From NCBI RefSeq assembly GCF_017565705.1, contig NZ_JAGDYL010000008.1, positions 62,001-126,000 on the forward strand: a stretch of 64,000 nt of DNA, read 5' to 3'. Both the position numbers and the translations under genes were made by a program. This document shows, in pieces, positions 1-64,000 of the stretch; position 1 is the stretch's first letter; each line of letters opens with the position of its first letter. This stretch comes from Leucobacter ruminantium (GTDB lineage Bacteria > Actinomycetota > Actinomycetes > Actinomycetales > Microbacteriaceae). The notes under the pieces are model-generated. The model saw nothing but the letters and a program-made list of their open reading frames with translations, did not search any database and was not told where the DNA came from.

Positions 1-542
1 TGCCGCACGACGCGCACGCGCCGCGGCAGCTCCGCGAGCGCGCGGGAGTAGCACCAGGCGAGGTACTCGCCGTAGAGCGCGCGGCTCGGGTGCGACTCGG
101 GGCGCATCGTCGCGAGTTCGTCGCGGTAATCGGCCGCGAGCCTCGCGCGCACCGGGTGCGCTGCGAAGGTCGCGACGTGCGCGGGCGGCAGGGATCCCTC
201 GCCCGATGCCCGCGATCCCTCGCCCGCCCGCCCGCCGTCGCGCACGAGCACGCACCACTCGTAGAGCGTGGGGCCCGGCCGCACGGGCCCCGCAACCGTG
301 CTGCCCGGCTCGGTGAACAGCGTGACCGCGTGCGCGAGCGTGTTCATGCACAGCTCGCGGTCCTGGTCGGTACGCCAGATGCGCCCTGCGCCCGACTGCG
401 CCTCGTCGATCACGTGGAGCTCGAGCGGTGCATCGCCCGGCAGGACCTCGTCGAGGTTCGCGCCGAGGCGCTCGATGAGCGAGGTGCCCCGGGGGCCCGC
501 GCCGATGATGGCGATGGAGGGAGTGCGGGGCGCGGAAGGCAT
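1..542 (-). CDS. FAD/NAD(P)-binding protein, C-terminus beyond the window
   Basis: About 180 N-terminal residues are visible; the frame runs off the left edge. The start is an ATG at 542. The N-terminus carries a Rossmann dinucleotide-binding motif, IIGAGPRGTS, at residues 12-21, and the sequence continues with GAGRIWRTDQ and CMNTLAHAVTLF. This pattern fits the single-domain FAD/NAD(P)-binding family often annotated as NAD_binding_9. Such genes are commonly found beside the importer and CMD-domain genes that are divergently placed here (735-7640), so a redox role in the same pathway is inferred. A low-complexity stretch near residues 110-125 is encoded by two GGGATCCCTC-type motifs. The substrate is unknown. 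Confidence 0.75.
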   Translation of the reverse strand, partial: MPSAPRTPSIAIIGAGPRGTSLIERLGANLDEVLPGDAPLELHVIDEAQSGAGRIWRTDQDRELCMNTLAHAVTLFTEPGSTVAGPVRPGPTLYEWCVLVRDGGRAGEGSRASGEGSLPPAHVATFAAHPVRARLAADYRDELATMRPESHPSRALYGEYLAWCYSRALAELPRRVRVVR

Positions 543-654
543 GGATCCGTTATACGCGGAGCGCGCTCGGATGCGCGAGGCAGATGACCGAATGTAACGA
601 CGGGCGCGGTCGACGGCGTTCATGAACTTCTGTTACACCGATACTTTCTTCTGA

Positions 655-709
655 GTTATATCTCGCATAACAATAGCTTGTCCCGCTCGGGCCCCCGCGA
701 ATTCGCGGG
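655..709. promoter_or_regulatory. inverted repeats in the divergent promoter region of the importer operon
   Basis: Two inverted repeats lie upstream of the ATG at 735, in the least GC-rich stretch nearby. The first is GTTAT (655-659) and ATAAC (667-671) separated by 7 bases. The second is a perfect 16-bp palindrome, CCCGCGAATTCGCGGG, at 694-709. Their position between divergent genes and just before the importer ribosome-binding site suggests operator sites, but no cognate regulator can be assigned. Confidence 0.4.
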
Positions 710-734
710 CACATCACACTCAGAAGGAGTTCCC

Positions 735-2366
735 ATGAAGAAGCGCCGTGTCGCCTGGATCGGAGCCATCGCGGCCGTTGCGATCGCGATGACCGGCTGC
801 TCCGCGGGTGCGGGCGAGGGGGAGTCGTCGGGAGGCGGCACGCTCACCTACCTCGAACCGCAGACCTGGATCACGCTCTACCCGCCGCAGGGCGGCTTCT
901 ATCCGAACGGCGGCGTGATCAACCAGATCACCGACCGCCTGCTCTGGCAGAACCCCGAGACCCTCGAGCTCGAGCCCTGGATCGCCGCCGAGCTGCCAGA
1001 GGTCAACGCCGACGCCACCGAGTACGTCTTCAAGCTGCGCGAGGGCGTCACCTACTCGGACGGCACCCCGCTCGACGCCGAGAACGTCGTGAAGAACATC
1101 GACCTCTTCGGCAAGGGCGACCCCGACCGCGGCCTGCCGGTCTCCGAGGCCATCAACAACTACGACCACGGCGAGGTCGTCGACGAGCACACAGTGAGGT
1201 TCGTCTTCAGCGCCCCGTCGCCCGGCTTCGCGCAGGCCGTCTCCACGATCAACTCGGGCCTGCTCTCGAACGCGACGCTCGACCGCACGAGCGAGGAGTT
1301 CGGCCCGGGCAACGCGACGGAGATCATCGGCAGCGGTCCCTTCGTGATCGAGGACGAGAAGATCGGAAGCGAGCTCTCGCTCAAGACCCGAGAGGACTAC
1401 GACTGGGCGCCGGAGTCGCGCGAGCACCAGGGCGCGGCGCGCATCGACGGGGTCGATTTCATCGTCGCGAGCGAGGCCAGCGTGCGCGTCGGCACCGTGG
1501 TCTCGGGACAGGCGGATGTCGCGCGCACCATCCCCGCGCCCGACGAGAAGCAGTTCGACGCCGACGGCCTCGGCCTCGTGGCCGCGGCGACCAACGGCGT
1601 CGACAACAGCCTGAACTTCCGCTTCGGCCATCCGCTGCTGCAGGACATCCGTGTGCGGCAGGCGCTCATCGCCGGCATCGACCGCGAGGCTATCGTCGAT
1701 ACGCTCTTCACCGAGAACTATCCGCTCGCCACCGGCATCCTCGCCAAGAGCGCGCGCGGTTACACCGACACGTCGAGCTTCTACGTCTACGACCAGGACC
1801 GGGCGAAGCAGCTGCTCGACGAGGCGGGCTGGAAGCCGGGCGCCGATGGGATCCGCGAGAAGGACGGGCAGAAGCTCGAGCTCACCTTCAACGAGGCGCT
1901 GCCGCAGCCGCGCTCGAAGGAGGTCGTGACCCTCATCCAGGAACAGCTGGCGGAGATCGGCGTCGGCGTGAAGATCTTCCCCGGAGACCAGGTCGCGCAG
2001 GACGAGGCCCAGCGCAGCCTCGACACGATCCAGGTGTTCCACTCGATGGTGGGCCGCGCCGACTTCGACGTGCTGAAGTCGCAGCTCTACTCGGGCAACC
2101 GCAACGCACTCGTCAACAAGAACCCCGACACCGGCCAGATCTCGGACCCGGAACTCGACCGGCTGCTCGCGGCGATCGCCTCAGTTCCCACGACCGAGGA
2201 GCGCGAGGCCGCCTCGGCTGCGGCCCAGCAGTACATCGCCGATCAGGCCTACGTGCTGCCGCTGTTCGAGGAGCCGCAGGTGTTCGGCCTGCGCGACGCG
2301 GTGCAGGGCTTCACCACGGAATCGATCGGACGCCCCTCGTTCTACGACGTGACGCTCGAGGGGTGA
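735..2366 (+). CDS. ABC transporter substrate-binding lipoprotein, peptide/nickel (SBP family 5) type
   Basis: This is a 543-residue extracellular solute-binding protein. The ATG at 735 is chosen over an upstream in-frame ATG at 678 because AAGGAG lies 6 nt before it and it begins a proper lipoprotein signal: KKRR, a hydrophobic core and lipobox MTGC with Cys22. Typical family-5 features follow, including YVFKLREGVTYSDGTPLDA and LRDAVQGF near the C-terminus. The gene is first in an operon with two permeases, a fused ATPase and a CMD/alkylhydroperoxidase gene. That arrangement resembles the TIGR04027-TIGR04030 gene set, in which the binding protein is the KPN_01854 type (family knowledge from memory). 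The ligand is unknown; peptides, opines or an organosulfur compound are possible. Confidence 0.88.
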   Translation: MKKRRVAWIGAIAAVAIAMTGCSAGAGEGESSGGGTLTYLEPQTWITLYPPQGGFYPNGGVINQITDRLLWQNPETLELEPWIAAELPEVNADATEYVFKLREGVTYSDGTPLDAENVVKNIDLFGKGDPDRGLPVSEAINNYDHGEVVDEHTVRFVFSAPSPGFAQAVSTINSGLLSNATLDRTSEEFGPGNATEIIGSGPFVIEDEKIGSELSLKTREDYDWAPESREHQGAARIDGVDFIVASEASVRVGTVVSGQADVARTIPAPDEKQFDADGLGLVAAATNGVDNSLNFRFGHPLLQDIRVRQALIAGIDREAIVDTLFTENYPLATGILAKSARGYTDTSSFYVYDQDRAKQLLDEAGWKPGADGIREKDGQKLELTFNEALPQPRSKEVVTLIQEQLAEIGVGVKIFPGDQVAQDEAQRSLDTIQVFHSMVGRADFDVLKSQLYSGNRNALVNKNPDTGQISDPELDRLLAAIASVPTTEEREAASAAAQQYIADQAYVLPLFEEPQVFGLRDAVQGFTTESIGRPSFYDVTLEG

Positions 2367-2376
2367 ACCGCATCCG

Positions 2377-3375
2377 ATGACTCCCATCGCGCTGCTCCGC
2401 CGTGTGGGCCAGGCACTGCTCGTGCTGGTCCTGGCCTACACCGGAGCCTACATCCTGCTCGCGGCGCTGCCGGGCGACGCCGTCATGGCGCGCTACGGCA
2501 GCCCCGAGCTGGGCCTCAGCGAGGCGCAGCTCGCCGAGATCCGCGCCACCTATGGCGCGGATCGCCCGCCGCTCGTGCGCTACCTCGAGTCGATCGGGGC
2601 CTTCCTGCGCGGCGACCTCGGCTACTCCGCGCAGAGCGGGGCGAAGGTATCCGACCTCCTCGCCGAGGCGCTGCCGTCGAGCCTCGCGCTCGCGTCGATC
2701 GCGCTCGTCGGCGCGGTCTTCCTGGCCGTTGTGATCGCCTTCACCGCGAGCTACGGGCGCGGTGCCTGGCTGCGTCGCGTCTTCCGCAACCTGCCGCCGC
2801 TGTTCGTCTCGCTGCCGGTGTTCTGGGTGGGCATCGTGCTCATCCAGGTGTTCTCGTTCAAGCTCGGCCTGATCCCCGTGATCGGGGCGAGCGAGGCGCA
2901 GTCGCTCGTGCTGCCGGCGCTGACCCTGATGGTGCCGATCGCGGCACCGATCGCGCAGGTGTTCCTGCGCAGCATCGACGAGGTGCGCGAGCAGCCGTTC
3001 GTCGCGGTCACGCAGGCCCGTGGCGCGAGCACGAGCTGGCTGCTGTGGCGCGGGGTCGCCCCCAACGCGCTCCTGCCCGTGCTCACGATGGCCGGTCTGC
3101 TCTTCGGCGAGCTCGTCGGCGGCGCGATCGTCACCGAATCGGTGTTCGGGCGCACCGGCATCGGGCACCTCACGGCGCAGGCCGTCGCGAACCGCGACAC
3201 CCCGGTGCTGCTCGCCGTCGTGGTGATCGCGACGGTCGTCTTCGTGACCATCAACCTGGTGGTCGATCTGCTGTACCCGCTGCTCGATCCGAGGCTGCGC
3301 CAGCGCACCGGCGGCTCACGGCGCGACGCGTCCGTCGCCCCGACCGCCCCCATCTCACAGGAGGCCGCCGCATGA
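2377..3375 (+). CDS. ABC transporter permease, DppB/OppB type
   Basis: The 332-residue integral membrane protein has about six predicted membrane segments. It shows the BPD_transp_1 EAA loop as QARGASTSWLLWRGVAPN (about residues 214-231) and the conserved FGRTGIGHLTAQAV near the C-terminus. The N-terminus, RRVGQALLVLVLAYTGAYIL, is the usual first helix of DppB-type permeases. It starts 10 nt after the binding-protein gene, and its stop overlaps the next ATG by 4 nt, so it is co-translated with the partner permease. Confidence 0.9.
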   Translation: MTPIALLRRVGQALLVLVLAYTGAYILLAALPGDAVMARYGSPELGLSEAQLAEIRATYGADRPPLVRYLESIGAFLRGDLGYSAQSGAKVSDLLAEALPSSLALASIALVGAVFLAVVIAFTASYGRGAWLRRVFRNLPPLFVSLPVFWVGIVLIQVFSFKLGLIPVIGASEAQSLVLPALTLMVPIAAPIAQVFLRSIDEVREQPFVAVTQARGASTSWLLWRGVAPNALLPVLTMAGLLFGELVGGAIVTESVFGRTGIGHLTAQAVANRDTPVLLAVVVIATVVFVTINLVVDLLYPLLDPRLRQRTGGSRRDASVAPTAPISQEAAA

Positions 3376-4262
3376 GCGCGATCGAACTCGCATCGGGAAT
3401 CGGCGCATCGCCTCGTCCGAGCGGTGTGCGCCGCCCGCGTCTGCGCGCGCTCGGCTCGACTGCGCTCGGCCTCGGCACGATCGTGCCGCTCGCCGTGCTG
3501 GCGATCGCCCTCGCCTGGGCCGTCGCTCCCGGCCTCTTCACCTCGGCGAGCCCGACCGAATCGGTCGGCGCCGCGCTCCAGGCCCCGAGCATCGAGCACT
3601 GGTTCGGCACCGACTCGACCGGCCGCGACCTGTTCGCGCGAGTCGTCTACGGCGCCTCCCAGTCGATCACCGCGGCGCTGCTCGCCGTGGGCGTCGGGCT
3701 CGTGTTCGGACTGCTCATCGGCGTGGTCGCCGGCGCGGTCGGCGGTCTCGTCGACGAGGCGCTGATGCGCGTCGTCGACGTGCTCCTCGCGATCCCCACG
3801 CTGCTGCTCTCGCTGAGCGTCGTCATCCTCCTGGGCTTCGGCACCGCCAACGCTGCCATCGCCGTCGGCGTGACCTCGGTCGCGGTGTTCGCGCGGCTCT
3901 CCCGCTCGCAGGTCGTGGGGGTTCGGGCGAGCGAGTACGTCGAGGCGGCCTACGGCTCGGGTGGCACCTTCTTCGGCGTGCTGCGCAGGCATATCCTGCC
4001 GAACTCCCTCACGCCCGTCATCGCGCTCGCGGCGCTCCAGCTGGGCTCCGCGATCCTGCAGATCTCGACCCTCGGCTTCCTCGGCTACGGCGCGCCGCCG
4101 CCCACGCCGGAGTGGGGGCTGCTCATCGCCGAGGGGCGCAACTACGTGGCCACCGCCTGGTGGATCACGACGCTGCCGGGCCTGGTGGTCGTCGCCATCG
4201 TGCTCGCAACCAACCGCCTGAGCCGGGCCATCGGCGCGCGCAGCGCCACAGGAGGATCCTGA
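3372..4262 (+). CDS. ABC transporter permease, DppC/OppC type
   Basis: A 296-residue permease. The start codon at 3372 sits in an ATGA overlap with the preceding permease. After a cytoplasmic N-terminus and the first helix comes HWFGTDSTGRDLFARVVYGA, the signature of DppC-type subunits, and an EAA loop EAAYGSGGTFFGVLRRHILPN. The C-terminal segment contains GFLGYGAPPPTPEWG, also typical. It forms the heterodimeric channel with the upstream DppB-type subunit. Its stop overlaps the ATPase start (TGATG). Confidence 0.9.
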   Translation: MSAIELASGIGASPRPSGVRRPRLRALGSTALGLGTIVPLAVLAIALAWAVAPGLFTSASPTESVGAALQAPSIEHWFGTDSTGRDLFARVVYGASQSITAALLAVGVGLVFGLLIGVVAGAVGGLVDEALMRVVDVLLAIPTLLLSLSVVILLGFGTANAAIAVGVTSVAVFARLSRSQVVGVRASEYVEAAYGSGGTFFGVLRRHILPNSLTPVIALAALQLGSAILQISTLGFLGYGAPPPTPEWGLLIAEGRNYVATAWWITTLPGLVVVAIVLATNRLSRAIGARSATGGS

Positions 4263-6091
4263 TGAACGCATCGATCGCGAACGCCGCCACCGCTGCGGTC
4301 CGCCCCGCCACGGCACCGCAGGCCGGGGCCGCTCCGGCCGGGGGCGCGCAGGTCTCGGGCGCTTCGCCCGCCTCCGCGCCGCTCCTGAGCATCCGCGACC
4401 TCGTGGTGCAGTACCGCACCGAGCGAGGTACCGTCGACGCCGTGCGCGGCGTGGGCTTCGACGTCGAGCCGGGCAGGGTCACCGCCGTCGTCGGCGAGTC
4501 CGGCTCCGGCAAGACGACCGTGGCGCAGTCCGTCATGGGGTTGCTCGCCTCGAACGGGCGCATCGCCGGCGGCAGCATCGTGCTCTCCGAGCGTCGGCTC
4601 GGCACCACCGAGCTCGTCGGCTTGCCCGAGCGGCGCTGGCAGGACCTGCGGGGCCGCTGCATCGGGCTGATCCCCCAGGATCCCGGCAACTCCCTCGACC
4701 CCGTCAAGAGCGTCGGACGCTCGATCAGCGAGTCGCTGCGCATCCACGGCAGGCCGAGCCGGGGAGAGGTGCGCGATCGGGTGCACGCGCTGCTCGAGCA
4801 GGTGGGGATCGACGACCCGATCCGTCGCGCCAGGCAGTACCCGCACGAGTTCTCCGGCGGCATGCGGCAGCGCGTGCTGATCGCGGCGGCGATCGCCAAC
4901 AACCCGGAGCTGATCATCGCCGATGAACCGACATCGGCGCTCGACGTCACCGTGCAGCGCACCGTGCTCGACCTCATCGACCGGCTGCGCGAGGAGACGG
5001 GAACCGGGGTGCTGTTCATCACCCACGACCTCGCTGTCGCGGCCGACCGGGCGGACACCGTCGTCGTGATGCGCGGCGGAGAGGTGCAGGAGGAGGGGCC
5101 GAGCGCGCGCGTGCTCGCCCACCCCGCCTCCGACTACACGCGGCAGCTCATGGACGACGCCCCCTCGTTCGGGCACGTGCTCGTTCGCGAGCGGGCGCGG
5201 CCCTCCGATCCCGAGCGCGCCGGGTCGGCCGACGCGGGCGGGGCGACCGACAAGCCCGATGCGACCGACGAGCCCGATGCGGCCGGCGCAGCGGGGGCGT
5301 CCGCCCCGCTGCTCGAGGTGCGCGGCCTGCGGCAGCGCTTCGGCCGCGGAGCCGACGCCTTCGTCGCCGTGGACGACGTGTCGTTCACAGTCGCGCGCGG
5401 CACCACCCACGCCATCGTGGGCGAATCGGGCTCGGGCAAGACCACGACCGGACGCGCCATCGCGGGCTTCGCGAAGCCGAGCGCCGGCTCCATCCGGGTC
5501 GACGGCTCCGAGATCACGGGACTGCGCGGCCGGGCGCTGCGCGAGTTCCGCCGCAAGACGCAGCTCGTCTACCAGAACCCCTACGGCTCGCTCGATCCCC
5601 GGCTGAGCGTCGGGCAGACCCTCCTCGAACCCCTGCGCAACTTCGGCATCGGCGCGCGGAGCGAGCACGCCGACCGCGTGGCCCGCGCGCTCGAACTCGT
5701 CGCGCTGCCGACCGACTTCGCCCACCGGCGTCCCCGCGAGCTCTCGGGCGGGCAGCGGCAGCGCGTCGCGATCGCGCGGGCGCTCATCATCGACCCCGAA
5801 CTCGTGGTGCTCGACGAGGCCGTCTCCGCGCTCGACGTGACGGTGCAGGCCCAGATCCTGCGACTGCTCGCCGAGCTGCAGGACGAGCTGGGGCTCACCT
5901 ACGTGTTCATATCGCACGACCTCGCCGTCGTGAGGCAGATCTCCGACACGGTCTCGGTGCTGCAGCGCGGGCGGCAGGTGGAGCACGGGGAGACCGAGCG
6001 CGTCTTCGCCGACGCGCAGCACCCCTACACGCGGCGGCTCATTGACGCGATCCCCGGGCGCTCGCTCGCATCAGGGCACTGGGTGATCTGA
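4262..6091 (+). CDS. fused dual ABC transporter ATP-binding protein (DppD-DppF type)
   Basis: This 609-residue protein joins two nucleotide-binding domains that are separate in classical oligopeptide systems. Domain 1 (about residues 40-290) has Walker A GESGSGKTT, signature FSGGMRQRV and Walker B LIIADEPTSALD. Domain 2 (about 345-605) has Walker A GESGSGKTT, signature LSGGQRQRV and Walker B LVVLDEAVSALD, with AV replacing the usual PT. Each domain is followed by the oligopeptide-type tail (HPYTRRLIDAIPG in the second). The linker has a short tandem repeat encoding PDATDEPDA, which suggests recent slippage. The ATG at 4262 overlaps the permease stop, so translation is probably coupled. Confidence 0.9.
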   Translation: MNASIANAATAAVRPATAPQAGAAPAGGAQVSGASPASAPLLSIRDLVVQYRTERGTVDAVRGVGFDVEPGRVTAVVGESGSGKTTVAQSVMGLLASNGRIAGGSIVLSERRLGTTELVGLPERRWQDLRGRCIGLIPQDPGNSLDPVKSVGRSISESLRIHGRPSRGEVRDRVHALLEQVGIDDPIRRARQYPHEFSGGMRQRVLIAAAIANNPELIIADEPTSALDVTVQRTVLDLIDRLREETGTGVLFITHDLAVAADRADTVVVMRGGEVQEEGPSARVLAHPASDYTRQLMDDAPSFGHVLVRERARPSDPERAGSADAGGATDKPDATDEPDAAGAAGASAPLLEVRGLRQRFGRGADAFVAVDDVSFTVARGTTHAIVGESGSGKTTTGRAIAGFAKPSAGSIRVDGSEITGLRGRALREFRRKTQLVYQNPYGSLDPRLSVGQTLLEPLRNFGIGARSEHADRVARALELVALPTDFAHRRPRELSGGQRQRVAIARALIIDPELVVLDEAVSALDVTVQAQILRLLAELQDELGLTYVFISHDLAVVRQISDTVSVLQRGRQVEHGETERVFADAQHPYTRRLIDAIPGRSLASGHWVI

Positions 6092-6197
6092 GCGACGCCG
6101 CCCCCCGATCCCTCGCCCGCCCTGATCCCTCACCCACCCCCGACCGCGCCCGATCACGGCGCACGCACCGCGCACCGCGCAGAGGAGGACACCCGAC

Positions 6198-7640
6198 ATG
6201 ACCACCACCGACCCCGATACTCCCGACATCGCGCCCCTCGCTCCAGACGTGCTCGACGCGCTCGCGGGCATCGCCCCCGGCGACGCGCTCGACGCCGCGC
6301 GCCGCCGCAGGCCCGACGCCCGCGCGCACGCCCAGGGCAGCTTCGCAGCGCTCTTCCTGCCCGCCGATGCCTCGCAGGTGTCGCTCGCCGAGCGCGCCGC
6401 GGTCGCGCTCTTCGTCGCCCGACTGCACGGAGACTCCTCCGCCGTCGCGTTCTACGGCGCCCTGCTGCGCGCCACCGAGGAGAACCCGAGCACGGCGTCG
6501 GGCATCGGACGCCTCGAGGCGCTCATCGTCTCCGAGGCCGGACGCGCCTCGGGCAGAGGCCCCTACGGCGCCTTCCGCGCCGAGAATGCGCCGGAGAGCA
6601 CCGCCGGCCCCGTCTACGAGGTCGACGCCCTGGAGACCGCCTACCTGCTCGGCGACCGGCTGGCGGCCGCGCTCGAACACGCCCACCTGCTCGTGCTGCA
6701 CCCGCGCGACGCGCAGCGCGACCACCTCGAAGCGCTGCTCGAGGCGGGCTGGAGCACGACGGGCGTCGTCACGCTCTCCCAGCTGATCTCGTTCCTCGCG
6801 TTCCAACTTCGCGTCGCGCAGGGCTTCGGTGCGCTGCGGGCGAGCCTCGGCGCGGGCGGCGATGCTGTCGGAGCGGGCGAGGGATCCGGTTCGCCCGAAC
6901 TGCGCGGCGCGCCGACCGAGGAGGGCGCCGCCGCGGCCGCCGCTCCCGGGAGCGACCGGCAGCGTCTCGAGGCGCTCGCCGCCGAGGTCGCGGCCGCCGC
7001 GGCGCAGCGACTGGGTGACGGCCCCGGGCGGATCCCTGTCGGAACCGCCGAGCATCTGCCGCCAGCGCCCCGGGTGACGGAGCCGCCGCGCTTCACACAG
7101 GACGCCCTCGGCTGGAAGCCCTGGCTCGAGCCGCTGCCCGCAGCCGACTTCACCGAGCGGCACTACCGGGCGCTCGTCGAGCGCGACCGGGTGCACATGC
7201 CCTACTTCCGGCTGCTCGCCCGCGACCCGGAGGCGCTGCTCGAGCGCACGCTCACCGACCTCGACATCTTCACCAACGCCGATGCCGGCCTGCCCCGCGC
7301 CGACCGCGAGATCGCGGCGGCGGCGGCCTCCCGATACAACGGTTGCGTGTTCTGTGCCTCCGTGCACTCGCGCTTCGCGACGGAGAACGGCGCCGATCGG
7401 GACGAGGTGCAGCGGCTGCTCGACGAGGGTGTCGCCGCGCGCATCTCGCCGCGCTGGGACGCGCTCATCGACGCCACCGTCGCACTGACCGCGACGCCGC
7501 CCCGCTTCGGCGGCGCCGAGGTCGCGGCCCTCCGAGACGCCGGATTCGACGAGCTCGCGGTGGTCGACGCGATCCAGGCCGGAGCCTTCTTCAACTGGGC
7601 CAACCGCCTCATGCTGTCGCTCGGCGAGCCCAGCGTCTGA
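6198..7640 (+). CDS. CMD-domain/alkylhydroperoxidase fusion protein (Avi_7170-Avi_7169 type)
   Basis: This 480-residue protein has two helical carboxymuconolactone-decarboxylase-like halves. The N-terminal half (about 1-200) resembles the CMD Avi_7170 family and lacks an obvious CxxC. An Ala/Gly-rich linker spans about 215-275. The C-terminal half (about 295-480) has the AhpD-like redox motif NGCVFCASVHSRF with Cys383, Cys386 and His390, matching the peroxidase-like Avi_7169 family. In many genomes these are separate genes beside a family-5 ABC importer, a flavin monooxygenase and a FAD/NAD(P)-binding protein (family knowledge). Here the fused gene follows the importer by about 100 nt and starts after AGAGGAGG. 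Peroxide or thiol chemistry on an imported compound is inferred; the substrate is unknown. Confidence 0.78.
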   Translation: MTTTDPDTPDIAPLAPDVLDALAGIAPGDALDAARRRRPDARAHAQGSFAALFLPADASQVSLAERAAVALFVARLHGDSSAVAFYGALLRATEENPSTASGIGRLEALIVSEAGRASGRGPYGAFRAENAPESTAGPVYEVDALETAYLLGDRLAAALEHAHLLVLHPRDAQRDHLEALLEAGWSTTGVVTLSQLISFLAFQLRVAQGFGALRASLGAGGDAVGAGEGSGSPELRGAPTEEGAAAAAAPGSDRQRLEALAAEVAAAAAQRLGDGPGRIPVGTAEHLPPAPRVTEPPRFTQDALGWKPWLEPLPAADFTERHYRALVERDRVHMPYFRLLARDPEALLERTLTDLDIFTNADAGLPRADREIAAAAASRYNGCVFCASVHSRFATENGADRDEVQRLLDEGVAARISPRWDALIDATVALTATPPRFGGAEVAALRDAGFDELAVVDAIQAGAFFNWANRLMLSLGEPSV

Positions 7641-7651
7641 GGCGGTGTCGC

Positions 7652-8452
7652 TCAACCCGCGGCGCGACGCCGGTACTCGCTCGGGGTGACGCCGAGCACC
7701 GCCTTGAAGTCGGTCGTGAAGTGGGCGTGGTCGGAGTAGCCGAGCTCACCGGCGAGCGCGGCGATGGTGGGCGCGTCGCCCTCGCGCAGCCGCTGCGCGC
7801 CCTCCTGCAGACGGCGCCTGCGGATCATCGAGTGCAGCGACAGCCCGAAGAAGCGATCGGCGGTCCGCTGCAGCGTGCGCGTCGATGCGTGCACGCGGTC
7901 GGGAAGCTGGTCGACGCGGATGACCGAGGGATCCGCCAGCGCGTCGGCCAGGCGGTTCGCGAGCTCCCCGTCGCTCGACCCCGATGCGTCGGGGCGCGGG
8001 ACGCGCTCGGCGACCCATCGCGAGAGCAGCGCGACCGCGCGCTCGCGGCGCCGGCCTCCCGATGCGTTCGGATCCTGCATCGCGTCTCTCACACGCGCGA
8101 GCAGCGCGTCGTCGGCGACGGGCCGTGCCGAATCGCGGATCGCGGCCGGGCTCGGCACCAGCGCGGGCACCGCTGCGGGCCGCAGCAGCGCGCCCACCGC
8201 CCAGCCCCGGCCAGTCAGCACCCGATCGGAGCGGCGGGTGGTGGGTCCGACCGCCGTGACGCCCTGCGGCTCGACGACGAGGTTGCACGCCGGGAACGGC
8301 AGCAGCTCCTGGCGCGACTCCTGGCCCGGCGCGAGATCCCACTCGGGGATCCAGAACCATCGCACCGCGTGCTCCACCTCGGGGTCAGGTGCGAGTCGAT
8401 GGAACTCCGGCAGGCGCCGGGGGTAGAGAATGCCGCGCCGATCCTCGTCCAT
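7652..8452 (-). CDS. AraC-family transcriptional regulator
   Basis: A 266-residue regulator whose ATG is preceded by AAGGAG. The N-terminal two-thirds (HAVRWFWIPEWDLAPGQESR) resembles the DUF6597 ligand-sensing domain found with AraC-type DNA-binding domains. The C-terminal 100 residues form two helix-turn-helix units, with the second as LAGELGYSDHAHFTTDFKAV followed by GVTPSEYRR, the classic AraC C-terminal signature. It is divergent from the VOC gene at 8541 and probably controls it. It converges on the CMD fusion gene with an 11-nt gap. Confidence 0.88.
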   Translation of the reverse strand: MDEDRRGILYPRRLPEFHRLAPDPEVEHAVRWFWIPEWDLAPGQESRQELLPFPACNLVVEPQGVTAVGPTTRRSDRVLTGRGWAVGALLRPAAVPALVPSPAAIRDSARPVADDALLARVRDAMQDPNASGGRRRERAVALLSRWVAERVPRPDASGSSDGELANRLADALADPSVIRVDQLPDRVHASTRTLQRTADRFFGLSLHSMIRRRRLQEGAQRLREGDAPTIAALAGELGYSDHAHFTTDFKAVLGVTPSEYRRRAAG

Positions 8453-8528
8453 CGTGCTCCTTCGACCCGACTGCCTTCGCCTCCGGGGATCTGGCGCGAA
8501 TCTGCAAGCCCCGCCCCGAGCCCGATCC

Positions 8529-8540
8529 TACGCTGAGGGC
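8529..8540 (+). promoter_or_regulatory. leaderless -10 box for the VOC gene
   Basis: TACGCT (8529-8534) lies 6 nt before the ATG at 8541, the TANNNT spacing that yields a transcript beginning at the start codon. No ribosome-binding site lies between them. Confidence 0.55.
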
Positions 8541-9044
8541 ATGAACGCACACGAGACACGCGCCGCGAACGGCGCGCACACCACGAACGGCATGCCGCAC
8601 GGCGCCACCAGCCTCACCCCCTTCCTCGCGATTCCCCGCGCAGCGGAGGCGATCGAGTTCTACCGAGACGTCTTCGGCGCGCGCGTCATCGACGTCACCG
8701 AGATGGGCGGCGTCGTGGCGCACGCCGACCTCGATTTCGGCACCGGGCACCTGCAGCTCGGCGAACCGATGCCCGACTACCACCTCGTCGCCGGCCCCGA
8801 GGGCGAGGACGACTGCTACTCCATGGGCATCTACGTGCCCGATGTCGACACCGTCGTGGAGCGCGCGGTCGCCGCCGGCGCCACGGTGCGCGAGGCGCCG
8901 AGCGACTTCGTGTCGGGCGACCGCTTTGCGAGCATCCGCGACCCCTTCGGCGTGCGCTGGTCGGTGATGACGCGCGTCGAGGACCTGTCGGAGGAGGAGA
9001 GCGCCGCCCGCGTGCGGGAGTGGGCGCGATCCTTTGAAGGGTGA
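8541..9044 (+). CDS. VOC-superfamily (glyoxalase/PhnB-like) protein
   Basis: A 167-residue protein with one vicinal-oxygen-chelate domain: LTPFLAIPRAAEAIEFYRDV, then a mid-section with HADLDFGTGHLQLGEP, and DRFASIRDPFGVRWSVMTRV near the end, as in PhnB/YdeM-like proteins. The sequence does not fix whether it is a lyase, dioxygenase or binding protein. The start at 8541 is supported by the leaderless promoter. Divergent transcription from the AraC-family gene suggests control by that regulator. The last codons lie inside the first unit border of a repeat array (9043-9222). Confidence 0.8.
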   Translation: MNAHETRAANGAHTTNGMPHGATSLTPFLAIPRAAEAIEFYRDVFGARVIDVTEMGGVVAHADLDFGTGHLQLGEPMPDYHLVAGPEGEDDCYSMGIYVPDVDTVVERAVAAGATVREAPSDFVSGDRFASIRDPFGVRWSVMTRVEDLSEEESAARVREWARSFEG

Positions 9045-9222
9045 ACGCGAAGCGTTCGCCCAAGGATCGCGCTGGCCTTACCAGGCCAGGAATCTTCAGG
9101 GCTGAACGCGCCAGCGTTCGGCAAATTCCGTGCCGGGCCTATTGGCCCGGATCGTTCGAGGGGTGAGCTCTGAGCGGGAATCAGCCGATTTCGCGCCGGG
9201 TCCGAGGGTTTCGAGGTCTCCA
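9043..9222. repeat. degenerate 61-bp tandem array of paired hairpins
   Basis: Four perfect stem-loops occur in order: GAACGC/GCGTTC (9043-9057), CTGGCCT/AGGCCAG (9072-9089), GAACGC/GCGTTC (9104-9119) and CCGGGCC/GGCCCGG (9133-9150). The first and third, and the second and fourth, are exactly 61 bp apart, so the unit is two hairpins. Unit borders share a sequence like ATCNTTCGAGGGT. A third, decayed unit can be followed from 9165 to about 9222. The array begins in the stop codon of the VOC gene and may also terminate its transcript. Confidence 0.6.
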
Positions 9223-9230
9223 CGTGCGCG

Positions 9231-9382
9231 GGGCATCTCGTGCAAACGGCCCCGTCTCTCCCGCGAAGAAAGTCGCCCGCCCGCCGCACCCCTCGCCGCG
9301 AGACGCGCCCGTTTTCACGAGACGCGAGCGTTATCCCGGGAATCCGGGGGGCATCTCGTGCAAACGCCCGCGTCTCGCCCGC
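9231..9382. repeat. intergenic repeat, two direct copies and one inverted copy
   Basis: A sequence of about 34 bp starting GGGCATCTCGTGCAAACG occurs at 9231-9265 and again at 9349-9382. A shorter inverted relative lies between them at about 9300-9325 (GAGACGCGCCCGTTTTCACG). The 118-bp spacing and the inverted middle copy point to a dispersed non-coding repeat rather than coding sequence. Confidence 0.55.
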
Positions 9383-9787
9383 GGAGGAAGCGACGAGCCC
9401 GCCCAGGAGGCCGCGGACGTTGTGGATTTTCAACGTGCGGAGTGCCGGTAAACAGCCTCTGACCTCGGTGCGGGGGTTCCGAGCTCAGCGCTGCGTCCAG
9501 ACCCCTGAGCTGGCTAGCGGCCAGCAATAGGCCGCCGGGACGCTGCGGCGCGTGTGAGAGACGCCTTCGCCCCGAAGGGATGTCACGCACGGTCCGGGCG
9601 ACCTCCTCCGGGAGGGGGCGAAGGCACCCCTTGGCGGGAAGCGGGTTGCTGCATGCAGCGAGTCCGGACCCCCGCGCGAACCCGACGGCTTCAGCGAAAT
9701 CGACTGTTTCAGAGGCCCGAAAAGCGTCGGTCGCGCTGAAACCGTCGCGTTCGGTGCTTCAGGCCGAGAAAGCCACCGCCGCCCACG
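9383..9787. other. gene-free interval with small hairpins
   Basis: No frame here has a plausible start, ribosome-binding site or recognisable protein. Structures seen are a hairpin with arms ACGTTG and CAACGT at about 9417-9436, an interrupted inverted repeat CTTCAGCG to CGCTGAAA between about 9689 and 9742, and a 29-bp segment at 9688-9716 resembling 35887-35916. Together with the arrays upstream it forms about 740 bp without a gene, a possible relic or repeat landing zone. Confidence 0.5.
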
Positions 9788-10339
9788 TCACCCCGCGCTG
9801 TGCAGGTGCAGGCGCTCGCCGACGGTGTTGAAGATGCTGATCACCTCGGCCGGGCGCCCGCCCTCGGCGCGCATGCGGTGCGGCACTGTGGTGTCGAACT
9901 CGGCCGCCTCACCGCGTCCGAGCACGAGCTCCTGTTCGCCGAGGTGCAGGCGCAGCCGTCCCGACAGCACGTAGAGCCACTCGTGCCCGTCGTGCACCTG
10001 CAGCGGCCGCTCAGGGGCGTCAGTGTGGTAGGTGATCTTGAAGGCGCGCACCTCCGACTCCTCGCGGGTGAGCGGGGCGATCGTCATCCCCTCGCGGCGG
10101 ATCGCGCTGCGGTGCACGCGGGGGTCGCGTTCGCGCGGCTCGAGCAGGTCGTCGACGCGGATCCCGAGCTGCCGCGTGAGCGGAAGCAGCAGCTCGAGGC
10201 TCGCCTGCCGCTTGCCCGACTCCAGCCGCGAGAGGGTGCTCGCCGACATGCCCGCGCGCTCGGCGAGCTCGTCGAGCGTCCATCCGCGCTCCTGGCGGGC
10301 CGAGCGCAGACGCGGGCCGAGACTTCGCAGTTCCTCCAT
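9788..10339 (-). CDS. XRE-family regulator with C-terminal cupin domain
   Basis: The 183-residue protein has an HTH_3 domain at about residues 8-62 (LRSARQERGWTLDELAERAG, SASTLSRLESGKRQASLELL) and a small cupin at about 100-175 (HDGHEWLYVLSGRLRLHLGE, FDTTVPHRM). This architecture senses small molecules through the cupin and usually represses neighbouring catabolic or detoxification genes. The start follows AAGGAG. It is divergent from the flavoprotein gene at 10408, and the 68-bp gap contains a 14-bp inverted repeat that may be its operator. Confidence 0.9.
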   Translation of the reverse strand: MEELRSLGPRLRSARQERGWTLDELAERAGMSASTLSRLESGKRQASLELLLPLTRQLGIRVDDLLEPRERDPRVHRSAIRREGMTIAPLTREESEVRAFKITYHTDAPERPLQVHDGHEWLYVLSGRLRLHLGEQELVLGRGEAAEFDTTVPHRMRAEGGRPAEVISIFNTVGERLHLHSAG

Positions 10340-10365
10340 GACGTGACTCCTTGCTGATTTGGCAA

Positions 10366-10400
10366 ACTTGCTTGCAAGTATCGCATGCCGAGGCGCATGC
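10366..10400. promoter_or_regulatory. candidate operator between the XRE-cupin gene and the flavoprotein gene
   Basis: An inverted repeat ACTTGC-TT-GCAAGT occupies 10366-10379, followed by GCATGC (10383-10388) and GCATGC (10395-10400). The first palindrome lies close to the start of both divergent genes, where an XRE-type autorepressor would act. Confidence 0.45.
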
Positions 10401-10407
10401 TGGTCCC

Positions 10408-11373
10408 ATGATTCATCGCACCTGGGACACCATCGTGATCGGGGCCGGCGCAGCGGGGCTCAGCGCCGCGCAGGCCCTCGGCCGCTCGCTGCGCGGCACG
10501 CTCGTCATCGACGCGGGCAGCCCGCGCAATCGCTTCGCCTCGCACATGCACAACGTGCTCGGCCTCGACGGCACGCCTCCCGCGGAGCTCCTCGCCCGCG
10601 GGCGAGCGGAGGCAGAGCGGTACGGCGTCGCATTCCGCGAGGGATCGGTGCTCGCCGTGCGCGACCGCCCTGCGGACGAGGGGTCCGGATCGCCCGCGCG
10701 CGTGCTCGTCGAGCTCGACGGCGGTGACACCCTCGAGGCCCGCTCGCTGGTGGTCGCGACGGGCATCGCCGACGAGCTGCCGCCGATCCGGGGCCTCGCG
10801 CGGCACTGGGGAACCGGTGTGCTGCACTGCCCCTACTGCCACGGCTGGGAGGTGCGCGGGCGGCGGCTCGCGGTCATCACGACCTCGCCGCTCGGCATGC
10901 ACCAGGCCCGACTGCTGCGGCAGTGGACCGAAGACCTGACCGTGTTCACCGCGGGTCTCGGCGAGCTGAGCGACGAGGCCCGCCGCGAATTCGCGGCGCG
11001 CGGGGTGCGGCTCGTGCCTGATCCGGTCACGGAGGTCGTCGCGGGCGACGGAGCCGGGATCGCCGCCGTGCGCACCGCCTCCGACGAGTTCGCAGTCGAT
11101 GCGATCTTCACCGCGAGCGCGCTCGTGCCGCACGACGGCTTCCTCGCGGAGCTCGCCCTCGACCGCGCGGAGACGCCGATGGGATCCTTCATCGCCGTCG
11201 ACCCGACTGGGCGCACGAGCCACCCGCGCGTCTGGGCCGCAGGTAACGTCGTCGCGCCGGCCGCCACGGTCCCGGTGGCGATGGGCGCGGGCGCGATGGC
11301 CGGCGCGGCGGTCAACGCGGTGCTCGTCGAGGAGGACTTCGCGCTCGCCGCCGGAGGGCCGACCGGTGCATGA
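10408..11373 (+). CDS. thioredoxin-reductase-like NAD(P)/FAD-dependent oxidoreductase
   Basis: This 321-residue flavoprotein has the FAD motif IVIGAGAAGLSAAQAL at residues 9-24 and a second FAD motif, RVWAAGNVVAP, near the C-terminus. A redox CxxC, CPYCHGWE, starts at Cys141, the same position as the active site of low-molecular-weight thioredoxin reductases. The His-Gly after CPYC differs from classical TrxB (CATC) and matches the dithiol-oxidase branch that includes GliT/HlmI (family knowledge). The second nucleotide-binding domain is present but weak. It is the first gene of a pair with a methyltransferase and is divergent from an XRE-cupin regulator. The natural substrate is unknown. Confidence 0.85.
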   Translation: MIHRTWDTIVIGAGAAGLSAAQALGRSLRGTLVIDAGSPRNRFASHMHNVLGLDGTPPAELLARGRAEAERYGVAFREGSVLAVRDRPADEGSGSPARVLVELDGGDTLEARSLVVATGIADELPPIRGLARHWGTGVLHCPYCHGWEVRGRRLAVITTSPLGMHQARLLRQWTEDLTVFTAGLGELSDEARREFAARGVRLVPDPVTEVVAGDGAGIAAVRTASDEFAVDAIFTASALVPHDGFLAELALDRAETPMGSFIAVDPTGRTSHPRVWAAGNVVAPAATVPVAMGAGAMAGAAVNAVLVEEDFALAAGGPTGA

Positions 11374-12079
11374 GCACGGGGACCCGCGCACGGCCGGGCA
11401 CGGCGACGCCCGCGTCTCGCAGCAGGCCCCGGCCGAGTTCTGGGAGCAGCGCTACGCCGGCGCCGAGGCGGTGTGGTCGGGGAAGGTGAACCGATCCCTC
11501 GCGGAGATCGTCAGCGACTGGACGCCCGGCCGGTCTCTCGACCTCGGCTGCGGCGAAGGAGGCGACGTGCTGTGGCTCGCCGAGCGCGGGTGGGACGCGA
11601 CGGGCATCGACCTCTCACCGACGGCGACCGGCCGAGCGCGAGCGGCAGCCGATTCGCGAGGGATCGCTGCACGTTTCATCGCGACCGACCTGGGGGAGTG
11701 GGCATCTGCACCCGAAACGGTCGACGGTTCCGCCGGCCCCTACGACCTCGTCACCGCGAGCTTCTTGCAGTCGCCCGTGGAGCTGCCGCGGAAGCGCATC
11801 CTGCGGGCCGCCGCCGAACGTGTCGCGCTCGGCGGACGCCTCGTCGTGATCTCCCACGCCGCAGCACCGGGATGGGCGCCCGATCATCCGGGCGACTTCC
11901 CCTCCCCGGAGTCGGAGCTCGCCGCCCTCGATCTCGCCCCCGAACTCTGGGCGATCGAGCTCGCGGAGGTGCGTGCGCGCGAGGCGGTGGGGCCCGATGG
12001 CGTTCCCACCGTGCTCAAGGACACCTTGGTGGTGGTGCGGCGTCTCCGGGACCCGGGCGGAGCGGCTGTTCCTCGCTGA
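11366..12079 (+). CDS. class I SAM-dependent methyltransferase
   Basis: The GTG at 11366 overlaps the end of the flavoprotein gene and gives a 237-residue protein beginning VHEHGDPRTAGHG. Further upstream starts would lie inside the previous gene. Motif I is SLDLGCGEGGDVLWLAERGW, and the front end FWEQRYAGAEAVWSGKVN resembles TehB/thiopurine-type methyltransferases. Coupling to a GliT-like flavoprotein hints at S-methylation of a thiol or a metalloid, but this is inference. A hairpin follows the stop at 12115-12150. Confidence 0.82.
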   Translation: MHEHGDPRTAGHGDARVSQQAPAEFWEQRYAGAEAVWSGKVNRSLAEIVSDWTPGRSLDLGCGEGGDVLWLAERGWDATGIDLSPTATGRARAAADSRGIAARFIATDLGEWASAPETVDGSAGPYDLVTASFLQSPVELPRKRILRAAAERVALGGRLVVISHAAAPGWAPDHPGDFPSPESELAALDLAPELWAIELAEVRAREAVGPDGVPTVLKDTLVVVRRLRDPGGAAVPR

Positions 12080-12114
12080 AACCAGGACGGGAGGGATCAT
12101 TCGCAACTCTCTGC

Positions 12115-12150
12115 GCCCGTGTCCGAGGGTCGCGGCAGTGCGACACGGGC
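12115..12150 (+). terminator. stem-loop after the methyltransferase gene
   Basis: Arms GCCCGTGTC (12115-12123) and GACACGGGC (12142-12150) form a 9-bp stem with an 18-nt loop. There is no T-tract, as is common in high-GC actinomycetes. Confidence 0.5.
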
Positions 12151-12180
12151 GGTCGACTTCCGTTTAGCGATGGCTTCGCC

Positions 12181-12208
12181 TAGCCTGGCAGCACGCAGCT
12201 AAAAGGGG
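12181..12208 (+). promoter_or_regulatory. -10 box for the SipW-type export operon
   Basis: TAGCCT at 12181-12186 is a good TANNNT -10 element about 50 nt before the first ATG, giving a short leader. The -35 region is weak (TTCCGT near 12158). Confidence 0.45.
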
Positions 12209-12235
12209 ATGCTGCGCTTTTCTATGGGGGAAATC

Positions 12236-12817
12236 ATGATTCAGACAGACGGCGTCGCGCCTGCGGCGAAGCAGCGCGGATGGACGAAGGCCAGGGCTAT
12301 CCTCGCCGGAGGGCTCGTGCTCGGCGTGGGCGCGGCGATCACGCTCGCCGCGTGGACGGATCAGGAGTGGGCGAAGGGCGTCTTCGGAAGCGGCCAGTTC
12401 GGCATCCAGGGAGCGGCGGACGGTTCGACGTTCGCCGAACATCCCGACCAGGCGTCCGCCGCGACCCTGAACTTCCAGGTCGGCGCCGATCGGCTCGCGC
12501 CGAACGACACGGTCTATGCGGGTTACGCCGTGCGACTGGCGCCGGGCTCGACCAACCAGGCCGACGTCACCGTGACGCAGGACGACAGCGCGAAGATCAC
12601 CGGCACGACGGCGAGCTACCGCTACACGACGTCGGCGACGTGCGACGCGACCGCCTACGGGGCGGGCACGAACGAGAACGGCACGAGCTTCGAGCTCACC
12701 GCGCTCGGCACACCGGTCTACCTGTGCTTCCGGGTGAGCGCCGACAGTACGCTCCCGCAGGGACAGGACGGCACGATCCTCTGGAACTTCGCGGCCACAT
12801 CCGCTGACGCGCTGTAA
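12236..12817 (+). CDS. SipW-type signal peptide exported protein (alternate signal-mediated family)
   Basis: A 193-residue secreted protein. The ATG at 12236 is preferred because GGGGGA lies 5 nt upstream; in-frame ATGs at 12209 and 12224 are possible. The N-terminus has the twin features of SipW substrates: KARAILAGGLVLGVGAAITL followed by AAWTDQEWAKGVF. This matches actinobacterial proteins of the alternate signal-mediated exported (RER_14450-like) family, known by profile but not function. Two Cys in the mature part (CDATAYG and VYLCFRV) are shared with the next gene, suggesting a disulfide-stabilised beta fold. It is likely a surface fibre or matrix component processed by the signal peptidase at 13519. 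Confidence 0.82.
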   Translation: MIQTDGVAPAAKQRGWTKARAILAGGLVLGVGAAITLAAWTDQEWAKGVFGSGQFGIQGAADGSTFAEHPDQASAATLNFQVGADRLAPNDTVYAGYAVRLAPGSTNQADVTVTQDDSAKITGTTASYRYTTSATCDATAYGAGTNENGTSFELTALGTPVYLCFRVSADSTLPQGQDGTILWNFAATSADAL

Positions 12818-12827
12818 GGGGCCGGAG

Positions 12828-13478
12828 GTGTCCCGCCGCGGCGAATCCGCCGGCGCCCACGGGGCCCGGCGGGTTTCACCAGACTGGTTCTCGCGCGTGC
12901 GCGCGCTGCTCGCCGGTGCACTCGTGCTCGGGGTCGGTGCGACGCTCACGCTCGCGGCCTGGACCGACACCGAGGTCGCGCAGGGCACCTTCACGGCCAG
13001 CACGTTCGGAATCGTGGGCGCTGCGGGGCCCGGCACCGCGCCCGCGTTCTCGGACCACCCGTCCGGTTCGCCCGCCGCGCTCGCCTTCACGTTGACGCCG
13101 AACGCGCTGTCGCCGGGAACGACGGTCTACTCGCGCTTTATCGTGAAGACGACCCCCACCACGAACGTCACAGGAACGGTGACGCTGGGCGGAGCGACTG
13201 TCACCGGGAGCGGACTCGGCACGTATCTCAGGTACGGGGTGCGCACCATCCCAGCGACCAGCAACTGCGACGCCACGTCGTACGCAGCCGGAACAGCCGT
13301 CGTGGCAAACGGCAGCCCGCTGACCGCCGGGGCGGCGAGCGCACAGAATCTTGCCGCCGCGGGGGCCTCGCCGGTCGCCTACTGCTTCGCTGTGACGCTT
13401 CCCGCAGGCACGGAGAACGCCGCACAGGGCCTCACCGCTGCGGCGACGTGGACGCTCACTGCGACGTCGACTTCGTGA
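12828..13478 (+). CDS. SipW-type signal peptide exported protein, paralogue of the preceding gene
   Basis: The GTG at 12828 follows CCGGAGG. The 216-residue product repeats the plan of its neighbour: RVRALLAGALVLGVGATLTL, AAWTDTEVAQGTF, a proline- and threonine-rich mature domain, NCDATSYAAGT and AYCFAV. Strong similarity in the export signal and the paired Cys indicates tandem duplication followed by divergence. It sits 10 nt after the first copy and 40 nt before the signal peptidase, which should process it. Function beyond export is unknown. Confidence 0.82.
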   Translation: MSRRGESAGAHGARRVSPDWFSRVRALLAGALVLGVGATLTLAAWTDTEVAQGTFTASTFGIVGAAGPGTAPAFSDHPSGSPAALAFTLTPNALSPGTTVYSRFIVKTTPTTNVTGTVTLGGATVTGSGLGTYLRYGVRTIPATSNCDATSYAAGTAVVANGSPLTAGAASAQNLAAAGASPVAYCFAVTLPAGTENAAQGLTAAATWTLTATSTS

Positions 13479-13518
13479 GGGTTCTCCGAGCGACGGCCGC
13501 GACGGAGACGCGTGAGAC

Positions 13519-14784
13519 ATGAGTGAGGGGGTGAGCATGCCGGCCCGAAGGCGTTCGGTTCCCGGGATGATCGGCGGCGCCCTGCTCAATCTCGCCGCTC
13601 TCGGCGGTCTCGTCTGCATCGTCCTCGTGGTCCTCTCGACGGTCTTCCACGTGTCGCTCATCATGTTCAAGACCGGTTCGATGTCGCCCACCATCCCCGC
13701 CGGCTCGCTCGCGGCGGTGCGCGAGATCCCCGCCTCCGAGATCGAGATCGGCGACGTGGTCACCGTCGACCGTCCCGGTGACCTCCCCGTGACGCACCGC
13801 GTGACCTCGGTCAGCGGCGAGGGCGAGACCCGCACGATCACGATGAAGGGGGATGCGAACGAGGCGCCCGATCCCTCGCCGTACACGGTTACCGAGGTAC
13901 GCCGGGTCCTCGCTTCCGTGCCGGGGCTCGCGTACACGGTCGTGTGGTTCTCGAACCCCTGGGTGCTCGGTACGCTCACGATCGGAGCCTCGGTGCTCGT
14001 CACGTGGGCATTCTGGCCGCGGAACCCGCGCCGGTGGCCGCAGGGAGCCTCGGGCGAGGACGCCGCAGGGGCCGCAGCGCGTGACGAACCCGCTCCGGTC
14101 AGGGGGCGGCACGGAGCAGGGGCGCGGATCGGCAGCGGAGCTGCGGCGGTGGCCGTCGGCTTCGCGCTCGCCGTCGCGCCTGCTCCCCGCGCCGAGGCGC
14201 AAGGGGCCGGAGTCGAGGAACAGATCGTCCGCGGCGAGCACCTGACTCTGACGTCGATCGGGGATCCCGCTGAAATGCGCGCGATGCGAGTGGGCATCCC
14301 CGTGCACTGGCAGGTGGGGGTGGGCATTCGCGCGGCGGGGGCGAAGGAGGCCTCGGTGGATGTCGCGCTCAACGCCGCGGGCTCGCACGAACTCGGTTTG
14401 AACGTCGACGTGCGCGCCTGCACGCAGCGCTGGGTCGACGCGCGCTGCGCCGGTGATGAGCAACTCCTCCGCGCGTCCGCGCCGGCGGACCCCGACACCG
14501 GCTTCGAATCCCTCCTGGCGTGGAAGGGAGGCGCCGAGCGCTGGTTCCTCATCACCGCCGAGATCCCCGAACCGGCCTCGGGCGTCGTCGAGCTCACTCT
14601 GCGCGCGACGGGGTTCGGCGAAGAGGTGACGTCCGGACCGGGCGAGGTGCACGGCCTGCCGACGACGGGCGGCGCGGGCATCGGGCCGGCTGCGCTGCTC
14701 GGCGCGGGCGCGCTGGCGGTCGGGCTGAGCGCCGCGGGAGCGGCGAGGGCGATGGCGCGCCGGAGAGTGCGGAGCGTCTCATGA
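13519..14784 (+). CDS. SipW/ER-type signal peptidase fused to an LPXTG-anchored extracellular domain
   Basis: The product is 421 residues, more than twice the usual SipW length. The N-terminal part (about 1-166) is an S26 signal peptidase of the archaeal/ER type: TGSMSPTIPAGS with catalytic Ser54, LPVTHRVT with His93 replacing the bacterial Lys, and GDANEAPDP with Asp112; membrane segments lie at about 15-45 and 147-166. A second complete export unit follows: basic RHGAGARIG, a hydrophobic core, APRAEA (about 198-226), an extracellular domain with two Cys, and LPTTG at 380-384 with a hydrophobic helix and RRRVRS tail. This is a sortase sorting signal. The ATG at 13537 has the better ribosome-binding site (GAGGGGG) and may be the true start. 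The gene lies between its presumed substrates. Confidence 0.8.
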   Translation: MSEGVSMPARRRSVPGMIGGALLNLAALGGLVCIVLVVLSTVFHVSLIMFKTGSMSPTIPAGSLAAVREIPASEIEIGDVVTVDRPGDLPVTHRVTSVSGEGETRTITMKGDANEAPDPSPYTVTEVRRVLASVPGLAYTVVWFSNPWVLGTLTIGASVLVTWAFWPRNPRRWPQGASGEDAAGAAARDEPAPVRGRHGAGARIGSGAAAVAVGFALAVAPAPRAEAQGAGVEEQIVRGEHLTLTSIGDPAEMRAMRVGIPVHWQVGVGIRAAGAKEASVDVALNAAGSHELGLNVDVRACTQRWVDARCAGDEQLLRASAPADPDTGFESLLAWKGGAERWFLITAEIPEPASGVVELTLRATGFGEEVTSGPGEVHGLPTTGGAGIGPAALLGAGALAVGLSAAGAARAMARRRVRSVS

Positions 14785-15356
14785 ACATGAATGGCAGCGG
14801 ACGCCACGGATCGCGAGTGCCGCGCCGGCCCTCCTGGCGTATCGGCTGGGCGGTCGGCGCCCTGACGGTGCTCGTGGTGATCTCCGCGCCGGTGCTGACG
14901 GATCGGCCGGCCTGGACCGAAGCCACCTGGGCCGACTCGGAGTCGGGCAATGCGGCGTTCGGCACGTACCAGGTCCCCGCTCCCGTCTACACGAGCTGCG
15001 AGGCGACGGGCCTGCTCGGACTGAACTCGACGCTCACGATCCATTGGCGCCAACCGCCGGAGGTCGCGGGACTCGCCCTCGAGTACGGCCGATCGGATTC
15101 GAGCGGTCTGCTCATCCCGCTGACCGACGCGCTGCTCGGCAACGTCACGACGACGGCCGTGAGCGGTGATCCCGGGGCTTACACGACCGTCGTCAGAGTG
15201 GGACTGCTGGGCGGGCTCGTCGGCGGGAGCAAGAGCATGGGCCTGAGATACAGCCTTCCGAACGCCGGAAACGACTGGAAGTCCAGCTGGATGACCGTCT
15301 CCGGCACCTGGTACCTGTTGGGCCTCGGCACGCCGAAGTGCGCGTTGCAGCAGTGA
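14781..15356 (+). CDS. exported protein of the SipW-type operon
   Basis: This 191-residue protein starts at an ATG overlapping the signal peptidase stop (ATGA), so it is translationally coupled. It has one N-terminal membrane segment (about 25-44), then TWADSESGNAAFGTYQVP, which resembles the post-cleavage segment AAWTDxEWAxGxF of the two upstream substrates. The mature part has two Cys (YTSCEATG and TPKCALQQ) and a fibronectin-like stretch, STLTIHWRQPPEVAGLALEY. It is probably a third cell-surface substrate of the fused signal peptidase. No function is known. Confidence 0.72.
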   Translation: MNMNGSGRHGSRVPRRPSWRIGWAVGALTVLVVISAPVLTDRPAWTEATWADSESGNAAFGTYQVPAPVYTSCEATGLLGLNSTLTIHWRQPPEVAGLALEYGRSDSSGLLIPLTDALLGNVTTTAVSGDPGAYTTVVRVGLLGGLVGGSKSMGLRYSLPNAGNDWKSSWMTVSGTWYLLGLGTPKCALQQ

Positions 15357-15367
15357 AGCGGGAACAG

Positions 15368-15383
15368 GGGCCGCGTGCGGCCC
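15368..15383. terminator. stem-loop between convergent export operon and aspS
   Basis: GGGCCGC-GT-GCGGCCC forms a 7-bp GC stem in the 46-bp gap between two convergent stop codons and can serve both strands. No T-tract is seen. Confidence 0.45.
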
Positions 15384-15402
15384 GATCCCTTTCGGATCCG
15401 GC

Positions 15403-16746
15403 CTACGGCAGCAGGCGGTTCGGGCCGCGGAAGAGGTAGGTGACCTCGCGGATCGAGGACTGCTGCAGCATGAGCATCAGCACCCGGGCGAGGCCCATGC
15501 CGAAGCCGCCGTGAGGGGGCACGCCGTAGCGGAAGAAGTCGAGGTAGAACGACAGTTCGGCGGGATCCATGCCCTTCTCGACCGCCTGCGCCTCGAGCAC
15601 CTCGATGCGGTGCTCGCGCTGCGCGCCCGTCGAGATCTCGGTGCCGCGGTAGATGAGGTCGTAGCTCTTGGTGAGCTGCGCGTCGTCTGCGTGGCGCATG
15701 TGGTAGAACGGGCGGATCGAAGCGTCGTAGTCGGTGAGGAAGACGAAGTCGGAGCCGTACTTCTGCTTGACGTGCGCGGCGATGCGGCGCTCGCCCTCGG
15801 GGTCCATGTCGGCGTCGGCGCGCGGCACTTCGTAGCCCTCGGCCTTCACGATCTCCTTCGCCTCGGCGAGCGGGATGCGCGGGAACGGGCGGGCCGGTAC
15901 CTCGACCTCGATGCCGAAGAGCTTCTGGATCTCCTCGCCGTGCTTCTCCTTCACCGCGGAGAGGCCGGCGACGATGAGCTCCTCGTGCAGTTCCATGACG
16001 TCTTCGTGCGAGTCGATCCAGCTCAGCTCGGTATCGACCGAGGTGAACTCGGTCGCGTGACGCGAGGTGAACGAGGGATCGGCGCGGAACGCGGGGCCCA
16101 CCTCGAAGATGCCGCCGAAACCGGCCGCCTGCGCCATCTGCTTGAAGAACTGCGGGCTCTGCGCGAGGAACGCCTGACCTTCGAAGTACTCGACCTCGAA
16201 CAGCTCGGCGCGCGATTCGGACGCCGACGCCATGAGCTTCGGGGTCTGGATCTCGATGAACCCGCGGTCGACCCACACATTGCGGAGCGCGTGCAGGAAC
16301 GTCGTCTGGATGCGGAAGATCAGGTTCTGCTCGGGGCGGCGCAGGTCGAGGAAGCGCCAGTCGAGGCGCACATCGATGCCGCTGTCGGCCGCGATCGGGT
16401 TGTCGGGGAGCGCGCGGGTGACGACCTCGATCTCGTCGATCTGGATCTCGACGCCGCCGAGCTTCACGCGTTCGTTGTGCTGCAGTTCGCCGCTCACGGT
16501 CACGAAGGTGCCCTGGGTGAGTTCGGAGATGGTGGTGGTGCGGGGCACGAGGATGTCGGAGCGCGGGTTCTCGGGGTCGGGCTCGCGCAGCACGCCTCCG
16601 TTCACGAGCTGCACCGCGCCGCTCTCGTCGCGCAGCACGACGAACTGCACGTAGCGCTGGTCGCGCACCTTCTCGACCCAGCCGGAAACTCGTACGGGGC
16701 CGTCCTCGCGGGCGGCCAGGTCCTTGATCAATACACGCTCAGTCAC
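15403..16746 (-). CDS. aspS: aspartate--tRNA(Asp/Asn) ligase, archaeal type
   Basis: The GTG at 16746 gives a 447-residue enzyme starting VTERVLIKDLAAREDG. It is chosen over more upstream starts because a TAGACT -10 box sits 7 nt before it and homologues begin here. An N-terminal OB anticodon-binding domain (VRVSGWVEKVRDQRYVQFV) precedes a class II core: motif 2 in FRADPSFTSRHATEF and motif 3 in GGFGMGLARVLML. The length of about 440 and the terminal FRGPNRLLP mark the short archaeal-type form, often non-discriminating and paired with GatCAB for Asn-tRNA formation (family knowledge). Specificity cannot be read from sequence alone. Confidence 0.9.
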   Translation of the reverse strand: MTERVLIKDLAAREDGPVRVSGWVEKVRDQRYVQFVVLRDESGAVQLVNGGVLREPDPENPRSDILVPRTTTISELTQGTFVTVSGELQHNERVKLGGVEIQIDEIEVVTRALPDNPIAADSGIDVRLDWRFLDLRRPEQNLIFRIQTTFLHALRNVWVDRGFIEIQTPKLMASASESRAELFEVEYFEGQAFLAQSPQFFKQMAQAAGFGGIFEVGPAFRADPSFTSRHATEFTSVDTELSWIDSHEDVMELHEELIVAGLSAVKEKHGEEIQKLFGIEVEVPARPFPRIPLAEAKEIVKAEGYEVPRADADMDPEGERRIAAHVKQKYGSDFVFLTDYDASIRPFYHMRHADDAQLTKSYDLIYRGTEISTGAQREHRIEVLEAQAVEKGMDPAELSFYLDFFRYGVPPHGGFGMGLARVLMLMLQQSSIREVTYLFRGPNRLLP

Positions 16747-16759
16747 CCGAGACAGTCTA
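16747..16759 (-). promoter_or_regulatory. leaderless -10 box for aspS
   Basis: On the minus strand TAGACT (16759-16754) is followed by 7 nt and then the GTG start at 16746, so the transcript would begin at the start codon. Confidence 0.55.
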
Positions 16760-16870
16760 CCGGTCGGGCGCGGCCGCGATGCCTGATCGGTGAGCCGGGC
16801 GCGGAGCGCCCCGCGTTCCCACCTCGTTCGCACGCGGACCCCCGCCGCAACCTCCCAGACACCCCGAACG

Positions 16871-16882
16871 TAGAATGGAGAC
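16871..16882 (+). promoter_or_regulatory. leaderless -10 box for the histidine phosphatase gene
   Basis: TAGAAT (16871-16876) lies 6 nt before the GTG at 16883, decisive for that start. Confidence 0.55.
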
Positions 16883-17527
16883 GTGAGCGACAAACTGCTG
16901 CATCTGGTGCGCCATGGCGAAGTGCACAACCCGGAGGGCGTACTGTACGGCCGCCTGCCCGGCTATCGCCTGTCCGAGCTGGGGCACCGCATGGCCGAGG
17001 CTGCCGCCCTCGAACTGGCCGGCAGCGACCGTGCGGTCGCCAGGCTCATCGCGTCTCCGCTCGAGCGCGCGCAGCAGTCGGCGCGCCCGATCGCGAGCGC
17101 GTTCAGTCTCGAGATCGTCACGGATGAGCGCATCATCGAGCCCACCAACTCCTTCGAGGGGCTCAAGGGCAGCGGCCCGGATTCGGCGTTCAAGAAGCCG
17201 CGCTACTGGCACCGCTACTGGAACCCCCTGCGCCCGAGTTGGGGCGAGCCCTACCGCAGCATCGCGGCCCGCGTGCGCGAGGCCATGGATGCGGCGTGGA
17301 ACAGCACCCGCGAGGGCGACATCGTGATGGTCTCGCACCAGTCGCCGATCTGGATGGCGCATCTCGACATCGCGGGCAAACCGCTCTTCCACAATCCCGC
17401 TTCGCGCCGCTGCGAGCTGTCGAGCATCACGAGCTTCGAGAAGCGCGGCGAGCGTTGGTTCGAGGTCGACTACCGCACGCCCGCTGCAGCTCTGCTCGCC
17501 GAGGCGACGGACGTGGGCGCCGTATGA
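16883..17527 (+). CDS. histidine phosphatase family protein
   Basis: A 214-residue phosphoglycerate-mutase-fold protein beginning MSDKLLHLVRHGEVHN, where R10-H11-G12 carries the phospho-accepting His. The second His appears in IVMVSHQSPIWM, and LIASPLERAQQSARPIA supplies the conserved ERA segment. Its substrate is unknown. It heads a cytochrome c maturation operon: its stop overlaps the tlpA-like start by 4 nt. This order (phosphatase, ResA/TlpA, CcdA, ResB) is conserved in actinomycetes. Confidence 0.88.
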   Translation: MSDKLLHLVRHGEVHNPEGVLYGRLPGYRLSELGHRMAEAAALELAGSDRAVARLIASPLERAQQSARPIASAFSLEIVTDERIIEPTNSFEGLKGSGPDSAFKKPRYWHRYWNPLRPSWGEPYRSIAARVREAMDAAWNSTREGDIVMVSHQSPIWMAHLDIAGKPLFHNPASRRCELSSITSFEKRGERWFEVDYRTPAAALLAEATDVGAV

Positions 17528-18210
17528 GCAGCGGCGATCTCGATCGGCGAGGGATCCCTCCGCGAGGGATCCGCGGGCGCGCGTCGCTGCGCGTGGCCGC
17601 CTGCGTCGCCGCGGCCGGCCTGCTGCTCGGCGCGACGGCCTGCAGCGGCGGAGACGACCTCTCCCAGCAGTGGGAGGAGGGCGGCGATAAGGGCTACGTC
17701 TCGGGCGATGGCTCCTCGCTGAGCATCCCGCCCTCCGAACGCACCGAGCCCGTCGTGTTCTCCGGCGAGACCGAGACGGGGGAGACCTACGGCTCCGACG
17801 ACACGCTGGGCAGCGTCACGGTCGTCAACTTCTGGTACGCGGGCTGCGCCCCGTGCCGCGCAGAGGCAGCCGACCTCGTCGAGGCCTATGACGAGTTCTC
17901 GCCGCAGGGCGTCGAGTTCGTCGGCGTCAACACCCGCGACCAGGTCGCCCAGGCGCAGCAGTTCTCCGAGGAGTTCGGCATCGCGTACCCGTCCATCATG
18001 GACTCGCCAGGCGGCCGTGCCGTGCAGCGCGCCTTCGCCGGGCAGGTGCCGCTGAACGCCGTGCCCACGACCCTCGTGCTCGACACCGAGGGGCGTGTGG
18101 CGCATCGCGTGCTGGGGCAGCTCGCCGGCGCCTCGCAGCTGAGCACCCTGATCGGCGAGACGCTGGCCGAGTCGGGCGAGGGATCCGGCACCGGATCGGG
18201 CGAGCAGTAG
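17524..18210 (+). CDS. TlpA/ResA-family thiol-disulfide lipoprotein
   Basis: A 228-residue extracytoplasmic thioredoxin-fold protein. The ATG at 17524 overlaps the phosphatase stop. A basic N-terminus and hydrophobic stretch end in lipobox GATAC with Cys40. The AhpC-TSA/redoxin domain contains the redox motif WYAGCAPCRAEA (Cys108 and Cys111) and the cis-Pro region NAVPTTLVLD. It should reduce apocytochrome c haem-binding cysteines outside the membrane, taking electrons from the CcdA protein encoded next. The C-terminus is a Gly/Ser tail encoded by a GAGGGATC motif. Confidence 0.9.
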   Translation: MSSGDLDRRGIPPRGIRGRASLRVAACVAAAGLLLGATACSGGDDLSQQWEEGGDKGYVSGDGSSLSIPPSERTEPVVFSGETETGETYGSDDTLGSVTVVNFWYAGCAPCRAEAADLVEAYDEFSPQGVEFVGVNTRDQVAQAQQFSEEFGIAYPSIMDSPGGRAVQRAFAGQVPLNAVPTTLVLDTEGRVAHRVLGQLAGASQLSTLIGETLAESGEGSGTGSGEQ

Positions 18211-18214
18211 CCCG

Positions 18215-18958
18215 GTGGAGCTGCAGGACCTCGTGGGCGACGGGCAGCTGCTCGTCGCGTCGCTGATCTCGATCGCCGCCGGGCTCCTCTCGTTCCTGTC
18301 GCCGTGCGTATTGCCGCTCGTGCCCGGCTACCTCGCCTATGTCGGCTCCACCGCTACCTCGGCCCCCGGCGATCGCGCGGCTCGAAGCCGCGTCGTGCTC
18401 GGTGCGCTGCTGTTCGTCGCGGGCTTCACCGCGGTCCTCGTCGCGTTCCTCGCGGCGGCCGGAACCGTCGGCGTGTGGCTGCTCGAGTGGGAGAGCGTCA
18501 TCACCCGCGTCATGGGTGTCTTCGTGATCCTGATGGGGCTCGTGTTCATCGGCCTTTTCAGCCGCATGCAGACGACGCGGAAGCTGCGCCTGAAGCCGAG
18601 GTTCGGTCTCGTGGGCGCTCCGCTGCTCGGCGCGGTGTTCGCCATCGGATGGACCCCGTGCATGGGCCCGACGCTCACCGTCATCATGGGTCTGAGCCTG
18701 CAGCAGGGATCGGTCGGGCGCTCGGTGGTCCTCGCCCTCTGCTACTGCCTCGGCCTCGGTCTGCCCTTCGTGGTCGCCGCATTCGGTTTCGGGTGGATGA
18801 CGCGGACCATGACATTCTTCAAACGGCATATACGCGCCGTGAACCTGATCGGCGGCGTGCTGCTGATCCTCATCGGTCTCCTCATGGTGACCGGACTCTG
18901 GAGCCGGATGATGTACGCACTGCAGGCGGTGATCGGCGGATATGTCACGCCCCTCTGA
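18215..18958 (+). CDS. ccdA: cytochrome c biogenesis thiol reductant transporter CcdA
   Basis: The GTG at 18215 gives a 247-residue protein with about six membrane helices. It has the two conserved Cys-Pro motifs of CcdA/DsbD-beta: LSFLSPCVLPLVPGYLAYVG and FAIGWTPCMGPTLTVI. It moves reducing equivalents from cytoplasmic thioredoxin to the extracellular TlpA/ResA-like lipoprotein encoded 4 nt upstream. Its 3' end overlaps resB by 17 nt. Confidence 0.93.
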   Translation: MELQDLVGDGQLLVASLISIAAGLLSFLSPCVLPLVPGYLAYVGSTATSAPGDRAARSRVVLGALLFVAGFTAVLVAFLAAAGTVGVWLLEWESVITRVMGVFVILMGLVFIGLFSRMQTTRKLRLKPRFGLVGAPLLGAVFAIGWTPCMGPTLTVIMGLSLQQGSVGRSVVLALCYCLGLGLPFVVAAFGFGWMTRTMTFFKRHIRAVNLIGGVLLILIGLLMVTGLWSRMMYALQAVIGGYVTPL

Positions 18959-20597
18959 TTACGACGACGGATCGGGCGCCGCGGCGCGCGTCGAGGCGCC
19001 CGAGCTCGGGCTGAAGGGCTGGCTGCGCTGGTTCTGGCGTCAACTGACGAGCATGCGGGTCGCCCTGATCCTGCTGCTGCTGCTCGCGGTCGCCGCGATC
19101 CCCGGATCCCTGCTGCCGCAGCGCAGCGCCGACCCCAACGGCGTGATCCAGTACGAGCAGGACCACCCCGAGCTGTTCCCCATCCTCGACGCCTTCCCCA
19201 TCCAGGCCTTCGATGTCTACGGCTCGGTCTGGTTCTCGGCCATCTACCTGCTGCTGTTCATCTCTCTCATCGGTTGCGTGCTGCCGCGCATCGTGCACCA
19301 CTGGAGGGCGTGGCGCGGGCAGCCGCCGAAGACTCCGGCCCGGTTGCAGCGCATGGCCGGTTTCAGTGAGGTGCGGGTCTCGAACCCCGAGGCGACCGAC
19401 GCCGAGCGCGCCGAGTTCGCCGAGCGTGCGGTGGAGGTCGCTGCGGAGGTGCTGCGCAAGCTCCGCTACCGCGTGCAGGTGCAGCGCGTCACCCGCAGGG
19501 GCGTCGAGGAGGTCTCGGTCTCGGCCGAGCGCGGCTATCTGCGCGAGACCGGCAACCTGCTCTTCCACCTCTCGCTGCTCGGCGTGCTCATCAGCGTGGG
19601 CATCGGCGGAGTGTTCACGTTCAACGGGCAGAAAGTGCTCGTCGAGGGTGAGACGATGGTCAACCAGCTCATCGACTACGACACCGTGAACTCGGGCCGC
19701 TCCTTCGACACCGAGAGCCTCGAACCCTTCAGCCTGCGGCTCGACGGGCTCGACGTCACCTACATGACGCCCGAGGACGGCAACGTTTCGGCCATCGGTC
19801 AGGTGAAGGACTACACGGCGTCGATGACGCTCATCGATCCCGACGGCAGCGAGTCGGAGCATACGATCCGGGTGAACCACCCGTTGCGGGTGCACGGCTC
19901 TCCGATCTACCTGATCGCCAACGGCTACGCGCCGAAGATCACGGTGCGCAACGCCGAGGGAACGGTCGTCTACAGCGAGGCGATGCCGTTCATCCCGCAG
20001 GACACGAACATGACGTCGCTCGGCGTGGTCAAGGTGCCCTACGGGATCATGGACGAGAGCGGCGAGCAGACGCAGCTCGGGCTGCGCGGCTTCTTCTACC
20101 CGACCAAGTCGGATCTCGACACGGGTGCCTTCACCTCGAACTACCCCGACCTCGAGAACCCCGTGCTCACCCTCGACGTCTTCGTGGGCGACCTCGGCAT
20201 CGACAACGGAGTGCCGCAGTCCGTCTACGCCCTCGACACCGGTGCGATGGAGCAGCTCACCGGCCGCGCGATCGACAAGGAATCGTTGGAGCTCACCCCG
20301 GGCCAGACGGTGGATCTGCCGAACGGGCTCGGCACCATCACCCTCGAAGCGGTGCCCCGCTACGCGTCATTCGATGTGATGCGCAATCCGGCGCAGCAGT
20401 GGATCCTCGTGTTCGCGCTGCTCGCGCTCGGCGGCCTGCTCTGGTCGCTGTTCGTCGCGCGCCGACGCATGTGGGTGAAGGCCGTGCCGACGGAGGACGG
20501 CGTCGCGCTGCAGTACGCGGCCCTCGCGCGAGGCGATGATCCCTCGCTCGAGCGGGCCGTCGATGACCTGAAGCAGCTGCACCGCGAGCGGCTGTAG
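18942..20597 (+). CDS. resB: cytochrome c biogenesis protein ResB
   Basis: The 551-residue ResB/Ccs1 protein starts at an ATG inside the ccdA 3' end. Helices lie at about 28-58 (WFWRQLTSMRVALILLLLLA), 88-110 (SAIYLLLFISLIGCVLPRI) and 200-220, followed by a large extracytoplasmic domain and a last helix at about 485-507 (WILVFALLALGGLLWSLFVA). ResB and CcsA/CcsB together deliver haem to apocytochrome c. No ccsA/ccsB gene follows; the next gene converges from the other strand with only 2 nt between the stop codons. Confidence 0.93.
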   Translation: MSRPSDYDDGSGAAARVEAPELGLKGWLRWFWRQLTSMRVALILLLLLAVAAIPGSLLPQRSADPNGVIQYEQDHPELFPILDAFPIQAFDVYGSVWFSAIYLLLFISLIGCVLPRIVHHWRAWRGQPPKTPARLQRMAGFSEVRVSNPEATDAERAEFAERAVEVAAEVLRKLRYRVQVQRVTRRGVEEVSVSAERGYLRETGNLLFHLSLLGVLISVGIGGVFTFNGQKVLVEGETMVNQLIDYDTVNSGRSFDTESLEPFSLRLDGLDVTYMTPEDGNVSAIGQVKDYTASMTLIDPDGSESEHTIRVNHPLRVHGSPIYLIANGYAPKITVRNAEGTVVYSEAMPFIPQDTNMTSLGVVKVPYGIMDESGEQTQLGLRGFFYPTKSDLDTGAFTSNYPDLENPVLTLDVFVGDLGIDNGVPQSVYALDTGAMEQLTGRAIDKESLELTPGQTVDLPNGLGTITLEAVPRYASFDVMRNPAQQWILVFALLALGGLLWSLFVARRRMWVKAVPTEDGVALQYAALARGDDPSLERAVDDLKQLHRERL

Positions 20598-20599
20598 CC

Positions 20600-21952
20600 T
20601 CACTCGTCGAGGATCACCTCGCTCACGCGGAGCGCCCGGTGCTCGGCCTCGTCGAGCTCCGCCACCGATCCGTCGGCGCCGAGCCAGTACCATGCATCGA
20701 GGTCGGGCCCCGGCGCGTCTCGGCGGGTGAGCGTGTAGACGATACCGTCGATCTCTTTCGTGCGCATGTGCCGAATATAGACCCTGCGCTGCCCGGGTCG
20801 CATCTCGCGAGCCACCGGCCGGTGCGTCACCGCCACGGCGTCGGCGACGAGCTCCGCGTAGCTCGCGCCCTGGGCGATGAGGGATCGCTGCCGCTCGGCC
20901 CCCGTGCCCTCGCGCAGGATCTCTGCGACGATTCCTCGCACCTCCGCGAGGTCGCCGGTCTCCTCGAGCGCGGGGGAGACGTGATCGAGGAGCGCCTCGA
21001 CGGCCTCCGCCGCGGGCCGGGGCTGCTGCTCGACCGGGTGGATCAGTTCGGCCTCCAGGCCGAAGCGGCTGGCCGTCCACATCGCGAGTCGCACGAGCGT
21101 CGTCGGCACGGCTTCGAGCGGCTCTCCGCGTCTCCACGCCGCCGCCTCCGTCTCGACGAGTCCGCGCACGATTCCCGCGAGCCCCACTGCGCGTCTCGCC
21201 GACATGCACACGTCGGATACGCGGATCTCCACGGTCGGGTAGCGGTCGCTCAGCCTGGCGTCGAAATAGACCATGCCGCGGTCGAGCAGCGCCCCCGTCT
21301 CGACCATGCGCTCCACGATCCCGTGGTAGGCGGCGGCCGAGCCGAACACCTCGGTCGAGCCGGCAGAGGGCCAGCGACCCCAGACCTGGTGCCGGTAGCT
21401 CGCGAATCCCGTGTCGACGCCCTGCCACAGCGGAGAGTTCGCGCTCAGCGCGAGCAGCACAGGCAGCCACGGCCGCACCCGGTCGATCACGGCGACGCCC
21501 TCCTCGTCGTCGCTGACGGTGACGTGCACGTGCAGCCCGCAGGTGAGCTGCTCGCGGGTGGTCAGCGGGTACTGCTTCGCGAGGGACCGGAAGCGCGACG
21601 ACTGCATGAGGTGCGAGTCGACGGGCGCCGGGCTCGTGCCGAGCGCGACGGCGCGCGCCCCTGCGGCTCGGGCGGCGACGTCTGCGAGGCGTCGCCCCGC
21701 CGCCACCTCGATCGCGAGCCCGCTCAGGGTGGCGCACGGAGCCGAGACCACCTCGATCTGCTCGCGCTTCAGCTCGGCCTCGAGGTGTGTGGCCGGGGCG
21801 GATCCCTGGATTGCACGCCCGGATTCGGCGTGCGCCGTCGCGAGCACCGCGCCCGACCGTGGAACGGGTACACCCGTCTCGGGGTCGACGAGCAGCAGTT
21901 CCTCCTCGACTCCGATGAGTCGCTCGAATGAGGCGTGCGTGCGTGTCGTCAT
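20600..21952 (-). CDS. YbdK-family carboxylate-amine ligase (putative glutamate--cysteine ligase 2) with C-terminal extension
   Basis: A 450-residue GCS2-family protein: FERLIGVEEELLLVDPETG at the N-terminus, then LTCGLHVHVTVSD and RFRSLAKQYPLTTREQ. The ATP-grasp-like core is normally about 370 residues; here about 80 extra residues follow, ending in a compact domain with RRVYIRHMRTKEIDGIVYTL and DAWYWLGADGSVAELDEAE. YbdK proteins can make gamma-glutamyl-cysteine weakly in vitro; physiological roles are uncertain (family knowledge). It is a monocistronic convergent neighbour of resB. Confidence 0.83.
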   Translation of the reverse strand: MTTRTHASFERLIGVEEELLLVDPETGVPVPRSGAVLATAHAESGRAIQGSAPATHLEAELKREQIEVVSAPCATLSGLAIEVAAGRRLADVAARAAGARAVALGTSPAPVDSHLMQSSRFRSLAKQYPLTTREQLTCGLHVHVTVSDDEEGVAVIDRVRPWLPVLLALSANSPLWQGVDTGFASYRHQVWGRWPSAGSTEVFGSAAAYHGIVERMVETGALLDRGMVYFDARLSDRYPTVEIRVSDVCMSARRAVGLAGIVRGLVETEAAAWRRGEPLEAVPTTLVRLAMWTASRFGLEAELIHPVEQQPRPAAEAVEALLDHVSPALEETGDLAEVRGIVAEILREGTGAERQRSLIAQGASYAELVADAVAVTHRPVAREMRPGQRRVYIRHMRTKEIDGIVYTLTRRDAPGPDLDAWYWLGADGSVAELDEAEHRALRVSEVILDE

Positions 21953-22091
21953 GGAACCCTGCCGTCGGAGAAGCGAGCGATCGGCTGCTCCGCGCGTTCA
22001 CGGCCCGTGCGCTCGGAGCGCTGCACCTCACGCTAGACGCCGCCGGGCGGCGCGGTAAGGCCCTTGACAGGGATCGCGTGCGTGTGCGCGG

Positions 22092-24536
22092 TCACGGCCC
22101 GAGCTCATCGGGGCTCTTGTCGGGTCGCCAGCCGCGCCACACCGGTTGCCGGAAAACACCCGACTCGGTGCGGCCCTTCGCCGTCACCTCGCACACTCGG
22201 TCGGGCACGACCCAGTGAGCGTCACGCCGGATCTCGGCGGGGACGTCGTCGACCGTCGGATCCGAGCATTCCAACGGTGCGAACCGCTTCCTGATCTCGC
22301 GTCGCTCGCGGTTCGAGAACCCCGTCCCCACGCGGCCGGCGTACCTCCACCGTCCGACGCCGTCGGGGACGGCGAGCAGCAGCGAGGCGATATCGGAGGC
22401 ATCCGACAGGCCGTCGCGCCAGCCGACCACGACGGCCTCCGAAGCGATCACGAGCGGGAACTTCAGCCAGTCGCCCGAGCGTGCGCCCGAGTGATAGAGG
22501 CTCTCGCGCCGCTTCGCGACGATTCCCTCGAGGCCCAGCCGTCGGCTCGTCTCGAGCGCCTCCTCCGGGTCGCTGTCGAAGGCCTCGGGGCGAGAGACGG
22601 GCGCGGCCGACCCCTCCTCGATCAGGCGCTCGAGCAGCTCGCGGCGCTGCAGATAGGTGAGGCCGCGGCAGTCGCGACCGTCGACGCGCAGCACGTCGAA
22701 GACGAAGAGGGCGGCCGGGGCGCCGCGCCGCGCGCGAGCGATCTCGCGGGGGTCGGTCAAGCCGAAACGGGTCTGCAGGCGGCTGAAGCTCGGGGCGCCG
22801 CCGTCGCCGAGGGCCACGATCTCGCCGTCGAGCACCGCCTCTTCGGCGTTGACCGCCTCGTGCAGCGAGGCGAGCTCGGGGTAGGCGGTGGTGAGATCGG
22901 CGCCCGAGCGGCTGCGCAGCTCGACCCCCGAACTCGCGATCGATGCGATGGCACGGATGCCGTCCCACTTCATCTCGAACGCCCAATGCTCCGGGTCGAG
23001 GCGGACGAGCCGCGCCGGCGTCCCGGTCTCGGCGAGCATGGGGGAGAGATCGGCTGCGGAACTCGCGCGGCGTGAGCCGGCGCGCGCGGAACTCCGGCGG
23101 CCCGAACTCGCGCCCCTGGAACCCGCTCCCCTGGAACCCATCCCTCCCGATCCCTCGTCCGGCATGAGGTGGATGAGCCAGCTGGGCTTGCCGCCCAGCT
23201 CGCCGGCGCGGAACAGCGCGTAGCGACGGGTACCGCCGAGCCCGCCGCCGGGGCGCCCGGTGAGGGCCGCGACGACCTTGTCGCGCGACCATTCCTCCAA
23301 CTCGTAGGTGCCCGCGTCCCAGATCTCGACCGTGCCGGCCCCGTACTCGCCCTTCGGGATGCGCCCCGCGAAATGGCGGTACGAGAGCGGGTGGTCCTCG
23401 GTCGGCACGGCGAGATGATTGGTCGAGGGATCCGTGGGCACCCCCTTCGGCAGCGCCCAGCTCACGAGCACCCCGTCGTGCTCGAGCCTGAAGTCGTAGT
23501 GGAGGCGGCGCGCCTCGTGGCGCTGGATGACGAAGCGCAGGTCTCCCGCCGCGTCGGGGTCGTCGCCGTCGCCCGGCTCGGGCACCGGCTCGGGGGTGCG
23601 CGCCGCGTCGCGCTTGGAGCGGTAGAGCTGCAGGCGGTCGCGCGCGGGCGCCGCGTCGAGCAGCGCCTCGAGCGGGTCGCCGCGCCGCTTCACCCGGCTC
23701 AGCACCTCGCGGAAGTCGAGATGGCGCAGATGCGGCGACGCGAGCTCGCGCCAGGTGCGCGGCGCGGCGACGAGGGGCTCCGTCCGCCCGCGCAGCGAGT
23801 AGGGTGCGACCGTCGTCTTCGACCCGTTGTTCTGGCTCCAGTCGATGAACACCTTGCCGGGGCGCAGCGCCCGCTTCATCGAGCTCGTGATCTCGTCCGG
23901 GTGATCGGCCTCGAGCGAGCGCGCCAGCTCGCGAGCGACGGCGGAGACCTGGTCCGAGGTCTGCTCGCCGTCGAGCGCCGCGTAGAGGTGGATCCCCTTG
24001 CTGCCGCTCGTCACGGGCACCGAGGTGAGGCCCATGTCGCGCAGGATGTCGCGTACGAGGAACGCGACGCGCGCGCAGTCGGCGAGCGGCACGCCCTCAC
24101 CGGGGTCGAGGTCGAACACGAGCCGGTCGGGGTTCATCGCGACGCCGTCGGGGCCGAAGCGCCACTGGGGCACGTGGAGCTCGAGCGCCGCGAGCTGTCC
24201 GAGCCACACGAGCGTCGCGGGGTCGTTCACGAGCGGGTAGTCGTTCACGTGGTCGCGGTGCTCGATACTGCCCGTCGCCACCCACTCCGGAGCATCCTCG
24301 CCCAGGTCCTTCTGGAAGAAGGAGAAGCCGGTACCGTCTTCGCCGACACCGTCGGGCCACCGCTTGCGGGTCGCCGGCCGGTCCGCGCAGTGGGGCAGCA
24401 TGGTCTCCGCGATCGCCCGGTAGTAGCCGATCACGTCGCCCTTGGTGGTGCCCGTCGCGGGGTAGAGCACCTTCTCCAGATTCGAGAGTCTGATGCGGTG
24501 CCCGCCCACGCGCACGAGCTGTTCGTGTTTCGGCAT
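22092..24536 (-). CDS. ligD: multifunctional non-homologous end-joining DNA ligase LigD (Pol-PE-Lig)
   Basis: The ATG at 24536 gives an 814-residue protein. The N-terminal polymerase/primase domain (about 1-285) has the metal motif LVFDLDPGEGV and the downstream SGSKGIHLYA. The central 3'-phosphoesterase domain (about 320-470) has RFVIQRHEARRLHYDFRLEH and RIPKGEYGAGTVEIWD. After a Ser/Arg/Gly-rich linker (about 480-510) comes the ATP-dependent ligase with adenylation motif FEMKWDGIRAI, a motif III-like FVFDVLRVDG and GLEGIVAKRRES. Domain order Pol-PE-Lig matches mycobacterial LigD, not the Pseudomonas order. It is divergent from ku, with which it repairs double-strand breaks. Confidence 0.95.
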   Translation of the reverse strand: MPKHEQLVRVGGHRIRLSNLEKVLYPATGTTKGDVIGYYRAIAETMLPHCADRPATRKRWPDGVGEDGTGFSFFQKDLGEDAPEWVATGSIEHRDHVNDYPLVNDPATLVWLGQLAALELHVPQWRFGPDGVAMNPDRLVFDLDPGEGVPLADCARVAFLVRDILRDMGLTSVPVTSGSKGIHLYAALDGEQTSDQVSAVARELARSLEADHPDEITSSMKRALRPGKVFIDWSQNNGSKTTVAPYSLRGRTEPLVAAPRTWRELASPHLRHLDFREVLSRVKRRGDPLEALLDAAPARDRLQLYRSKRDAARTPEPVPEPGDGDDPDAAGDLRFVIQRHEARRLHYDFRLEHDGVLVSWALPKGVPTDPSTNHLAVPTEDHPLSYRHFAGRIPKGEYGAGTVEIWDAGTYELEEWSRDKVVAALTGRPGGGLGGTRRYALFRAGELGGKPSWLIHLMPDEGSGGMGSRGAGSRGASSGRRSSARAGSRRASSAADLSPMLAETGTPARLVRLDPEHWAFEMKWDGIRAIASIASSGVELRSRSGADLTTAYPELASLHEAVNAEEAVLDGEIVALGDGGAPSFSRLQTRFGLTDPREIARARRGAPAALFVFDVLRVDGRDCRGLTYLQRRELLERLIEEGSAAPVSRPEAFDSDPEEALETSRRLGLEGIVAKRRESLYHSGARSGDWLKFPLVIASEAVVVGWRDGLSDASDIASLLLAVPDGVGRWRYAGRVGTGFSNRERREIRKRFAPLECSDPTVDDVPAEIRRDAHWVVPDRVCEVTAKGRTESGVFRQPVWRGWRPDKSPDELGP

Positions 24537-24568
24537 GCTTACATGCTCGAAGGGGGTTCGTGCAAGCG

Positions 24569-24598
24569 GTAGACCTTTGACATTCGAACGGGGTCTAC
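24569..24598. promoter_or_regulatory. inverted repeat and -35 element in the ligD/ku divergent promoter
   Basis: GTAGACC (24569-24575) and GGTCTAC (24592-24598) form an inverted repeat with a 16-bp spacer. A consensus -35 hexamer, TTGACA (24577-24582), lies inside it. TACTGT overlaps the right arm, 4 nt before the ku ATG. The arrangement fits an operator occluding the ku promoter. Confidence 0.4.
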
Positions 24599-24605
24599 TG
24601 TAGGC

Positions 24606-25460
24606 ATGAGAGCGATCTGGAGCGGCGCGATTACCTTCGGCCTCGTCAACGTGCCCGTGAAGCTGTACAGCGCGACCGAGGACCACGACGTGCCGCTGCA
24701 CCAGGTGCACGATGCCGACGGCGGGCGCATCCGCTATCAGAGGCGCTGCGAGGTGTGCGATGAGATCGTCGCCTACGAGCACATCGAGCGCGCATTCGTC
24801 GACGAGGAGGAGACGGTCGTGCTCACGAAGGAGGAGCTGGCGTCGATCCCTCAGGAGAGGGATCGAGAGATCTCCGTCGTCGAGTTCGTGCCGAACGCGC
24901 AGATCGACCCGATGCTGCTCGACCGCAGCTACTACCTCGCCCCGTCCGGCAAGTCGCCGAAGGCCTACGTGCTGCTGCGACGCACGCTCGAGAAGACGGA
25001 GCGCACCGCCATCGTGCAGTTCGCGCTGCGGCAGAAGACGCGGCTCGCGGCGCTCCGCGTGCGCGACGACACCCTGCTGCTGCAGACGCTGCTGTGGCCC
25101 GATGAGATCCGCGAGCCCGAGTTCCCGACGCTCGATCAGCGGGTGCGCATCTCGGCGAAGGAGATGCAGCTCTCGACGGCGCTCGTGAAGAGCTTCTCCG
25201 GCGATTTCGAGCCCGACAACTTCCGCGACGAATACCAGGAGCAGCTGCGCACGCTGATTGAGGCGAAGCGTCGCGAGGGCGACGCGATCGACACCGAGGA
25301 GACCTTCGGAGAGACCGCGCGGGGCGGCGAGGTCATCGACCTCATGGAGGCGCTCAAACAGAGTGTCGAGCGCTCACGGGCGAAGAAGCGCCGCACACGG
25401 AAGAAGCCGCGGACGGCGTCGCGCTCGGGTTCGGGTGCCGCGAAGCGGCGCAGCGGATGA
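24606..25460 (+). CDS. ku: non-homologous end-joining protein Ku
   Basis: The 284-residue bacterial Ku begins MRAIWSGAITFGLVNVPVKL, the characteristic family start, followed by RCEVCDEIVAYEHIERAF and VVEFVPNAQIDPMLLDRSYY. The core ring-forming domain ends near residue 250. The last 30 residues are highly basic (RAKKRRTRKKPRTASRSG), typical of Ku tails that help bind DNA and LigD. It is transcribed divergently from ligD. Confidence 0.96.
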   Translation: MRAIWSGAITFGLVNVPVKLYSATEDHDVPLHQVHDADGGRIRYQRRCEVCDEIVAYEHIERAFVDEEETVVLTKEELASIPQERDREISVVEFVPNAQIDPMLLDRSYYLAPSGKSPKAYVLLRRTLEKTERTAIVQFALRQKTRLAALRVRDDTLLLQTLLWPDEIREPEFPTLDQRVRISAKEMQLSTALVKSFSGDFEPDNFRDEYQEQLRTLIEAKRREGDAIDTEETFGETARGGEVIDLMEALKQSVERSRAKKRRTRKKPRTASRSGSGAAKRRSG

Positions 25461-25485
25461 GCGCCGGAGGAACGGAGGACGGACG

Positions 25486-25968
25486 ATGGTGAAGACGGCG
25501 CTCGGAGCAGCGGTCGACGATCTCGTGGGCGAGCTGGCGGAGCTCGCTGTTGCGCGGGGGATTCGTCTCGCGGTGGCGGAGTCGCTGACCGGTGGCCAGC
25601 TGGCTGCCGCGCTCGCCGCGGCGCCCGACGCCGGGGACTGGTTCAGGGGAGGGATCGTCGCGTACCACCCCGAGGTGAAGTACGACCTCCTCGATGCGCC
25701 CCGCGGTCCCGTGGTGACCGGACCCACGGCGGAGGCGATGGCCTCCTCTGCGGCGAGGCTGCTCGGGGCGGAATGCTCGGTCGCGGTGACGGGCGTCGGC
25801 GGCCCCGAGCCGGACGAGGGCAAGCCTGCAGGCACCGTGTATCTCTCGACCTGGCACGACTCCGAGCCGCGCACCGAACTCCATCGCTTCCGGGGGGACC
25901 CCCTGGACGTCATGCGGCAGACCATCGAGGCCGCTCTGAGGGCCCTCGTATCGCGCGTGCGCGAGTGA
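25486..25968 (+). CDS. CinA-family protein, nicotinamide-nucleotide amidase type
   Basis: A 160-residue stand-alone CinA C-terminal domain. The ATG at 25486 follows GGAGG. Conserved motifs are LAVAESLTGGQLAAAL, DWFRGGIVAYHPEVKYDLL, and CSVAVTGVGGPEPDEGKPAG. PncC-type enzymes deamidate NMN, salvaging the NMN released by NAD-dependent ligases (family knowledge). It follows ku by 25 nt and may be co-transcribed, which fits a DNA-repair context. Confidence 0.88.
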   Translation: MVKTALGAAVDDLVGELAELAVARGIRLAVAESLTGGQLAAALAAAPDAGDWFRGGIVAYHPEVKYDLLDAPRGPVVTGPTAEAMASSAARLLGAECSVAVTGVGGPEPDEGKPAGTVYLSTWHDSEPRTELHRFRGDPLDVMRQTIEAALRALVSRVRE

Positions 25969-26067
25969 AGCGACGGGGCTCGCGTCGCAGGCGGCCCGGC
26001 GAGGCGTCCGGAGGCATCCGCGCCGGTCGCGTGCGCGCCGCTCGCGCGAGCCGGGGCCGCGCCGAGC

Positions 26068-26382
26068 TCAGTCGGGCGTGTCGATCGAGATGTGATCCTC
26101 GTCCTGACGCTCGGCGTCGGACTGGCGCTGCTTGCGCTGCGCCGAACTCGGAGTCTCGAAAGCGTCGGCTCCCTCGTCGGCGTCGAGCTCGGGGTTGTCG
26201 GCCGCCCGTTCGTCTCCCGGCGTTCCCGCACGTGGCGGATCCGCGGCGTCGGGGCCGACCTTGCCCGCGCGGTCCCCGGCGGAGGGCACCGACTCGGGAA
26301 CCGATTCCGGGGATTCCGCGCTCGGACGCTCCGGATCCCTCTCGGCGCCGGTCTTGTCTGGGTCGTTCGCGTGCTGGTCCAT
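26068..26382 (-). CDS. small acidic, disordered hypothetical protein
   Basis: A 104-residue product from an ATG at 26382, preceded by an AGG-rich stretch. Composition is dominated by Asp, Glu, Pro, Ser and Ala without hydrophobic segments (SVPESVPSAGDRAGKVG, ELDADEGADAFETPSSAQ). It looks intrinsically disordered, with a more charged tail, RQDEDHISIDTPD. No family is recognised. Flanking frames offer no better candidate, but coding status is not certain. Confidence 0.5.
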   Translation of the reverse strand: MDQHANDPDKTGAERDPERPSAESPESVPESVPSAGDRAGKVGPDAADPPRAGTPGDERAADNPELDADEGADAFETPSSAQRKQRQSDAERQDEDHISIDTPD

Positions 26383-26541
26383 GATCCTGCGGCCTTTCCG
26401 CGGTGCGGCCCGCTGCGCGGGCCCCGCTCGGGTTGCTCTGGACTCCCGACGATACGTGCCGTGCCGCGATCGCGAACGGGCCTTGCCGCTCGTGCCGGGG
26501 TCTGATAGCGAGGCGCCTGTGACACCTTCGAGATCGCTTGC

Positions 26542-26553
26542 TAGCGTCGAAGC
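26542..26553 (+). promoter_or_regulatory. leaderless -10 box for the SRPBCC gene
   Basis: TAGCGT (26542-26547) is followed by 6 nt and the ATG at 26554. Confidence 0.55.
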
Positions 26554-27012
26554 ATGCCGAGAACCGACACCGCGGCCCGCACGATCCCCGCACCGACCGA
26601 CCGCGTGTTCGCCGCGCTCACCGACGCCGAAGCGCTCGCCGAGTGGCTGCCGCCGGAGGGAATGCGCGGCCGGTTCGAACGCTTCGACATGCGCCCGGGC
26701 GGGGGCTACCGCATGGTGCTGGAGTACCTCGATGCCCGGGAGACCGGCAAGACCGGCGAGGGATCGGATGCGGTGGAGGCCCGCATCGTCGAGATCGTGC
26801 CGGGCGAGCGCGTGGTGCAGGAGGTGGAGTTCGAGTCGGACGATCCGGCGTTCTCCGGCGTGATGACCATGACCTGGGCGGTGGAGCAGGCTGCGGAGGG
26901 GAGCACCGTGCGGATCCGGGCCGAGGGCGTGCCGTCGGGGATCTCCGCAGCTGAGCACGCGGTCGGTTTCGCCTCCTCGCTCGCGAACCTCGCGGCCTAC
27001 CTCGCGCGCTGA
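26554..27012 (+). CDS. SRPBCC (AHSA1-like) domain protein
   Basis: The 152-residue protein is a single START/Bet v 1-like hydrophobic-pocket domain: AARTIPAPTDRVFAALTDAE, LAEWLPPEGMRGRFERFDMR, GGGYRMVLEYLD, and a C-terminal helix HAVGFASSLANLAAYLAR. This is the AHSA1 subgroup, often annotated as polyketide cyclase-like but mostly of unknown ligand. It is preceded by a leaderless promoter and followed by a strong terminator. Confidence 0.88.
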   Translation: MPRTDTAARTIPAPTDRVFAALTDAEALAEWLPPEGMRGRFERFDMRPGGGYRMVLEYLDARETGKTGEGSDAVEARIVEIVPGERVVQEVEFESDDPAFSGVMTMTWAVEQAAEGSTVRIRAEGVPSGISAAEHAVGFASSLANLAAYLAR

Positions 27013-27034
27013 GCGGCGATCGTCGAGCTACGAC

Positions 27035-27066
27035 GAAACCCCCGCCGCTGCCGCGACGGGGGTTTC
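27035..27066. terminator. bidirectional terminator between the SRPBCC gene and tRNA-Arg
   Basis: GAAACCCCCG (27035-27044) pairs perfectly with CGGGGGTTTC (27057-27066) around a 12-nt loop. The A/T ends give short U-runs on both strands, so it can end both the SRPBCC transcript and the oppositely oriented tRNA transcript. Confidence 0.8.
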
Positions 27067-27076
27067 AGATGGTTCG

Positions 27077-27150
27077 CGCGCCCCGAGGGATTCGAACCCC
27101 CGACCTTCTGATCCGTAGTCAGATGCTCTATCCAGCTGAGCTAGGGGCGC
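27077..27150 (-). tRNA. tRNA-Arg(ACG)
   Basis: Read on the minus strand, GCGCCCC (5' acceptor) pairs with GGGGCGC. A D-arm with AGCTCAGCTGGATAGAGC, anticodon stem TCTGA/TCAGA with loop CTACGGA (anticodon ACG), and T-arm GGGGGTTCGAATCCC all fold canonically. CCA is not encoded. A 25-nt identical piece of this gene recurs inside menC (35162-35186). Confidence 0.95.
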
Positions 27151-27350
27151 ACTGTTGATCTCTCAACTCGGAAAACTTTACATGAGTCGCGGTGAAAAGA
27201 AAAATTACGGTCGCCCGGGTGTGTCTTCGTGCTCCGGCGAGGGATCCTGACGCGGGAAAGCGCCTGGGGAGGGGAGACGTCGGACACCCGTCGGCGTGCT
27301 GTTCCGGATGGCGGGGTGCTGCGGCAGGATCCCTTATCGGAGGGAGCGAG

Positions 27351-27363
27351 TAGCCTGGATCGC
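27351..27363 (+). promoter_or_regulatory. leaderless -10 box for apt
   Basis: TAGCCT (27351-27356) lies 7 nt before GTG 27364, favouring that codon over the in-frame ATG at 27376. Confidence 0.5.
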
Positions 27364-27933
27364 GTGCCAGAGACGATGAGCGAGCCCCTCGACCTGCCGA
27401 GCTTCCCCGAGATGACGCCCGAGCTGAAGCGCGCGGAATCGCTGATCCTCGAGATTCCCGACTATCCGCTCGAGGGCGTGCTGTTCCGCGACATCACGCC
27501 GCTGCTCGCCGACGCCGAGGCGTTCCGCGCGACGGTCGACGCGCTGATCGCGCCGTTCCGGGGCTCCTTCGACGTCGTCGCCGGGTTGGAGGCGCGCGGA
27601 TTCCTGCTCGCGAGCGCCGCGGCCTACGCGGCAGGAGTCGGGCTGATGCCGGTTCGCAAGTCGGGCAAGCTGCCTCGTCCCGCGGCGAAGATGAGCTACG
27701 CGCTCGAGTACGGCATCGCGGAGGTCGAGGCGCACGCCGACTTCCCCCGCGGCACCCGGGTGCTGCTCATCGACGACGTGCTCGCGACCGGCGGTACGCT
27801 CGCGGCGGGGAGGGATCTGCTGCGCGAGCTCGGCTACGCGCACGCAGGCACCGCGGTGCTCTTCGAGATCGAGGGGCTCGGAGGCAGGGACGCGCTGAAC
27901 GACCCGAGGCTGCACACGGTGTTCAGGAGCTGA
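27364..27933 (+). CDS. apt: adenine phosphoribosyltransferase
   Basis: A 189-residue PRTase (185 from the alternative ATG at 27376). It has the Apt-specific start SLILEIPDYPLEGVLFRDIT, the flexible-loop segment LMPVRKSGKLPRP, and the PRPP-binding motif VLLIDDVLATGGTL. It converts adenine and PRPP to AMP for purine salvage. It stands alone, with a leaderless promoter supporting the GTG start. Confidence 0.93.
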   Translation: MPETMSEPLDLPSFPEMTPELKRAESLILEIPDYPLEGVLFRDITPLLADAEAFRATVDALIAPFRGSFDVVAGLEARGFLLASAAAYAAGVGLMPVRKSGKLPRPAAKMSYALEYGIAEVEAHADFPRGTRVLLIDDVLATGGTLAAGRDLLRELGYAHAGTAVLFEIEGLGGRDALNDPRLHTVFRS

Positions 27934-27989
27934 TCCGAGGCGGCGAGTCGCTCACCCTGCGCGGTCGTCCCGATGTCGGAGGTCGCCGC

Positions 27990-28001
27990 TAGTGTCGAAG
28001 C
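27990..28001 (+). promoter_or_regulatory. leaderless -10 box for the DUF2207-like gene
   Basis: TAGTGT (27990-27995), 6 nt, then ATG 28002. Confidence 0.55.
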
Positions 28002-31000
28002 ATGAGTCGTAGACGCCGCCGTTCGGAGCCCGATTCGCTGCCTGCGCCCGATCCCTTCGACCTCGCAGGCTCGGATCCCGAACTGCTCAATTCGGGGCGC
28101 ATCCCCGACCCGCAGCCGGAGCACGCGCCGCTGTTCCGCTGGCTCGCAGGTGTGCTCACCGCAGTGGAGGCCCGTCTCAGGGCACGAGGGAACCGGTCGA
28201 TCCGCTTCGCCATCGGGTTCTGCTGGGTGCTGGTGATGGCCATCGGCGTGCTGCTGCTCCTCGGGCCGGTCATCAACGAGCCGCGCGACTTCGACGACGT
28301 GCTCGACTCGGCGAAGGTGGGCGAGGTCGACTGGATCGCCACCGATGCGAACATCGACTACTCGATCACCCGCACCGAGGGCGGGCGCTTCTCCGCGAAG
28401 ATCTCCGAACGCTACACCGCCGACTTCGCGAACGGACCCGAGCGGTCGATCGAGCGGAAGTTCGTGACCGAGTTCGACGGCCACGACACGGGGTTCGAGA
28501 TGCACTCGGCGACCATCGACGGCGAGTCGGCGGACGTCGAGGTGAAGCGCGGCGCGACGATCACCACCGTCACGCTCGCACCCCCCGACGGCGCGAAGCT
28601 GGAGGGGAAGCGAGCGATCGCGCTCGACTACTCGATGCGCGATCTCGCCTCACCGCGAGTCGACGAGGCCACGGGAGGCGCGGTCGACGGCTGGTCGTGG
28701 CCCCTGCTCGGGCCGAGCTGGCCGCAGGCGACGAAGGGCGTGGATGTATCGCTGACGCTGTCCCGCGAGCTGGATGAAGCGCTCGTGCGGGCGCCGCGCG
28801 CCTACGTGGGCTGGCTGCTGCTCAGCGGCACCGAATGGCTCACTCCCGAGAAGGAGACGGCTGAGGGTGTGCGCTACGCCTTCAGCAACGACGACACCCT
28901 GCCGCCCTACCCCGATCTCGTCATCGACACCGCCTTCGAAGCGGGCACCTTCGGGCAACCTCCTACCACAGCCCTATTCTGGTGGCAGACCTGGGGGCCG
29001 CTTCTGCCGCTCGCGTTTCTCGCCGTCCTCCTGCCGTTCGCACTCGCGGCGAGGAGGGTCGTGTGGGCCGACAGCGCCGGTGAGCCGTGGTATCTCGCGC
29101 GAGCCGAGCTGCCCGAGCTCTCCCCGTCGGAGGCCGCGCAGCTTCTCGACCGTCCGTGGCACGCGGAGCTCGTGGCCGAGCTGGCGCGCGGGGACGCCGC
29201 ATCCGGGAGCCCCGGAAGATCGGACAGGCGCCGGAACGCGAAGGCCTCGGCGGCGCGAGGAAAGGCGACGGCGGTCGCGCGCTCGGGGCGCCTCGGCTCT
29301 GCCGCGCGCCCGGGGAGAGAAGCGCGACTCGCGGCCATCGCGCGCGCGGGAATGCGTGCAGGTCGGATCGGCAACCTGCCGAGCGTGCTGCGGCAGCGGT
29401 CGCGCTGGTCCCGGAACGATCGCCCGGTCGAAGGCGGGCTGCGCTGGGTGCCCGACAGTTACGTGCGCGACACCTTCATCCTCGCGCCCATCGCGGTCGT
29501 GCTGCTGCAGTGGGGGCTGCTGCGACAGCTCTCGCACCAGGTGATCCTCACGGTCGTCTGGTGGCCGGGTCTGTTCGTGCTCGTGTCGAGCGCGCTCGCC
29601 GTGATGATCGTCTGGGCGGTGTGGAGGCCTCGGCCGCTCACCCGCGACGGCGCCCTCGTCGTGCAGCAGCTCAAGGGCATCGACGTCTACGCGCGCGCGA
29701 CGCGTCTGCTCGACCGCGGCACCGTCGAGGAGCCGCTGCTGCCCTACGCCGTGCTCTTCGAGAGTTCCAGACGCGCCGGGCGCAGGGTCGCCGCGAGCGC
29801 CGGCCGCGAGGCGGGCGACCGGTGGCTCGGCCGCGGCTGGCGCACGGAGCACTTCGTGTCGCTGCCGGCTGCGCTCGCCCTCCTCGCCTCGGTCGGGCTT
29901 CTCGCCGGTTCTATCGTCACCGTGTCAGCCAGACCCGCTCCGTACGCGGAGGCCGATTTCGTCACCTGGCCGTCGGGCCCGTCGGGCACGGTCTGGTCGC
30001 AGGTGGAGGGTTTTACGATCGACGGTGAGCTGCAGCGCGACGAACGCGGCGGCGCGCGGCTCCGAGTCGTAGAGCACGACAGCGTGCGGTTCACGCCGGG
30101 AGGTTCGTCGGTGCCGCAGTTCGCTAGGGAGTGGCCGCGCGAACGGTTCGGCCAGAGCCTCGGGCTCGAGATCGAATCTGTGAGCGTCGATGGCGAGGAG
30201 GTGCCGTTCCAGGAGGTCGCGGGGCCGCAGAGCACCGCGATGGTGACGCGGATGTCCGACGTGCTCGACGGGCTCTACGACGTCGAGGTCGTCTATGCGC
30301 TGACGAGCCCGGTGGTCGACTCGGCGAACGGAGCCGAGCCGCAGCAGCTGCGCTGGACCGCCTGGCACGGATTCTGGGAGGACGCCCACTACACCGATAC
30401 GGAGAACCCCTTCGACGGAAGAGCCCCCGTGCGCCCGCTCAGCGTCACGCTGGCGATCGACCCGCGCATCGCCGACGAGATCGAGTCGGGTGGGTGGATC
30501 GACTACGACGGCGACCGTGAGCGAGTGCCCTACGAGGACGGCAACTGGTATCGGCCGTGGCAATACGACACCACGGCCTACCCCGAGATGCTCTTCGACG
30601 AGCGCACTCCCTACGAGCTGCGCATCGGCTCCGAGCGTCGGCTCGACGACGGATCCCTCGTCGTCTCGCTCGACGCCGACGCCGTGCAGTCGCGAAGGGC
30701 CGATGACCACGACCCCGAGACCCCGGAGTCCGCTTGGGAAGTCTCGGAGGAGATCAACGGGACCCTCGAGAAATACGACCTCGGAACCTCTGGAGACCTC
30801 GGGGTGGTGCTGAACTTCGCACCGGGAACCTTCGAGAGCGTCGACCCCGGGGCGTATGAGCGCTATCGCCTCGCATACCGTGCTCCCTATGCCGCCGTGC
30901 TCGGGCTCGCGGGAATCATCGTCGTGGCATCGCTCGGAGTGCTCGCGTTCGCCGCGCGTTCCCGACGGGGTCCGAGCGCCTCGCTGCGCACCGTCGCATA

Positions 31001-31196
31001 CGGCGCGATCCCGATCGCCGCGATCGCGCAGAGCGTGCTGTTCTTCTGGGCCGTGATGAGCATGCCCGGCGGCAACGGGGAGGGGTGGGCCGCCATCGCG
31101 GTCGGGGCGATCATGCTCGCCGCGGTCGCCGCGCAGGCCGTTCTCGTCGCGCGGATGGGACCGGCGGGGAAGGGGCAGAATAAGAGCCATGACTGA
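28002..31196 (+). CDS. large DUF2207-like membrane protein
   Basis: A 1064-residue protein that appears to contain two copies of an extracytoplasmic beta-rich module. Order: cytoplasmic N-terminus, helix at about 66-88 (IRFAIGFCWVLVMAIGVLLL), first ectodomain (about 95-320), helix at about 327-350, basic cytoplasmic loop (about 395-470), helices at about 486-535, a soluble stretch with GIDVYARATRLLDR and EEPLLPYAVLFE as in DUF2207 proteins, helix at about 625-645, second ectodomain (about 650-950), and three C-terminal helices. The function of DUF2207 proteins is unknown; envelope-related roles are guesses. The start follows a leaderless promoter. Its end overlaps the acyl-CoA synthetase by 8 nt. 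Confidence 0.75.
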   Translation: MSRRRRRSEPDSLPAPDPFDLAGSDPELLNSGRIPDPQPEHAPLFRWLAGVLTAVEARLRARGNRSIRFAIGFCWVLVMAIGVLLLLGPVINEPRDFDDVLDSAKVGEVDWIATDANIDYSITRTEGGRFSAKISERYTADFANGPERSIERKFVTEFDGHDTGFEMHSATIDGESADVEVKRGATITTVTLAPPDGAKLEGKRAIALDYSMRDLASPRVDEATGGAVDGWSWPLLGPSWPQATKGVDVSLTLSRELDEALVRAPRAYVGWLLLSGTEWLTPEKETAEGVRYAFSNDDTLPPYPDLVIDTAFEAGTFGQPPTTALFWWQTWGPLLPLAFLAVLLPFALAARRVVWADSAGEPWYLARAELPELSPSEAAQLLDRPWHAELVAELARGDAASGSPGRSDRRRNAKASAARGKATAVARSGRLGSAARPGREARLAAIARAGMRAGRIGNLPSVLRQRSRWSRNDRPVEGGLRWVPDSYVRDTFILAPIAVVLLQWGLLRQLSHQVILTVVWWPGLFVLVSSALAVMIVWAVWRPRPLTRDGALVVQQLKGIDVYARATRLLDRGTVEEPLLPYAVLFESSRRAGRRVAASAGREAGDRWLGRGWRTEHFVSLPAALALLASVGLLAGSIVTVSARPAPYAEADFVTWPSGPSGTVWSQVEGFTIDGELQRDERGGARLRVVEHDSVRFTPGGSSVPQFAREWPRERFGQSLGLEIESVSVDGEEVPFQEVAGPQSTAMVTRMSDVLDGLYDVEVVYALTSPVVDSANGAEPQQLRWTAWHGFWEDAHYTDTENPFDGRAPVRPLSVTLAIDPRIADEIESGGWIDYDGDRERVPYEDGNWYRPWQYDTTAYPEMLFDERTPYELRIGSERRLDDGSLVVSLDADAVQSRRADDHDPETPESAWEVSEEINGTLEKYDLGTSGDLGVVLNFAPGTFESVDPGAYERYRLAYRAPYAAVLGLAGIIVVASLGVLAFAARSRRGPSASLRTVAYGAIPIAAIAQSVLFFWAVMSMPGGNGEGWAAIAVGAIMLAAVAAQAVLVARMGPAGKGQNKSHD

Positions 31197-33018
31197 GATC
31201 GACCCCACCGCCGCCTTCCTCGCCGCGCGCGATCGACTGCTCGAGCTCGCCGGAGATCCGGAGCGCGCCCGCGCCGAGTTCCGCTGGCCCGATGTCGGGC
31301 CGGCTTTCAACTGGGCGCACGACGTCTTCGACGCCCTCGCCGAGGGCAACGAGCGCGCGGCGCTCCGCATCGTGGAGGCCGACGGGAGCGAGTCGCAGCG
31401 CACCTTCGCCCAGCTTAAGCAGCGCTCCGATCAGGTGGCGAACTGGCTGCGGGGCATCGGTGCCCGCAAGGGCGACGTCGCGATGCTGATGCTCGGCAAC
31501 CGCCTCGAACTGTGGGAGATCATGCTGGCCGCGCTCAAGCTCGGCGTCGTGATCCTCCCCACCTCGGTCGTGCTCGGGGCGCACGAACTCGCAGACCGCG
31601 TCGAGCGCGGCCGTGTGCGCTGGGTGTTCGCGGCGGCCGACGACGCGATGAAGTTCGCCGAGGTGCCCGGCGGGTACGGGCGCGTCGGCGTCGGTTTCGA
31701 CGGGGTGATCGGCGGAGCGACCCGGGATCAGCGGGCGGCGCTGTTCGACTGGCTGCGCTACGAAGAGTCGAGCGCGGCCTCCCTCGCACCGATCGCGAAG
31801 ACGACGGCGAGCACGGATCCCTCGCTCATCTACTTCACCTCGGGCACCACGAGCCGCCCGAAGATCGTGGAGCACTCGCACACGAGCTACCCGCTCGGTC
31901 ACCTCACGACCCTCTCGTGGATCGGTGTGCGGCCAGGAGACGTGCACTCGGTGGTCAGCGCCCCCGGCTGGGCCAAACACGCATGGTCGAGCTTCTTCGC
32001 CCCGTGGAACGTGGGCGCCACGATCCTCGTGCTGAACTACGCCCGCTTCGACGCGGAGCACTTCGTCTCCGAACTCGACAGGGCCGGCGTCACCACCTTC
32101 TGCGCCCCGCCGACGGTCTGGCGCATGCTCATCCAGAGTCGGCTCGACCGCAGGCCGCGCGCGCTGCGCGAGGTCGTGTCGGCCGGTGAACCGCTCAACC
32201 CCGAGGTCATCGCGCGCATCTCCGAGTGGTGGGGTCTCGAGATCCGCGACGGCTACGGCCAGACCGAGACCACCTGCCTCATCGGCAACATGCCGGGAGA
32301 CCCCATCGTGCCCGGCGCGATGGGCAAACCCCTGCCCGGTGTCGACGCAGTGCTCGTCGACCCGCTCACCGGGGCCGAGTGCGACGAGGGCGAGCTCTGC
32401 CTGCGGCTCTCGCCCTGTTCCTCCTTGCTCCGCACGTCGGCTGTCCGCGAGGGCGCGGACAGCGCCGTCGGCGCTCAAAGCGACGCTTTGCACAACTCCT
32501 TGGCGCCCGTGAACCTCATGACGGGCTACTTCGGCGACCCCGACGCGACCGCCAGGGCGATGGCGGGCGGCGTCTTCCACACGGGCGACGTCGCCCACCG
32601 CGACGAGCACGGCGTGCTCACCTTCGTCGGCCGCACCGACGACATCTTCAAGTCGAGCGACTTCAAGGTCTCTCCGTTCGAGGTCGAGAGCGCGCTCATC
32701 GAGCACGAGTTCGTCGCCGAGGCCGCCGTCGTCGGCGCTCCCGACGAGACGCGCCTCAACGTCACCAAGGCCTACGTCTCCCTCGCGGCAGGCGCGGCCG
32801 CCGAAGCCGAGACGGCGCGCGCCATCCTCGCCCACGCCAGAGTCGCGCTGCCCGCCTACATGCGCGTGCGCCGCGTGGAGTTCTTCGAGCTGCCCAAGAC
32901 GACGTCGGGCAAGATCCGCCGCGTCGAACTGCGGCAGCGCGAGGAGGCCGCCTTCGGTGAGGGCCGTCGCATCGAGACCGAGTGGCGGGAAGAAGACTTC
33001 CCGGGGCTCAAAGGCTGA
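31189..33018 (+). CDS. AMP-binding acyl-CoA synthetase with an in-frame insertion
   Basis: A 609-residue ANL-superfamily enzyme that activates a carboxylic acid to an acyl-AMP and then acyl-CoA. Motifs: P-loop YFTSGTTSRPKIVEHSH, GYGQTETTCLIGN, GVFHTGDVAHRDEHG, FVGRTDDIFKSSDFKVSP and the catalytic Lys in LPKTTSGKIRRVELR. It resembles medium- or branched-chain acyl-CoA synthetases. About 31 residues (near 410-440) between LRLSP and VNLMTGY have no counterpart in the family and correspond to a 93-bp palindrome-rich DNA insertion (see repeat at 32411). The gene overlaps its upstream neighbour by 8 nt. Activity may persist because the insert lies in a surface loop before the hinge (inference). Confidence 0.88.
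   Translation: MTEIDPTAAFLAARDRLLELAGDPERARAEFRWPDVGPAFNWAHDVFDALAEGNERAALRIVEADGSESQRTFAQLKQRSDQVANWLRGIGARKGDVAMLMLGNRLELWEIMLAALKLGVVILPTSVVLGAHELADRVERGRVRWVFAAADDAMKFAEVPGGYGRVGVGFDGVIGGATRDQRAALFDWLRYEESSAASLAPIAKTTASTDPSLIYFTSGTTSRPKIVEHSHTSYPLGHLTTLSWIGVRPGDVHSVVSAPGWAKHAWSSFFAPWNVGATILVLNYARFDAEHFVSELDRAGVTTFCAPPTVWRMLIQSRLDRRPRALREVVSAGEPLNPEVIARISEWWGLEIRDGYGQTETTCLIGNMPGDPIVPGAMGKPLPGVDAVLVDPLTGAECDEGELCLRLSPCSSLLRTSAVREGADSAVGAQSDALHNSLAPVNLMTGYFGDPDATARAMAGGVFHTGDVAHRDEHGVLTFVGRTDDIFKSSDFKVSPFEVESALIEHEFVAEAAVVGAPDETRLNVTKAYVSLAAGAAAEAETARAILAHARVALPAYMRVRRVEFFELPKTTSGKIRRVELRQREEAAFGEGRRIETEWREEDFPGLKG
32411..32508. repeat. 93-bp palindromic insertion inside the acyl-CoA synthetase gene
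   Basis: CGCCC occurs at 32411-32415 and again at 32504-32508, exactly 93 bp apart. Removing one copy plus the interval restores codons for LRLSPVNLM, the family consensus. The insert is dense in palindromes: GCTGTCCGCG/CGCGGACAGC with a 4-nt loop (32440-32463), GCGCC/GGCGC (32462-32474), and CAAAGCG-A-CGCTTTG (32476-32490). The length is a multiple of three, with no stop in the gene frame. It looks like a small palindromic element with a 5-bp target duplication. Confidence 0.65.
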
Positions 33019-33179
33019 GACGGTGTCGCGCGGCAGCGCGGCGGATCCCTCGCCTGAGGGATCGTGTCCGCTCTCACGCCACTGCCGATCCCTCGCCTGA
33101 TGGGACCGCGCCCGAGGCTCGCGCACCGTCCTTCGTGTCATTCGGCGTCATGAGACTGGAGGGCGGGGGAGCACGCCGG

Positions 33180-33192
33180 TAGCTTCGCAGTC
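33180..33192 (+). promoter_or_regulatory. leaderless -10 box for the MetE-like gene
   Basis: TAGCTT (33180-33185), 7 nt, then ATG 33193. Confidence 0.55.
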
Positions 33193-34401
33193 ATGACGAC
33201 TATCGAGACGACCACAGCCGGAAGCCTGCCGCGCACGCAGGCGCTCATCGAGGCCAACGCCGCACGCACCTTCGAGGACGACGGCTTCACCCTGCAGTCG
33301 ACGCTGGAGTTCGAAGCGCTCGTCGCCGAGGCCGTGCGCGATGTCGTCGAGCGGCAGCGCGAACTCGGCATCACGCAGCCCGGCGACGGCGAGTTCGGCA
33401 AGGCGATGTCGAACGCCGTGGACTACGGCGCGTGGTGGAGCTACTCCTTCCAGCGCGTCTCGGGCCTCTCGCTGACCGAGATCAACGCCTTCAACGAGCC
33501 GCCGGTGCGCTCGGCCCCCGGCGATGTGCGCCTCACCGCCTTCCTCGACCGTCGCGACCGGCAGGCCTTTGCCGAGGCCTACAACGACCCGGAGGGAGGG
33601 ATCGCCACGGGTCGCACCGCGACCGCCTTCCCCACGACGACCGGCGAGATCGCCTACCGTGGCCAGCAGGCCGTCGCCGCCGACACCCGCAACCTCCGCG
33701 CTGCGCTGCAGGAGGGCGAGCGCGGGTTCCTCACCGCGATCGCTCCCGGCTCCGCCGCCCGCGTCCGCAACGACTTCTACGCGAGCGAGCAGGAGCACAT
33801 CGACGCCTGGGTGGAGGCGCTGCGCGAGGAGTACCGCGCTATCACCGACGCGGGCCTCATCCTCCAGCTCGACGATCCCTCGCTCGCAGAGAACTGGGAT
33901 CAGATCAATCCCGAGCCCTCCGTCGAGGACTACCTCGCCTTCACTCAGATCCGCATCGATGCGATCAACGCGGCGATCGAGGGATTGCCGAAGGAGCAGG
34001 TGCGCCTGCACCTCTGCTGGGGTTCATGGCACGGCCCCCACACCACCGACATCGAGCTGAAGCACATTCTGCGCACGGTGCTCGGCGCGAAGGTCGGGCA
34101 GATCTCGTTCGAGGCCGCCAACGCCCGTCACGAGCACGAGTGGGCCGTGTGGGAGGAGAACCGCGACATCATCCCCGACGACCTCATCCTCGTGCCCGGC
34201 GTGGTCGGCCACTCGACCAACCTGGTCGAGCACCCCGATCTCGTCGCGCAGCGGATCGAGCGCTTCGCGAAGATCGTGGGCCCTGAGCGCGTCATCGCCG
34301 CGACCGACTGCGGCCTCGGCGGTCGCGTGCACCCGCAGATCGCGTGGGCCAAGCTCGAGTCGCTCGGCGAGGGCGCCCGGCGCGCCGCGGCCCGCGTGTA
34401 G
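33193..34401 (+). CDS. cobalamin-independent methionine synthase II family protein
   Basis: A 402-residue stand-alone MetE C-terminal-like (UROD/MetE) barrel. It starts TTIETTTAGSLPRTQALIEA. Probable zinc ligands are in VRLHLCWGSWHGPH and VIAATDCGLGGRVHPQIAW, with FEAANARHEHEW between them. Such single-domain proteins lack the N-terminal half of MetE and transfer alkyl or methyl groups between thiols, sometimes in place of MetE. The physiological substrate cannot be set from sequence. Monocistronic, leaderless promoter. Confidence 0.85.
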   Translation: MTTIETTTAGSLPRTQALIEANAARTFEDDGFTLQSTLEFEALVAEAVRDVVERQRELGITQPGDGEFGKAMSNAVDYGAWWSYSFQRVSGLSLTEINAFNEPPVRSAPGDVRLTAFLDRRDRQAFAEAYNDPEGGIATGRTATAFPTTTGEIAYRGQQAVAADTRNLRAALQEGERGFLTAIAPGSAARVRNDFYASEQEHIDAWVEALREEYRAITDAGLILQLDDPSLAENWDQINPEPSVEDYLAFTQIRIDAINAAIEGLPKEQVRLHLCWGSWHGPHTTDIELKHILRTVLGAKVGQISFEAANARHEHEWAVWEENRDIIPDDLILVPGVVGHSTNLVEHPDLVAQRIERFAKIVGPERVIAATDCGLGGRVHPQIAWAKLESLGEGARRAAARV

Positions 34402-34500
34402 TCGCGGCCCGCGGCGCGCGTGGCGGGCGCGGCGGGCGCGTGGCGGGGTCGTGCGTGGCCGAGGCCCGCGTCCGGCTGCAGTCCGCATGAACACCTTGGG

Positions 34501-34579
34501 CGAACGAACACGGCGGGGGCGAACGAACACCGCGGGGAGCTCTCCCCGGGGCTTCTCTCACGCCCGCCGTGTTCGTTCG
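34501..34579. terminator. inverted repeats between convergent metE-like gene and menC
   Basis: CGAACGAACACGGCGGG (34501-34517) is repeated in near-identical direct form at 34520-34537 and in perfect inverted form at 34563-34579, inside the last codons of menC. A smaller hairpin, CGGGGAG-CT-CTCCCCG, lies between. The alternative pairings could terminate both converging transcripts. Confidence 0.5.
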
Positions 34580-35829
34580 GCGAGGAGCGCGTGGCAGCGT
34601 GTCACGCGCTCCCGCCACCAGCGCTCCCGCTCGGGCGGGGCCGCGTAGCGGTCGAGCAGGGCCGGGGCGAGGGCCGGTCTCTCGACAGGGATCCCCCCGC
34701 GCTCGGGCAGCAGCGACCGGGCGGTGATGTCGCCGTCGAGCAGCGCCACAGTTCCGAGCCCGCAGGCACCCGCGAGTAGACGATCGGGCAGCGCCGCCGC
34801 GAGGTGCAACCCCATCGAGATGCCCACCGAGGTGTCGAGCGCACTCGACACGACCACCGGCAGCCCGGCGCGCTCCACGATGTCGAGCGCTCGGCGGATT
34901 CCGCCGAGCGGCTGCGCCTTGACCACGAGCAGGTCGGCAGCCCCCGCCCGTGCGACGGCGAGGGGGTCGGCGGCCCTGCGCACGCTCTCGTCGGCGGCGA
35001 TGCGCACGATGGGCGAACGGTCTGTCGATCCTCGGATCTCGGTCGCGCCGTCGGCCGCGGCGAGCTGACGATCTGAACCTGCGACCCCGTCGTCCCGAAC
35101 GACGCGCGCGCTACCCTCGGCCGATGCCTTGCTCGAGTCTCCCGTAGCGGGCTTCACGCTGTTCGAACCCCCGACCTTCTGATCCGGAGTCGGACCCGGA
35201 ACGGACAGCCGCGCGCGCAGCTCCGCGAGTTCGGCCACCGTCGCGCACGGCTGCTCGGCGTAGTCCAGGTCGAAGCCGGAGAGCGCGCGCAGCGCGGTCA
35301 CGGCCTCGTCGATCGTCCAACCGCCGTTCGCATCGACGCGCACTCTCGCATCTGGCCCCATCGCCTCGCGCACCTCGCGCACCCGGGCCAGGTCGTCGGC
35401 GATGGACTGGCCGCGTTCCGCGACCTTCACCTTCGCGGTGCGGCATCCGGGAAAGCGCGCCAGGATCTTGCGCACCTCCTCGGCGGGGACGGCTGGAACC
35501 GTCGCGTTCACCTCGATGCGGTCGCGCAGCTGGGGTGGCTGCTCGTGCCAGCCGAAGTCGAGCGCCGCCTCCAGCCAGGCCGCGGCCTCGGTGTCGTCGT
35601 ACTCGGGGAACGGCGAGAACTCGCTTGCGCCGAGCGGCGCCTCGAAGATCGCGGCCTCGCGCACGGCGACGCCGCGGAAGCGGGTGCGGGTGGGGATCGC
35701 GACCACCCGCATGGCTGCGAGCACATCTGCGAGCGGAGGGATCCCTCGCGGCTGTTCGAGCAGAGGGATCCCTCGCGGCTGTTCGAGCAGAGGGATCCCT
35801 CGCCGCTCGCTCGCCTGCCCACCGCCCAT
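34558..35829 (-). CDS. menC: o-succinylbenzoate synthase with an insertion and repeat-extended N-terminus
   Basis: An enolase-superfamily dehydratase of menaquinone synthesis. Core motifs: TRFRGVAVREAAIFEAPLG, GCRTAKVKVAERGQS (catalytic Lys region), RVRVDANGGWTIDEAV, YAEQPCATVAELAELR and IAADESVRRAADPLAVARAG. From the ATG at 35829 it has 423 residues, about 60-90 more than expected. Two additions explain this: a Gly-Ile-Pro-rich N-terminal repeat encoded by tandem 27-bp units, and about 62 residues between LSVP and IVRIAADES (about 35015-35200) that include a tRNA-Arg-like segment. The start is uncertain; ATG 35712 would drop PPLADVL, which homologues usually have. Confidence 0.8.
   Translation of the reverse strand: MGGGQASERRGIPLLEQPRGIPLLEQPRGIPPLADVLAAMRVVAIPTRTRFRGVAVREAAIFEAPLGASEFSPFPEYDDTEAAAWLEAALDFGWHEQPPQLRDRIEVNATVPAVPAEEVRKILARFPGCRTAKVKVAERGQSIADDLARVREVREAMGPDARVRVDANGGWTIDEAVTALRALSGFDLDYAEQPCATVAELAELRARLSVPGPTPDQKVGGSNSVKPATGDSSKASAEGSARVVRDDGVAGSDRQLAAADGATEIRGSTDRSPIVRIAADESVRRAADPLAVARAGAADLLVVKAQPLGGIRRALDIVERAGLPVVVSSALDTSVGISMGLHLAAALPDRLLAGACGLGTVALLDGDITARSLLPERGGIPVERPALAPALLDRYAAPPERERWWRERVTRCHALLAERTRRA
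35015..35204. repeat. in-frame insertion of about 186 bp in menC carrying a tRNA-Arg fragment
   Basis: Family alignment predicts LSVP followed directly by IVRIAADES. Here 62 extra codons intervene. Positions 35162-35186 are identical over 25 nt to 27091-27115 of the tRNA-Arg(ACG) gene (anticodon-stem 3' side, variable loop, T-stem), with four more matches after one mismatch. GAACGG occurs at both edges (35015-35020 and 35199-35204). The reading frame is intact. Confidence 0.6.
35736..35805. repeat. 27-bp tandem repeat in the menC 5' region
   Basis: Two identical 27-bp units lie at 35736-35762 and 35763-35789, followed by a partial third (35790-35804). Each begins with the palindrome GAGGGATCCCTC and ends with GGCTGTTCGAGCA. 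In the menC frame they encode RGIPLLEQP repeats; 27 is a multiple of three, so copy-number changes keep the frame. Confidence 0.85.
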
Positions 35830-36044
35830 GCCCTCGATCCTGCCATCTCCGCACCGGATCCCTGCGCTGCCCGCACCGAACACGACGCTTTCAGCGAGAC
35901 CGACGGTTCCAGGGGCGCTGGAGCAGTCGGCCTCGCCGGAACAGTCGGTCTCGTCGGAGAGGCGCGGAGAAATCGCGCATGAGCAGGAGAAAGGCAAACC
36001 TTCCCTTGCTTGCGGGCCTCGCGCCGCGAGAGCATGATGGGCGC

Positions 36045-36785
36045 ATGGAGCAGGAACGCATCGACACCCCGGCCCCGGGCGCGCACCCCGACGAGCCGCA
36101 CGACAGCCGCATCGGGCAGAAGCTGAACTGGTTGCGCGCGGGCGTGCTGGGCGCGAACGACGGTATCGTCTCCACCGCGGGCGTCGTGATCGGCGTGGCC
36201 GCCGCGACGCCGAACAACCTGCTCGCCATCGCCACGGCGGGCCTGGCCGCGCTGGTCGCGGGAGCGTTCTCGATGGCCGGCGGAGAATACGTGTCGGTGA
36301 GCACCCAGCGCGACACCGAGCGCGCCATGATCGCGAAGGAGACCCGCGAGCTCGCCGAACAGCCGGAGGAGGAGCTCGCCGAGCTCGCCGGCTTCTACCG
36401 GCAGCGGGGTCTCTCGCCCGAGCTCGCGCATCGCGTCGCCGAAGAGCTGACGGCGCACGATGCGCTCTCCGCGCACGCCGAAGTCGAGCTCGGCATCGAC
36501 CCCGACGAGTTCACGAGCCCGTGGGCGGCAGCCGTGTCGTCGTTCCTCTCGTTCACGGTGGGAGCGCTGCTGCCGCTCGTCATGATCCTGCTGCCGCTCG
36601 GCGCTCACCGCATCTGGGCGGCCGCGGTCGCGGTGGGCGTCGGGCTGCTGCTGACGGGGTGGGTCAGCGCGGCTCTCGGTCGGGCACCGCGCACGCGGGC
36701 GATCCTGCGCAACGTGATCATGGGCACGGCGACCATGGCGGCCACGTATCTCATCGGACTGCTCTTCGGCGTCGCTGTGGCGTAG
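36045..36785 (+). CDS. VIT1/CCC1-family transporter
   Basis: A 246-residue membrane protein with the VIT1 signature at the first helix, NWLRAGVLGANDGIVSTAGVV, followed by FSMAGGEYVSVSTQRDTERA. A cytoplasmic helical region (about 90-145) precedes two C-terminal helix pairs (SFLSFTVGALLPLVMILLPL; MGTATMAATYLIGLLFGV). The family exports or stores Fe(II)/Mn(II). ATG 36045 is preceded by CATGAT 6 nt upstream, a possible leaderless -10. Divergent from menC. Confidence 0.9.
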   Translation: MEQERIDTPAPGAHPDEPHDSRIGQKLNWLRAGVLGANDGIVSTAGVVIGVAAATPNNLLAIATAGLAALVAGAFSMAGGEYVSVSTQRDTERAMIAKETRELAEQPEEELAELAGFYRQRGLSPELAHRVAEELTAHDALSAHAEVELGIDPDEFTSPWAAAVSSFLSFTVGALLPLVMILLPLGAHRIWAAAVAVGVGLLLTGWVSAALGRAPRTRAILRNVIMGTATMAATYLIGLLFGVAVA

Positions 36786-36874
36786 GCGTTGCGGCGAGGG
36801 ATCCCGGTGCCGTGATGCCTCGCGGCGGGGAGGGATGCCGGCGCCTACCCGGTGCCCGCCCCCCCCGCCCCGAA

Positions 36875-36887
36875 TAGGCTTGGGTGC
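36875..36887 (+). promoter_or_regulatory. leaderless -10 box for menB
   Basis: TAGGCT (36875-36880), 7 nt, then ATG 36888. Confidence 0.55.
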
Positions 36888-37802
<915 letters not shown>

Positions 37803-37852
37803 GCGGGCGCTCGGATCCCTCATCCCGAGCGCCCTGCGGTCCGAGCGCGGAG

Positions 37853-37864
37853 TACCCTGGAACG
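37853..37864 (+). promoter_or_regulatory. leaderless -10 box for menE
   Basis: TACCCT (37853-37858), 6 nt, then GTG 37865. Confidence 0.55.
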
Positions 37865-39112
37865 GTGACTGCCGCGAACGCACTCCGCGCGATCCCGACC
37901 GATGATCGCGCCTGGCTCATGGCCGCCCTCGGTGACGCCCTCTCGGGCGGGACCCCGGTGCTGCCTGTGCCCGCTGATGTCGACGACCGAGCCGCCGCAC
38001 ACGCCGCCGACGAGATCGCTGCCCTGCACCGCGCCGAGCTGCCGCACGGCACCGCGCTCGTGGTGCGCACCTCGGGCTCGAGCGGTGTGCCGAAGGCCGT
38101 GGCGCTGAGCGCGGAGGCCCTGCGCTCGAGCGCCGAGGCGACGCACGAGCGCTTCGGCGGCGCGGGGCAGTGGCTCGTGGCGCTGCCGACGCACCTCATC
38201 TCGGGCCTGCAGATGCTCGTGCGCAGCGAGGTCTCGGGCCTGCCCCCGGTGTTCTTCGACGGGCCCTTCGACGCGGAGCTGCTGCTGCGGGCCTCCGAGG
38301 TCATGGAGGCCGACCGCCGCTACGTCTCGCTCGTGCCCGTGCAGTTCTCGCGGCTGCTCGATCTGGCCGAGAGGGATCGCGGGGCCGCCGACGCGCTGCG
38401 CGCCTTCGACGCCGTGCTCGTCGGCGGGCAGTCGGTGCCGCTCGAACTGCGTCGTCGCGCGCACGAGCTGGGCATCGCGCTGAAGCGCAGCTACGGCATG
38501 ACCGAGACGGCGGGAGGCTGCGTCTACGACGGCGTGGAGATCGGCGACACCCGTGTGCGCATCCGCGGCGGCGAGGTGCAGCTCGCGGGCCCGTCGCTCG
38601 CGTTGGGCTACGTGGGAGACCCCGAACTCACTGCGGACCGCTTCGTCGAGGAGGCAGGCCGCGACGGTGCGACGACGCGCTGGTATCGCACGGGCGACGC
38701 CGGCGAACTGCTGGGCGGCATGCTCACGGTGACGGGGCGCCTCGACCGCGTGATCGTGTCGGGCGGTGTCAACGTGTCGCTCGACGAGGTCGAGCGTGCC
38801 GCGCGCGAGCACGCCGGCTGGGAGTCGGCCGTCGCGGTCGGAGTGCCGCACCCGGAGTGGGGCGAGCGGGTCGGGCTCGTCGTGGAGACGGGCGGCGAGG
38901 GATCCCTCGCCTTCGACGAGGTGCGCGCCGCATTGCGCGAGCGCCTCGGCGCGGCTGCCGCTCCCGAGTGGGCCACCGAGACCGACGAACTGCCGCGGCT
39001 CGCGGGCGGCAAGCCCGACCTCCGGGCGATCGAGGCGTGGATCTCGCGCCTTCGGGACAGTTTCAGCGAGACCCGCCGCGGCAGGCACGCGGCGGAAGAA
39101 GGGCGGGCATGA
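37865..39112 (+). CDS. menE: o-succinylbenzoate--CoA ligase
   Basis: A 415-residue ANL enzyme that attaches CoA to o-succinylbenzoate ahead of MenB. The GTG at 37865 is fixed by a -10 box 6 nt upstream. P-loop TALVVRTSGSSGVPKAVALS, SYGMTETAGGCVYDG, WYRTGDAGEL, GRLDRVIVSGGVNVSLDEVE and terminal LPRLAGGKPDLRAI are seen. The short N-terminal domain is typical of actinobacterial MenE. The 3' end overlaps menA by 4 nt. Confidence 0.93.
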   Translation: MTAANALRAIPTDDRAWLMAALGDALSGGTPVLPVPADVDDRAAAHAADEIAALHRAELPHGTALVVRTSGSSGVPKAVALSAEALRSSAEATHERFGGAGQWLVALPTHLISGLQMLVRSEVSGLPPVFFDGPFDAELLLRASEVMEADRRYVSLVPVQFSRLLDLAERDRGAADALRAFDAVLVGGQSVPLELRRRAHELGIALKRSYGMTETAGGCVYDGVEIGDTRVRIRGGEVQLAGPSLALGYVGDPELTADRFVEEAGRDGATTRWYRTGDAGELLGGMLTVTGRLDRVIVSGGVNVSLDEVERAAREHAGWESAVAVGVPHPEWGERVGLVVETGGEGSLAFDEVRAALRERLGAAAAPEWATETDELPRLAGGKPDLRAIEAWISRLRDSFSETRRGRHAAEEGRA

Positions 39113-40062
39113 ACGCGAAGGATCCGCGGAGATCGGGCAACCCCGCACGGCGGGCGGCCGCCGAGCGGCAGGCGGCTTCGGGCGCGCCGCCGCGCATCAC
39201 GTGGCGGAACTGGGTCGGGGGAGCGCGGCTGCGCACGCTGCCTCTGGCGGTGGCGCCGGTCGCGGCCGGCGCCGGCATCGCCCGCATGGTGCACGGCTTC
39301 TCGTGGACGCTGACGCTGCTCGCGCTCGCCGTCTCGGTGCTGCTGCAGATCGGCGTGAACTACGCGAACGACTACTCCGACGGCATCCGGGGCACCGACG
39401 CCTTCCGGGTGGGCCCTGCGAGGCTCACGGGCTCGGGGCTCGTGAACCCGAAGCGGGTGCTCGCGACGGCGCTCGTCTTCTTCGGGCTCGCCGCCGCAGC
39501 GGGCCTCGTCGCGGTCGTGCTGAGCGGCCGCTGGTGGTTCCTCGCGCTGGGCGCGCTCGCGATCGTCGCCGCCTGGTTCTACACGGGCGGCAAGCGGCCC
39601 TACGGCTACGCCGGGCTCGGCGAGGTGGTGGTGTTCGTCTTCTTCGGCCTGGTGGCCACGGTCGGCACGGTCTACCTGCAGACCGATGTGCAGACCCAGG
39701 AGATGTGGTGGGCAGGGGCGGGCGTCGGCCTCTTCGCGGTCGCGGTGCTCGTCGTCAACAATCTGCGCGACATCCCGACCGACCGGCTCGCGGGCAAGAA
39801 GACGCTCGCCGTGCGCATCGGCGATCGGGCGACGCGCCTGCTCTACGTGCTCTGCGTGGTGCTGCCGTTCGCGGTGCCGGCGCTCTACGGGCTCGTCAAC
39901 CCGAGCATGGTGATCGTGTGGCTGGTGCTGCTCGCGATCGCGCCGTGCATCCTCATCGTGGTGACGGCGAAGACGCCGCGCGAGCTGATCCTCGTGCTGC
40001 AGCTGACGAGCCTCGCCGCGCTCGCCTACGGCGTGCTGCTCGGCCTCGCGTTCGCGTTCTGA
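39109..40062 (+). CDS. menA: 1,4-dihydroxy-2-naphthoate polyprenyltransferase
   Basis: A 317-residue UbiA-family membrane prenyltransferase with about eight helices. The first Asp-rich motif is VNYANDYSDGIRGTD and the second VNNLRDIPTDRLAGKKTLAVR; both bind Mg-prenyl diphosphate. It joins the naphthoate ring to the isoprenoid chain to form demethylmenaquinone. The ATG is in an ATGA overlap with menE, indicating coupled translation. Confidence 0.95.
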   Translation: MNAKDPRRSGNPARRAAAERQAASGAPPRITWRNWVGGARLRTLPLAVAPVAAGAGIARMVHGFSWTLTLLALAVSVLLQIGVNYANDYSDGIRGTDAFRVGPARLTGSGLVNPKRVLATALVFFGLAAAAGLVAVVLSGRWWFLALGALAIVAAWFYTGGKRPYGYAGLGEVVVFVFFGLVATVGTVYLQTDVQTQEMWWAGAGVGLFAVAVLVVNNLRDIPTDRLAGKKTLAVRIGDRATRLLYVLCVVLPFAVPALYGLVNPSMVIVWLVLLAIAPCILIVVTAKTPRELILVLQLTSLAALAYGVLLGLAFAF

Positions 40063-40105
40063 CGCCTCGGATCCCTCGCCCCGGCCCGACGACCCGACCC
40101 CGGAC

Positions 40106-40163
40106 CGTATTTCGGATGAGGCACGTGCTTCGGATCGGAACCCCTGTTCTCATCCGAAATACG
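40106..40163. terminator. long inverted repeat between convergent menA and amine oxidase gene
   Basis: CGTATTTCGGATGAG (40106-40120) and CTCATCCGAAATACG (40149-40163) pair perfectly over 15 bp with a 28-nt loop. Further partial copies of TTCGGAT lie in the loop and just after. It is AT-richer than its surroundings and suits a bidirectional terminator. Confidence 0.6.
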
Positions 40164-40188
40164 TGCGATATCCGAATGAGCGGCGCGC

Positions 40189-41391
40189 TCAGTGCGCCGC
40201 GAGGCGGAAGGGATCCGGCGGGAACGCGCGGCCCGTCGCCGCGTCGGCGAGCACGCGCCCGATCGCGGGGGTGAACTTGAAGCCGTGCCCCGAGAAGCCC
40301 GCTGCCACGGTGACGCGCCCGACCCGGTCGAGCACGAAGTCGCCCGAATCCGTCGAGGCGTAGGTGCAGCTGATCTCAGCGGCCGTGTCGGGGTCGAGCC
40401 CGGGGAACCACTCGGCGACGTAGTCGCGCAGCGCTGCGCGCGAGATGTCGCTCGCCCGGAAGCGTCGGTCGTCGGGGTCGACCTCGTCGCCGACGGCGTG
40501 GAAGCCGACCTTCACGCCCTCGCCGGGCGTGAGCATGCCGTAGACGGCACCCGTGCGCGCGGACTCCGAGGCCTCCGCCGAGCGGAAGTGGTTGAACGAC
40601 GGCCACCAGTCCTCCGCGCCCGGCTCGGTGAAGGACGGCAGCGGCTGGAAGTGGGCCGGGTGCTCCTCGGTGACGGTGAGGCGCGGCAGGTCGACGAGTC
40701 CGTCGAGGAGCGGCCTGCTCCAGGCTCCGGCGGCCACGACCGCGCCGGCCGCGACCAGGCGGAACGGATCTCCAGAGGGATCCGTGCCGCGCACCGCGAT
40801 CCCGTGCTCGAACGGCTCGATCGCGGTGACGCGATGTCCGTGGCGCAGATCGGCGCCGTGGCGGGCCGCCTGGGCCGCCAGCACCTGCAGCGCGGTCGCG
40901 GCGTGGATGCGCCCGGCGTCGCGGTTCACGAGCACCTCGCCGTCGAAGCGCATGCCCGGCCAGCGGGACGCGGCCTCGTCCGCGCCGATGAGCTCGGCGG
41001 CGGCCCCGCGGGCGGCGAGCGCCTCGTATGCGCCGCGCACGTGCACCGGGTCGCCGTGGGTGACGAGCCCGCACAGCGTCAGCAGCCGTTCCCCGCTCGT
41101 CTCCTCCAGCTCGCGCCAGAGGTCCAGCGCCTCGTCGTAGAGGTCGAGGTAGTGGGGCTCCTCGTAGGCGTTGTTCATGTTGCGGGTGGCACCGTGCGAT
41201 GCCCCGCGGCTGTGGCCCGGCTCGAAGCGCTCGAGCAGCACCACCCGCTGCCCGCGTCGCGCGAGCTGCCAGGCCGCGGCGAGGCCCATCGCCCCGCCCC
41301 CGACGACGATCTGGTCGATCTGCTCGGGGCCGTCCTGCCGCTCGGCCCGGTCGATCCGCGCTGTCGCGTCGACCCGCCCGGCGGTGTTCAC
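40189..41391 (-). CDS. FAD-dependent amine oxidase (N-methyltryptophan/sarcosine oxidase type)
   Basis: A 400-residue DAO-family flavoenzyme. The N-terminal ADP-binding motif is QIVVGGGAMGLAAAWQLARR, followed by LLERFEPGHSRGASHGATR, where the covalent-flavin monomeric sarcosine oxidases also have Ser-His-Gly. The C-terminus shows AAGFSGHGFKFTPAIGR. The covalent-FAD Cys region corresponds to EISCTYASTDSGDFVLD. It oxidises an N-methylated amino acid with release of H2O2 (family inference). The GTG start overlaps the DUF4229 stop by 4 nt. Confidence 0.85.
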   Translation of the reverse strand: MNTAGRVDATARIDRAERQDGPEQIDQIVVGGGAMGLAAAWQLARRGQRVVLLERFEPGHSRGASHGATRNMNNAYEEPHYLDLYDEALDLWRELEETSGERLLTLCGLVTHGDPVHVRGAYEALAARGAAAELIGADEAASRWPGMRFDGEVLVNRDAGRIHAATALQVLAAQAARHGADLRHGHRVTAIEPFEHGIAVRGTDPSGDPFRLVAAGAVVAAGAWSRPLLDGLVDLPRLTVTEEHPAHFQPLPSFTEPGAEDWWPSFNHFRSAEASESARTGAVYGMLTPGEGVKVGFHAVGDEVDPDDRRFRASDISRAALRDYVAEWFPGLDPDTAAEISCTYASTDSGDFVLDRVGRVTVAAGFSGHGFKFTPAIGRVLADAATGRAFPPDPFRLAAH

Positions 41392-41675
41392 GCTCGCCCG
41401 GTCTCGCCGTCGGGCGAGTCGGCGGCGTCCACGGCCTCGTCCTCGACGATGTCATCGGCCGTGCGGGTGCGGTTGCGCCAGTCGTAGATGCTCTCGGATG
41501 CCGTGGCCCGCTGTTTCGAGAGCAGCAGGATGGAGAGGGCGGCGCCGATGAGCGCGGCGAAGACCGCCGCGAGCCAGGGCTGCAGGCCGATCATGTAGAG
41601 TACGCCGAACGGCACCGCGAAGAGCAGCAGTCGCAGCACGATGTACGTGATCCAGGCGGTGCGGGTCTTGCTCAT
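41388..41675 (-). CDS. DUF4229-like small membrane protein
   Basis: A 95-residue protein, MSKTRTAWITYIVLRLLLF, with two membrane helices (about 8-28 and 34-53) and an acidic C-terminus ending DAADSPDGETGRA. It fits the DUF4229 family found near menaquinone genes in actinomycetes; function is unknown. The ATG at 41675 has TACACT 7 nt upstream on the minus strand. It forms an operon with the amine oxidase. Confidence 0.8.
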   Translation of the reverse strand: MSKTRTAWITYIVLRLLLFAVPFGVLYMIGLQPWLAAVFAALIGAALSILLLSKQRATASESIYDWRNRTRTADDIVEDEAVDAADSPDGETGRA

Positions 41676-41688
41676 TCGACCGAGTGTA
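41676..41688 (-). promoter_or_regulatory. leaderless -10 box for the DUF4229-like gene
   Basis: On the minus strand TACACT (41688-41683), 7 nt, then ATG at 41675. Confidence 0.5.
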
Positions 41689-41774
41689 CCCGCGCCGGCT
41701 GCGCCGAATCCGAGGCGGCGCTGTGCGCCGCGATCGCGCCGGTTCGCGGCCAGGAGCATGTCAGGGGGCACGGC

Positions 41775-41786
41775 TAGCATGGAAGC
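41775..41786 (+). promoter_or_regulatory. leaderless -10 box for the PLD-N domain gene
   Basis: TAGCAT (41775-41780), 6 nt, then ATG 41787. Confidence 0.55.
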
Positions 41787-42185
41787 ATGGTGCGATTCGT
41801 GATCATCGGGATCGTCATCGCCGTCGCATTCACGCTCTACGCGCTGGTCGACGCCGCGATGACCGACGGCTCTCGCGCCCGCGGGGTGAGCAAGCCCGTA
41901 TGGGTGGTGCTGGTGGTCGTGCTGCCCGTGATCGGCGGCGTGCTCTGGTTCATGATCGGGAAGGGATCGGCCGAGTCCGTGCGGCGCACGGCTCCCGACG
42001 ACGACCCGCGCTTCACCGGCACCCGCATCTCCGAGGAAGATCTGGACGCGCGGATGCGCGATCTCGAGGAGCAGCTGCGCGCGCTCGACGACGAGGTCTA
42101 TCCGGGTGAGGACGACGGCTCGGGCGAGGAGCAGCCTGGCGAGGAGCAGCCGGGTGCCGACGACTCGGAGTCGCCCCAGCGATGA
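41787..42185 (+). CDS. PLD nuclease N-terminal-domain small membrane protein
   Basis: A 132-residue protein with two helices, VRFVIIGIVIAVAFTLYALV and KPVWVVLVVVLPVIGGVLWF, the two-helix PLDc_N (cardiolipin-synthase N-terminal-like) module without any catalytic HKD domain. A charged tail with EDLDARMRDLEEQLRALDDE is probably coiled coil. It overlaps menD by 4 nt; this pairing is common in Microbacteriaceae (family knowledge). Function is unknown. Confidence 0.82.
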   Translation: MVRFVIIGIVIAVAFTLYALVDAAMTDGSRARGVSKPVWVVLVVVLPVIGGVLWFMIGKGSAESVRRTAPDDDPRFTGTRISEEDLDARMRDLEEQLRALDDEVYPGEDDGSGEEQPGEEQPGADDSESPQR

Positions 42186-44038
42186 CTCGCCCTGCGGCCT
42201 CATCGATCTTCGCCGTCGAGCTGCTCGGTGAACTCGTGCGCCGAGGCGTGAGCGACATCGTGCTCTGCCCCGGTTCGCGCTCGCAGGCGCTCGCGCTCGC
42301 CGCTGCTGCTGCCGAACGTGCGGGCGCGGTACGCCTGCACGTGCGTCTCGACGAGCGGTCGGCGGGGTTCTTCGCCCTCGGGATCGCCCGTGAGACGGGC
42401 GTGCCCGCCCCGGTGATCGTGACGAGCGGAACGGCGGTCGCGAACCTCGCTCCTGCGGCGTTCGAGGCGCACGAGGGGCGGGTGCCGATGCTGCTGCTCA
42501 CCGCCGACCGACCGTCCGAGCTGCGCGGCATCCGGAGCAACCAGACCACCGCGCAGGCCGGCATCTTCGGTTCGGCGGCACGCCTCGCCGTCGATGTGCC
42601 CGCGCCCGAGTTCGGGAGCGACGGCGATCTCGTGCGCGGCCGCTCCCTCGCCCCCGGCATCACGAGCGACCCGGGCTCCCTCGCCGTCGCGGCCCTGGAG
42701 GCCGCGACGGGCGTGCTCGGCGGCCGGCCGCCCGGGCCGGTGCAGCTGAATCTCGCCTTCCGCGAGCCGCTCTCGGGCACCGCCGGTTTCGACGAGATGA
42801 TCGCACGCGGTTTCGCCGCCGCGGCCGAGGAGGCCGAGCAGCTGCGCGAGTCCGCGCCCCTCACGGGCGCCGGGTCGCGGGGCGGGGCGACCGGCGACGG
42901 CCCTCGATCGCTCACGGGCATGGGGGGCGCCGACGTCTACGTGCACGGCGGCCCCGAGCACCGCGGCGACGCGCTCGCCGTCGTGATCGCGGGCGAGGGA
43001 TCGGGCCCGGAGGCGGAGGCGTTCGCGCACGCGGCCGGGATCCCTCTGCTCGCGGAGGCCGTGAGCGGAGCCAGGTTCGGCCGCGAGGCGATCACGGCCT
43101 ACGCCACGCTCATCGACGACCCCTCGATCGGCGGGCTCGTCGAGCGGGCGATCGTGTTCGGCCATCCAACGCTCACCCGCCAGGTGCCGGCGCTGCTGCG
43201 CCGCGAAGACGTCGAGGTGATCGTCGTCGATCCCCACGCGGGGCCGGGCGTCGAGCACTACGCGCCCGCTCCGGGCACCCGGGTGGTGCGCGCGGCCACC
43301 GTCGCGCCCGAACACGAGGCCGGGGCGCTGCGCCGCTGGCTGGGCGCCTGGGTCGTCGCCGACCGGGAGTTGCGGGGCGAGCGCAGCACCGTGCACGAGC
43401 CCGATCTCGACGCGGCGCTCGCGACCGGGTACCGGGAGCGCAGCGCCTACGCCCGCGCCGAGGTGGAGGCGATGCGCGAGCCGATCTCGCGGGAGATGCT
43501 CGTGGAGGCCGTGTGGCGCGCGAGCTGGCCGCACGACCGGCTCGTGGTCGCCGCGTCCAGGCTCGTGCGCGTACTCGACCGGCTCGCACCGCCGCGCCGG
43601 GTCGAGGTGCACGCGAACCGAGGACTGGCGGGCATCGACGGCACGGTCGCGACCGCGCTCGGCGTCGCCGCCGCGAGTCAGTCGGCGCCCGACCCCGCGC
43701 GAGCGGCGGGCGCCACGCGCGTGCTGCTGGGCGATCTCGCCCTGCTGCACGACGCGGGCTCGCTGCTGCTCCCGGAATCGGAGGAGCGGCCGCGCGTGCA
43801 GCTCTTCGTCGGCAACGACGGCGGGGGCACCATCTTCGACGGGCTCGAGGTCGCCGGCTCGGCCGATGCGGGTGCGTTCGATCGCGTGATGCTCACCCCC
43901 CAGCGCGCGCTGCTGGAGCCGTTGGCCGCGAGCTACGGCTGGGAGTATCGCAGGGTCGCCACGCGCTCCGAGCTCGAGCGGCTGCTCACCGAGCCGGTCG
44001 CCGCGCCGACGCTGATCGAGGTTCCGCTCGCGCGGTGA
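42182..44038 (+). CDS. menD: 2-succinyl-5-enolpyruvyl-6-hydroxy-3-cyclohexene-1-carboxylate synthase
   Basis: A 618-residue thiamine-diphosphate enzyme catalysing the first committed step of the classical menaquinone branch after isochorismate. Recognisable segments: FAVELLGELVRRGVSDIVLC, CPGSRSQALAL, LDERSAGFFALGIARETG, VIVTSGTAVANLAPAAFEA, LLTADRPSELRGIRSNQTT (catalytic and substrate-binding), and the ThDP/Mg region LLGDLALLHDAGSL ... FVGNDGGGTIFDGLE. ATGA overlap with the upstream gene. Confidence 0.95.
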   Translation: MTRPAASSIFAVELLGELVRRGVSDIVLCPGSRSQALALAAAAAERAGAVRLHVRLDERSAGFFALGIARETGVPAPVIVTSGTAVANLAPAAFEAHEGRVPMLLLTADRPSELRGIRSNQTTAQAGIFGSAARLAVDVPAPEFGSDGDLVRGRSLAPGITSDPGSLAVAALEAATGVLGGRPPGPVQLNLAFREPLSGTAGFDEMIARGFAAAAEEAEQLRESAPLTGAGSRGGATGDGPRSLTGMGGADVYVHGGPEHRGDALAVVIAGEGSGPEAEAFAHAAGIPLLAEAVSGARFGREAITAYATLIDDPSIGGLVERAIVFGHPTLTRQVPALLRREDVEVIVVDPHAGPGVEHYAPAPGTRVVRAATVAPEHEAGALRRWLGAWVVADRELRGERSTVHEPDLDAALATGYRERSAYARAEVEAMREPISREMLVEAVWRASWPHDRLVVAASRLVRVLDRLAPPRRVEVHANRGLAGIDGTVATALGVAAASQSAPDPARAAGATRVLLGDLALLHDAGSLLLPESEERPRVQLFVGNDGGGTIFDGLEVAGSADAGAFDRVMLTPQRALLEPLAASYGWEYRRVATRSELERLLTEPVAAPTLIEVPLAR

Positions 44039-44096
44039 CGGCTGCGCCGCTCGCAGGCGCGATCCTGCTCAGCTGCGAGAACATCTCGACCCGCCC

Positions 44097-44110
44097 TGCT
44101 CACATGAGCA
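44097..44110. promoter_or_regulatory. candidate SorC-family operator, site 1
   Basis: TGCTCACATGAGCA is a 14-bp palindrome 17 bp upstream of the -35 box of the first carbohydrate operon. A decayed partner, TGCTCAGCTGCGAG, lies at 44066-44079. The same palindrome occurs before the operons at 49848 and 56196. Confidence 0.65.
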
Positions 44111-44114
44111 AACA

Positions 44115-44155
44115 CCCCTTCAACTGTTGAGGGGCTCCCGCTGCTTTCCTAATCT
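44115..44155 (+). promoter_or_regulatory. promoter of the deoC operon, overlapping a hairpin
   Basis: TTGAGG (44127-44132), a 17-bp spacer and TAATCT (44150-44155) make a good sigma-70-type promoter. The -35 is the right arm of a hairpin CCCCTTCAAC/GTTGAGGGG (44115-44134, one bulged T) that may also terminate the menD transcript. Confidence 0.6.
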
Positions 44156-44221
44156 GATAGCGGTGCGCGGTGCACCTCGAATGCGATGCGGCATACCAGC
44201 CGAGAGAAGGGGATACACCTG

Positions 44222-45262
44222 ATGGAAGGGAAGATGACCGCTGCGGTTCTCTACGAGCCCGGTGACATCCGAGTCGAAGAGGTGCCGATCCCGGCCATCG
44301 GCTCCAAGGACCTGCTTCTCGAGGTCGCTGCGTGCGGCGTCTGCGGATCCGACATCCCCCGCATGATGTCGAACGGCGCCTACTACTCGCCGATCATCTG
44401 CGGTCACGAGTTCGCAGGCCACGTCGTCGAGATCGGCGACGAGGTCACCGCGTTCAAGGTCGGCGACCTCGTCACGGTGCCTCCGCTGCTGCCATGCCGC
44501 GAGTGCGAGAGCTGCCAGGCGGGCAACTTCAGCCTCTGCGAGGACTACGACTACTTCGGCAGCCGCCGCGAGGGCGCATACGCCCGCTACGTGAACGTGC
44601 CCGAGAACAACGCGCTGCTGATGCCGGAGGGCCTCGACCCCCGCGCCGCTGCGATGATCGACCCCGCGGCCATCGCGCTCCACGCGGTGCTCAAGACCGA
44701 TCTGCGCAAGGGCGACCGCGTCGCGGTGCTCGGCGCTGGCCCCATCGGCCTCTTCGCCATCGAGTGGGCGCTGCTGGGCGGCGCGAGCGAGGTGCTCGCC
44801 CTCGACGTGAGCGAGGAGAAGGCCGCCATGGCGCGCGAGGCCGGAGCGACGCTCACCGCGACGAGCGGAGAGCAGGCGCTCGAGCTCGCGGGTAAGGGCT
44901 TCGACGTGCTGATCGAGACCGCTGGAGCGCCCCCGACCATCGCCCTCGCCCCCAACCTCATGGCGCGTCACGGGCGCGCCGCGTTCATCGGCATCCCCAA
45001 CCACCCGATCGAGCTCGACAAGAAGACCTTCTCCAACTTCCTGCGCCGTGAGGTCTCGCTGCACGGCAGCTGGAACTCGTTCTCGGCGCCCTTCCCCGGC
45101 AGGGAGTGGACCGAGTCGGCCGCGCGCCTTGCGGACGGCAGCCTCGGCTGGGAGTTCATGATCACCCACGAGCTCGGGCTCGACGAACTGCCCGACACGA
45201 TGCGCAAGCTCGCCGACCGCTCCATCTTCTCTTCGAAGGTGCTTTTCATCCCGACCAAGTAG
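44222..45262 (+). CDS. zinc-dependent dehydrogenase, galactitol-1-phosphate/polyol dehydrogenase type
   Basis: A 346-residue medium-chain dehydrogenase. The ATG at 44222 lies 11 nt after GAGAAGGGG. Catalytic zinc ligands are in CGVCGSDIPRM and CGHEFAGHVVEIG; structural zinc is bound by CRECESCQAGNFSLC. The cofactor motif is VLGAGPIGLFAIEWALLGG. The C-terminal LRREVSLHGSWNSFSAPFPG is characteristic of GatD-type enzymes that oxidise sugar alcohols or their phosphates. It opens an operon with a SorC-type regulator and deoC, and is preceded by the shared operator palindrome. Confidence 0.85.
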   Translation: MEGKMTAAVLYEPGDIRVEEVPIPAIGSKDLLLEVAACGVCGSDIPRMMSNGAYYSPIICGHEFAGHVVEIGDEVTAFKVGDLVTVPPLLPCRECESCQAGNFSLCEDYDYFGSRREGAYARYVNVPENNALLMPEGLDPRAAAMIDPAAIALHAVLKTDLRKGDRVAVLGAGPIGLFAIEWALLGGASEVLALDVSEEKAAMAREAGATLTATSGEQALELAGKGFDVLIETAGAPPTIALAPNLMARHGRAAFIGIPNHPIELDKKTFSNFLRREVSLHGSWNSFSAPFPGREWTESAARLADGSLGWEFMITHELGLDELPDTMRKLADRSIFSSKVLFIPTK

Positions 45263-45271
45263 GAAGGCGGC

Positions 45272-46228
45272 ATGACCGAGGACGATGAGCTGCTGGCGAT
45301 CAAGGCCGCAGAGCTCTACTACAAGGAAGACAAGACCCAGGGCGAGATCGGTGCACTTCTGCAGATCACGCGCTGGAAAGTCGGTCGGCTCATCGCCCAT
45401 GCCAAAGAAGCCGGTCATGTGCGCATCGAGATCGTGCACCCGCGCGCGCGGAAGGGCCAACTCGAACGCGAACTGTGCGAACGCTTCGGTCTCAGGGAGG
45501 CCGTCGTGGTGCCCGGTCTCGGCGAGAACGAGTCGACCGAGCTGCGCCGCAGGGTGGCGCAGGCGGCGGCGGAGTACCTCACCAGCATGCGCCCGGTGAC
45601 GAAGGTGCTCGGCATCAGCTGGGGCCGCACCCTGCACGACGTCGCCGAAGAGCTGCGGCAGGACTGGGCCCGCGGGGTGCAGGTCGTGCAGATCAACGGC
45701 GGCGTCAGCCTGAACCGCCGTGCCAGCTCGGCCGCCGACACCGCGGCCAAGATCGCGAGGAAGGCGCACGGATCCGCGGCGATGCTGCCGAGCCCCGCGA
45801 TTCTCGAGCGCGTCGAGACGAAGCGCGCGATCGAGAGCGATCGCACGGTCGCCGGCGTGCTCGACCTGGGCCGCAGCGCCGACACCTACCTCTTCAGCGC
45901 CGGCCCGGTCGACCTCGGTTCGGTGCTCACGGAGAGCGGGTATCTCGCTCAGCAGGATCTGGCCGTGCTGCGCGGCCGCGGGGCCGTCGGCGACGTGCTC
46001 GGCCGCTTCATCGACGCGAACGGCTATCCCGTCGATCCCGAACTCGACGATCGCACGGTCGGGATGCGTCTCGACGAGCTGCGGGGGGCCAAGCGCTCCA
46101 TCGCGGTGATCTCGGGCGAGACCAAGCACGACGTCTGCCGCACCGTGGTGGCGGGCGGACTGTGCACCGTGCTCATCACCGACGAGCTCACGGCCCAGCA
46201 CCTGCTCGACGAGTCGCTCTGCACCTGA
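45272..46228 (+). CDS. SorC/DeoR-type sugar-binding transcriptional regulator
   Basis: A 318-residue regulator. The N-terminal helix-turn-helix (about 8-55) reads AELYYKEDKTQGEIGALLQI, TRWKVGRLIAHAKEAGHVRI. A SorC sugar-binding domain follows (about 60-315): LRRRVAQAAAEYLTSMRPVT, VLGISWGRTLHDVAEELR, QINGGVSLNRRASSAADTA and IAVISGETKHDVCRTVVAGG. SorC proteins bind phosphorylated sugars and act on palindromic operators (family knowledge). It is located inside the first of three operons sharing TGCTCANNTGAGC sites, so it is the natural candidate for their common regulator. RBS AGGAAGG. Confidence 0.92.
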   Translation: MTEDDELLAIKAAELYYKEDKTQGEIGALLQITRWKVGRLIAHAKEAGHVRIEIVHPRARKGQLERELCERFGLREAVVVPGLGENESTELRRRVAQAAAEYLTSMRPVTKVLGISWGRTLHDVAEELRQDWARGVQVVQINGGVSLNRRASSAADTAAKIARKAHGSAAMLPSPAILERVETKRAIESDRTVAGVLDLGRSADTYLFSAGPVDLGSVLTESGYLAQQDLAVLRGRGAVGDVLGRFIDANGYPVDPELDDRTVGMRLDELRGAKRSIAVISGETKHDVCRTVVAGGLCTVLITDELTAQHLLDESLCT

Positions 46229-46260
46229 GTAGTTTTGAAATCCCTCGGAAAGGATCACGC

Positions 46261-47286
46261 ATGACCCAATTGATTGAAGCAGCGGGCGCCGCAGCCCCTG
46301 CGAGCCGGGAAACGGCCGCGGTCGACGTCCTCGGCGGAGCCGCGAGCGAGGTGAACCTCCGGCGCTTCCTCCACGGACTCCCCGGCGTCGACGGAGTGGG
46401 CCTCGAAGCGCGCGCAGCCGGCCTCGGCACCCGCTCCATCAAGACCTCCTCGAAGGCGTGGGCCGTCGACCGCACGATCGGCCTGATGGACCTCACGACG
46501 CTCGAGGGCGCCGACACTCCCGGCCGCGTGCGGTCTCTCGTGGCGAAGGCGCTCATGCCCGACCCCTCGGATCCGACGTGTCCCCGCGTCGCGGCCGTCT
46601 GCGTGTACGGCGACCTCGTCGACGTCGCGATCGACGCGCTCGGCGACGCGCACGTGGGCCGCGGCGGCACGATCGGCGTCGCCGCGGTCGCGACCGCCTT
46701 CCCCGCCGGCCGCGCCTCGCTCGAGGTGAAGCTCGCCGATGTGGGCGACGCGGTCGCGGCCGGCGCCGACGAGATCGACATGGTCATCGACCGGGGCGCG
46801 TTCCTCGCGGGCCGCTACGGCGAGGTCTACGACGAGATCGTCGCGGTGAAGGAGGCGTGCCGTCGGCCCGACGGCGGCTACGCCCACCTGAAGGTGATCC
46901 TCGAGACCGGCGAGCTGAAGACCTACGACAACGTGCGCCGAGCCTCATGGCTCTCGATCCTCGCGGGCGGCGACTTCATCAAGACCTCCACGGGCAAGGT
47001 CTCGCCTGCGGCGACGCTTCCGGTGACGCTGTCGATGCTCGAGGTGGTGCGCGACTGGTACGCGCTCACCGGCGAGCGCATCGGCGTGAAGCCCGCAGGC
47101 GGCATCCGCTCGTCGAAGGACGCGATCAAATACCTCGTCACCGTCGCCGAGACGGTGGGCGAGGAATGGCTCGTGCCCGAGCTCTTCCGCTTCGGCGCGT
47201 CGAGCCTGCTGAACGACGTGCTGCTGCAGCGCCAGAAGCTCGCATCGGGCCGGTACTCCGGCAACGACTACGTGACCATCGACTGA
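46261..47286 (+). CDS. deoC: deoxyribose-phosphate aldolase
   Basis: A 341-residue class I aldolase, longer than the E. coli enzyme by an N-terminal extension (about 1-60) common in actinomycetes. Active-site segments: VAAVCVYGDLVDVA, AADEIDMVIDRGAFLAGRYG, LKVILETGEL (second Lys) and GGDFIKTSTGKVSPAATLPV with the Schiff-base Lys. It cleaves 2-deoxyribose-5-phosphate, or a related deoxy-sugar phosphate, to glyceraldehyde-3-phosphate and an aldehyde that the following dehydrogenases could oxidise. The start follows GGAAAGG. Confidence 0.93.
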   Translation: MTQLIEAAGAAAPASRETAAVDVLGGAASEVNLRRFLHGLPGVDGVGLEARAAGLGTRSIKTSSKAWAVDRTIGLMDLTTLEGADTPGRVRSLVAKALMPDPSDPTCPRVAAVCVYGDLVDVAIDALGDAHVGRGGTIGVAAVATAFPAGRASLEVKLADVGDAVAAGADEIDMVIDRGAFLAGRYGEVYDEIVAVKEACRRPDGGYAHLKVILETGELKTYDNVRRASWLSILAGGDFIKTSTGKVSPAATLPVTLSMLEVVRDWYALTGERIGVKPAGGIRSSKDAIKYLVTVAETVGEEWLVPELFRFGASSLLNDVLLQRQKLASGRYSGNDYVTID

Positions 47287-47305
47287 CCCGGAAACCGGAG
47301 TACAC

Positions 47306-48775
47306 ATGTCATTCCTCGAATACGCCCCGGCTCCCGAGTCGCGCGGCATCCTGAAGCTCCAGGACGAGTACGGCCTCTTCATCGACGGCGAGTTCGTCGA
47401 GGGGCACGGCACGCCCTTCGAGACCATCTCGCCGGCCGACGGGAAGCGGATCGCGATGATGTCGGCGGGCGACGCGAGCGACGTCGACCGTGCGGTCGCC
47501 GCGGCCCGTCGTGCCTACGAGCGCACGTGGTCGAAGCTCTCGGGCGCCGACCGCGGCAAGTACCTCTTCCGCATCGCCCGCCTCGTGCAGGAGCGCTCGC
47601 GAGAGCTCGCCGTCGCCGAGAGCCTCGACAACGGCAAGCCGATCAAGGAGACCCGCGACTTCGACATCCCCACGGTCGCGGCGTGGTTCTTCTACTACGC
47701 GGGCTGGGCCGACAAGCTCGAGTACTCGGGCGTGCGCGATCCGCGCGCACTCGGTGTCGCGGCCCAGGTGATCCCCTGGAACTTCCCGCTCATGATGCTG
47801 GCGTGGAAGATCGCTCCGGCGCTCGCCGCGGGCAACACCGTCGTGCTGAAGCCGGCCTCGACCACTCCGCTCACCGCAATCCTGTTCGCAGACATCCTGC
47901 AGCAGGCCGATCTGCCCCCCGGCGTCGTGAACATCCTCACCGGCCCGGGCAGCATGGGCAATGCGCTCGTCTCGCACGAGGGCGTCGACAAGGTGGCCTT
48001 CACCGGCTCGACCGCCGTCGGCCAGAACATCGCGCGTGCGATCTCGGGCACCCGCAAGAAGCTGACCCTCGAGCTCGGGGGCAAGGGCGCGAACATCGTG
48101 TTCGACGACGCCCCCGTCGACCAGGCCATCGAGGGCGTGGTCAACGGCATCTTCTTCAACCAGGGCCAGGTCTGCTGCGCGGGCTCGCGCCTGCTCGTGC
48201 AGGAGTCGATCCACGACGAGTTCGTCGAGCGGCTCAAGCGCCGCATGTCGACGCTGCGCGTGGGCGATCCCCTCGACAAGAACACCGATGTCGGCGCGAT
48301 CAACTCGGCCGCCCAGCTCGCGACCATCACCGAGCTCGCCGAGGCGGGCACGGCCGAGGGGGCCGAGGCGTGGGCCCCCGATTGCGCGCTGCCCGAGCAG
48401 GGCTTCTTCTACCGGCCGACGATCTTCACGGGCGTTTCCACGAGCCATCGCATCGCCCGCGAGGAGATCTTCGGCCCGGTGCTGAGCATCCTCACCTTCC
48501 GTACCCCGGAGGAGGCGATCGCGAAGGCGAACAACACGCCTTACGGCCTCTCCGCCGGCATCTGGAGCGATAAGGGATCGCGCGTGCTCGCGGTGGCCGA
48601 CCGTCTGCGCGCCGGCGTGGTCTGGACCAACACGTTCAACAAGTTCGACCCGACCTCGCCGTTCGGCGGCTACCGCGAGTCCGGTTACGGCCGCGAGGGC
48701 GGCAGGCCCGGACTCACCTCATACCTCGCCGACGGAGCGAGCGCGCAGAGCCTGACGAAGGGAGCCGACCAGTGA
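47306..48775 (+). CDS. aldehyde dehydrogenase
   Basis: A full-length 489-residue NAD(P)-dependent ALDH. It has QVIPWNFPLMMLAWKIAPAL (cofactor and substrate), FTGSTAVGQNI, the catalytic Glu in LTLELGGKGANIVF, and the nucleophile in FFNQGQVCCAGSRLLVQ. EEIFGPVLSIL and the C-terminal SPFGGYRESGYGREGG are also intact. Next to deoC it probably oxidises acetaldehyde or a similar aldolase product to the acid. The stop overlaps the next gene by 4 nt. Confidence 0.93.
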   Translation: MSFLEYAPAPESRGILKLQDEYGLFIDGEFVEGHGTPFETISPADGKRIAMMSAGDASDVDRAVAAARRAYERTWSKLSGADRGKYLFRIARLVQERSRELAVAESLDNGKPIKETRDFDIPTVAAWFFYYAGWADKLEYSGVRDPRALGVAAQVIPWNFPLMMLAWKIAPALAAGNTVVLKPASTTPLTAILFADILQQADLPPGVVNILTGPGSMGNALVSHEGVDKVAFTGSTAVGQNIARAISGTRKKLTLELGGKGANIVFDDAPVDQAIEGVVNGIFFNQGQVCCAGSRLLVQESIHDEFVERLKRRMSTLRVGDPLDKNTDVGAINSAAQLATITELAEAGTAEGAEAWAPDCALPEQGFFYRPTIFTGVSTSHRIAREEIFGPVLSILTFRTPEEAIAKANNTPYGLSAGIWSDKGSRVLAVADRLRAGVVWTNTFNKFDPTSPFGGYRESGYGREGGRPGLTSYLADGASAQSLTKGADQ

Positions 48776-49632
48776 CGAGGCTCACGATTCCCAAGACCTA
48801 CAAGCTGTTCATCGGCGGGAAGTTCCCGCGCAGTGAGTCGGGGCGCTCCTACCGGGTGCTCTCGAGGAAGGGGGCGTTCGTGGCGAACGCGGCGCAGGGA
48901 TCTCGGAAGGACGCGCGCGACGCGGTCCGGGCCGCGCGCGGGGCGTTCCCCGGCTGGTCGGGCGCGACGGCCTACAACCGGGGGCAGATCCTCTACCGGA
49001 TCGCGGAGATGCTCGAGGGCCGCCGCGCGCAGTTCGCGGAGGAGATCCAGACGCTCGAGGGCGGCTCCGCTCAGGCCGCGCGTCAGCAGGTGGAGCGGGC
49101 GATCGACCTCTGGGTCTGGTACGCCGGTTGGGCCGACAAGTACGCGCAGGTGACCGGCAGCGCCAACCCGGTCGCCGGCCCCTACTTCAACCTCTCGGTT
49201 CCCGAGCCGACGGGCGTGGTGGCGATCGTCGCACCGCAGTCGGGCGGCAGCCTGCTCGGGCTGGTCAGCGTGATCGCCCCGGCGATCGTCTCGGGCAATA
49301 CCGTCGTCGTGATCCCGAGCGAGCAGGCCCCCCTGCCGGCGATCTCGCTGGCCGAGGTGCTCGCGACGAGCGACCTCCCGGGCGGCGTGGTGAACATCCT
49401 GAGCGGCTCTCCCGCGGAGCTGACGCCCTGGCTCGCGGCGCACGCCGACGTGAACGCGATCGACCTCGCCGGGTGCGGTGAGCTCGACTGGCCCGAGCTC
49501 GAGCGCACCGCCTCCGACACCGTGAAGCGCGTGCTGTTCCCCGTGCAGGGCGACAGCGCCGATCCCTCGCTGGAGCGCATCACCTCGCTCGTCGAGGTGA
49601 AGACGGTGTGGCACACGAAGGCCGTGCTCTAG
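48772..49632 (+). CDS. half-length aldehyde dehydrogenase homologue lacking the catalytic domain
   Basis: The GTG at 48772 overlaps the full ALDH stop. The 286-residue product matches the N-terminal cofactor half (YKLFIGGKFPRSESGRSYRV, WADKYAQVTGSANPVAGPYF, GVVAIVAPQSGGSLLGLVSV, LPGGVVNILSGSPAELTPWL). It diverges after about residue 220, ending TLVEVKTVWHTKAV-like. The catalytic Glu and Cys motifs are absent. Such short partners recur beside the catalytic ALDH in deoC operons of actinomycetes (recollection), so this may be a structural or regulatory subunit rather than a decaying gene. A strong terminator follows. Confidence 0.8.
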   Translation: MTRLTIPKTYKLFIGGKFPRSESGRSYRVLSRKGAFVANAAQGSRKDARDAVRAARGAFPGWSGATAYNRGQILYRIAEMLEGRRAQFAEEIQTLEGGSAQAARQQVERAIDLWVWYAGWADKYAQVTGSANPVAGPYFNLSVPEPTGVVAIVAPQSGGSLLGLVSVIAPAIVSGNTVVVIPSEQAPLPAISLAEVLATSDLPGGVVNILSGSPAELTPWLAAHADVNAIDLAGCGELDWPELERTASDTVKRVLFPVQGDSADPSLERITSLVEVKTVWHTKAVL

Positions 49633-49644
49633 CCGAGTGCAGCA

Positions 49645-49688
49645 GAAAGGCCCCGCCTCCGTCGCCCGCGACGGAGGCGGGGCCTTTC
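49645..49688. terminator. strong bidirectional terminator after the deoC operon
   Basis: GAAAGGCCCCGCCTCCGTCG (49645-49664) pairs perfectly over 20 bp with 49669-49688 around the tetraloop CCCG. The AAA/TTT ends make it a good intrinsic terminator for either strand. Confidence 0.88.
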
Positions 49689-49711
49689 CGTGCGCCGAGC
49701 CGATGCGCCCG

Positions 49712-49725
49712 TGCTCAGCTGAGCG
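49712..49725. promoter_or_regulatory. candidate SorC-family operator, site 2
   Basis: TGCTCAGCTGAGCG contains the perfect 12-bp palindrome GCTCAGCTGAGC. It is upstream of the second carbohydrate operon, about 50 bp before a TTGACG -35-like element (49762-49767). Confidence 0.62.
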
Positions 49726-49794
49726 CAAAACCGGGCATTCTGCGCGGAAGTGTGGATCGCGTTGACGGTGCCCGGACGAACTTATTGACTGAAA

Positions 49795-49823
49795 GGGCGG
49801 GCACGCGCATCGTGGCGTGCCGC
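49795..49823 (+). promoter_or_regulatory. leader hairpin upstream of the second carbohydrate operon
   Basis: GGCGGGCACGC and GCGTGCCGCC, with one bulged G, form a stem around GCATCGTG about 25 nt before the ATG at 49848. It could affect leader stability or translation; no riboswitch family is recognised. Confidence 0.35.
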
Positions 49824-49847
49824 CCGAGATCTGACGATGGAGTAGTG

Positions 49848-50891
49848 ATGATTGGACTCGAGTTCCACTCTCCCGATGCGCTGCGCATCGCGGAGCTGGA
49901 GCGTCCCGTCGCGGGCGACGGCGAGATCGTCGTCGACGTGGTCGCCACCGGCATCTGCGGCACCGACCTCAAGATCGCTCGGGGCGAGCACCGCCTCTAC
50001 CCGGCGGGCACGGTCCGCGTTCCCGGCCACGAGCTCGTGGGTCGCATTCGAGAGAATCGCTCCTCGCGCTCCGAACTGCGGGTCGGCGATCTCGTCGCGA
50101 TCGCACCGAACGTGGCGTGCGGCGACTGCCGCTCGTGCCGCCGCGACCACCCCAACCTCTGCGAGCACTACGCCTCGGTCGGCCTCACCTTCGACGGCGG
50201 CCTCGCCGAGTCGGTGCTGCTGCCGCGCCGCGCGGTCGAGCAGGGCAACGCGATCCCTCTCCCCGAAGGGATGGACCCGCTCGACGCCGTGCTCATGGAG
50301 CCCCTCGCCGCCGTGCTCCGCGGCCTGCGCGCCATCGACTTCGGCGAGGGCGACTCGCTCGTCGTGATCGGCGCGGGTCCCATCGGCCTGCTCGCCGTGC
50401 GGCTCGCGCGCCAGCTCGGTGCTTCGAACATCATCGTCTCCCAGACCTCGCCGGCCCGCCGCGAACTCGCTCGCCGCTTCGGCGCCGATCACACGGTCGA
50501 CCCGCGCGCCGAAGACCTCGCCGAGGCGGTGCGGAGGCTTACGGACGGGGTCGGCGCCGACTGCGTGCTCGTCGCGACGCCGATCCCCGAGGTGTTCCGC
50601 ACCTCGCTCGAGCTCGCCGCGGTCGGCGGGCGCATCAACTTCTTCGCCGGCCTGCCGAGCGGCAAGGGCGAGACCCCGCTCGACGCGAACCTCGTGCACT
50701 ATCGCGAACTCGTGGTGACCGGTTCGACGGCGAACACGACCGAGGACTGCGTCGCGGCCCTCGACATCCTCTCCGAGCGCGCCGCGGACTACCGGCCGCT
50801 CATCACGCATACGCTTCCGCTGACCCGTGCGGCCGAGGCGTTCGAGACCGCGGCCGAAGGGTCCGCGCTGAAGGTGGTGGTGACGCCGTGA
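49848..50891 (+). CDS. zinc-dependent alcohol/polyol dehydrogenase
   Basis: A 347-residue medium-chain dehydrogenase from the ATG at 49848. Catalytic zinc site: TGICGTDLKIARGEHRLYP and PGHELVGRI; structural zinc: CGDCRSCRRDHPNLC. The Rossmann motif is VIGAGPIGLLAVRLARQLGA. INFFAGLPSGKGETPLDANL is typical of sugar-alcohol dehydrogenases such as L-threonine/sorbitol-type members. The 3' end overlaps the FGGY kinase by 4 nt, so the oxidised product is probably phosphorylated by that kinase. Confidence 0.87.
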   Translation: MIGLEFHSPDALRIAELERPVAGDGEIVVDVVATGICGTDLKIARGEHRLYPAGTVRVPGHELVGRIRENRSSRSELRVGDLVAIAPNVACGDCRSCRRDHPNLCEHYASVGLTFDGGLAESVLLPRRAVEQGNAIPLPEGMDPLDAVLMEPLAAVLRGLRAIDFGEGDSLVVIGAGPIGLLAVRLARQLGASNIIVSQTSPARRELARRFGADHTVDPRAEDLAEAVRRLTDGVGADCVLVATPIPEVFRTSLELAAVGGRINFFAGLPSGKGETPLDANLVHYRELVVTGSTANTTEDCVAALDILSERAADYRPLITHTLPLTRAAEAFETAAEGSALKVVVTP

Positions 50892-52432
50892 GCGAGCCGG
50901 TATTCGTCGCGTGCGACATGGGAACGACCCTGGTCAAGGCGGCCGTGATCGACCTCTCGGGCCGCGTGCTCGGCTCGGCATCGGTGCCGTCGCGCCTCGA
51001 CCGGCCTTCTCCCGGGGTGATCGAGCAGGACCTGCTCGAGATCGAGCAGCAGGCGCGCACGGCGATCGCCCGCGCCGTCGAGCAGTCGGGTCGCGCCGCC
51101 GACATCGCTGGGGTCTCCTTCTCGAGCCAGATGGCCGGCATCGGTGCCGTCGGCGAGGACTTCCTGCCCACCGCACCCTTCGACTCCTGGCTCGATTCGC
51201 GCTGCAGCCGCGATGTCTACGAGATGGCGCCCTCCGCCGGCCGCATCACGGAGATCGCGGGCTGCCCGCCCTCGTACTCGCACGGCACGAAGATCCGCTG
51301 GATGCAGCGCGAGCGACCCGAGGAGTACGCGCGCACGGTCGCGTTCCAGGTGCCCGGCCCATATGTGGCCGCCCGACTCGCCGGGCTGCCGGCTTCAGAG
51401 GCCTTCATCGACCGCCCGAACCTCTGCTTCTCGAACCTCTCGGACACCGACCGCGGCGTGTGGTCCGAAGAGCTCATCGAGCTCTTCGGCGTCGACGGCT
51501 CCAAGCTGCCGCGCATCGTGGAGTCCACGGAGATCATCGGCACCGTCAGCGACGAGGCCTCCCGCGCGACGGGGATTCCGGAGGGCGTTCCCATCGCGGC
51601 GGGCGGCGGCGATCAGGTGATCGCGGCGCTCGGGGCCGGAGTCGTCGCCCCGGGCCGCGCATCCGACAGCGCGGGCACCGCGAGCCTGTTCTCGATGGGC
51701 CTCGACCGCTGGGGTCCCGACACCGAGCGCATGGCGATGGTCACCGCGACCTCCGTGATCCCCGGCCTCTACCTCTCGTTCTCCTTCGTGAACGGCGGAG
51801 GGCTCGGGCCCGAGTGGGTGCGCGGCACGATCGTCGATCATCGGGGCACGGCGGATCAGGCGTTCGCCGACCTCGAGCACCTGGCGAACCAGGTGCCGGC
51901 CGGCTCCGACGGCCTGATCTGGCTGCCGCACTTCCAGGGCGGCGTGCTGCCGCCGAAGCCGTACCTGCGCAGCGGCTGGGTCGGCCTCACCTCGGGCCAC
52001 AGCCGCGGACACCTCTACCGCTCGGTGCTCGAGGGCATCGCCTACCAGTACGCCGAATGGGCCGACCGCGCCCCCGCGATCACCGGCAAGCAGCTCACCG
52101 AGGTGCGGGCGATGGGCGGCGGCGCGAAGTCCGATCTCTGGGTCTCGATCAAGGCCGACGTGCTCGGCGTGCCGGTCGTGCGCATGCAGAAGTCGGAGTG
52201 CGCGCTGCTCGGGAACGCCCTCGTCGCCGCGGCGGCGACGGGCCACGTCACCGACATCGCCGCGACCATCGACTCCTGGCACGAGCTGGGCGAGCCGGTG
52301 CAGCCCGATCCCTCGCGTCACGCCGTCTACCGCCGCTACGTCGAGGTGTTCGACGAACTCGCGAAGCAGGTCGACCCCACCTTCCGCCGACTGCAGGAGA
52401 TCTCGGAGGAGATCTCGGGCGCGGCCCACTAG
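50888..52432 (+). CDS. FGGY-family carbohydrate kinase
   Basis: The GTG at 50888 gives 514 residues. N-terminal phosphate-binding DMGTTLVKAAVIDLSG, substrate region FSSQMAGIGAVGEDF and SWLDSRCSRDV, the DSAGTASLFSMG adenosine region, and C-terminal VRAMGGGAKSDLWVSIKADV with the GGG-x-x-S ATP motif. It phosphorylates a ketose or polyol; xylulose, erythrulose or gluconate-like substrates are possible and cannot be separated by eye. It sits between a dehydrogenase and an RbsBAC-type importer. Confidence 0.88.
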   Translation: MSEPVFVACDMGTTLVKAAVIDLSGRVLGSASVPSRLDRPSPGVIEQDLLEIEQQARTAIARAVEQSGRAADIAGVSFSSQMAGIGAVGEDFLPTAPFDSWLDSRCSRDVYEMAPSAGRITEIAGCPPSYSHGTKIRWMQRERPEEYARTVAFQVPGPYVAARLAGLPASEAFIDRPNLCFSNLSDTDRGVWSEELIELFGVDGSKLPRIVESTEIIGTVSDEASRATGIPEGVPIAAGGGDQVIAALGAGVVAPGRASDSAGTASLFSMGLDRWGPDTERMAMVTATSVIPGLYLSFSFVNGGGLGPEWVRGTIVDHRGTADQAFADLEHLANQVPAGSDGLIWLPHFQGGVLPPKPYLRSGWVGLTSGHSRGHLYRSVLEGIAYQYAEWADRAPAITGKQLTEVRAMGGGAKSDLWVSIKADVLGVPVVRMQKSECALLGNALVAAAATGHVTDIAATIDSWHELGEPVQPDPSRHAVYRRYVEVFDELAKQVDPTFRRLQEISEEISGAAH

Positions 52433-52478
52433 CTCCTCAGTCCCATCACATCACACCCAACAAGGAAAGAAACCAATC

Positions 52479-53447
52479 ATGGCCAGAGTTGTCCATCACC
52501 TCCCCCGCGCGCTGACCTTCGCCGCGCTGACCGCCGCACTCGCCCTCGGCGCCACCGGCTGCGCCGGATCCGGTTCGGGTTCGGGCTCCGACTCGGGAGG
52601 GGGAGGTGACATGAAGATGGGCGTCACCGTCTCCAACAGCACGAACCCCTTCTTCGTGATGGAGTCGCGCACCGCCGAGGAGGCGGGCAAGGAAGCCGGC
52701 TTCGAGGTGCTCTCTCAGGAGGCCGGCGAGGACGTCCAGACCCAGAGCGACCAGATCGACCAGTTCATCACCTCGCAGGTGAGCTTCATCGTGATCGACC
52801 CCGTCGACTCCGACGGCGTCGGCCCCGCGGTCAAGCGCGCCGTCCAGGCGGGCATCCCCGTGGTCGGCATCGACTCGGTCACGAAGAACGCGAACGTCTC
52901 GGTGACCACCAACAACGTGCAGGCCGGCGAGATCAGCTGCACCTCGCTCGCCGAACAGCTCGGAGGCAAGGGCAAGGTCGCCATCCTCGACGGCACGCCG
53001 ATCTCCGCGGTCTCCGACCGCGTCGTCGGCTGCAAGAAGGTGCTCGAGGGATACCCCGACATCGAGATCGTCGCCGAGCAGCGCGGCGACAACAGCCGTG
53101 ACAAGGCGCTTCCGGTCGCGACCGACATCCTGACCGCGAATCCCGACATCGACGGCATCTTCGCGATCAACGACCCGACGGCCGCGGGCGTCGAGCTCGC
53201 CGCCAAGCAGAAGGGCGTGACGATCATCATCACCTCGGTCGACGGCGCGCAGTCGGCCGTCGATTCGATCCTCGGCGGCGGCATGATCACCGCCACCGCG
53301 GCGCAGGATCCGGCGGCGCTCGCCCGCAAGGGCGTCGAGCTCGGCGCGCAGCTCGCGAAGGGCGAGAAGGTGAAGGAGGAGCTGATCGAGCTCCCGACCG
53401 AGCTCGTCGACGCCGAGACCGCCAAGAGCTACAAGCCCTGGGGCTGA
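52479..53447 (+). CDS. sugar ABC transporter substrate-binding lipoprotein (RbsB-like)
   Basis: A 322-residue periplasmic-binding-protein type I lipoprotein. The signal ends in ATGC with Cys28, followed by a Gly/Ser linker. MGVTVSNSTNPFFVMESR begins the binding domain; DQFITSQVSFIVIDPVDSDG, GIPVVGIDSV and ANPDIDGIFAINDPTAAGVE are RbsB signatures, with the pentose-contacting Asn-Pro-Phe near the N-terminus. It delivers sugar to the ATPase and permease encoded immediately after. RBS AAGGAAAG. Confidence 0.93.
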   Translation: MARVVHHLPRALTFAALTAALALGATGCAGSGSGSGSDSGGGGDMKMGVTVSNSTNPFFVMESRTAEEAGKEAGFEVLSQEAGEDVQTQSDQIDQFITSQVSFIVIDPVDSDGVGPAVKRAVQAGIPVVGIDSVTKNANVSVTTNNVQAGEISCTSLAEQLGGKGKVAILDGTPISAVSDRVVGCKKVLEGYPDIEIVAEQRGDNSRDKALPVATDILTANPDIDGIFAINDPTAAGVELAAKQKGVTIIITSVDGAQSAVDSILGGGMITATAAQDPAALARKGVELGAQLAKGEKVKEELIELPTELVDAETAKSYKPWG

Positions 53448-53449
53448 GC

Positions 53450-54997
53450 ATGACGCAGGTCGAGATCGACCCCTCGCCGATCGTCAGGCTGCGAGGGATC
53501 GTCAAGAGATTCGCCGGCGTCACCGTCGTCGACGGGGTCGATCTCGACCTCTTCCCCGGCCAGGTGCACGTCCTGGCCGGGGAGAACGGCGCGGGCAAGT
53601 CGACGCTGATGAAGGTGCTCGCGGGCATCCACCAGCCCGACGGCGGCACCATCGAGGTCGAGGGCGAGGAGCGGCGCTTCGACGTCGCGGGGGCCAAGGA
53701 GGCCGGCATCGCGATCGTGCACCAGGAGCTGCTGATCGCCCCCAACCTCTCCGTCGCCGACAACCTGGCGATGGGGCGCGAGTACCGGGGCCGCTTCGGC
53801 GGGCTGAGCCTGAAGCGCACCCGCGAGGCGGCCAAGCAGCAGCTCGACCGCGTGGGCGTCGATTTCCCGGCCTCGACGCGGGCGGGCAGCCTCAGCACGG
53901 GCAAGCAGCAGCTCGTCGAGATCGCGCGTGCGATCTCCGACGACCCCAAGGTGCTGATCTTCGACGAGCCGACGGCCGCGCTGTCGACCCGAGAGGTGCG
54001 CACCCTGTTCCGAATCGTCCGCGAGCTGCGGGAGCGGGGCTGCGCGATCGTGTACATCACCCACCGCATGGACGAGATCGAGGAGCTCGCCGACGCCGTG
54101 ACGGTGCTGCGCGACGGCAGGTTCGTCGCCACGATGCCCAAGGCGGAGGCCACCCCCGACGCCATCGTGACCAAGATGGTCGGCCGCTCCGTCGAGTCGC
54201 TCTTCCCCGACCGCACCGCGACGCTCGGCGATGTGCGGCTGTCGGTGAGGGATCTGGGCGACGGCGACTGGATCGGCCCGATCGGATTCGACGTCAGGGC
54301 CGGTGAGATCGTCGGCGTCGCGGGTCTCGTGGGCTCGGGCCGCTCGGAGATGGCGCGTCTGATCTTCGGCGCCGACCGGGCTGCGACGGGCACCGTCTCG
54401 GTCGACGGGCAGCGTGCGGCCGTGTCGAAGTCGCCCATCGGGGCGATGCGGAACGGCATCGCTCTCGTGCCGGAGAGCCGCAAGGAGCAGGGCCTCGTCC
54501 TCGGGCGGGGCGTGAGCGACAACATCGTCATGGCCTCGTACGGCAAGGTCTCGCGGGGCGGGGTCATCCAGCGGCGTGCGGTGCGCGCGACGGCCGAGGA
54601 GCAGAAGCGATCCCTCGGCATCCGCGTCGCGAACCTCGATCAGCGAGTGCGCGAGCTCTCGGGCGGCAACCAGCAGAAAGTGCTGCTCTCGAAGTGGCTC
54701 GAGACCGACCCGAAGGTGCTGATCCTCGACGAGCCGACGCGCGGCGTCGACGTCGGAGCGAAGGCGGACATCTACAAGATCATCGAGGCGGCTGCGCAGC
54801 GGGGAACGGCGGTGCTCGTCATCTCGTCCGAGCTGCCCGAGGTGCTGGGGCTCGCCGATCGCGTGCTCGTCATGCGCCAGGGCGACGTCGTCGCCGACCT
54901 CCCCAACGAGGGGCTGACCGAGGAGGCGGTCATGGAGCACGCCTTCGGATTGGCTCAGCAGCCCACCACGGACATCAGGAAGGAAGCCTCGGCATGA
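53450..54997 (+). CDS. sugar ABC transporter ATP-binding protein (RbsA-like)
   Basis: A 515-residue tandem ATPase. NBD1 has GENGAGKSTLMKVLAG, the modified signature LSTGKQQLVEIARAI and Walker B LIFDEPTAALS. NBD2 has the degenerate Walker A GLVGSGRSEMARLIFG usual for RbsA, signature LSGGNQQKVLLSKWL and Walker B LILDEPTRGVD. It energises the RbsC-like permease. It begins 2 nt after the binding-protein stop and ends in an ATGA overlap with the permease. Confidence 0.94.
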   Translation: MTQVEIDPSPIVRLRGIVKRFAGVTVVDGVDLDLFPGQVHVLAGENGAGKSTLMKVLAGIHQPDGGTIEVEGEERRFDVAGAKEAGIAIVHQELLIAPNLSVADNLAMGREYRGRFGGLSLKRTREAAKQQLDRVGVDFPASTRAGSLSTGKQQLVEIARAISDDPKVLIFDEPTAALSTREVRTLFRIVRELRERGCAIVYITHRMDEIEELADAVTVLRDGRFVATMPKAEATPDAIVTKMVGRSVESLFPDRTATLGDVRLSVRDLGDGDWIGPIGFDVRAGEIVGVAGLVGSGRSEMARLIFGADRAATGTVSVDGQRAAVSKSPIGAMRNGIALVPESRKEQGLVLGRGVSDNIVMASYGKVSRGGVIQRRAVRATAEEQKRSLGIRVANLDQRVRELSGGNQQKVLLSKWLETDPKVLILDEPTRGVDVGAKADIYKIIEAAAQRGTAVLVISSELPEVLGLADRVLVMRQGDVVADLPNEGLTEEAVMEHAFGLAQQPTTDIRKEASA

Positions 54998-55989
54998 GTG
55001 CTGTCGACACATCGGTGAAGCCCCCGCGAGGCGGCGGCAAGGGCAGGGTCAAGGAGTTCTTCGACCGCAACGAGCAGCTCGGCGTCGGTCTCGCCCTCGT
55101 CGCCCTGGTCGTGCTCATGGCGTTCATCGCGCCCTACTTCATGACCACGAACAACCTCATCGAGGTGATGCGTCAGGTATCGGCGATCGCCATCCTCGCA
55201 GCGGGCGGCACCTTCGTGATCCTGACCGCGGGCATCGACCTGTCGGTCGGCTCTGCGCTCGGCGTCACTGCCATGGTCGCCATCGTGTGCGCCAACGCGG
55301 GCCTGCCCGCGATCGTCGCGATCGTCTGCGCTCTCGCCGCGGGCATCGCGATCGGCGCGATCAACGGCGTCTTCATCGCCCGCTTCGCGCTTCCGGCCTT
55401 CATCGTGACGCTCGCCGCGCTGACCTACCTCCGCGGCATCGTGTACGTCGGCACGGGCGGCACCACGCTGATCCCCGCCCAGGTCGACTACGCGTGGATC
55501 GGACAGAGCTCCGTGCTCGGCGTCCCCTACGCGGTGGTCATCATGCTGGCGGTCTACGTGGGAGGCTGGTTCCTCCTCAACCGCACGGTGTTCGGCCGTC
55601 AGGTCTACGCGATCGGCGGCAACATGGAGGCGGCCCGCCTGTCGGGCATCCCGGTGCGACGGGTCATCATGCTGACCTACGTCATCTCCGGCGTCACCGC
55701 GGGCATCGCGGGGCTGATCCTCGCCTCGCGCCTCGAGAGCGCCGTGCCCGATCTCGGTTCGGGCTACGAGCTCAACGCGATCGCCGCGATCGTGCTCGGC
55801 GGCACCTCGCTCATGGGAGGCCGCGGTTCGCTCGTCGGAACCTTCATCGGCGCGCTGTTCATCGCGGTGCTCTCGAACGGCATGACCCTCATGAACGTTG
55901 AGTCCTTCTACCAGCAGATCATCATGGGCGTCGTGATCCTGCTGGCGGTCCTGATCGATCGCCTGCGCCGCGGACAATCGGCGGACTGA
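54994..55989 (+). CDS. sugar ABC transporter permease (RbsC-like)
   Basis: A 331-residue BPD_transp_2 permease with eight to ten helices. RbsC hallmarks: ILTAGIDLSVGSALGVTAM, AINGVFIARFALPAFIVTLA and SGYELNAIAAIVLGGTSLMG, plus GRQVYAIGGNMEAARLSGI. Last gene of the second carbohydrate operon. A large palindrome follows at 56045-56092. Confidence 0.94.
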   Translation: MSAVDTSVKPPRGGGKGRVKEFFDRNEQLGVGLALVALVVLMAFIAPYFMTTNNLIEVMRQVSAIAILAAGGTFVILTAGIDLSVGSALGVTAMVAIVCANAGLPAIVAIVCALAAGIAIGAINGVFIARFALPAFIVTLAALTYLRGIVYVGTGGTTLIPAQVDYAWIGQSSVLGVPYAVVIMLAVYVGGWFLLNRTVFGRQVYAIGGNMEAARLSGIPVRRVIMLTYVISGVTAGIAGLILASRLESAVPDLGSGYELNAIAAIVLGGTSLMGGRGSLVGTFIGALFIAVLSNGMTLMNVESFYQQIIMGVVILLAVLIDRLRRGQSAD

Positions 55990-56044
55990 GCGAGCTCCGC
56001 TCGCGCCCGCCGGAGGGGGCCGCGATAGCGCTCTCATCGGCGCA

Positions 56045-56092
56045 CGCCTGCGACCCGTTTCTGCTCAGATGAGCATAAACGGGTCGCAGGCG
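56045..56092. promoter_or_regulatory. 48-bp near-perfect palindrome enclosing SorC-type operator, site 3
   Basis: CGCCTGCGACCCGTTT (56045-56060) and AAACGGGTCGCAGGCG (56077-56092) are perfect 16-bp arms flanking TGCTCAGATGAGCA (56062-56075). The core matches sites 1 and 2. As RNA it would form a very stable hairpin and could also terminate the preceding permease transcript. It lies between the permease stop (55989) and the next kinase. Confidence 0.65.
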
Positions 56093-56195
56093 CGCAAGCG
56101 GGCGCGTGGCGACTGTAACTTGTTCTGAGGGTATGGGCGTCCTGCGCGCGCAAGCGTCGAAGGCCGCCCTCGCGAAAGTGCACAAGGAGGTGGAA

Positions 56196-57740
56196 GTGGG
56201 CCGGTATCTGGGCATCGACGTCGGAACCGAGAGCGTTCGCGCCTCGCTGTTCGACGAGCATGGCCGATCCCTCGGCACTCACCGCTCCGCTCTGCGCACG
56301 GTGTTCCCGAGGCCCGCGTGGGCCGAGCAGGATCCCGAGCAGTGGTGGAGCGCGGTCGTGGAGTCGGTCTCGGGCGCACTGGCGCAGGCGGGCACGACAT
56401 CGGTAGACACGATCGCGGTCGCGACGACATCGTCGTCCGTCGCCTTCCTCGACGAAGACGGCGCCCCCGTGCACCCCGCGATCCTGTGGATGGATCAGCG
56501 GGCGGCCGAGGAGGCGGCTCATTCCTCGCGTACCGACCATCCGGATCTCGCGTACGCCGGCGGCGGCAACAGCGCCGAGTGGCTGGTCACCAAGGCAGCG
56601 TGGATGGCACGCAACCGGCCCGACGTCTGGGGACGCACCGCGCGCGTGCGCGAGTGCCACGACTACCTCGTCGAGCGCCTCACCGGCCGCGCCTTCGCCT
56701 CCCGCATGATGGCCGCCTGCAAATGGAACGTCGTGGGCGACGGGTATCCCTCCGATCTCTACGCCCTGCTGGGTGCGCCGGGGCTCGAATCGAAGCTCCC
56801 CGAAACGGTCCTCCCGGTCGGTGCCGCGGCGGCCGAGGTCGCCCCTGCGGTGGCGCGAGAGCTCGGCATCGACGGCGCCCCCGTCGTCGGAATCGGCGGC
56901 ATCGACGCCCACCTCTCGCTCGTCTCGCTCGGCGAACTGCGACACGCAGCCGGTGGCCCGCTCTACTCGATGGTCGCGGGCACCTCCAACGCCCTCACAC
57001 TCGAGGTCGACGAGCCTCTGTTCGACTCGCGCTTCTGGGGTCCCTACCCGAACGCGCTCAGCCAGGGTCGCTACCTCGTCGAGGCAGGCCAGGTGACCAC
57101 CGGATCGGTGCTCAGCTGGGCCGCCGAGCGCCTCTTCGGCATCAGCCGGGAGGATCTGCCGAGCCTGCTTGAACAGGTCGAGCGCATCCCCACGGCTTCG
57201 CACGGCATCATCGCGCTCGACACGTTCATGGGCGGCCGCACGCCGTGGCGCGACGCCACGATGCGGGGCGGCTTCCTCGGGCTCTCGCTGCAGACGGGGC
57301 CGGCCGAACTCTACCGATCCCTCGCGGAAGCCGTCGCCCTCGGATCGCGCGCGGTGGTCGACGGTCTCACCGAATCGGGCATCCCGGAGCCCGGGTTGTT
57401 CGCGGTCTCGGGCGGCATCACCCGCAACCCGCTCTGGCTGCAGCTCACCGTCGATGCCATCAACCGTGAGATCGCGGTCGTGCGCGACGACAACCTCACG
57501 CTGCGCTCGTGCGCCCTGATCGGACACCGGCTGACGCAGGGCGACACGCCCGCGCCGCAGTTCGCACCGCCCGTAGAAATGGCCAGGCCGCGAGAGGCGG
57601 ACGCGGCGGCCCTCGCGGAGGCCTATCATGACTACGTCGCGGCCCAGGCCTGCGTCGCCGGGCTGCGCGAGCAGACGGCCGCGCGGCGGAGCGACGCATC
57701 GGACGGCACCGCATCGATGGTGAGCGAGGAGACGATATGA
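56196..57740 (+). CDS. FGGY-family pentulose/polyol kinase
   Basis: The GTG at 56196 is placed 5 nt after AAGGAGG and gives 514 residues. GIDVGTESVRASLFDEHG (phosphate 1), TTSSSVAFLDEDGAPVHPAI, LWMDQRAAEEA (catalytic region), VSLGELRHAAGGPLYSMVAG and FMGGRTPWRDATMRGGFLGL, with VSGGITRNPLWLQLTVDAI as the ATP motif. The set is closest to ribulokinase/ribulose-type FGGY enzymes. It heads the third carbohydrate operon and overlaps the ATPase gene by 4 nt. Exact substrate unknown. Confidence 0.88.
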   Translation: MGRYLGIDVGTESVRASLFDEHGRSLGTHRSALRTVFPRPAWAEQDPEQWWSAVVESVSGALAQAGTTSVDTIAVATTSSSVAFLDEDGAPVHPAILWMDQRAAEEAAHSSRTDHPDLAYAGGGNSAEWLVTKAAWMARNRPDVWGRTARVRECHDYLVERLTGRAFASRMMAACKWNVVGDGYPSDLYALLGAPGLESKLPETVLPVGAAAAEVAPAVARELGIDGAPVVGIGGIDAHLSLVSLGELRHAAGGPLYSMVAGTSNALTLEVDEPLFDSRFWGPYPNALSQGRYLVEAGQVTTGSVLSWAAERLFGISREDLPSLLEQVERIPTASHGIIALDTFMGGRTPWRDATMRGGFLGLSLQTGPAELYRSLAEAVALGSRAVVDGLTESGIPEPGLFAVSGGITRNPLWLQLTVDAINREIAVVRDDNLTLRSCALIGHRLTQGDTPAPQFAPPVEMARPREADAAALAEAYHDYVAAQACVAGLREQTAARRSDASDGTASMVSEETI

Positions 57741-59272
57741 CGACACAACCGCTGGTCGACGAGGAGGGGCGCGAGATCGCCTTCTCCGTCGAGGACGTCA
57801 GCATGATATTCCCCGGGGTTCGAGCCCTCTCGGGGGTCTCTCTGGTCGGCTACCCGGGGGAGGTGCTCGCCATCTGCGGCGCCAACGGCGCGGGCAAATC
57901 GACCCTCGCCGGCGTGCTCGCGGGGCAGACCAAGCCCTCCGAGGGGCGCGTGCGCATCGCAGGCTACGACGGCGAGATCGAATCGCCCTCCGACGCCGAG
58001 GACGCCGGCATCCTGCTCATGCATCAGGAGCCGCTGGTCATCGACACGTTCACCGTGCAGGAGAACGTCTGGCTCAAGCAGCTCAGCGGCTCGGGCAGCG
58101 CCAAGGGGTGGAAGCGTGCGAAGAACGATCCGGCCGGTGCGCGCAAGGCGCTCGACGCGGTCGGCCTCTCCGAGGTCTCGCTCAAGCAGCCGGCGAGCTC
58201 GCTGCCTCCCGGCCTGCGCCAGATGCTCGCGCTCTCGCGCACCCAGGTCGTGCCGCACCGCATTCTGCTGCTCGACGAGACCACCGCGTCCACGACCGAG
58301 GAGCACTTCCAGGACGTGCTGCAGCTCGTCGCGGCCGAGCGGGCCGCGGGCACGAGCATCATCTTCGTCTCGCACCGGATGCAGGAGGTCTTCTCCATGT
58401 CCGATCGCATCGCGGTGCTGCGCAATGGTCAGCTGGTCGGCATCAAGGAGACCGCCAAGACCGACCACGACGAGATCCTCACGATGATGGTCGGCGAGCG
58501 CGTCGCCGCCATCGAGCCTCCCGAGAACGCACCCGGGCCCGAGGTCGAGCCGATCGTGGTCGTGGAGGGGCTGTCCGCCGGCTCCGCGCGAGACATCTCG
58601 TTCTCGATCAAGCCGGGCGAGATTCTCGGCATGTACGGTCTCGTGGGAAGCGGCCGCAGCTCGATCGCGCGCTCGATCTCCGGGCAGCAGGAGCGGTACA
58701 GCGGCACCGTGACGATCAACGGCCGCGAGACGACCGCGAAGACGCCGTACCAGGCGCTCGACGACGGCGTGGTCTACGTCTCCGAGGATCGTCGCAAGGA
58801 GGGCTTCCTGCCCGACTTCGACAACCGGCAGAACATGACGATCTCGACCCTCGGACGCTACTCGAAGGGCGGCGTGCTGCGACTGCGCTACGAGCGCGAG
58901 GAGACCGACCGCTTGATCGCCGAATACCAGGTGAAGGGCACCGGCTCCACGCTCACCCGCACCCTCTCCGGCGGCAACCAGCAGAAGGTGTGTCTCGCGA
59001 AGTGGCTCGAGGCCGAGCCCGACTTCGTCATCCTCGACGAACCGACCAAGGGCATCGACATCGCCGCCCGCATGAACATCTACCAGATCGTCCGCCGTCT
59101 CGCAGAGGCAGGCAAGGCCGTGCTCGTGGTGTCGAGCGAGGCCGAAGAGGTCACCTCGCTCTGCCACCGCATCCTCATCGCGAGGGATGGCGAGATCGTA
59201 GCCGAGATGGAACCCCACACCGATACAGCGGACGACGTGATCCGCGCCTCACTGGGAGGAAAAGCCGCATGA
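57737..59272 (+). CDS. sugar ABC transporter ATP-binding protein (RbsA-like, divergent NBD1)
   Basis: A 511-residue tandem ATPase. NBD1 has an intact Walker A, GANGAGKSTLAGVLAG, but an unusual signature LPPGLRQMLALSRTQ and Walker B ILLLDETTASTTEEH (DETT for DEPT). NBD2 has the usual degenerate Walker A GLVGSGRSSIARSISG, a good signature LSGGNQQKVCLAKWL and Walker B FVILDEPTKGID. The second active site may thus be impaired on the NBD1 signature side. It belongs with the permease and binding protein that follow. Confidence 0.9.
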   Translation: MTTQPLVDEEGREIAFSVEDVSMIFPGVRALSGVSLVGYPGEVLAICGANGAGKSTLAGVLAGQTKPSEGRVRIAGYDGEIESPSDAEDAGILLMHQEPLVIDTFTVQENVWLKQLSGSGSAKGWKRAKNDPAGARKALDAVGLSEVSLKQPASSLPPGLRQMLALSRTQVVPHRILLLDETTASTTEEHFQDVLQLVAAERAAGTSIIFVSHRMQEVFSMSDRIAVLRNGQLVGIKETAKTDHDEILTMMVGERVAAIEPPENAPGPEVEPIVVVEGLSAGSARDISFSIKPGEILGMYGLVGSGRSSIARSISGQQERYSGTVTINGRETTAKTPYQALDDGVVYVSEDRRKEGFLPDFDNRQNMTISTLGRYSKGGVLRLRYEREETDRLIAEYQVKGTGSTLTRTLSGGNQQKVCLAKWLEAEPDFVILDEPTKGIDIAARMNIYQIVRRLAEAGKAVLVVSSEAEEVTSLCHRILIARDGEIVAEMEPHTDTADDVIRASLGGKAA

Positions 59273-60270
59273 GCGCCCCGAACGAAACCGTGTCTGTGAA
59301 CGTCGCGTCATCCGACACCAAGAAGAGCAATCCGTTCCTCGGATGGCTGAAGGAGCAGTACCCCCTCTTCATCCTGATCGGCCTGCTCATCGTGGCGGCG
59401 TTCTCGACCGACGCGTTCTTCACGACGCGCAACCTGACCAACCTGCTGCTGCAGGTGTCGGTCATCGGCATCGTGACGCTCGCGCAGTTCCTGATCATCC
59501 TCACCGGAGGCATCGACATCAGCGTCGGTTCGGTGCTCGCCCTCGCGGGCGTGCTCTGCGCGGGCCTCATGAACGGTGAGAGCGTGCTGCTCGCCGCGGT
59601 CGTCGCCATCGCGGTCGGCCTCCTCTCGGGCATCCTGACCGGCTATCTCGTCTCGTTCCGCGGCCTCGAACCGTTCATCGTGACGCTCGGCATCATGGCG
59701 CTCGCCCGCGGCCTCGTCTACGCCTACACCGAGGGCGTGCCCGTGAAGCCCGCCGCCGAGGACTTCCGCGAGATCGCCACGACCACCATCGCGGGGATCC
59801 CGGTGCTCGGCCTCATCTGGCTGGGTCTTGCTGCCGCCATCTGGTTCATGACCACCCGCACGGTGTTCGGTCGGCGCATCTACGCGATCGGCAGCAACAA
59901 GCACGCCGCCTACGCATCGGGCGTGCCCGTGCGGCGCACCCTGCTGATCGTCTACATCTTCGCGGGCATCCTCGTCGGCTTCGCCGGCTTCCTGCTCACC
60001 GCGCGCATCGGCGCCGCGACGCCGACCGCCGGCAGCCTCTACGAGCTCGACGCCATCGCGGCGGTCGTCATCGGCGGCGCGGCGCTGTCGGGCGGCAAGG
60101 GGCGCCTCTCCGGCGCGATCTTCGGCACGCTGATCCTCGGCGTGATCGCGAACCTGCTCGTGCTGCTCAACGTCTCCGCGTACCTGCAGGACGCGTTCCG
60201 CGGCGCGCTGATCCTGTTCGCGATCGTCTTCACCACCTTCCACGTCCGCAAGAAGTTCGCCAAGAACTGA
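59269..60270 (+). CDS. sugar ABC transporter permease (RbsC-like)
   Basis: A 333-residue permease from the ATG at 59269, in ATGA overlap with the ATPase. ILTGGIDISVGSVLALAGVL, LVSFRGLEPFIVTLGIMALA, GRRIYAIGSNKHAAYASGVP and SLYELDAIAAVVIGGAALSG are RbsC/XylH-type signatures. It forms the channel of the second ribose-family importer in this block. Confidence 0.93.
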   Translation: MSAPNETVSVNVASSDTKKSNPFLGWLKEQYPLFILIGLLIVAAFSTDAFFTTRNLTNLLLQVSVIGIVTLAQFLIILTGGIDISVGSVLALAGVLCAGLMNGESVLLAAVVAIAVGLLSGILTGYLVSFRGLEPFIVTLGIMALARGLVYAYTEGVPVKPAAEDFREIATTTIAGIPVLGLIWLGLAAAIWFMTTRTVFGRRIYAIGSNKHAAYASGVPVRRTLLIVYIFAGILVGFAGFLLTARIGAATPTAGSLYELDAIAAVVIGGAALSGGKGRLSGAIFGTLILGVIANLLVLLNVSAYLQDAFRGALILFAIVFTTFHVRKKFAKN

Positions 60271-60304
60271 CGCACTCCACATACCCACTCAGAGAGGAAC
60301 ACTC

Positions 60305-61321
60305 ATGAAGAAATTCACCAGGATCGCCGCGGGTGTCGCGGTGGCGGGCATGGCCCTGTTCGGGCTCACGGCCTGCGGCAGCACCGAGGACGGCGGGGGC
60401 GACGGCGCAACCGGCGAGGCCCGCAACGTCGAGGACCTGAAGATCGGATTCCTCATCCGCCAGCTCGACGCACCCTACTTCGCAGCGATGCAGAAGGAGG
60501 CCGAGGATCTCGCAGAGGAGCACGGCTTCGAGCTCCTGGTGCAGGATGCCGGCGGCGACGCCGTCAAGCAGCTCGACCAGGCCAACACGATGGTCACGCA
60601 GGGCGTCGACGTTCTGCTGATCAACGCGACGAGTCAGGACACCCAGCGGGATCAGCTCGAGCAGCTCGCCGGCGAGGTGCCGATCGTGTTCGTCGACTAC
60701 GGCATCCCCGACGTCGGCGTCACGACCGTGCAGTCTGCGAACGAGGAGATCGGCCGCCTCTCGGGCAAGCTCACCGGTGAGCGCCTCGGAAAGGGCACCG
60801 AGATCAGCGTCGGCGTGCTGACCGGCCCGCCCGAGGACGACATCGTGGGCCCGCAGCGCCAGGGCGGCTTCCTCAAGGGACTCGAGGAGGCGGGCGTCAA
60901 GTACGAGGTTGTCGCCGAGACCCCCGCCGGCTGGGCCACCGACCAGGCGGTTCCCGCGACCGAGTCGATCCTCGCCGCGAACCCCGACCTCGGCCTGCTG
61001 CTCGGCCTCAACGACTCGATGGCGCTCGGCGGTCTGACGGTGCTCGAGGACCAGGGCAACACGACGACGCTCGTCGCCGCCGCGTCCGACGGCCAGAAGG
61101 AGGCCCTCAAGCTGATCAAGGATCAGGGCTGCGAGGGACGCTACATCTCGACGGGTCTGAACTCGCCGAGCCTGGCCGTGAACCGCGCCATGGAGATCGC
61201 CATCCAGATCGGCACGGGCGAGGCCGCGGCCGACAGCTTCGAACCGCTCGAGTTCACCGAGGCAGCCGGTATCAACTGCGAGAACGTGGACGACTACTAC
61301 GATCCCGACAGCGTCTTCTAA
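60305..61321 (+). CDS. sugar ABC transporter substrate-binding lipoprotein
   Basis: A 338-residue type I binding protein. Signal with lipobox LTAC and Cys24; RNVEDLKIGFLIRQLDAPYF opens the domain. QANTMVTQGVDVLLINATSQ, GIPDVGVTTVQSANEEIGR and AANPDLGLLLGLNDSMALGG follow. It differs considerably from the binding protein at 52479, suggesting another ligand. RBS GAGAGGAA. A terminator-like hairpin follows, which may raise the level of this mRNA segment over downstream genes. Confidence 0.92.
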   Translation: MKKFTRIAAGVAVAGMALFGLTACGSTEDGGGDGATGEARNVEDLKIGFLIRQLDAPYFAAMQKEAEDLAEEHGFELLVQDAGGDAVKQLDQANTMVTQGVDVLLINATSQDTQRDQLEQLAGEVPIVFVDYGIPDVGVTTVQSANEEIGRLSGKLTGERLGKGTEISVGVLTGPPEDDIVGPQRQGGFLKGLEEAGVKYEVVAETPAGWATDQAVPATESILAANPDLGLLLGLNDSMALGGLTVLEDQGNTTTLVAAASDGQKEALKLIKDQGCEGRYISTGLNSPSLAVNRAMEIAIQIGTGEAAADSFEPLEFTEAAGINCENVDDYYDPDSVF

Positions 61322-61332
61322 TACGCTCGTTC

Positions 61333-61364
61333 AGGGCGGTCGGGGCACTCGCCCCGACCGCCCT
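61333..61364 (+). terminator. intra-operon stem-loop after the binding-protein gene
   Basis: AGGGCGGTCGGGGC (61333-61346) and GCCCCGACCGCCCT (61351-61364) pair perfectly over 14 bp around ACTC. The next gene starts only 33 nt later in the same direction, so partial termination or 3'-end stabilisation is more likely than a full stop. Confidence 0.7.
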
Positions 61365-61397
61365 TCGGGCTTCGCCGACCCCACCGAAAGGAACGCC

Positions 61398-62441
61398 ATG
61401 CAGATCCCCTCCACGATGGCCACGAGCGTCCTGCTCGAGCCGCGCCGCATCGAGCTCCAGGAGCGCCCGGTGCCCGCTCCCGGGCCGAACGAAGTGCTGA
61501 TCCGCGTCGACGCGATCGGCGTCTGCGGCTCCGACACCCACTTCTACGAGTCGGGGGCCGTCGGCGACATCGTCGTGCAGAGCCCCGTCGTGCTCGGCCA
61601 CGAGACCTCGGGCACGATCGTCGCCGTCGGCGACGGCGTCGACGAGTCGCGCGTCGGGCAGCTCGTCGCGATCGAGCCGCAGAAGCCGTGCCGCCGCTGC
61701 AACCTCTGCAAGGACGGCCGCTACCACCTCTGCCGCGACATGCGCTTCTACGGCGCGTGGCCGGTCGACGGCTCGTTCTCCGAGTACGTCACGATCGACG
61801 AGGACTTCGCGTTCCCTGTCCCCGAGACCATGACCGCCGAGGAGGCCGCGCTCGTGGAGCCCGTCTCGGTCGCGGTCCATGCCAGCCGTCGTGCCGGCGT
61901 CTTCCCCGGCGCGAAGGTGCTCATCACGGGCGCCGGCCCCATCGGCATCCTGAACGCCCAGGTCGCACGCGCGTTCGGGGCCACCGAGATCGTGGTCAGC
62001 GATCCGCTCGAGCACCGCCGTGAGTTCGCGCTCCAGCACGGCGCTACGAGCGTCATCGATCCGATGGCCGGCGGTCTCGACGGATACGACGAGCACTTCG
62101 ACGTCTTCATCGACGCCTCGGGCAACGGCCGCGCCATCCAGTCGGCCTTCCCCGCCATCACCCGCGGCGGCGTCGCCTGCCTCGTCGGCATGGGCGCCGA
62201 CGATCTGGAGATCCCGATCGCGATGCTGCAGCACCGCGAGATCACGCTGACGGGCACCTTCCGCTACGTCAACACCTGGCCCACGGCGATCGACCTCATC
62301 GCATCCGGTCGGGTCGACGCGGCTCCGCTCGTCACCGGTCGCTACGGCCTCGACGACGTCGAAGGTGCGCTGATGAAGGCGAAGACCGATCCGCTCGCGA
62401 TCAAGACCGTGATCCTGCCCGCCATCAAGGGCGCGAATTGA
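61398..62441 (+). CDS. zinc-dependent dehydrogenase, sorbitol/xylitol dehydrogenase type
   Basis: A 347-residue enzyme with GVCGSDTHFYESGAVGDIVV and GHETSGTIVAVG around the catalytic zinc, structural zinc CRRCNLCKDGRYHLC, and VLITGAGPIGILNAQVARAF. THFYESG and the FRYVNTWPTAIDLIASGRVD tail are characteristic of sorbitol/xylitol dehydrogenases, which oxidise a polyol to a ketose. Start after AAAGGAA. The product would suit the FGGY kinases of this operon. Confidence 0.9.
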   Translation: MQIPSTMATSVLLEPRRIELQERPVPAPGPNEVLIRVDAIGVCGSDTHFYESGAVGDIVVQSPVVLGHETSGTIVAVGDGVDESRVGQLVAIEPQKPCRRCNLCKDGRYHLCRDMRFYGAWPVDGSFSEYVTIDEDFAFPVPETMTAEEAALVEPVSVAVHASRRAGVFPGAKVLITGAGPIGILNAQVARAFGATEIVVSDPLEHRREFALQHGATSVIDPMAGGLDGYDEHFDVFIDASGNGRAIQSAFPAITRGGVACLVGMGADDLEIPIAMLQHREITLTGTFRYVNTWPTAIDLIASGRVDAAPLVTGRYGLDDVEGALMKAKTDPLAIKTVILPAIKGAN

Positions 62442-63166
62442 GCGAACCGATGGCACGGGCAGAGGGGGCGTCGGCATCGCGCGCGATCAGCGTGCGGGCC
62501 GACGCCCTCCTGTTCGATATGGACGGCACGATCGCCGACTCGGTCGAGGCGGTCGAATACGCCTGGGCGGAGTGGGCTCGCGAGATGGGCGTCGAGCCGC
62601 CCGATCTCGGCCTGCATCACGGCCGCACGGCCGTCGCGATCGCCTCCGACGTGCTCCCCGCATCGCTCGTGGAGCAGGGCGTGCGGCGCATCAGCGAGAT
62701 CGAGTCCGATCCCTCACTGCCGTGCTCGCCCACGCCGGGCGCGCTCGAGCTGATCGGCTCGCTGCCCCGCGATCGTTGGGGAGTCGTCACCTCGGCGGTG
62801 CGCTCGGTCGCGATGGCACGACTCACGAACGCGGGCATCGGGGAGCCCCAGGTGTTCGTGAGCGGAGACGAAGTCGCGCGCAGCAAGCCCGACCCGGAAC
62901 CCTTCCGCCTCGGGCGCGAGCGCATCGGTGCGGGCGAGGGATCGGGCCGCACGGTGCTCGCGTTCGAGGACACGGCGACGGGTCTGCGCTCGGCGCGCGC
63001 CGCCGGCTGCACGACCGTCGGTATCATCGGCACTGAGAGCCGCGCTTCGCTCGCGGCGCACGCCGACTTCGTCATCACCGGCCTGACGCGCGTGCGAGTG
63101 GAACACACCGATGAATCGGGCGTGATGATCAGCATCGCGCCCGTCGACCCCGCCGAGGAGGCATGA
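62438..63166 (+). CDS. HAD-superfamily phosphatase
   Basis: The TTG at 62438 overlaps the dehydrogenase stop (TTGA); an ATG at 62450 is the alternative. The product has 242 residues. Motif I LLFDMDGTIADSVEAVEYAW, motif II WGVVTSAVRSVAMARL, Lys in ARSKPDPEPFRLGRERIG and motif III VLAFEDTATGLRSARAAGC show a HAD-IA enzyme like beta-phosphoglucomutase or sugar-phosphate phosphatases. In this operon it probably removes phosphate from a sugar phosphate. Overlaps the next gene by 4 nt. Confidence 0.87.
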   Translation: MSEPMARAEGASASRAISVRADALLFDMDGTIADSVEAVEYAWAEWAREMGVEPPDLGLHHGRTAVAIASDVLPASLVEQGVRRISEIESDPSLPCSPTPGALELIGSLPRDRWGVVTSAVRSVAMARLTNAGIGEPQVFVSGDEVARSKPDPEPFRLGRERIGAGEGSGRTVLAFEDTATGLRSARAAGCTTVGIIGTESRASLAAHADFVITGLTRVRVEHTDESGVMISIAPVDPAEEA

Positions 63167-63870
63167 TGACAGCCAACGTCGAGCTCGAGAGCACGATCCA
63201 GAGAGTGCGCGAGGAGGTTGCGGCGCTGCACGGCGAGTTGGTGCGGTACGGGCTGGTGGTGTGGACGGGCGGGAACGTGTCGGGTCGGGTGCCGGGGGCT
63301 GATCTGTTCGTGATCAAGCCGTCGGGAGTGTCGTACGACGAGCTGGGGCCGGAGGATATGATCCTGTGCGATCTGGACGGGAATGTGGTCCCGGGCACTC
63401 CGGGGAGTGAACGGAGTCCGTCGTCGGATACCGCGGCGCACGCGTACGTGTACCGGAACATGCCCGAGGTGGGTGGTGTGGTGCATACGCATTCGACGTT
63501 CGCGGTGGCGTGGGCGGCGCGGGGTGAAGAGATTCCGTGCGTGATCACGGGGATGGCGGATGAGTTCGGGGGGCCGATCCCGGTGGGTCCGTTCGCGGTG
63601 ATCGGGGATGATTCGATCGGGCGGGGGATCGTGGAGACGTTGCGGGGGCATCGTTCGCGGGCGGTGCTGATGCAGAATCATGGCCCGTTCACGATCGGCG
63701 TCTCTGCGAGGGACGCGGTGAAGGCGGCGGTGATGGTGGAGGATGTGGCGCGTTCGGTGCATTATGCGCGTGAGGCGGGGCCCTTGATCCCTATTCCGCA
63801 GGATCGGATCGACGCGCTATACGCCCGCTACCAGAACGTCTACGGCCAGGCGGAGGACGATCGACGATGA
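63163..63870 (+). CDS. class II aldolase / L-ribulose-5-phosphate 4-epimerase-like protein
   Basis: A 235-residue AraD-type protein. WTGGNVSGRVPGADLFVIKPSGVSYDELGPEDM (read as two adjoining segments), VVHTHSTFAVAWAARGEEI with the metal-binding His pair, and VLMQNHGPFTIGVSARDAV with the third His are the expected zinc site. It epimerises or cleaves a pentulose phosphate. ATG 63163 overlaps the HAD stop; ATG 63166 is equally possible. From about 63241 to 63800 the codon use switches strongly to G-ending codons (GTG, GGG, CGG) with more T-ending ones, unlike its C-ending neighbours, which suggests a different origin. Confidence 0.9.
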   Translation: MMTANVELESTIQRVREEVAALHGELVRYGLVVWTGGNVSGRVPGADLFVIKPSGVSYDELGPEDMILCDLDGNVVPGTPGSERSPSSDTAAHAYVYRNMPEVGGVVHTHSTFAVAWAARGEEIPCVITGMADEFGGPIPVGPFAVIGDDSIGRGIVETLRGHRSRAVLMQNHGPFTIGVSARDAVKAAVMVEDVARSVHYAREAGPLIPIPQDRIDALYARYQNVYGQAEDDRR

Positions 63871-64000
63871 GCGTCATCTCCGAGGGCCGCGCCGTGCTCG
63901 GCATCGAGCTGGGATCGACGCGCATCAAGGCCTGCCTCATCGACCCCGACACGTCGGCGGTGCTCGCGACCGGTTCTCACGCCTGGGAGAGCCGGCTGGT
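63867..64000 (+). CDS. FGGY-family carbohydrate kinase, truncated by the window edge
   Basis: The first 44 residues are visible from an ATG in ATGA overlap with the aldolase gene. VLGIELGSTRIKACLIDPDT is the phosphate-binding start of FGGY kinases of the ELGSTRIK subgroup. HAWESRL follows. It would be the third FGGY kinase in this 14-kb block and probably acts just before the AraD-like enzyme (ribulokinase-like role, inferred). Codon use is back to the local norm. Confidence 0.8.
   Translation, partial: MSVISEGRAVLGIELGSTRIKACLIDPDTSAVLATGSHAWESRL

Follow-up and report, generated by a model that had tools for sequence, protein, structure and literature searches.

Pieces of tRNA sequence recur in one in-frame, length-variable loop of menC in Leucobacter

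Introduction

Rickettsia palindromic elements insert in frame into protein genes, and in short-patch double illegitimate recombination, described in Acinetobacter, a short segment of the genome is copied, with microhomology, to a place that is unlinked to it. To our knowledge, known events of the latter kind are neither tRNA-specific nor bound to a single gene. For fragments of tRNA that lie outside tRNA genes, two origins, integration and CRISPR, have been described (PMC9897764).

Here we describe tRNA-derived sequence within menC, the gene for o-succinylbenzoate synthase, in Leucobacter ruminantium (a stretch of 64,000 nucleotides, hereafter the window) and in other members of its genus. The locus resembles Rickettsia palindromic elements in that in-frame DNA lies where a housekeeping protein has a tolerant loop, but it is one locus with a resident tRNA source, and a dispersed repeat family was not seen. 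With short-patch double illegitimate recombination it would share the copying of short segments with microhomology, and it differs from it by the tRNA source and the single gene. The tRNA fragments at the attL and attR ends of integrative elements are similar in being short copies of tRNA sequence away from the tRNA genes, in involving several of the same tRNAs and in having a 5' edge near the anticodon stem; the menC pieces, in contrast, are internal to the tRNA at both edges, lie in frame within a gene, occur in both orientations, come from many donors and accompany no element (PMC9897764). In the same paper one CRISPR spacer derives from a tRNA gene, again some 30 nt of tRNA sequence away from its gene (PMC9897764), but menC lies in no array and the smallest inserts are too short to include a duplication of repeat length, so we rejected CRISPR-type integration. 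A tRNA hot spot of this kind was not reported in the literature searched, which consisted of titles and abstracts with thin coverage of subscription journals.

Results

The window menC lies on the reverse strand (34558..35712; ATG at 35712, stop at 34558, reading frame open upstream to 35997) and encodes a protein of 384 residues that matches the o-succinylbenzoate synthase profile NF002782 (E 9e-128) with 425.9 bits, above the curated cut-off of 288, and the Thermobifida fusca MenC structure 2OPJ with E 9e-79. The residues K94, K96, D127, E153, D241 and K265, the KxK, D, E, D and K positions which we take to be catalytic, are invariant in 25 of 25 aligned rows. The alignment to 2OPJ breaks between SVP and IAADES, where the window protein is longer by 65 residues; its loop, measured between YAEQP and AADES, has 83 residues against 19-23 in unexpanded Leucobacter loops, or 60-64 more. 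The extra in-frame segment proposed in the preliminary description is thus real, at 60-65 residues between those motifs in comparison with 2OPJ and relatives, and corresponds to about 63 codons at 35008..35196 on the reverse strand. In a structure model built from 25 sequences the mean pLDDT is 87.9 and most blocks outside the loop reach 95-98, while residues 182-186 and 188-230 fall below 50. The extra segment is therefore predicted from the model to be a disordered loop running from the helix that ends at residue 170 to the strand that starts at 237, and MenC keeps its catalytic residues and, in the model, its fold despite the insert. Contamination or assembly error was rejected as the source of such inserts, which are also present in two single-contig genomes (G005, G017).

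Both flanks of the gene carry repeats. Just upstream of the start, at 35730-35807, lies a 27-bp tandem repeat of 2.9 copies with the palindrome GGGATCCCTC, whose would-be peptide has relatives at several other places in the genome, and in the intergenic stretch downstream (34489-34537) units resembling GGGCGAACGAACACC form a short tandem repeat.

Two stretches of the segment, both on the reverse strand, are tRNA-derived. The 25-nt identity to tRNA-Arg(ACG) that had been noted previously, in the same orientation, holds and extends to 31/33 nt (35162..35194), corresponding to bases 28-60 (positions 27-59) of the resident gene at 27076..27150 on the reverse strand (ARAGORN; Rfam RF00005). The second stretch, at 35070..35109 and absent from the preliminary description, matches 38/40 nt of tRNA-Pro(CGG), bases 23-62 (positions 22-61) of a resident gene (G000:C14:1847-1921, G000 being the window genome). 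The E-values are 1.7e-7, in the whole genome, for the Arg match and 2.7e-11 for the Pro match. In 464 kb of the window genome, made up of 20 sampled 20-kb stretches and the window with tRNA genes masked, the two menC stretches scored 58.3 and 47.3 bits; the next match scored 31.6 and the reversed-sequence control 37.9. Matches with E <= 0.001 in this genome, among the 40 of 148 candidates scored, comprised only the two tRNA genes and menC. As a donor, tRNA-Arg(CCG) was rejected: the score of its gene is 17, that of Arg-ACG 28. We likewise rejected the idea that the insert as a whole came from a phage or plasmid: of the 13 phage and 32 plasmid records with a match, not one spans 80% of it, and the matches listed (12 of 13 and 12 of 32) all fall on the two tRNA stretches, three of the plasmid matches extending by some bases.

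We searched 54 Leucobacter genomes and could read the MenC loop in 52. In G068 no MenC match better than E 5e-4 was found, and in G072 the gene is split over two contig ends, with no insert seen by eye. The loop has 19-23 residues in 36/52 genomes and is expanded to 27-83 residues in 16/52. That the insert might be ancestral in all close relatives, the outcome named beforehand as contrary to an insertion, is not what the menC alignment shows: the insert differs between species. Scored against 92 tRNA sequences, with the tRNA sets of the other genomes partial, 8 of the 16 expanded loops (111-279 nt) reach 17.5-37; the best of 207 control windows of 150 nt from flanking menC sequence reached 14.5 and the best of 36 unexpanded loops 12.5. 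The other expanded loops (G022, G075, G074, G065, G029, G030, G010 and G026) score 10-13, at the level of the controls. A decayed relationship of the loops of G026 and G030 to the antisense piece of G008 and G017 was a likeness by eye only and was not counted. Low-complexity inserts also occur in other MenC loops, before YAEQP in G064 (L143) and near the C-terminal part in G069 (L153); with best tRNA scores of 9.0 and 9.5, these are not tRNA-derived by the scoring test.

Across the family, a MenC query matched in 298 of 299 genomes. Among the matches listed, no insert of such size was found outside Leucobacter in the 299 genomes surveyed, although the survey takes the best-scoring matches and weak-scoring genomes of other genera could still carry inserts. 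The longest spans among these matches, for 133 residues, were 423 nt (G005), 405 nt (G122) and 402 nt (G126 and G195).

By best match, six tRNAs served as donors: Arg-ACG, Pro-CGG, Pro-GGG and Lys-CTT in sense orientation, and Arg-TCT, Met-CAT and Lys-CTT in antisense. Apart from the window genome with its sense Arg-ACG and Pro-CGG pieces, two pieces each are found in G071 (Pro-GGG and Pro-CGG, both sense), G036 (Pro-GGG sense, Lys-CTT antisense) and G017 (Lys-CTT sense, Met-CAT antisense), and one each in G008 (Met-CAT antisense), G005 (Lys-CTT sense), G007 (Arg-TCT antisense) and G066 (Arg-ACG sense). In three genomes (G036, G005 and G007) the resident tRNA differs from the usual form in the genus, and in 3/3 the insert matches the resident form. 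The G036 insert agrees with its own tRNA-Pro(GGG) at 40/42 nt, 36 of them in an exact run, including that tRNA's own CTTGA/TCAAG stem, and scores 37 against 32 for the window version. The G007 insert agrees with its own tRNA-Arg(TCT) at 32/33 nt in antisense, with 30 nt exact (score 30.5 versus 22.5), and the G005 insert with its own tRNA-Lys(CTT) at 28/28, against a score of 23 for the window version. The antisense Lys-CTT piece of G036 (24/27) scores 19.5 with the resident variant and 16.5 with the G005 type. The resident tRNAs of G017, G008 and G066 are uninformative on this point, and the G071 comparison was made without its Pro-GGG gene. Since the inserts track resident variants, at least several of the captures or overwritings are young and local.

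All 12 segments lie inside tRNA bases 22-63 (indices 21-63), with 3' limits at bases 50-63. Random placement would give this with p 5e-9 for the 12 segments and p 9e-6 for six segments from five genomes and five donors, values to be read with the range having been picked after the data were seen and the segments being partly dependent. The eight sense pieces share one reading frame, in which the variable-loop triplet GTC, GTG or GTT encodes Val and is followed by x-G-S in 6/8. In four of these eight (G066, G017, G036 and G071) a menC Leu codon, CTG or TTG, coincides with the CTG or TTG of the anticodon stem; the remaining four show no such coincidence.

Interior tRNA pieces were not found outside menC in the 0.88 Mb sampled (464 kb of the window genome and 417 kb of G005 and G017), and a dispersed palindromic insert element was rejected in the same samples, which hold no above-control interior copies outside menC. 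In the 417 kb, which include the menC loci, only two copies outside menC exceed the control (31.6). These are att-like copies of tRNA-Val(CAC), bases 27-74, in G005 (L251:2979-3026) and of tRNA-Phe(GAA), bases 29-74, in G017 (L266:1704-1749), each probably the end of an integrative element. Across 599 kb of loci, a set biased to the neighbourhoods of tRNA genes and menC, the matches outside menC that exceeded the 37.9-bit control were a mimic of tRNA-Pro(GGG) (L030) and tRNA genes truncated by the ends of the loci; weaker ones include a Gly-CCC copy reaching base 74 (L017, 36.3 bits). A search of 60 genomes, with at most 13 candidates scored per genome, returned short interior matches to the Pro stretch, the best in G021 (28/32 nt, 39.4 bits); those of G021 and G001 read as ordinary coding sequence and were taken as chance rather than as tRNA pieces.

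The tRNA-Pro(GGG) mimic is a feature of its own. In many Leucobacter, one or two units lie just upstream of tRNA-Pro(GGG) (L030 at G000:C11:39778-39933, L196-L202 and L208). Over the first 40-49 bases they are almost the same as the tRNA, the T arm is altered, and a different 3' part can pair with the acceptor strand. The stretches from G036 and G005 showed no such unit.

Discussion

We propose that resident tRNA sequence has been copied repeatedly, in short patches, into one acceptor site in menC, a reading that in our judgement stands about evenly between being right and wrong. The recurrence at this one loop is best read as site-specific within Leucobacter. The acceptor would be the MenC loop that joins the helix following YAEQP to the strand VRIAADES, and the interior of a resident tRNA, bases 22-63, would be copied there time and again in either orientation, with the tRNA gene or the tRNA itself as the putative template of short-patch copying. 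Copying may start by microhomology between CTGA of the anticodon stem and the CTGAGC or TTGAGC of the likely empty site, with CC or CTCG at the right edge; these junctions were read by eye from diverged species. Each event would be either a fresh insertion or the overwriting of an older tRNA-like insert, and selection would retain only products with an open, unshifted frame, the loop being tolerant of changes in length. That such inserts are tolerated would be explained by the predicted disorder of the loop and the preserved frame.

In support of repeated copying are the multiple donors at a single site, the match to resident variants, the in-frame state of the pieces and their near absence elsewhere in the samples. 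Against it, ordinary microhomology-driven copying would not favour menC or tRNAs, and half of the expanded loops (8/16) hold no tRNA sequence above the control. The candidate machinery is not common to the carriers. In a tally in which some genomes are incomplete, Ku is encoded by 16/54 genomes, among the eight tRNA-bearing ones only by the window genome (24636-25166, forward strand), G007 and G017, and is missing from two genomes that are 99% complete, G005 and G008; RVT_1 is found in 8/54, among the eight only in G007 and G008. Ku end joining, absent from 5/8 carriers, and an RVT_1 reverse transcriptase, absent from 6/8, were therefore rejected as requirements.

A second explanation is integrase-related capture, in which off-target recombination left attachment cores in menC, as scars or as decoys, the cores being attB or attP of phages or integrative elements that use tRNA genes. 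Copies of Arg-ACG, Pro-CGG, Lys-CTT and Pro-GGG, which are all of the sense donors, that reach the tRNA 3' end exist in the genus, and these tRNAs therefore look like attachment sites. Several menC pieces begin at position 27. So does the tRNA-Arg identity in a stretch of Corynebacterium phage Poushou that carries no annotation and looks, by its sequence, like an attP, and the G005 Val-CAC copy likewise starts at base 27. The anticodon loop CTCCGGA of the window Arg piece recurs in an att-like copy of G044, from another genus of the same order. However, att-like copies in the genus extend from the anticodon region as far as the 3' end of the tRNA (bases 73-75), whereas the menC pieces end within the T arm or T loop. 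The pieces have several donors and both orientations, neither an element nor a second att copy was found in the window genome (40 of 148 candidates scored), and a scar origin would require in-frame loss of the element every time. We hold this explanation doubtful. The preliminary description had offered a scar of a tRNA-targeting integrative element beside a tRNA-derived insertion. The in-frame insertion is well supported; the scar is not, since interior pieces were seen only in menC in our samples and the other copies reach the tRNA 3' end.

It is also conceivable that a single founder insert arose in the Leucobacter ancestor, was lost in most lineages and was overwritten elsewhere by resident tRNAs through gene conversion, with no fresh insertion. 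In 9 of the 16 expanded loops P-L-V adjoins RI, with three more one residue off. This common tail could signal one founder with later losses, although it would equally fit a constant right junction. The similar boundaries of the inserts and the nearly identical register of the antisense pieces of G007, G008 and G017 point the same way, as do some short, unexpanded loops (G025, G031) that adjoin expanded ones in a tree of MenC alone, computed without the loop. On that tree, however, insert presence requires at least seven changes, so a founder would demand many losses, and at about 35 nt the pieces are short for conversion by homology between one tRNA and another. A single clade of 15 insert-bearing rows (the 16 without G075) is rejected, with a log-likelihood difference of 108.8 (p 2e-7), which may still be compatible with one old founder followed by many losses. 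Overall, we judge this history unlikely.

Bolder than repeated copying, and in our estimation improbable, is the idea that an active process writes the anticodon-to-T-loop core of tRNAs into the one menC site, the products serving as decoy att sites against tRNA-targeting mobile elements or arising as a side effect of RNA-templated repair or of a recombinase acting there. Selection for tRNA likeness itself, with the menC mRNA mimicking a tRNA or being targeted by an enzyme that cleaves or modifies tRNA, would suit the exact match to resident variants in some genomes but is hardly credible given the antisense pieces, the different tRNAs, the 36/52 loops without an insert and the lack of a clear folding excess in four pieces (z -1.85, 0.02, -1.05 and 0.91).

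The menC loop offers a natural case in which noncoding RNA sequence becomes protein sequence repeatedly at one place. With the donors known and some events seemingly recent, the mutational mechanism is directly testable on sequences from several strains within a species. An involvement of integrases would make the loop a new fate of attachment cores; a template role of the tRNA itself would make it evidence that bacterial genomes can be changed from an RNA template where no RVT_1 reverse transcriptase is present. Should an active writing process prove true, the sequence of the MenC loop in these Leucobacter would be recycled tRNA.
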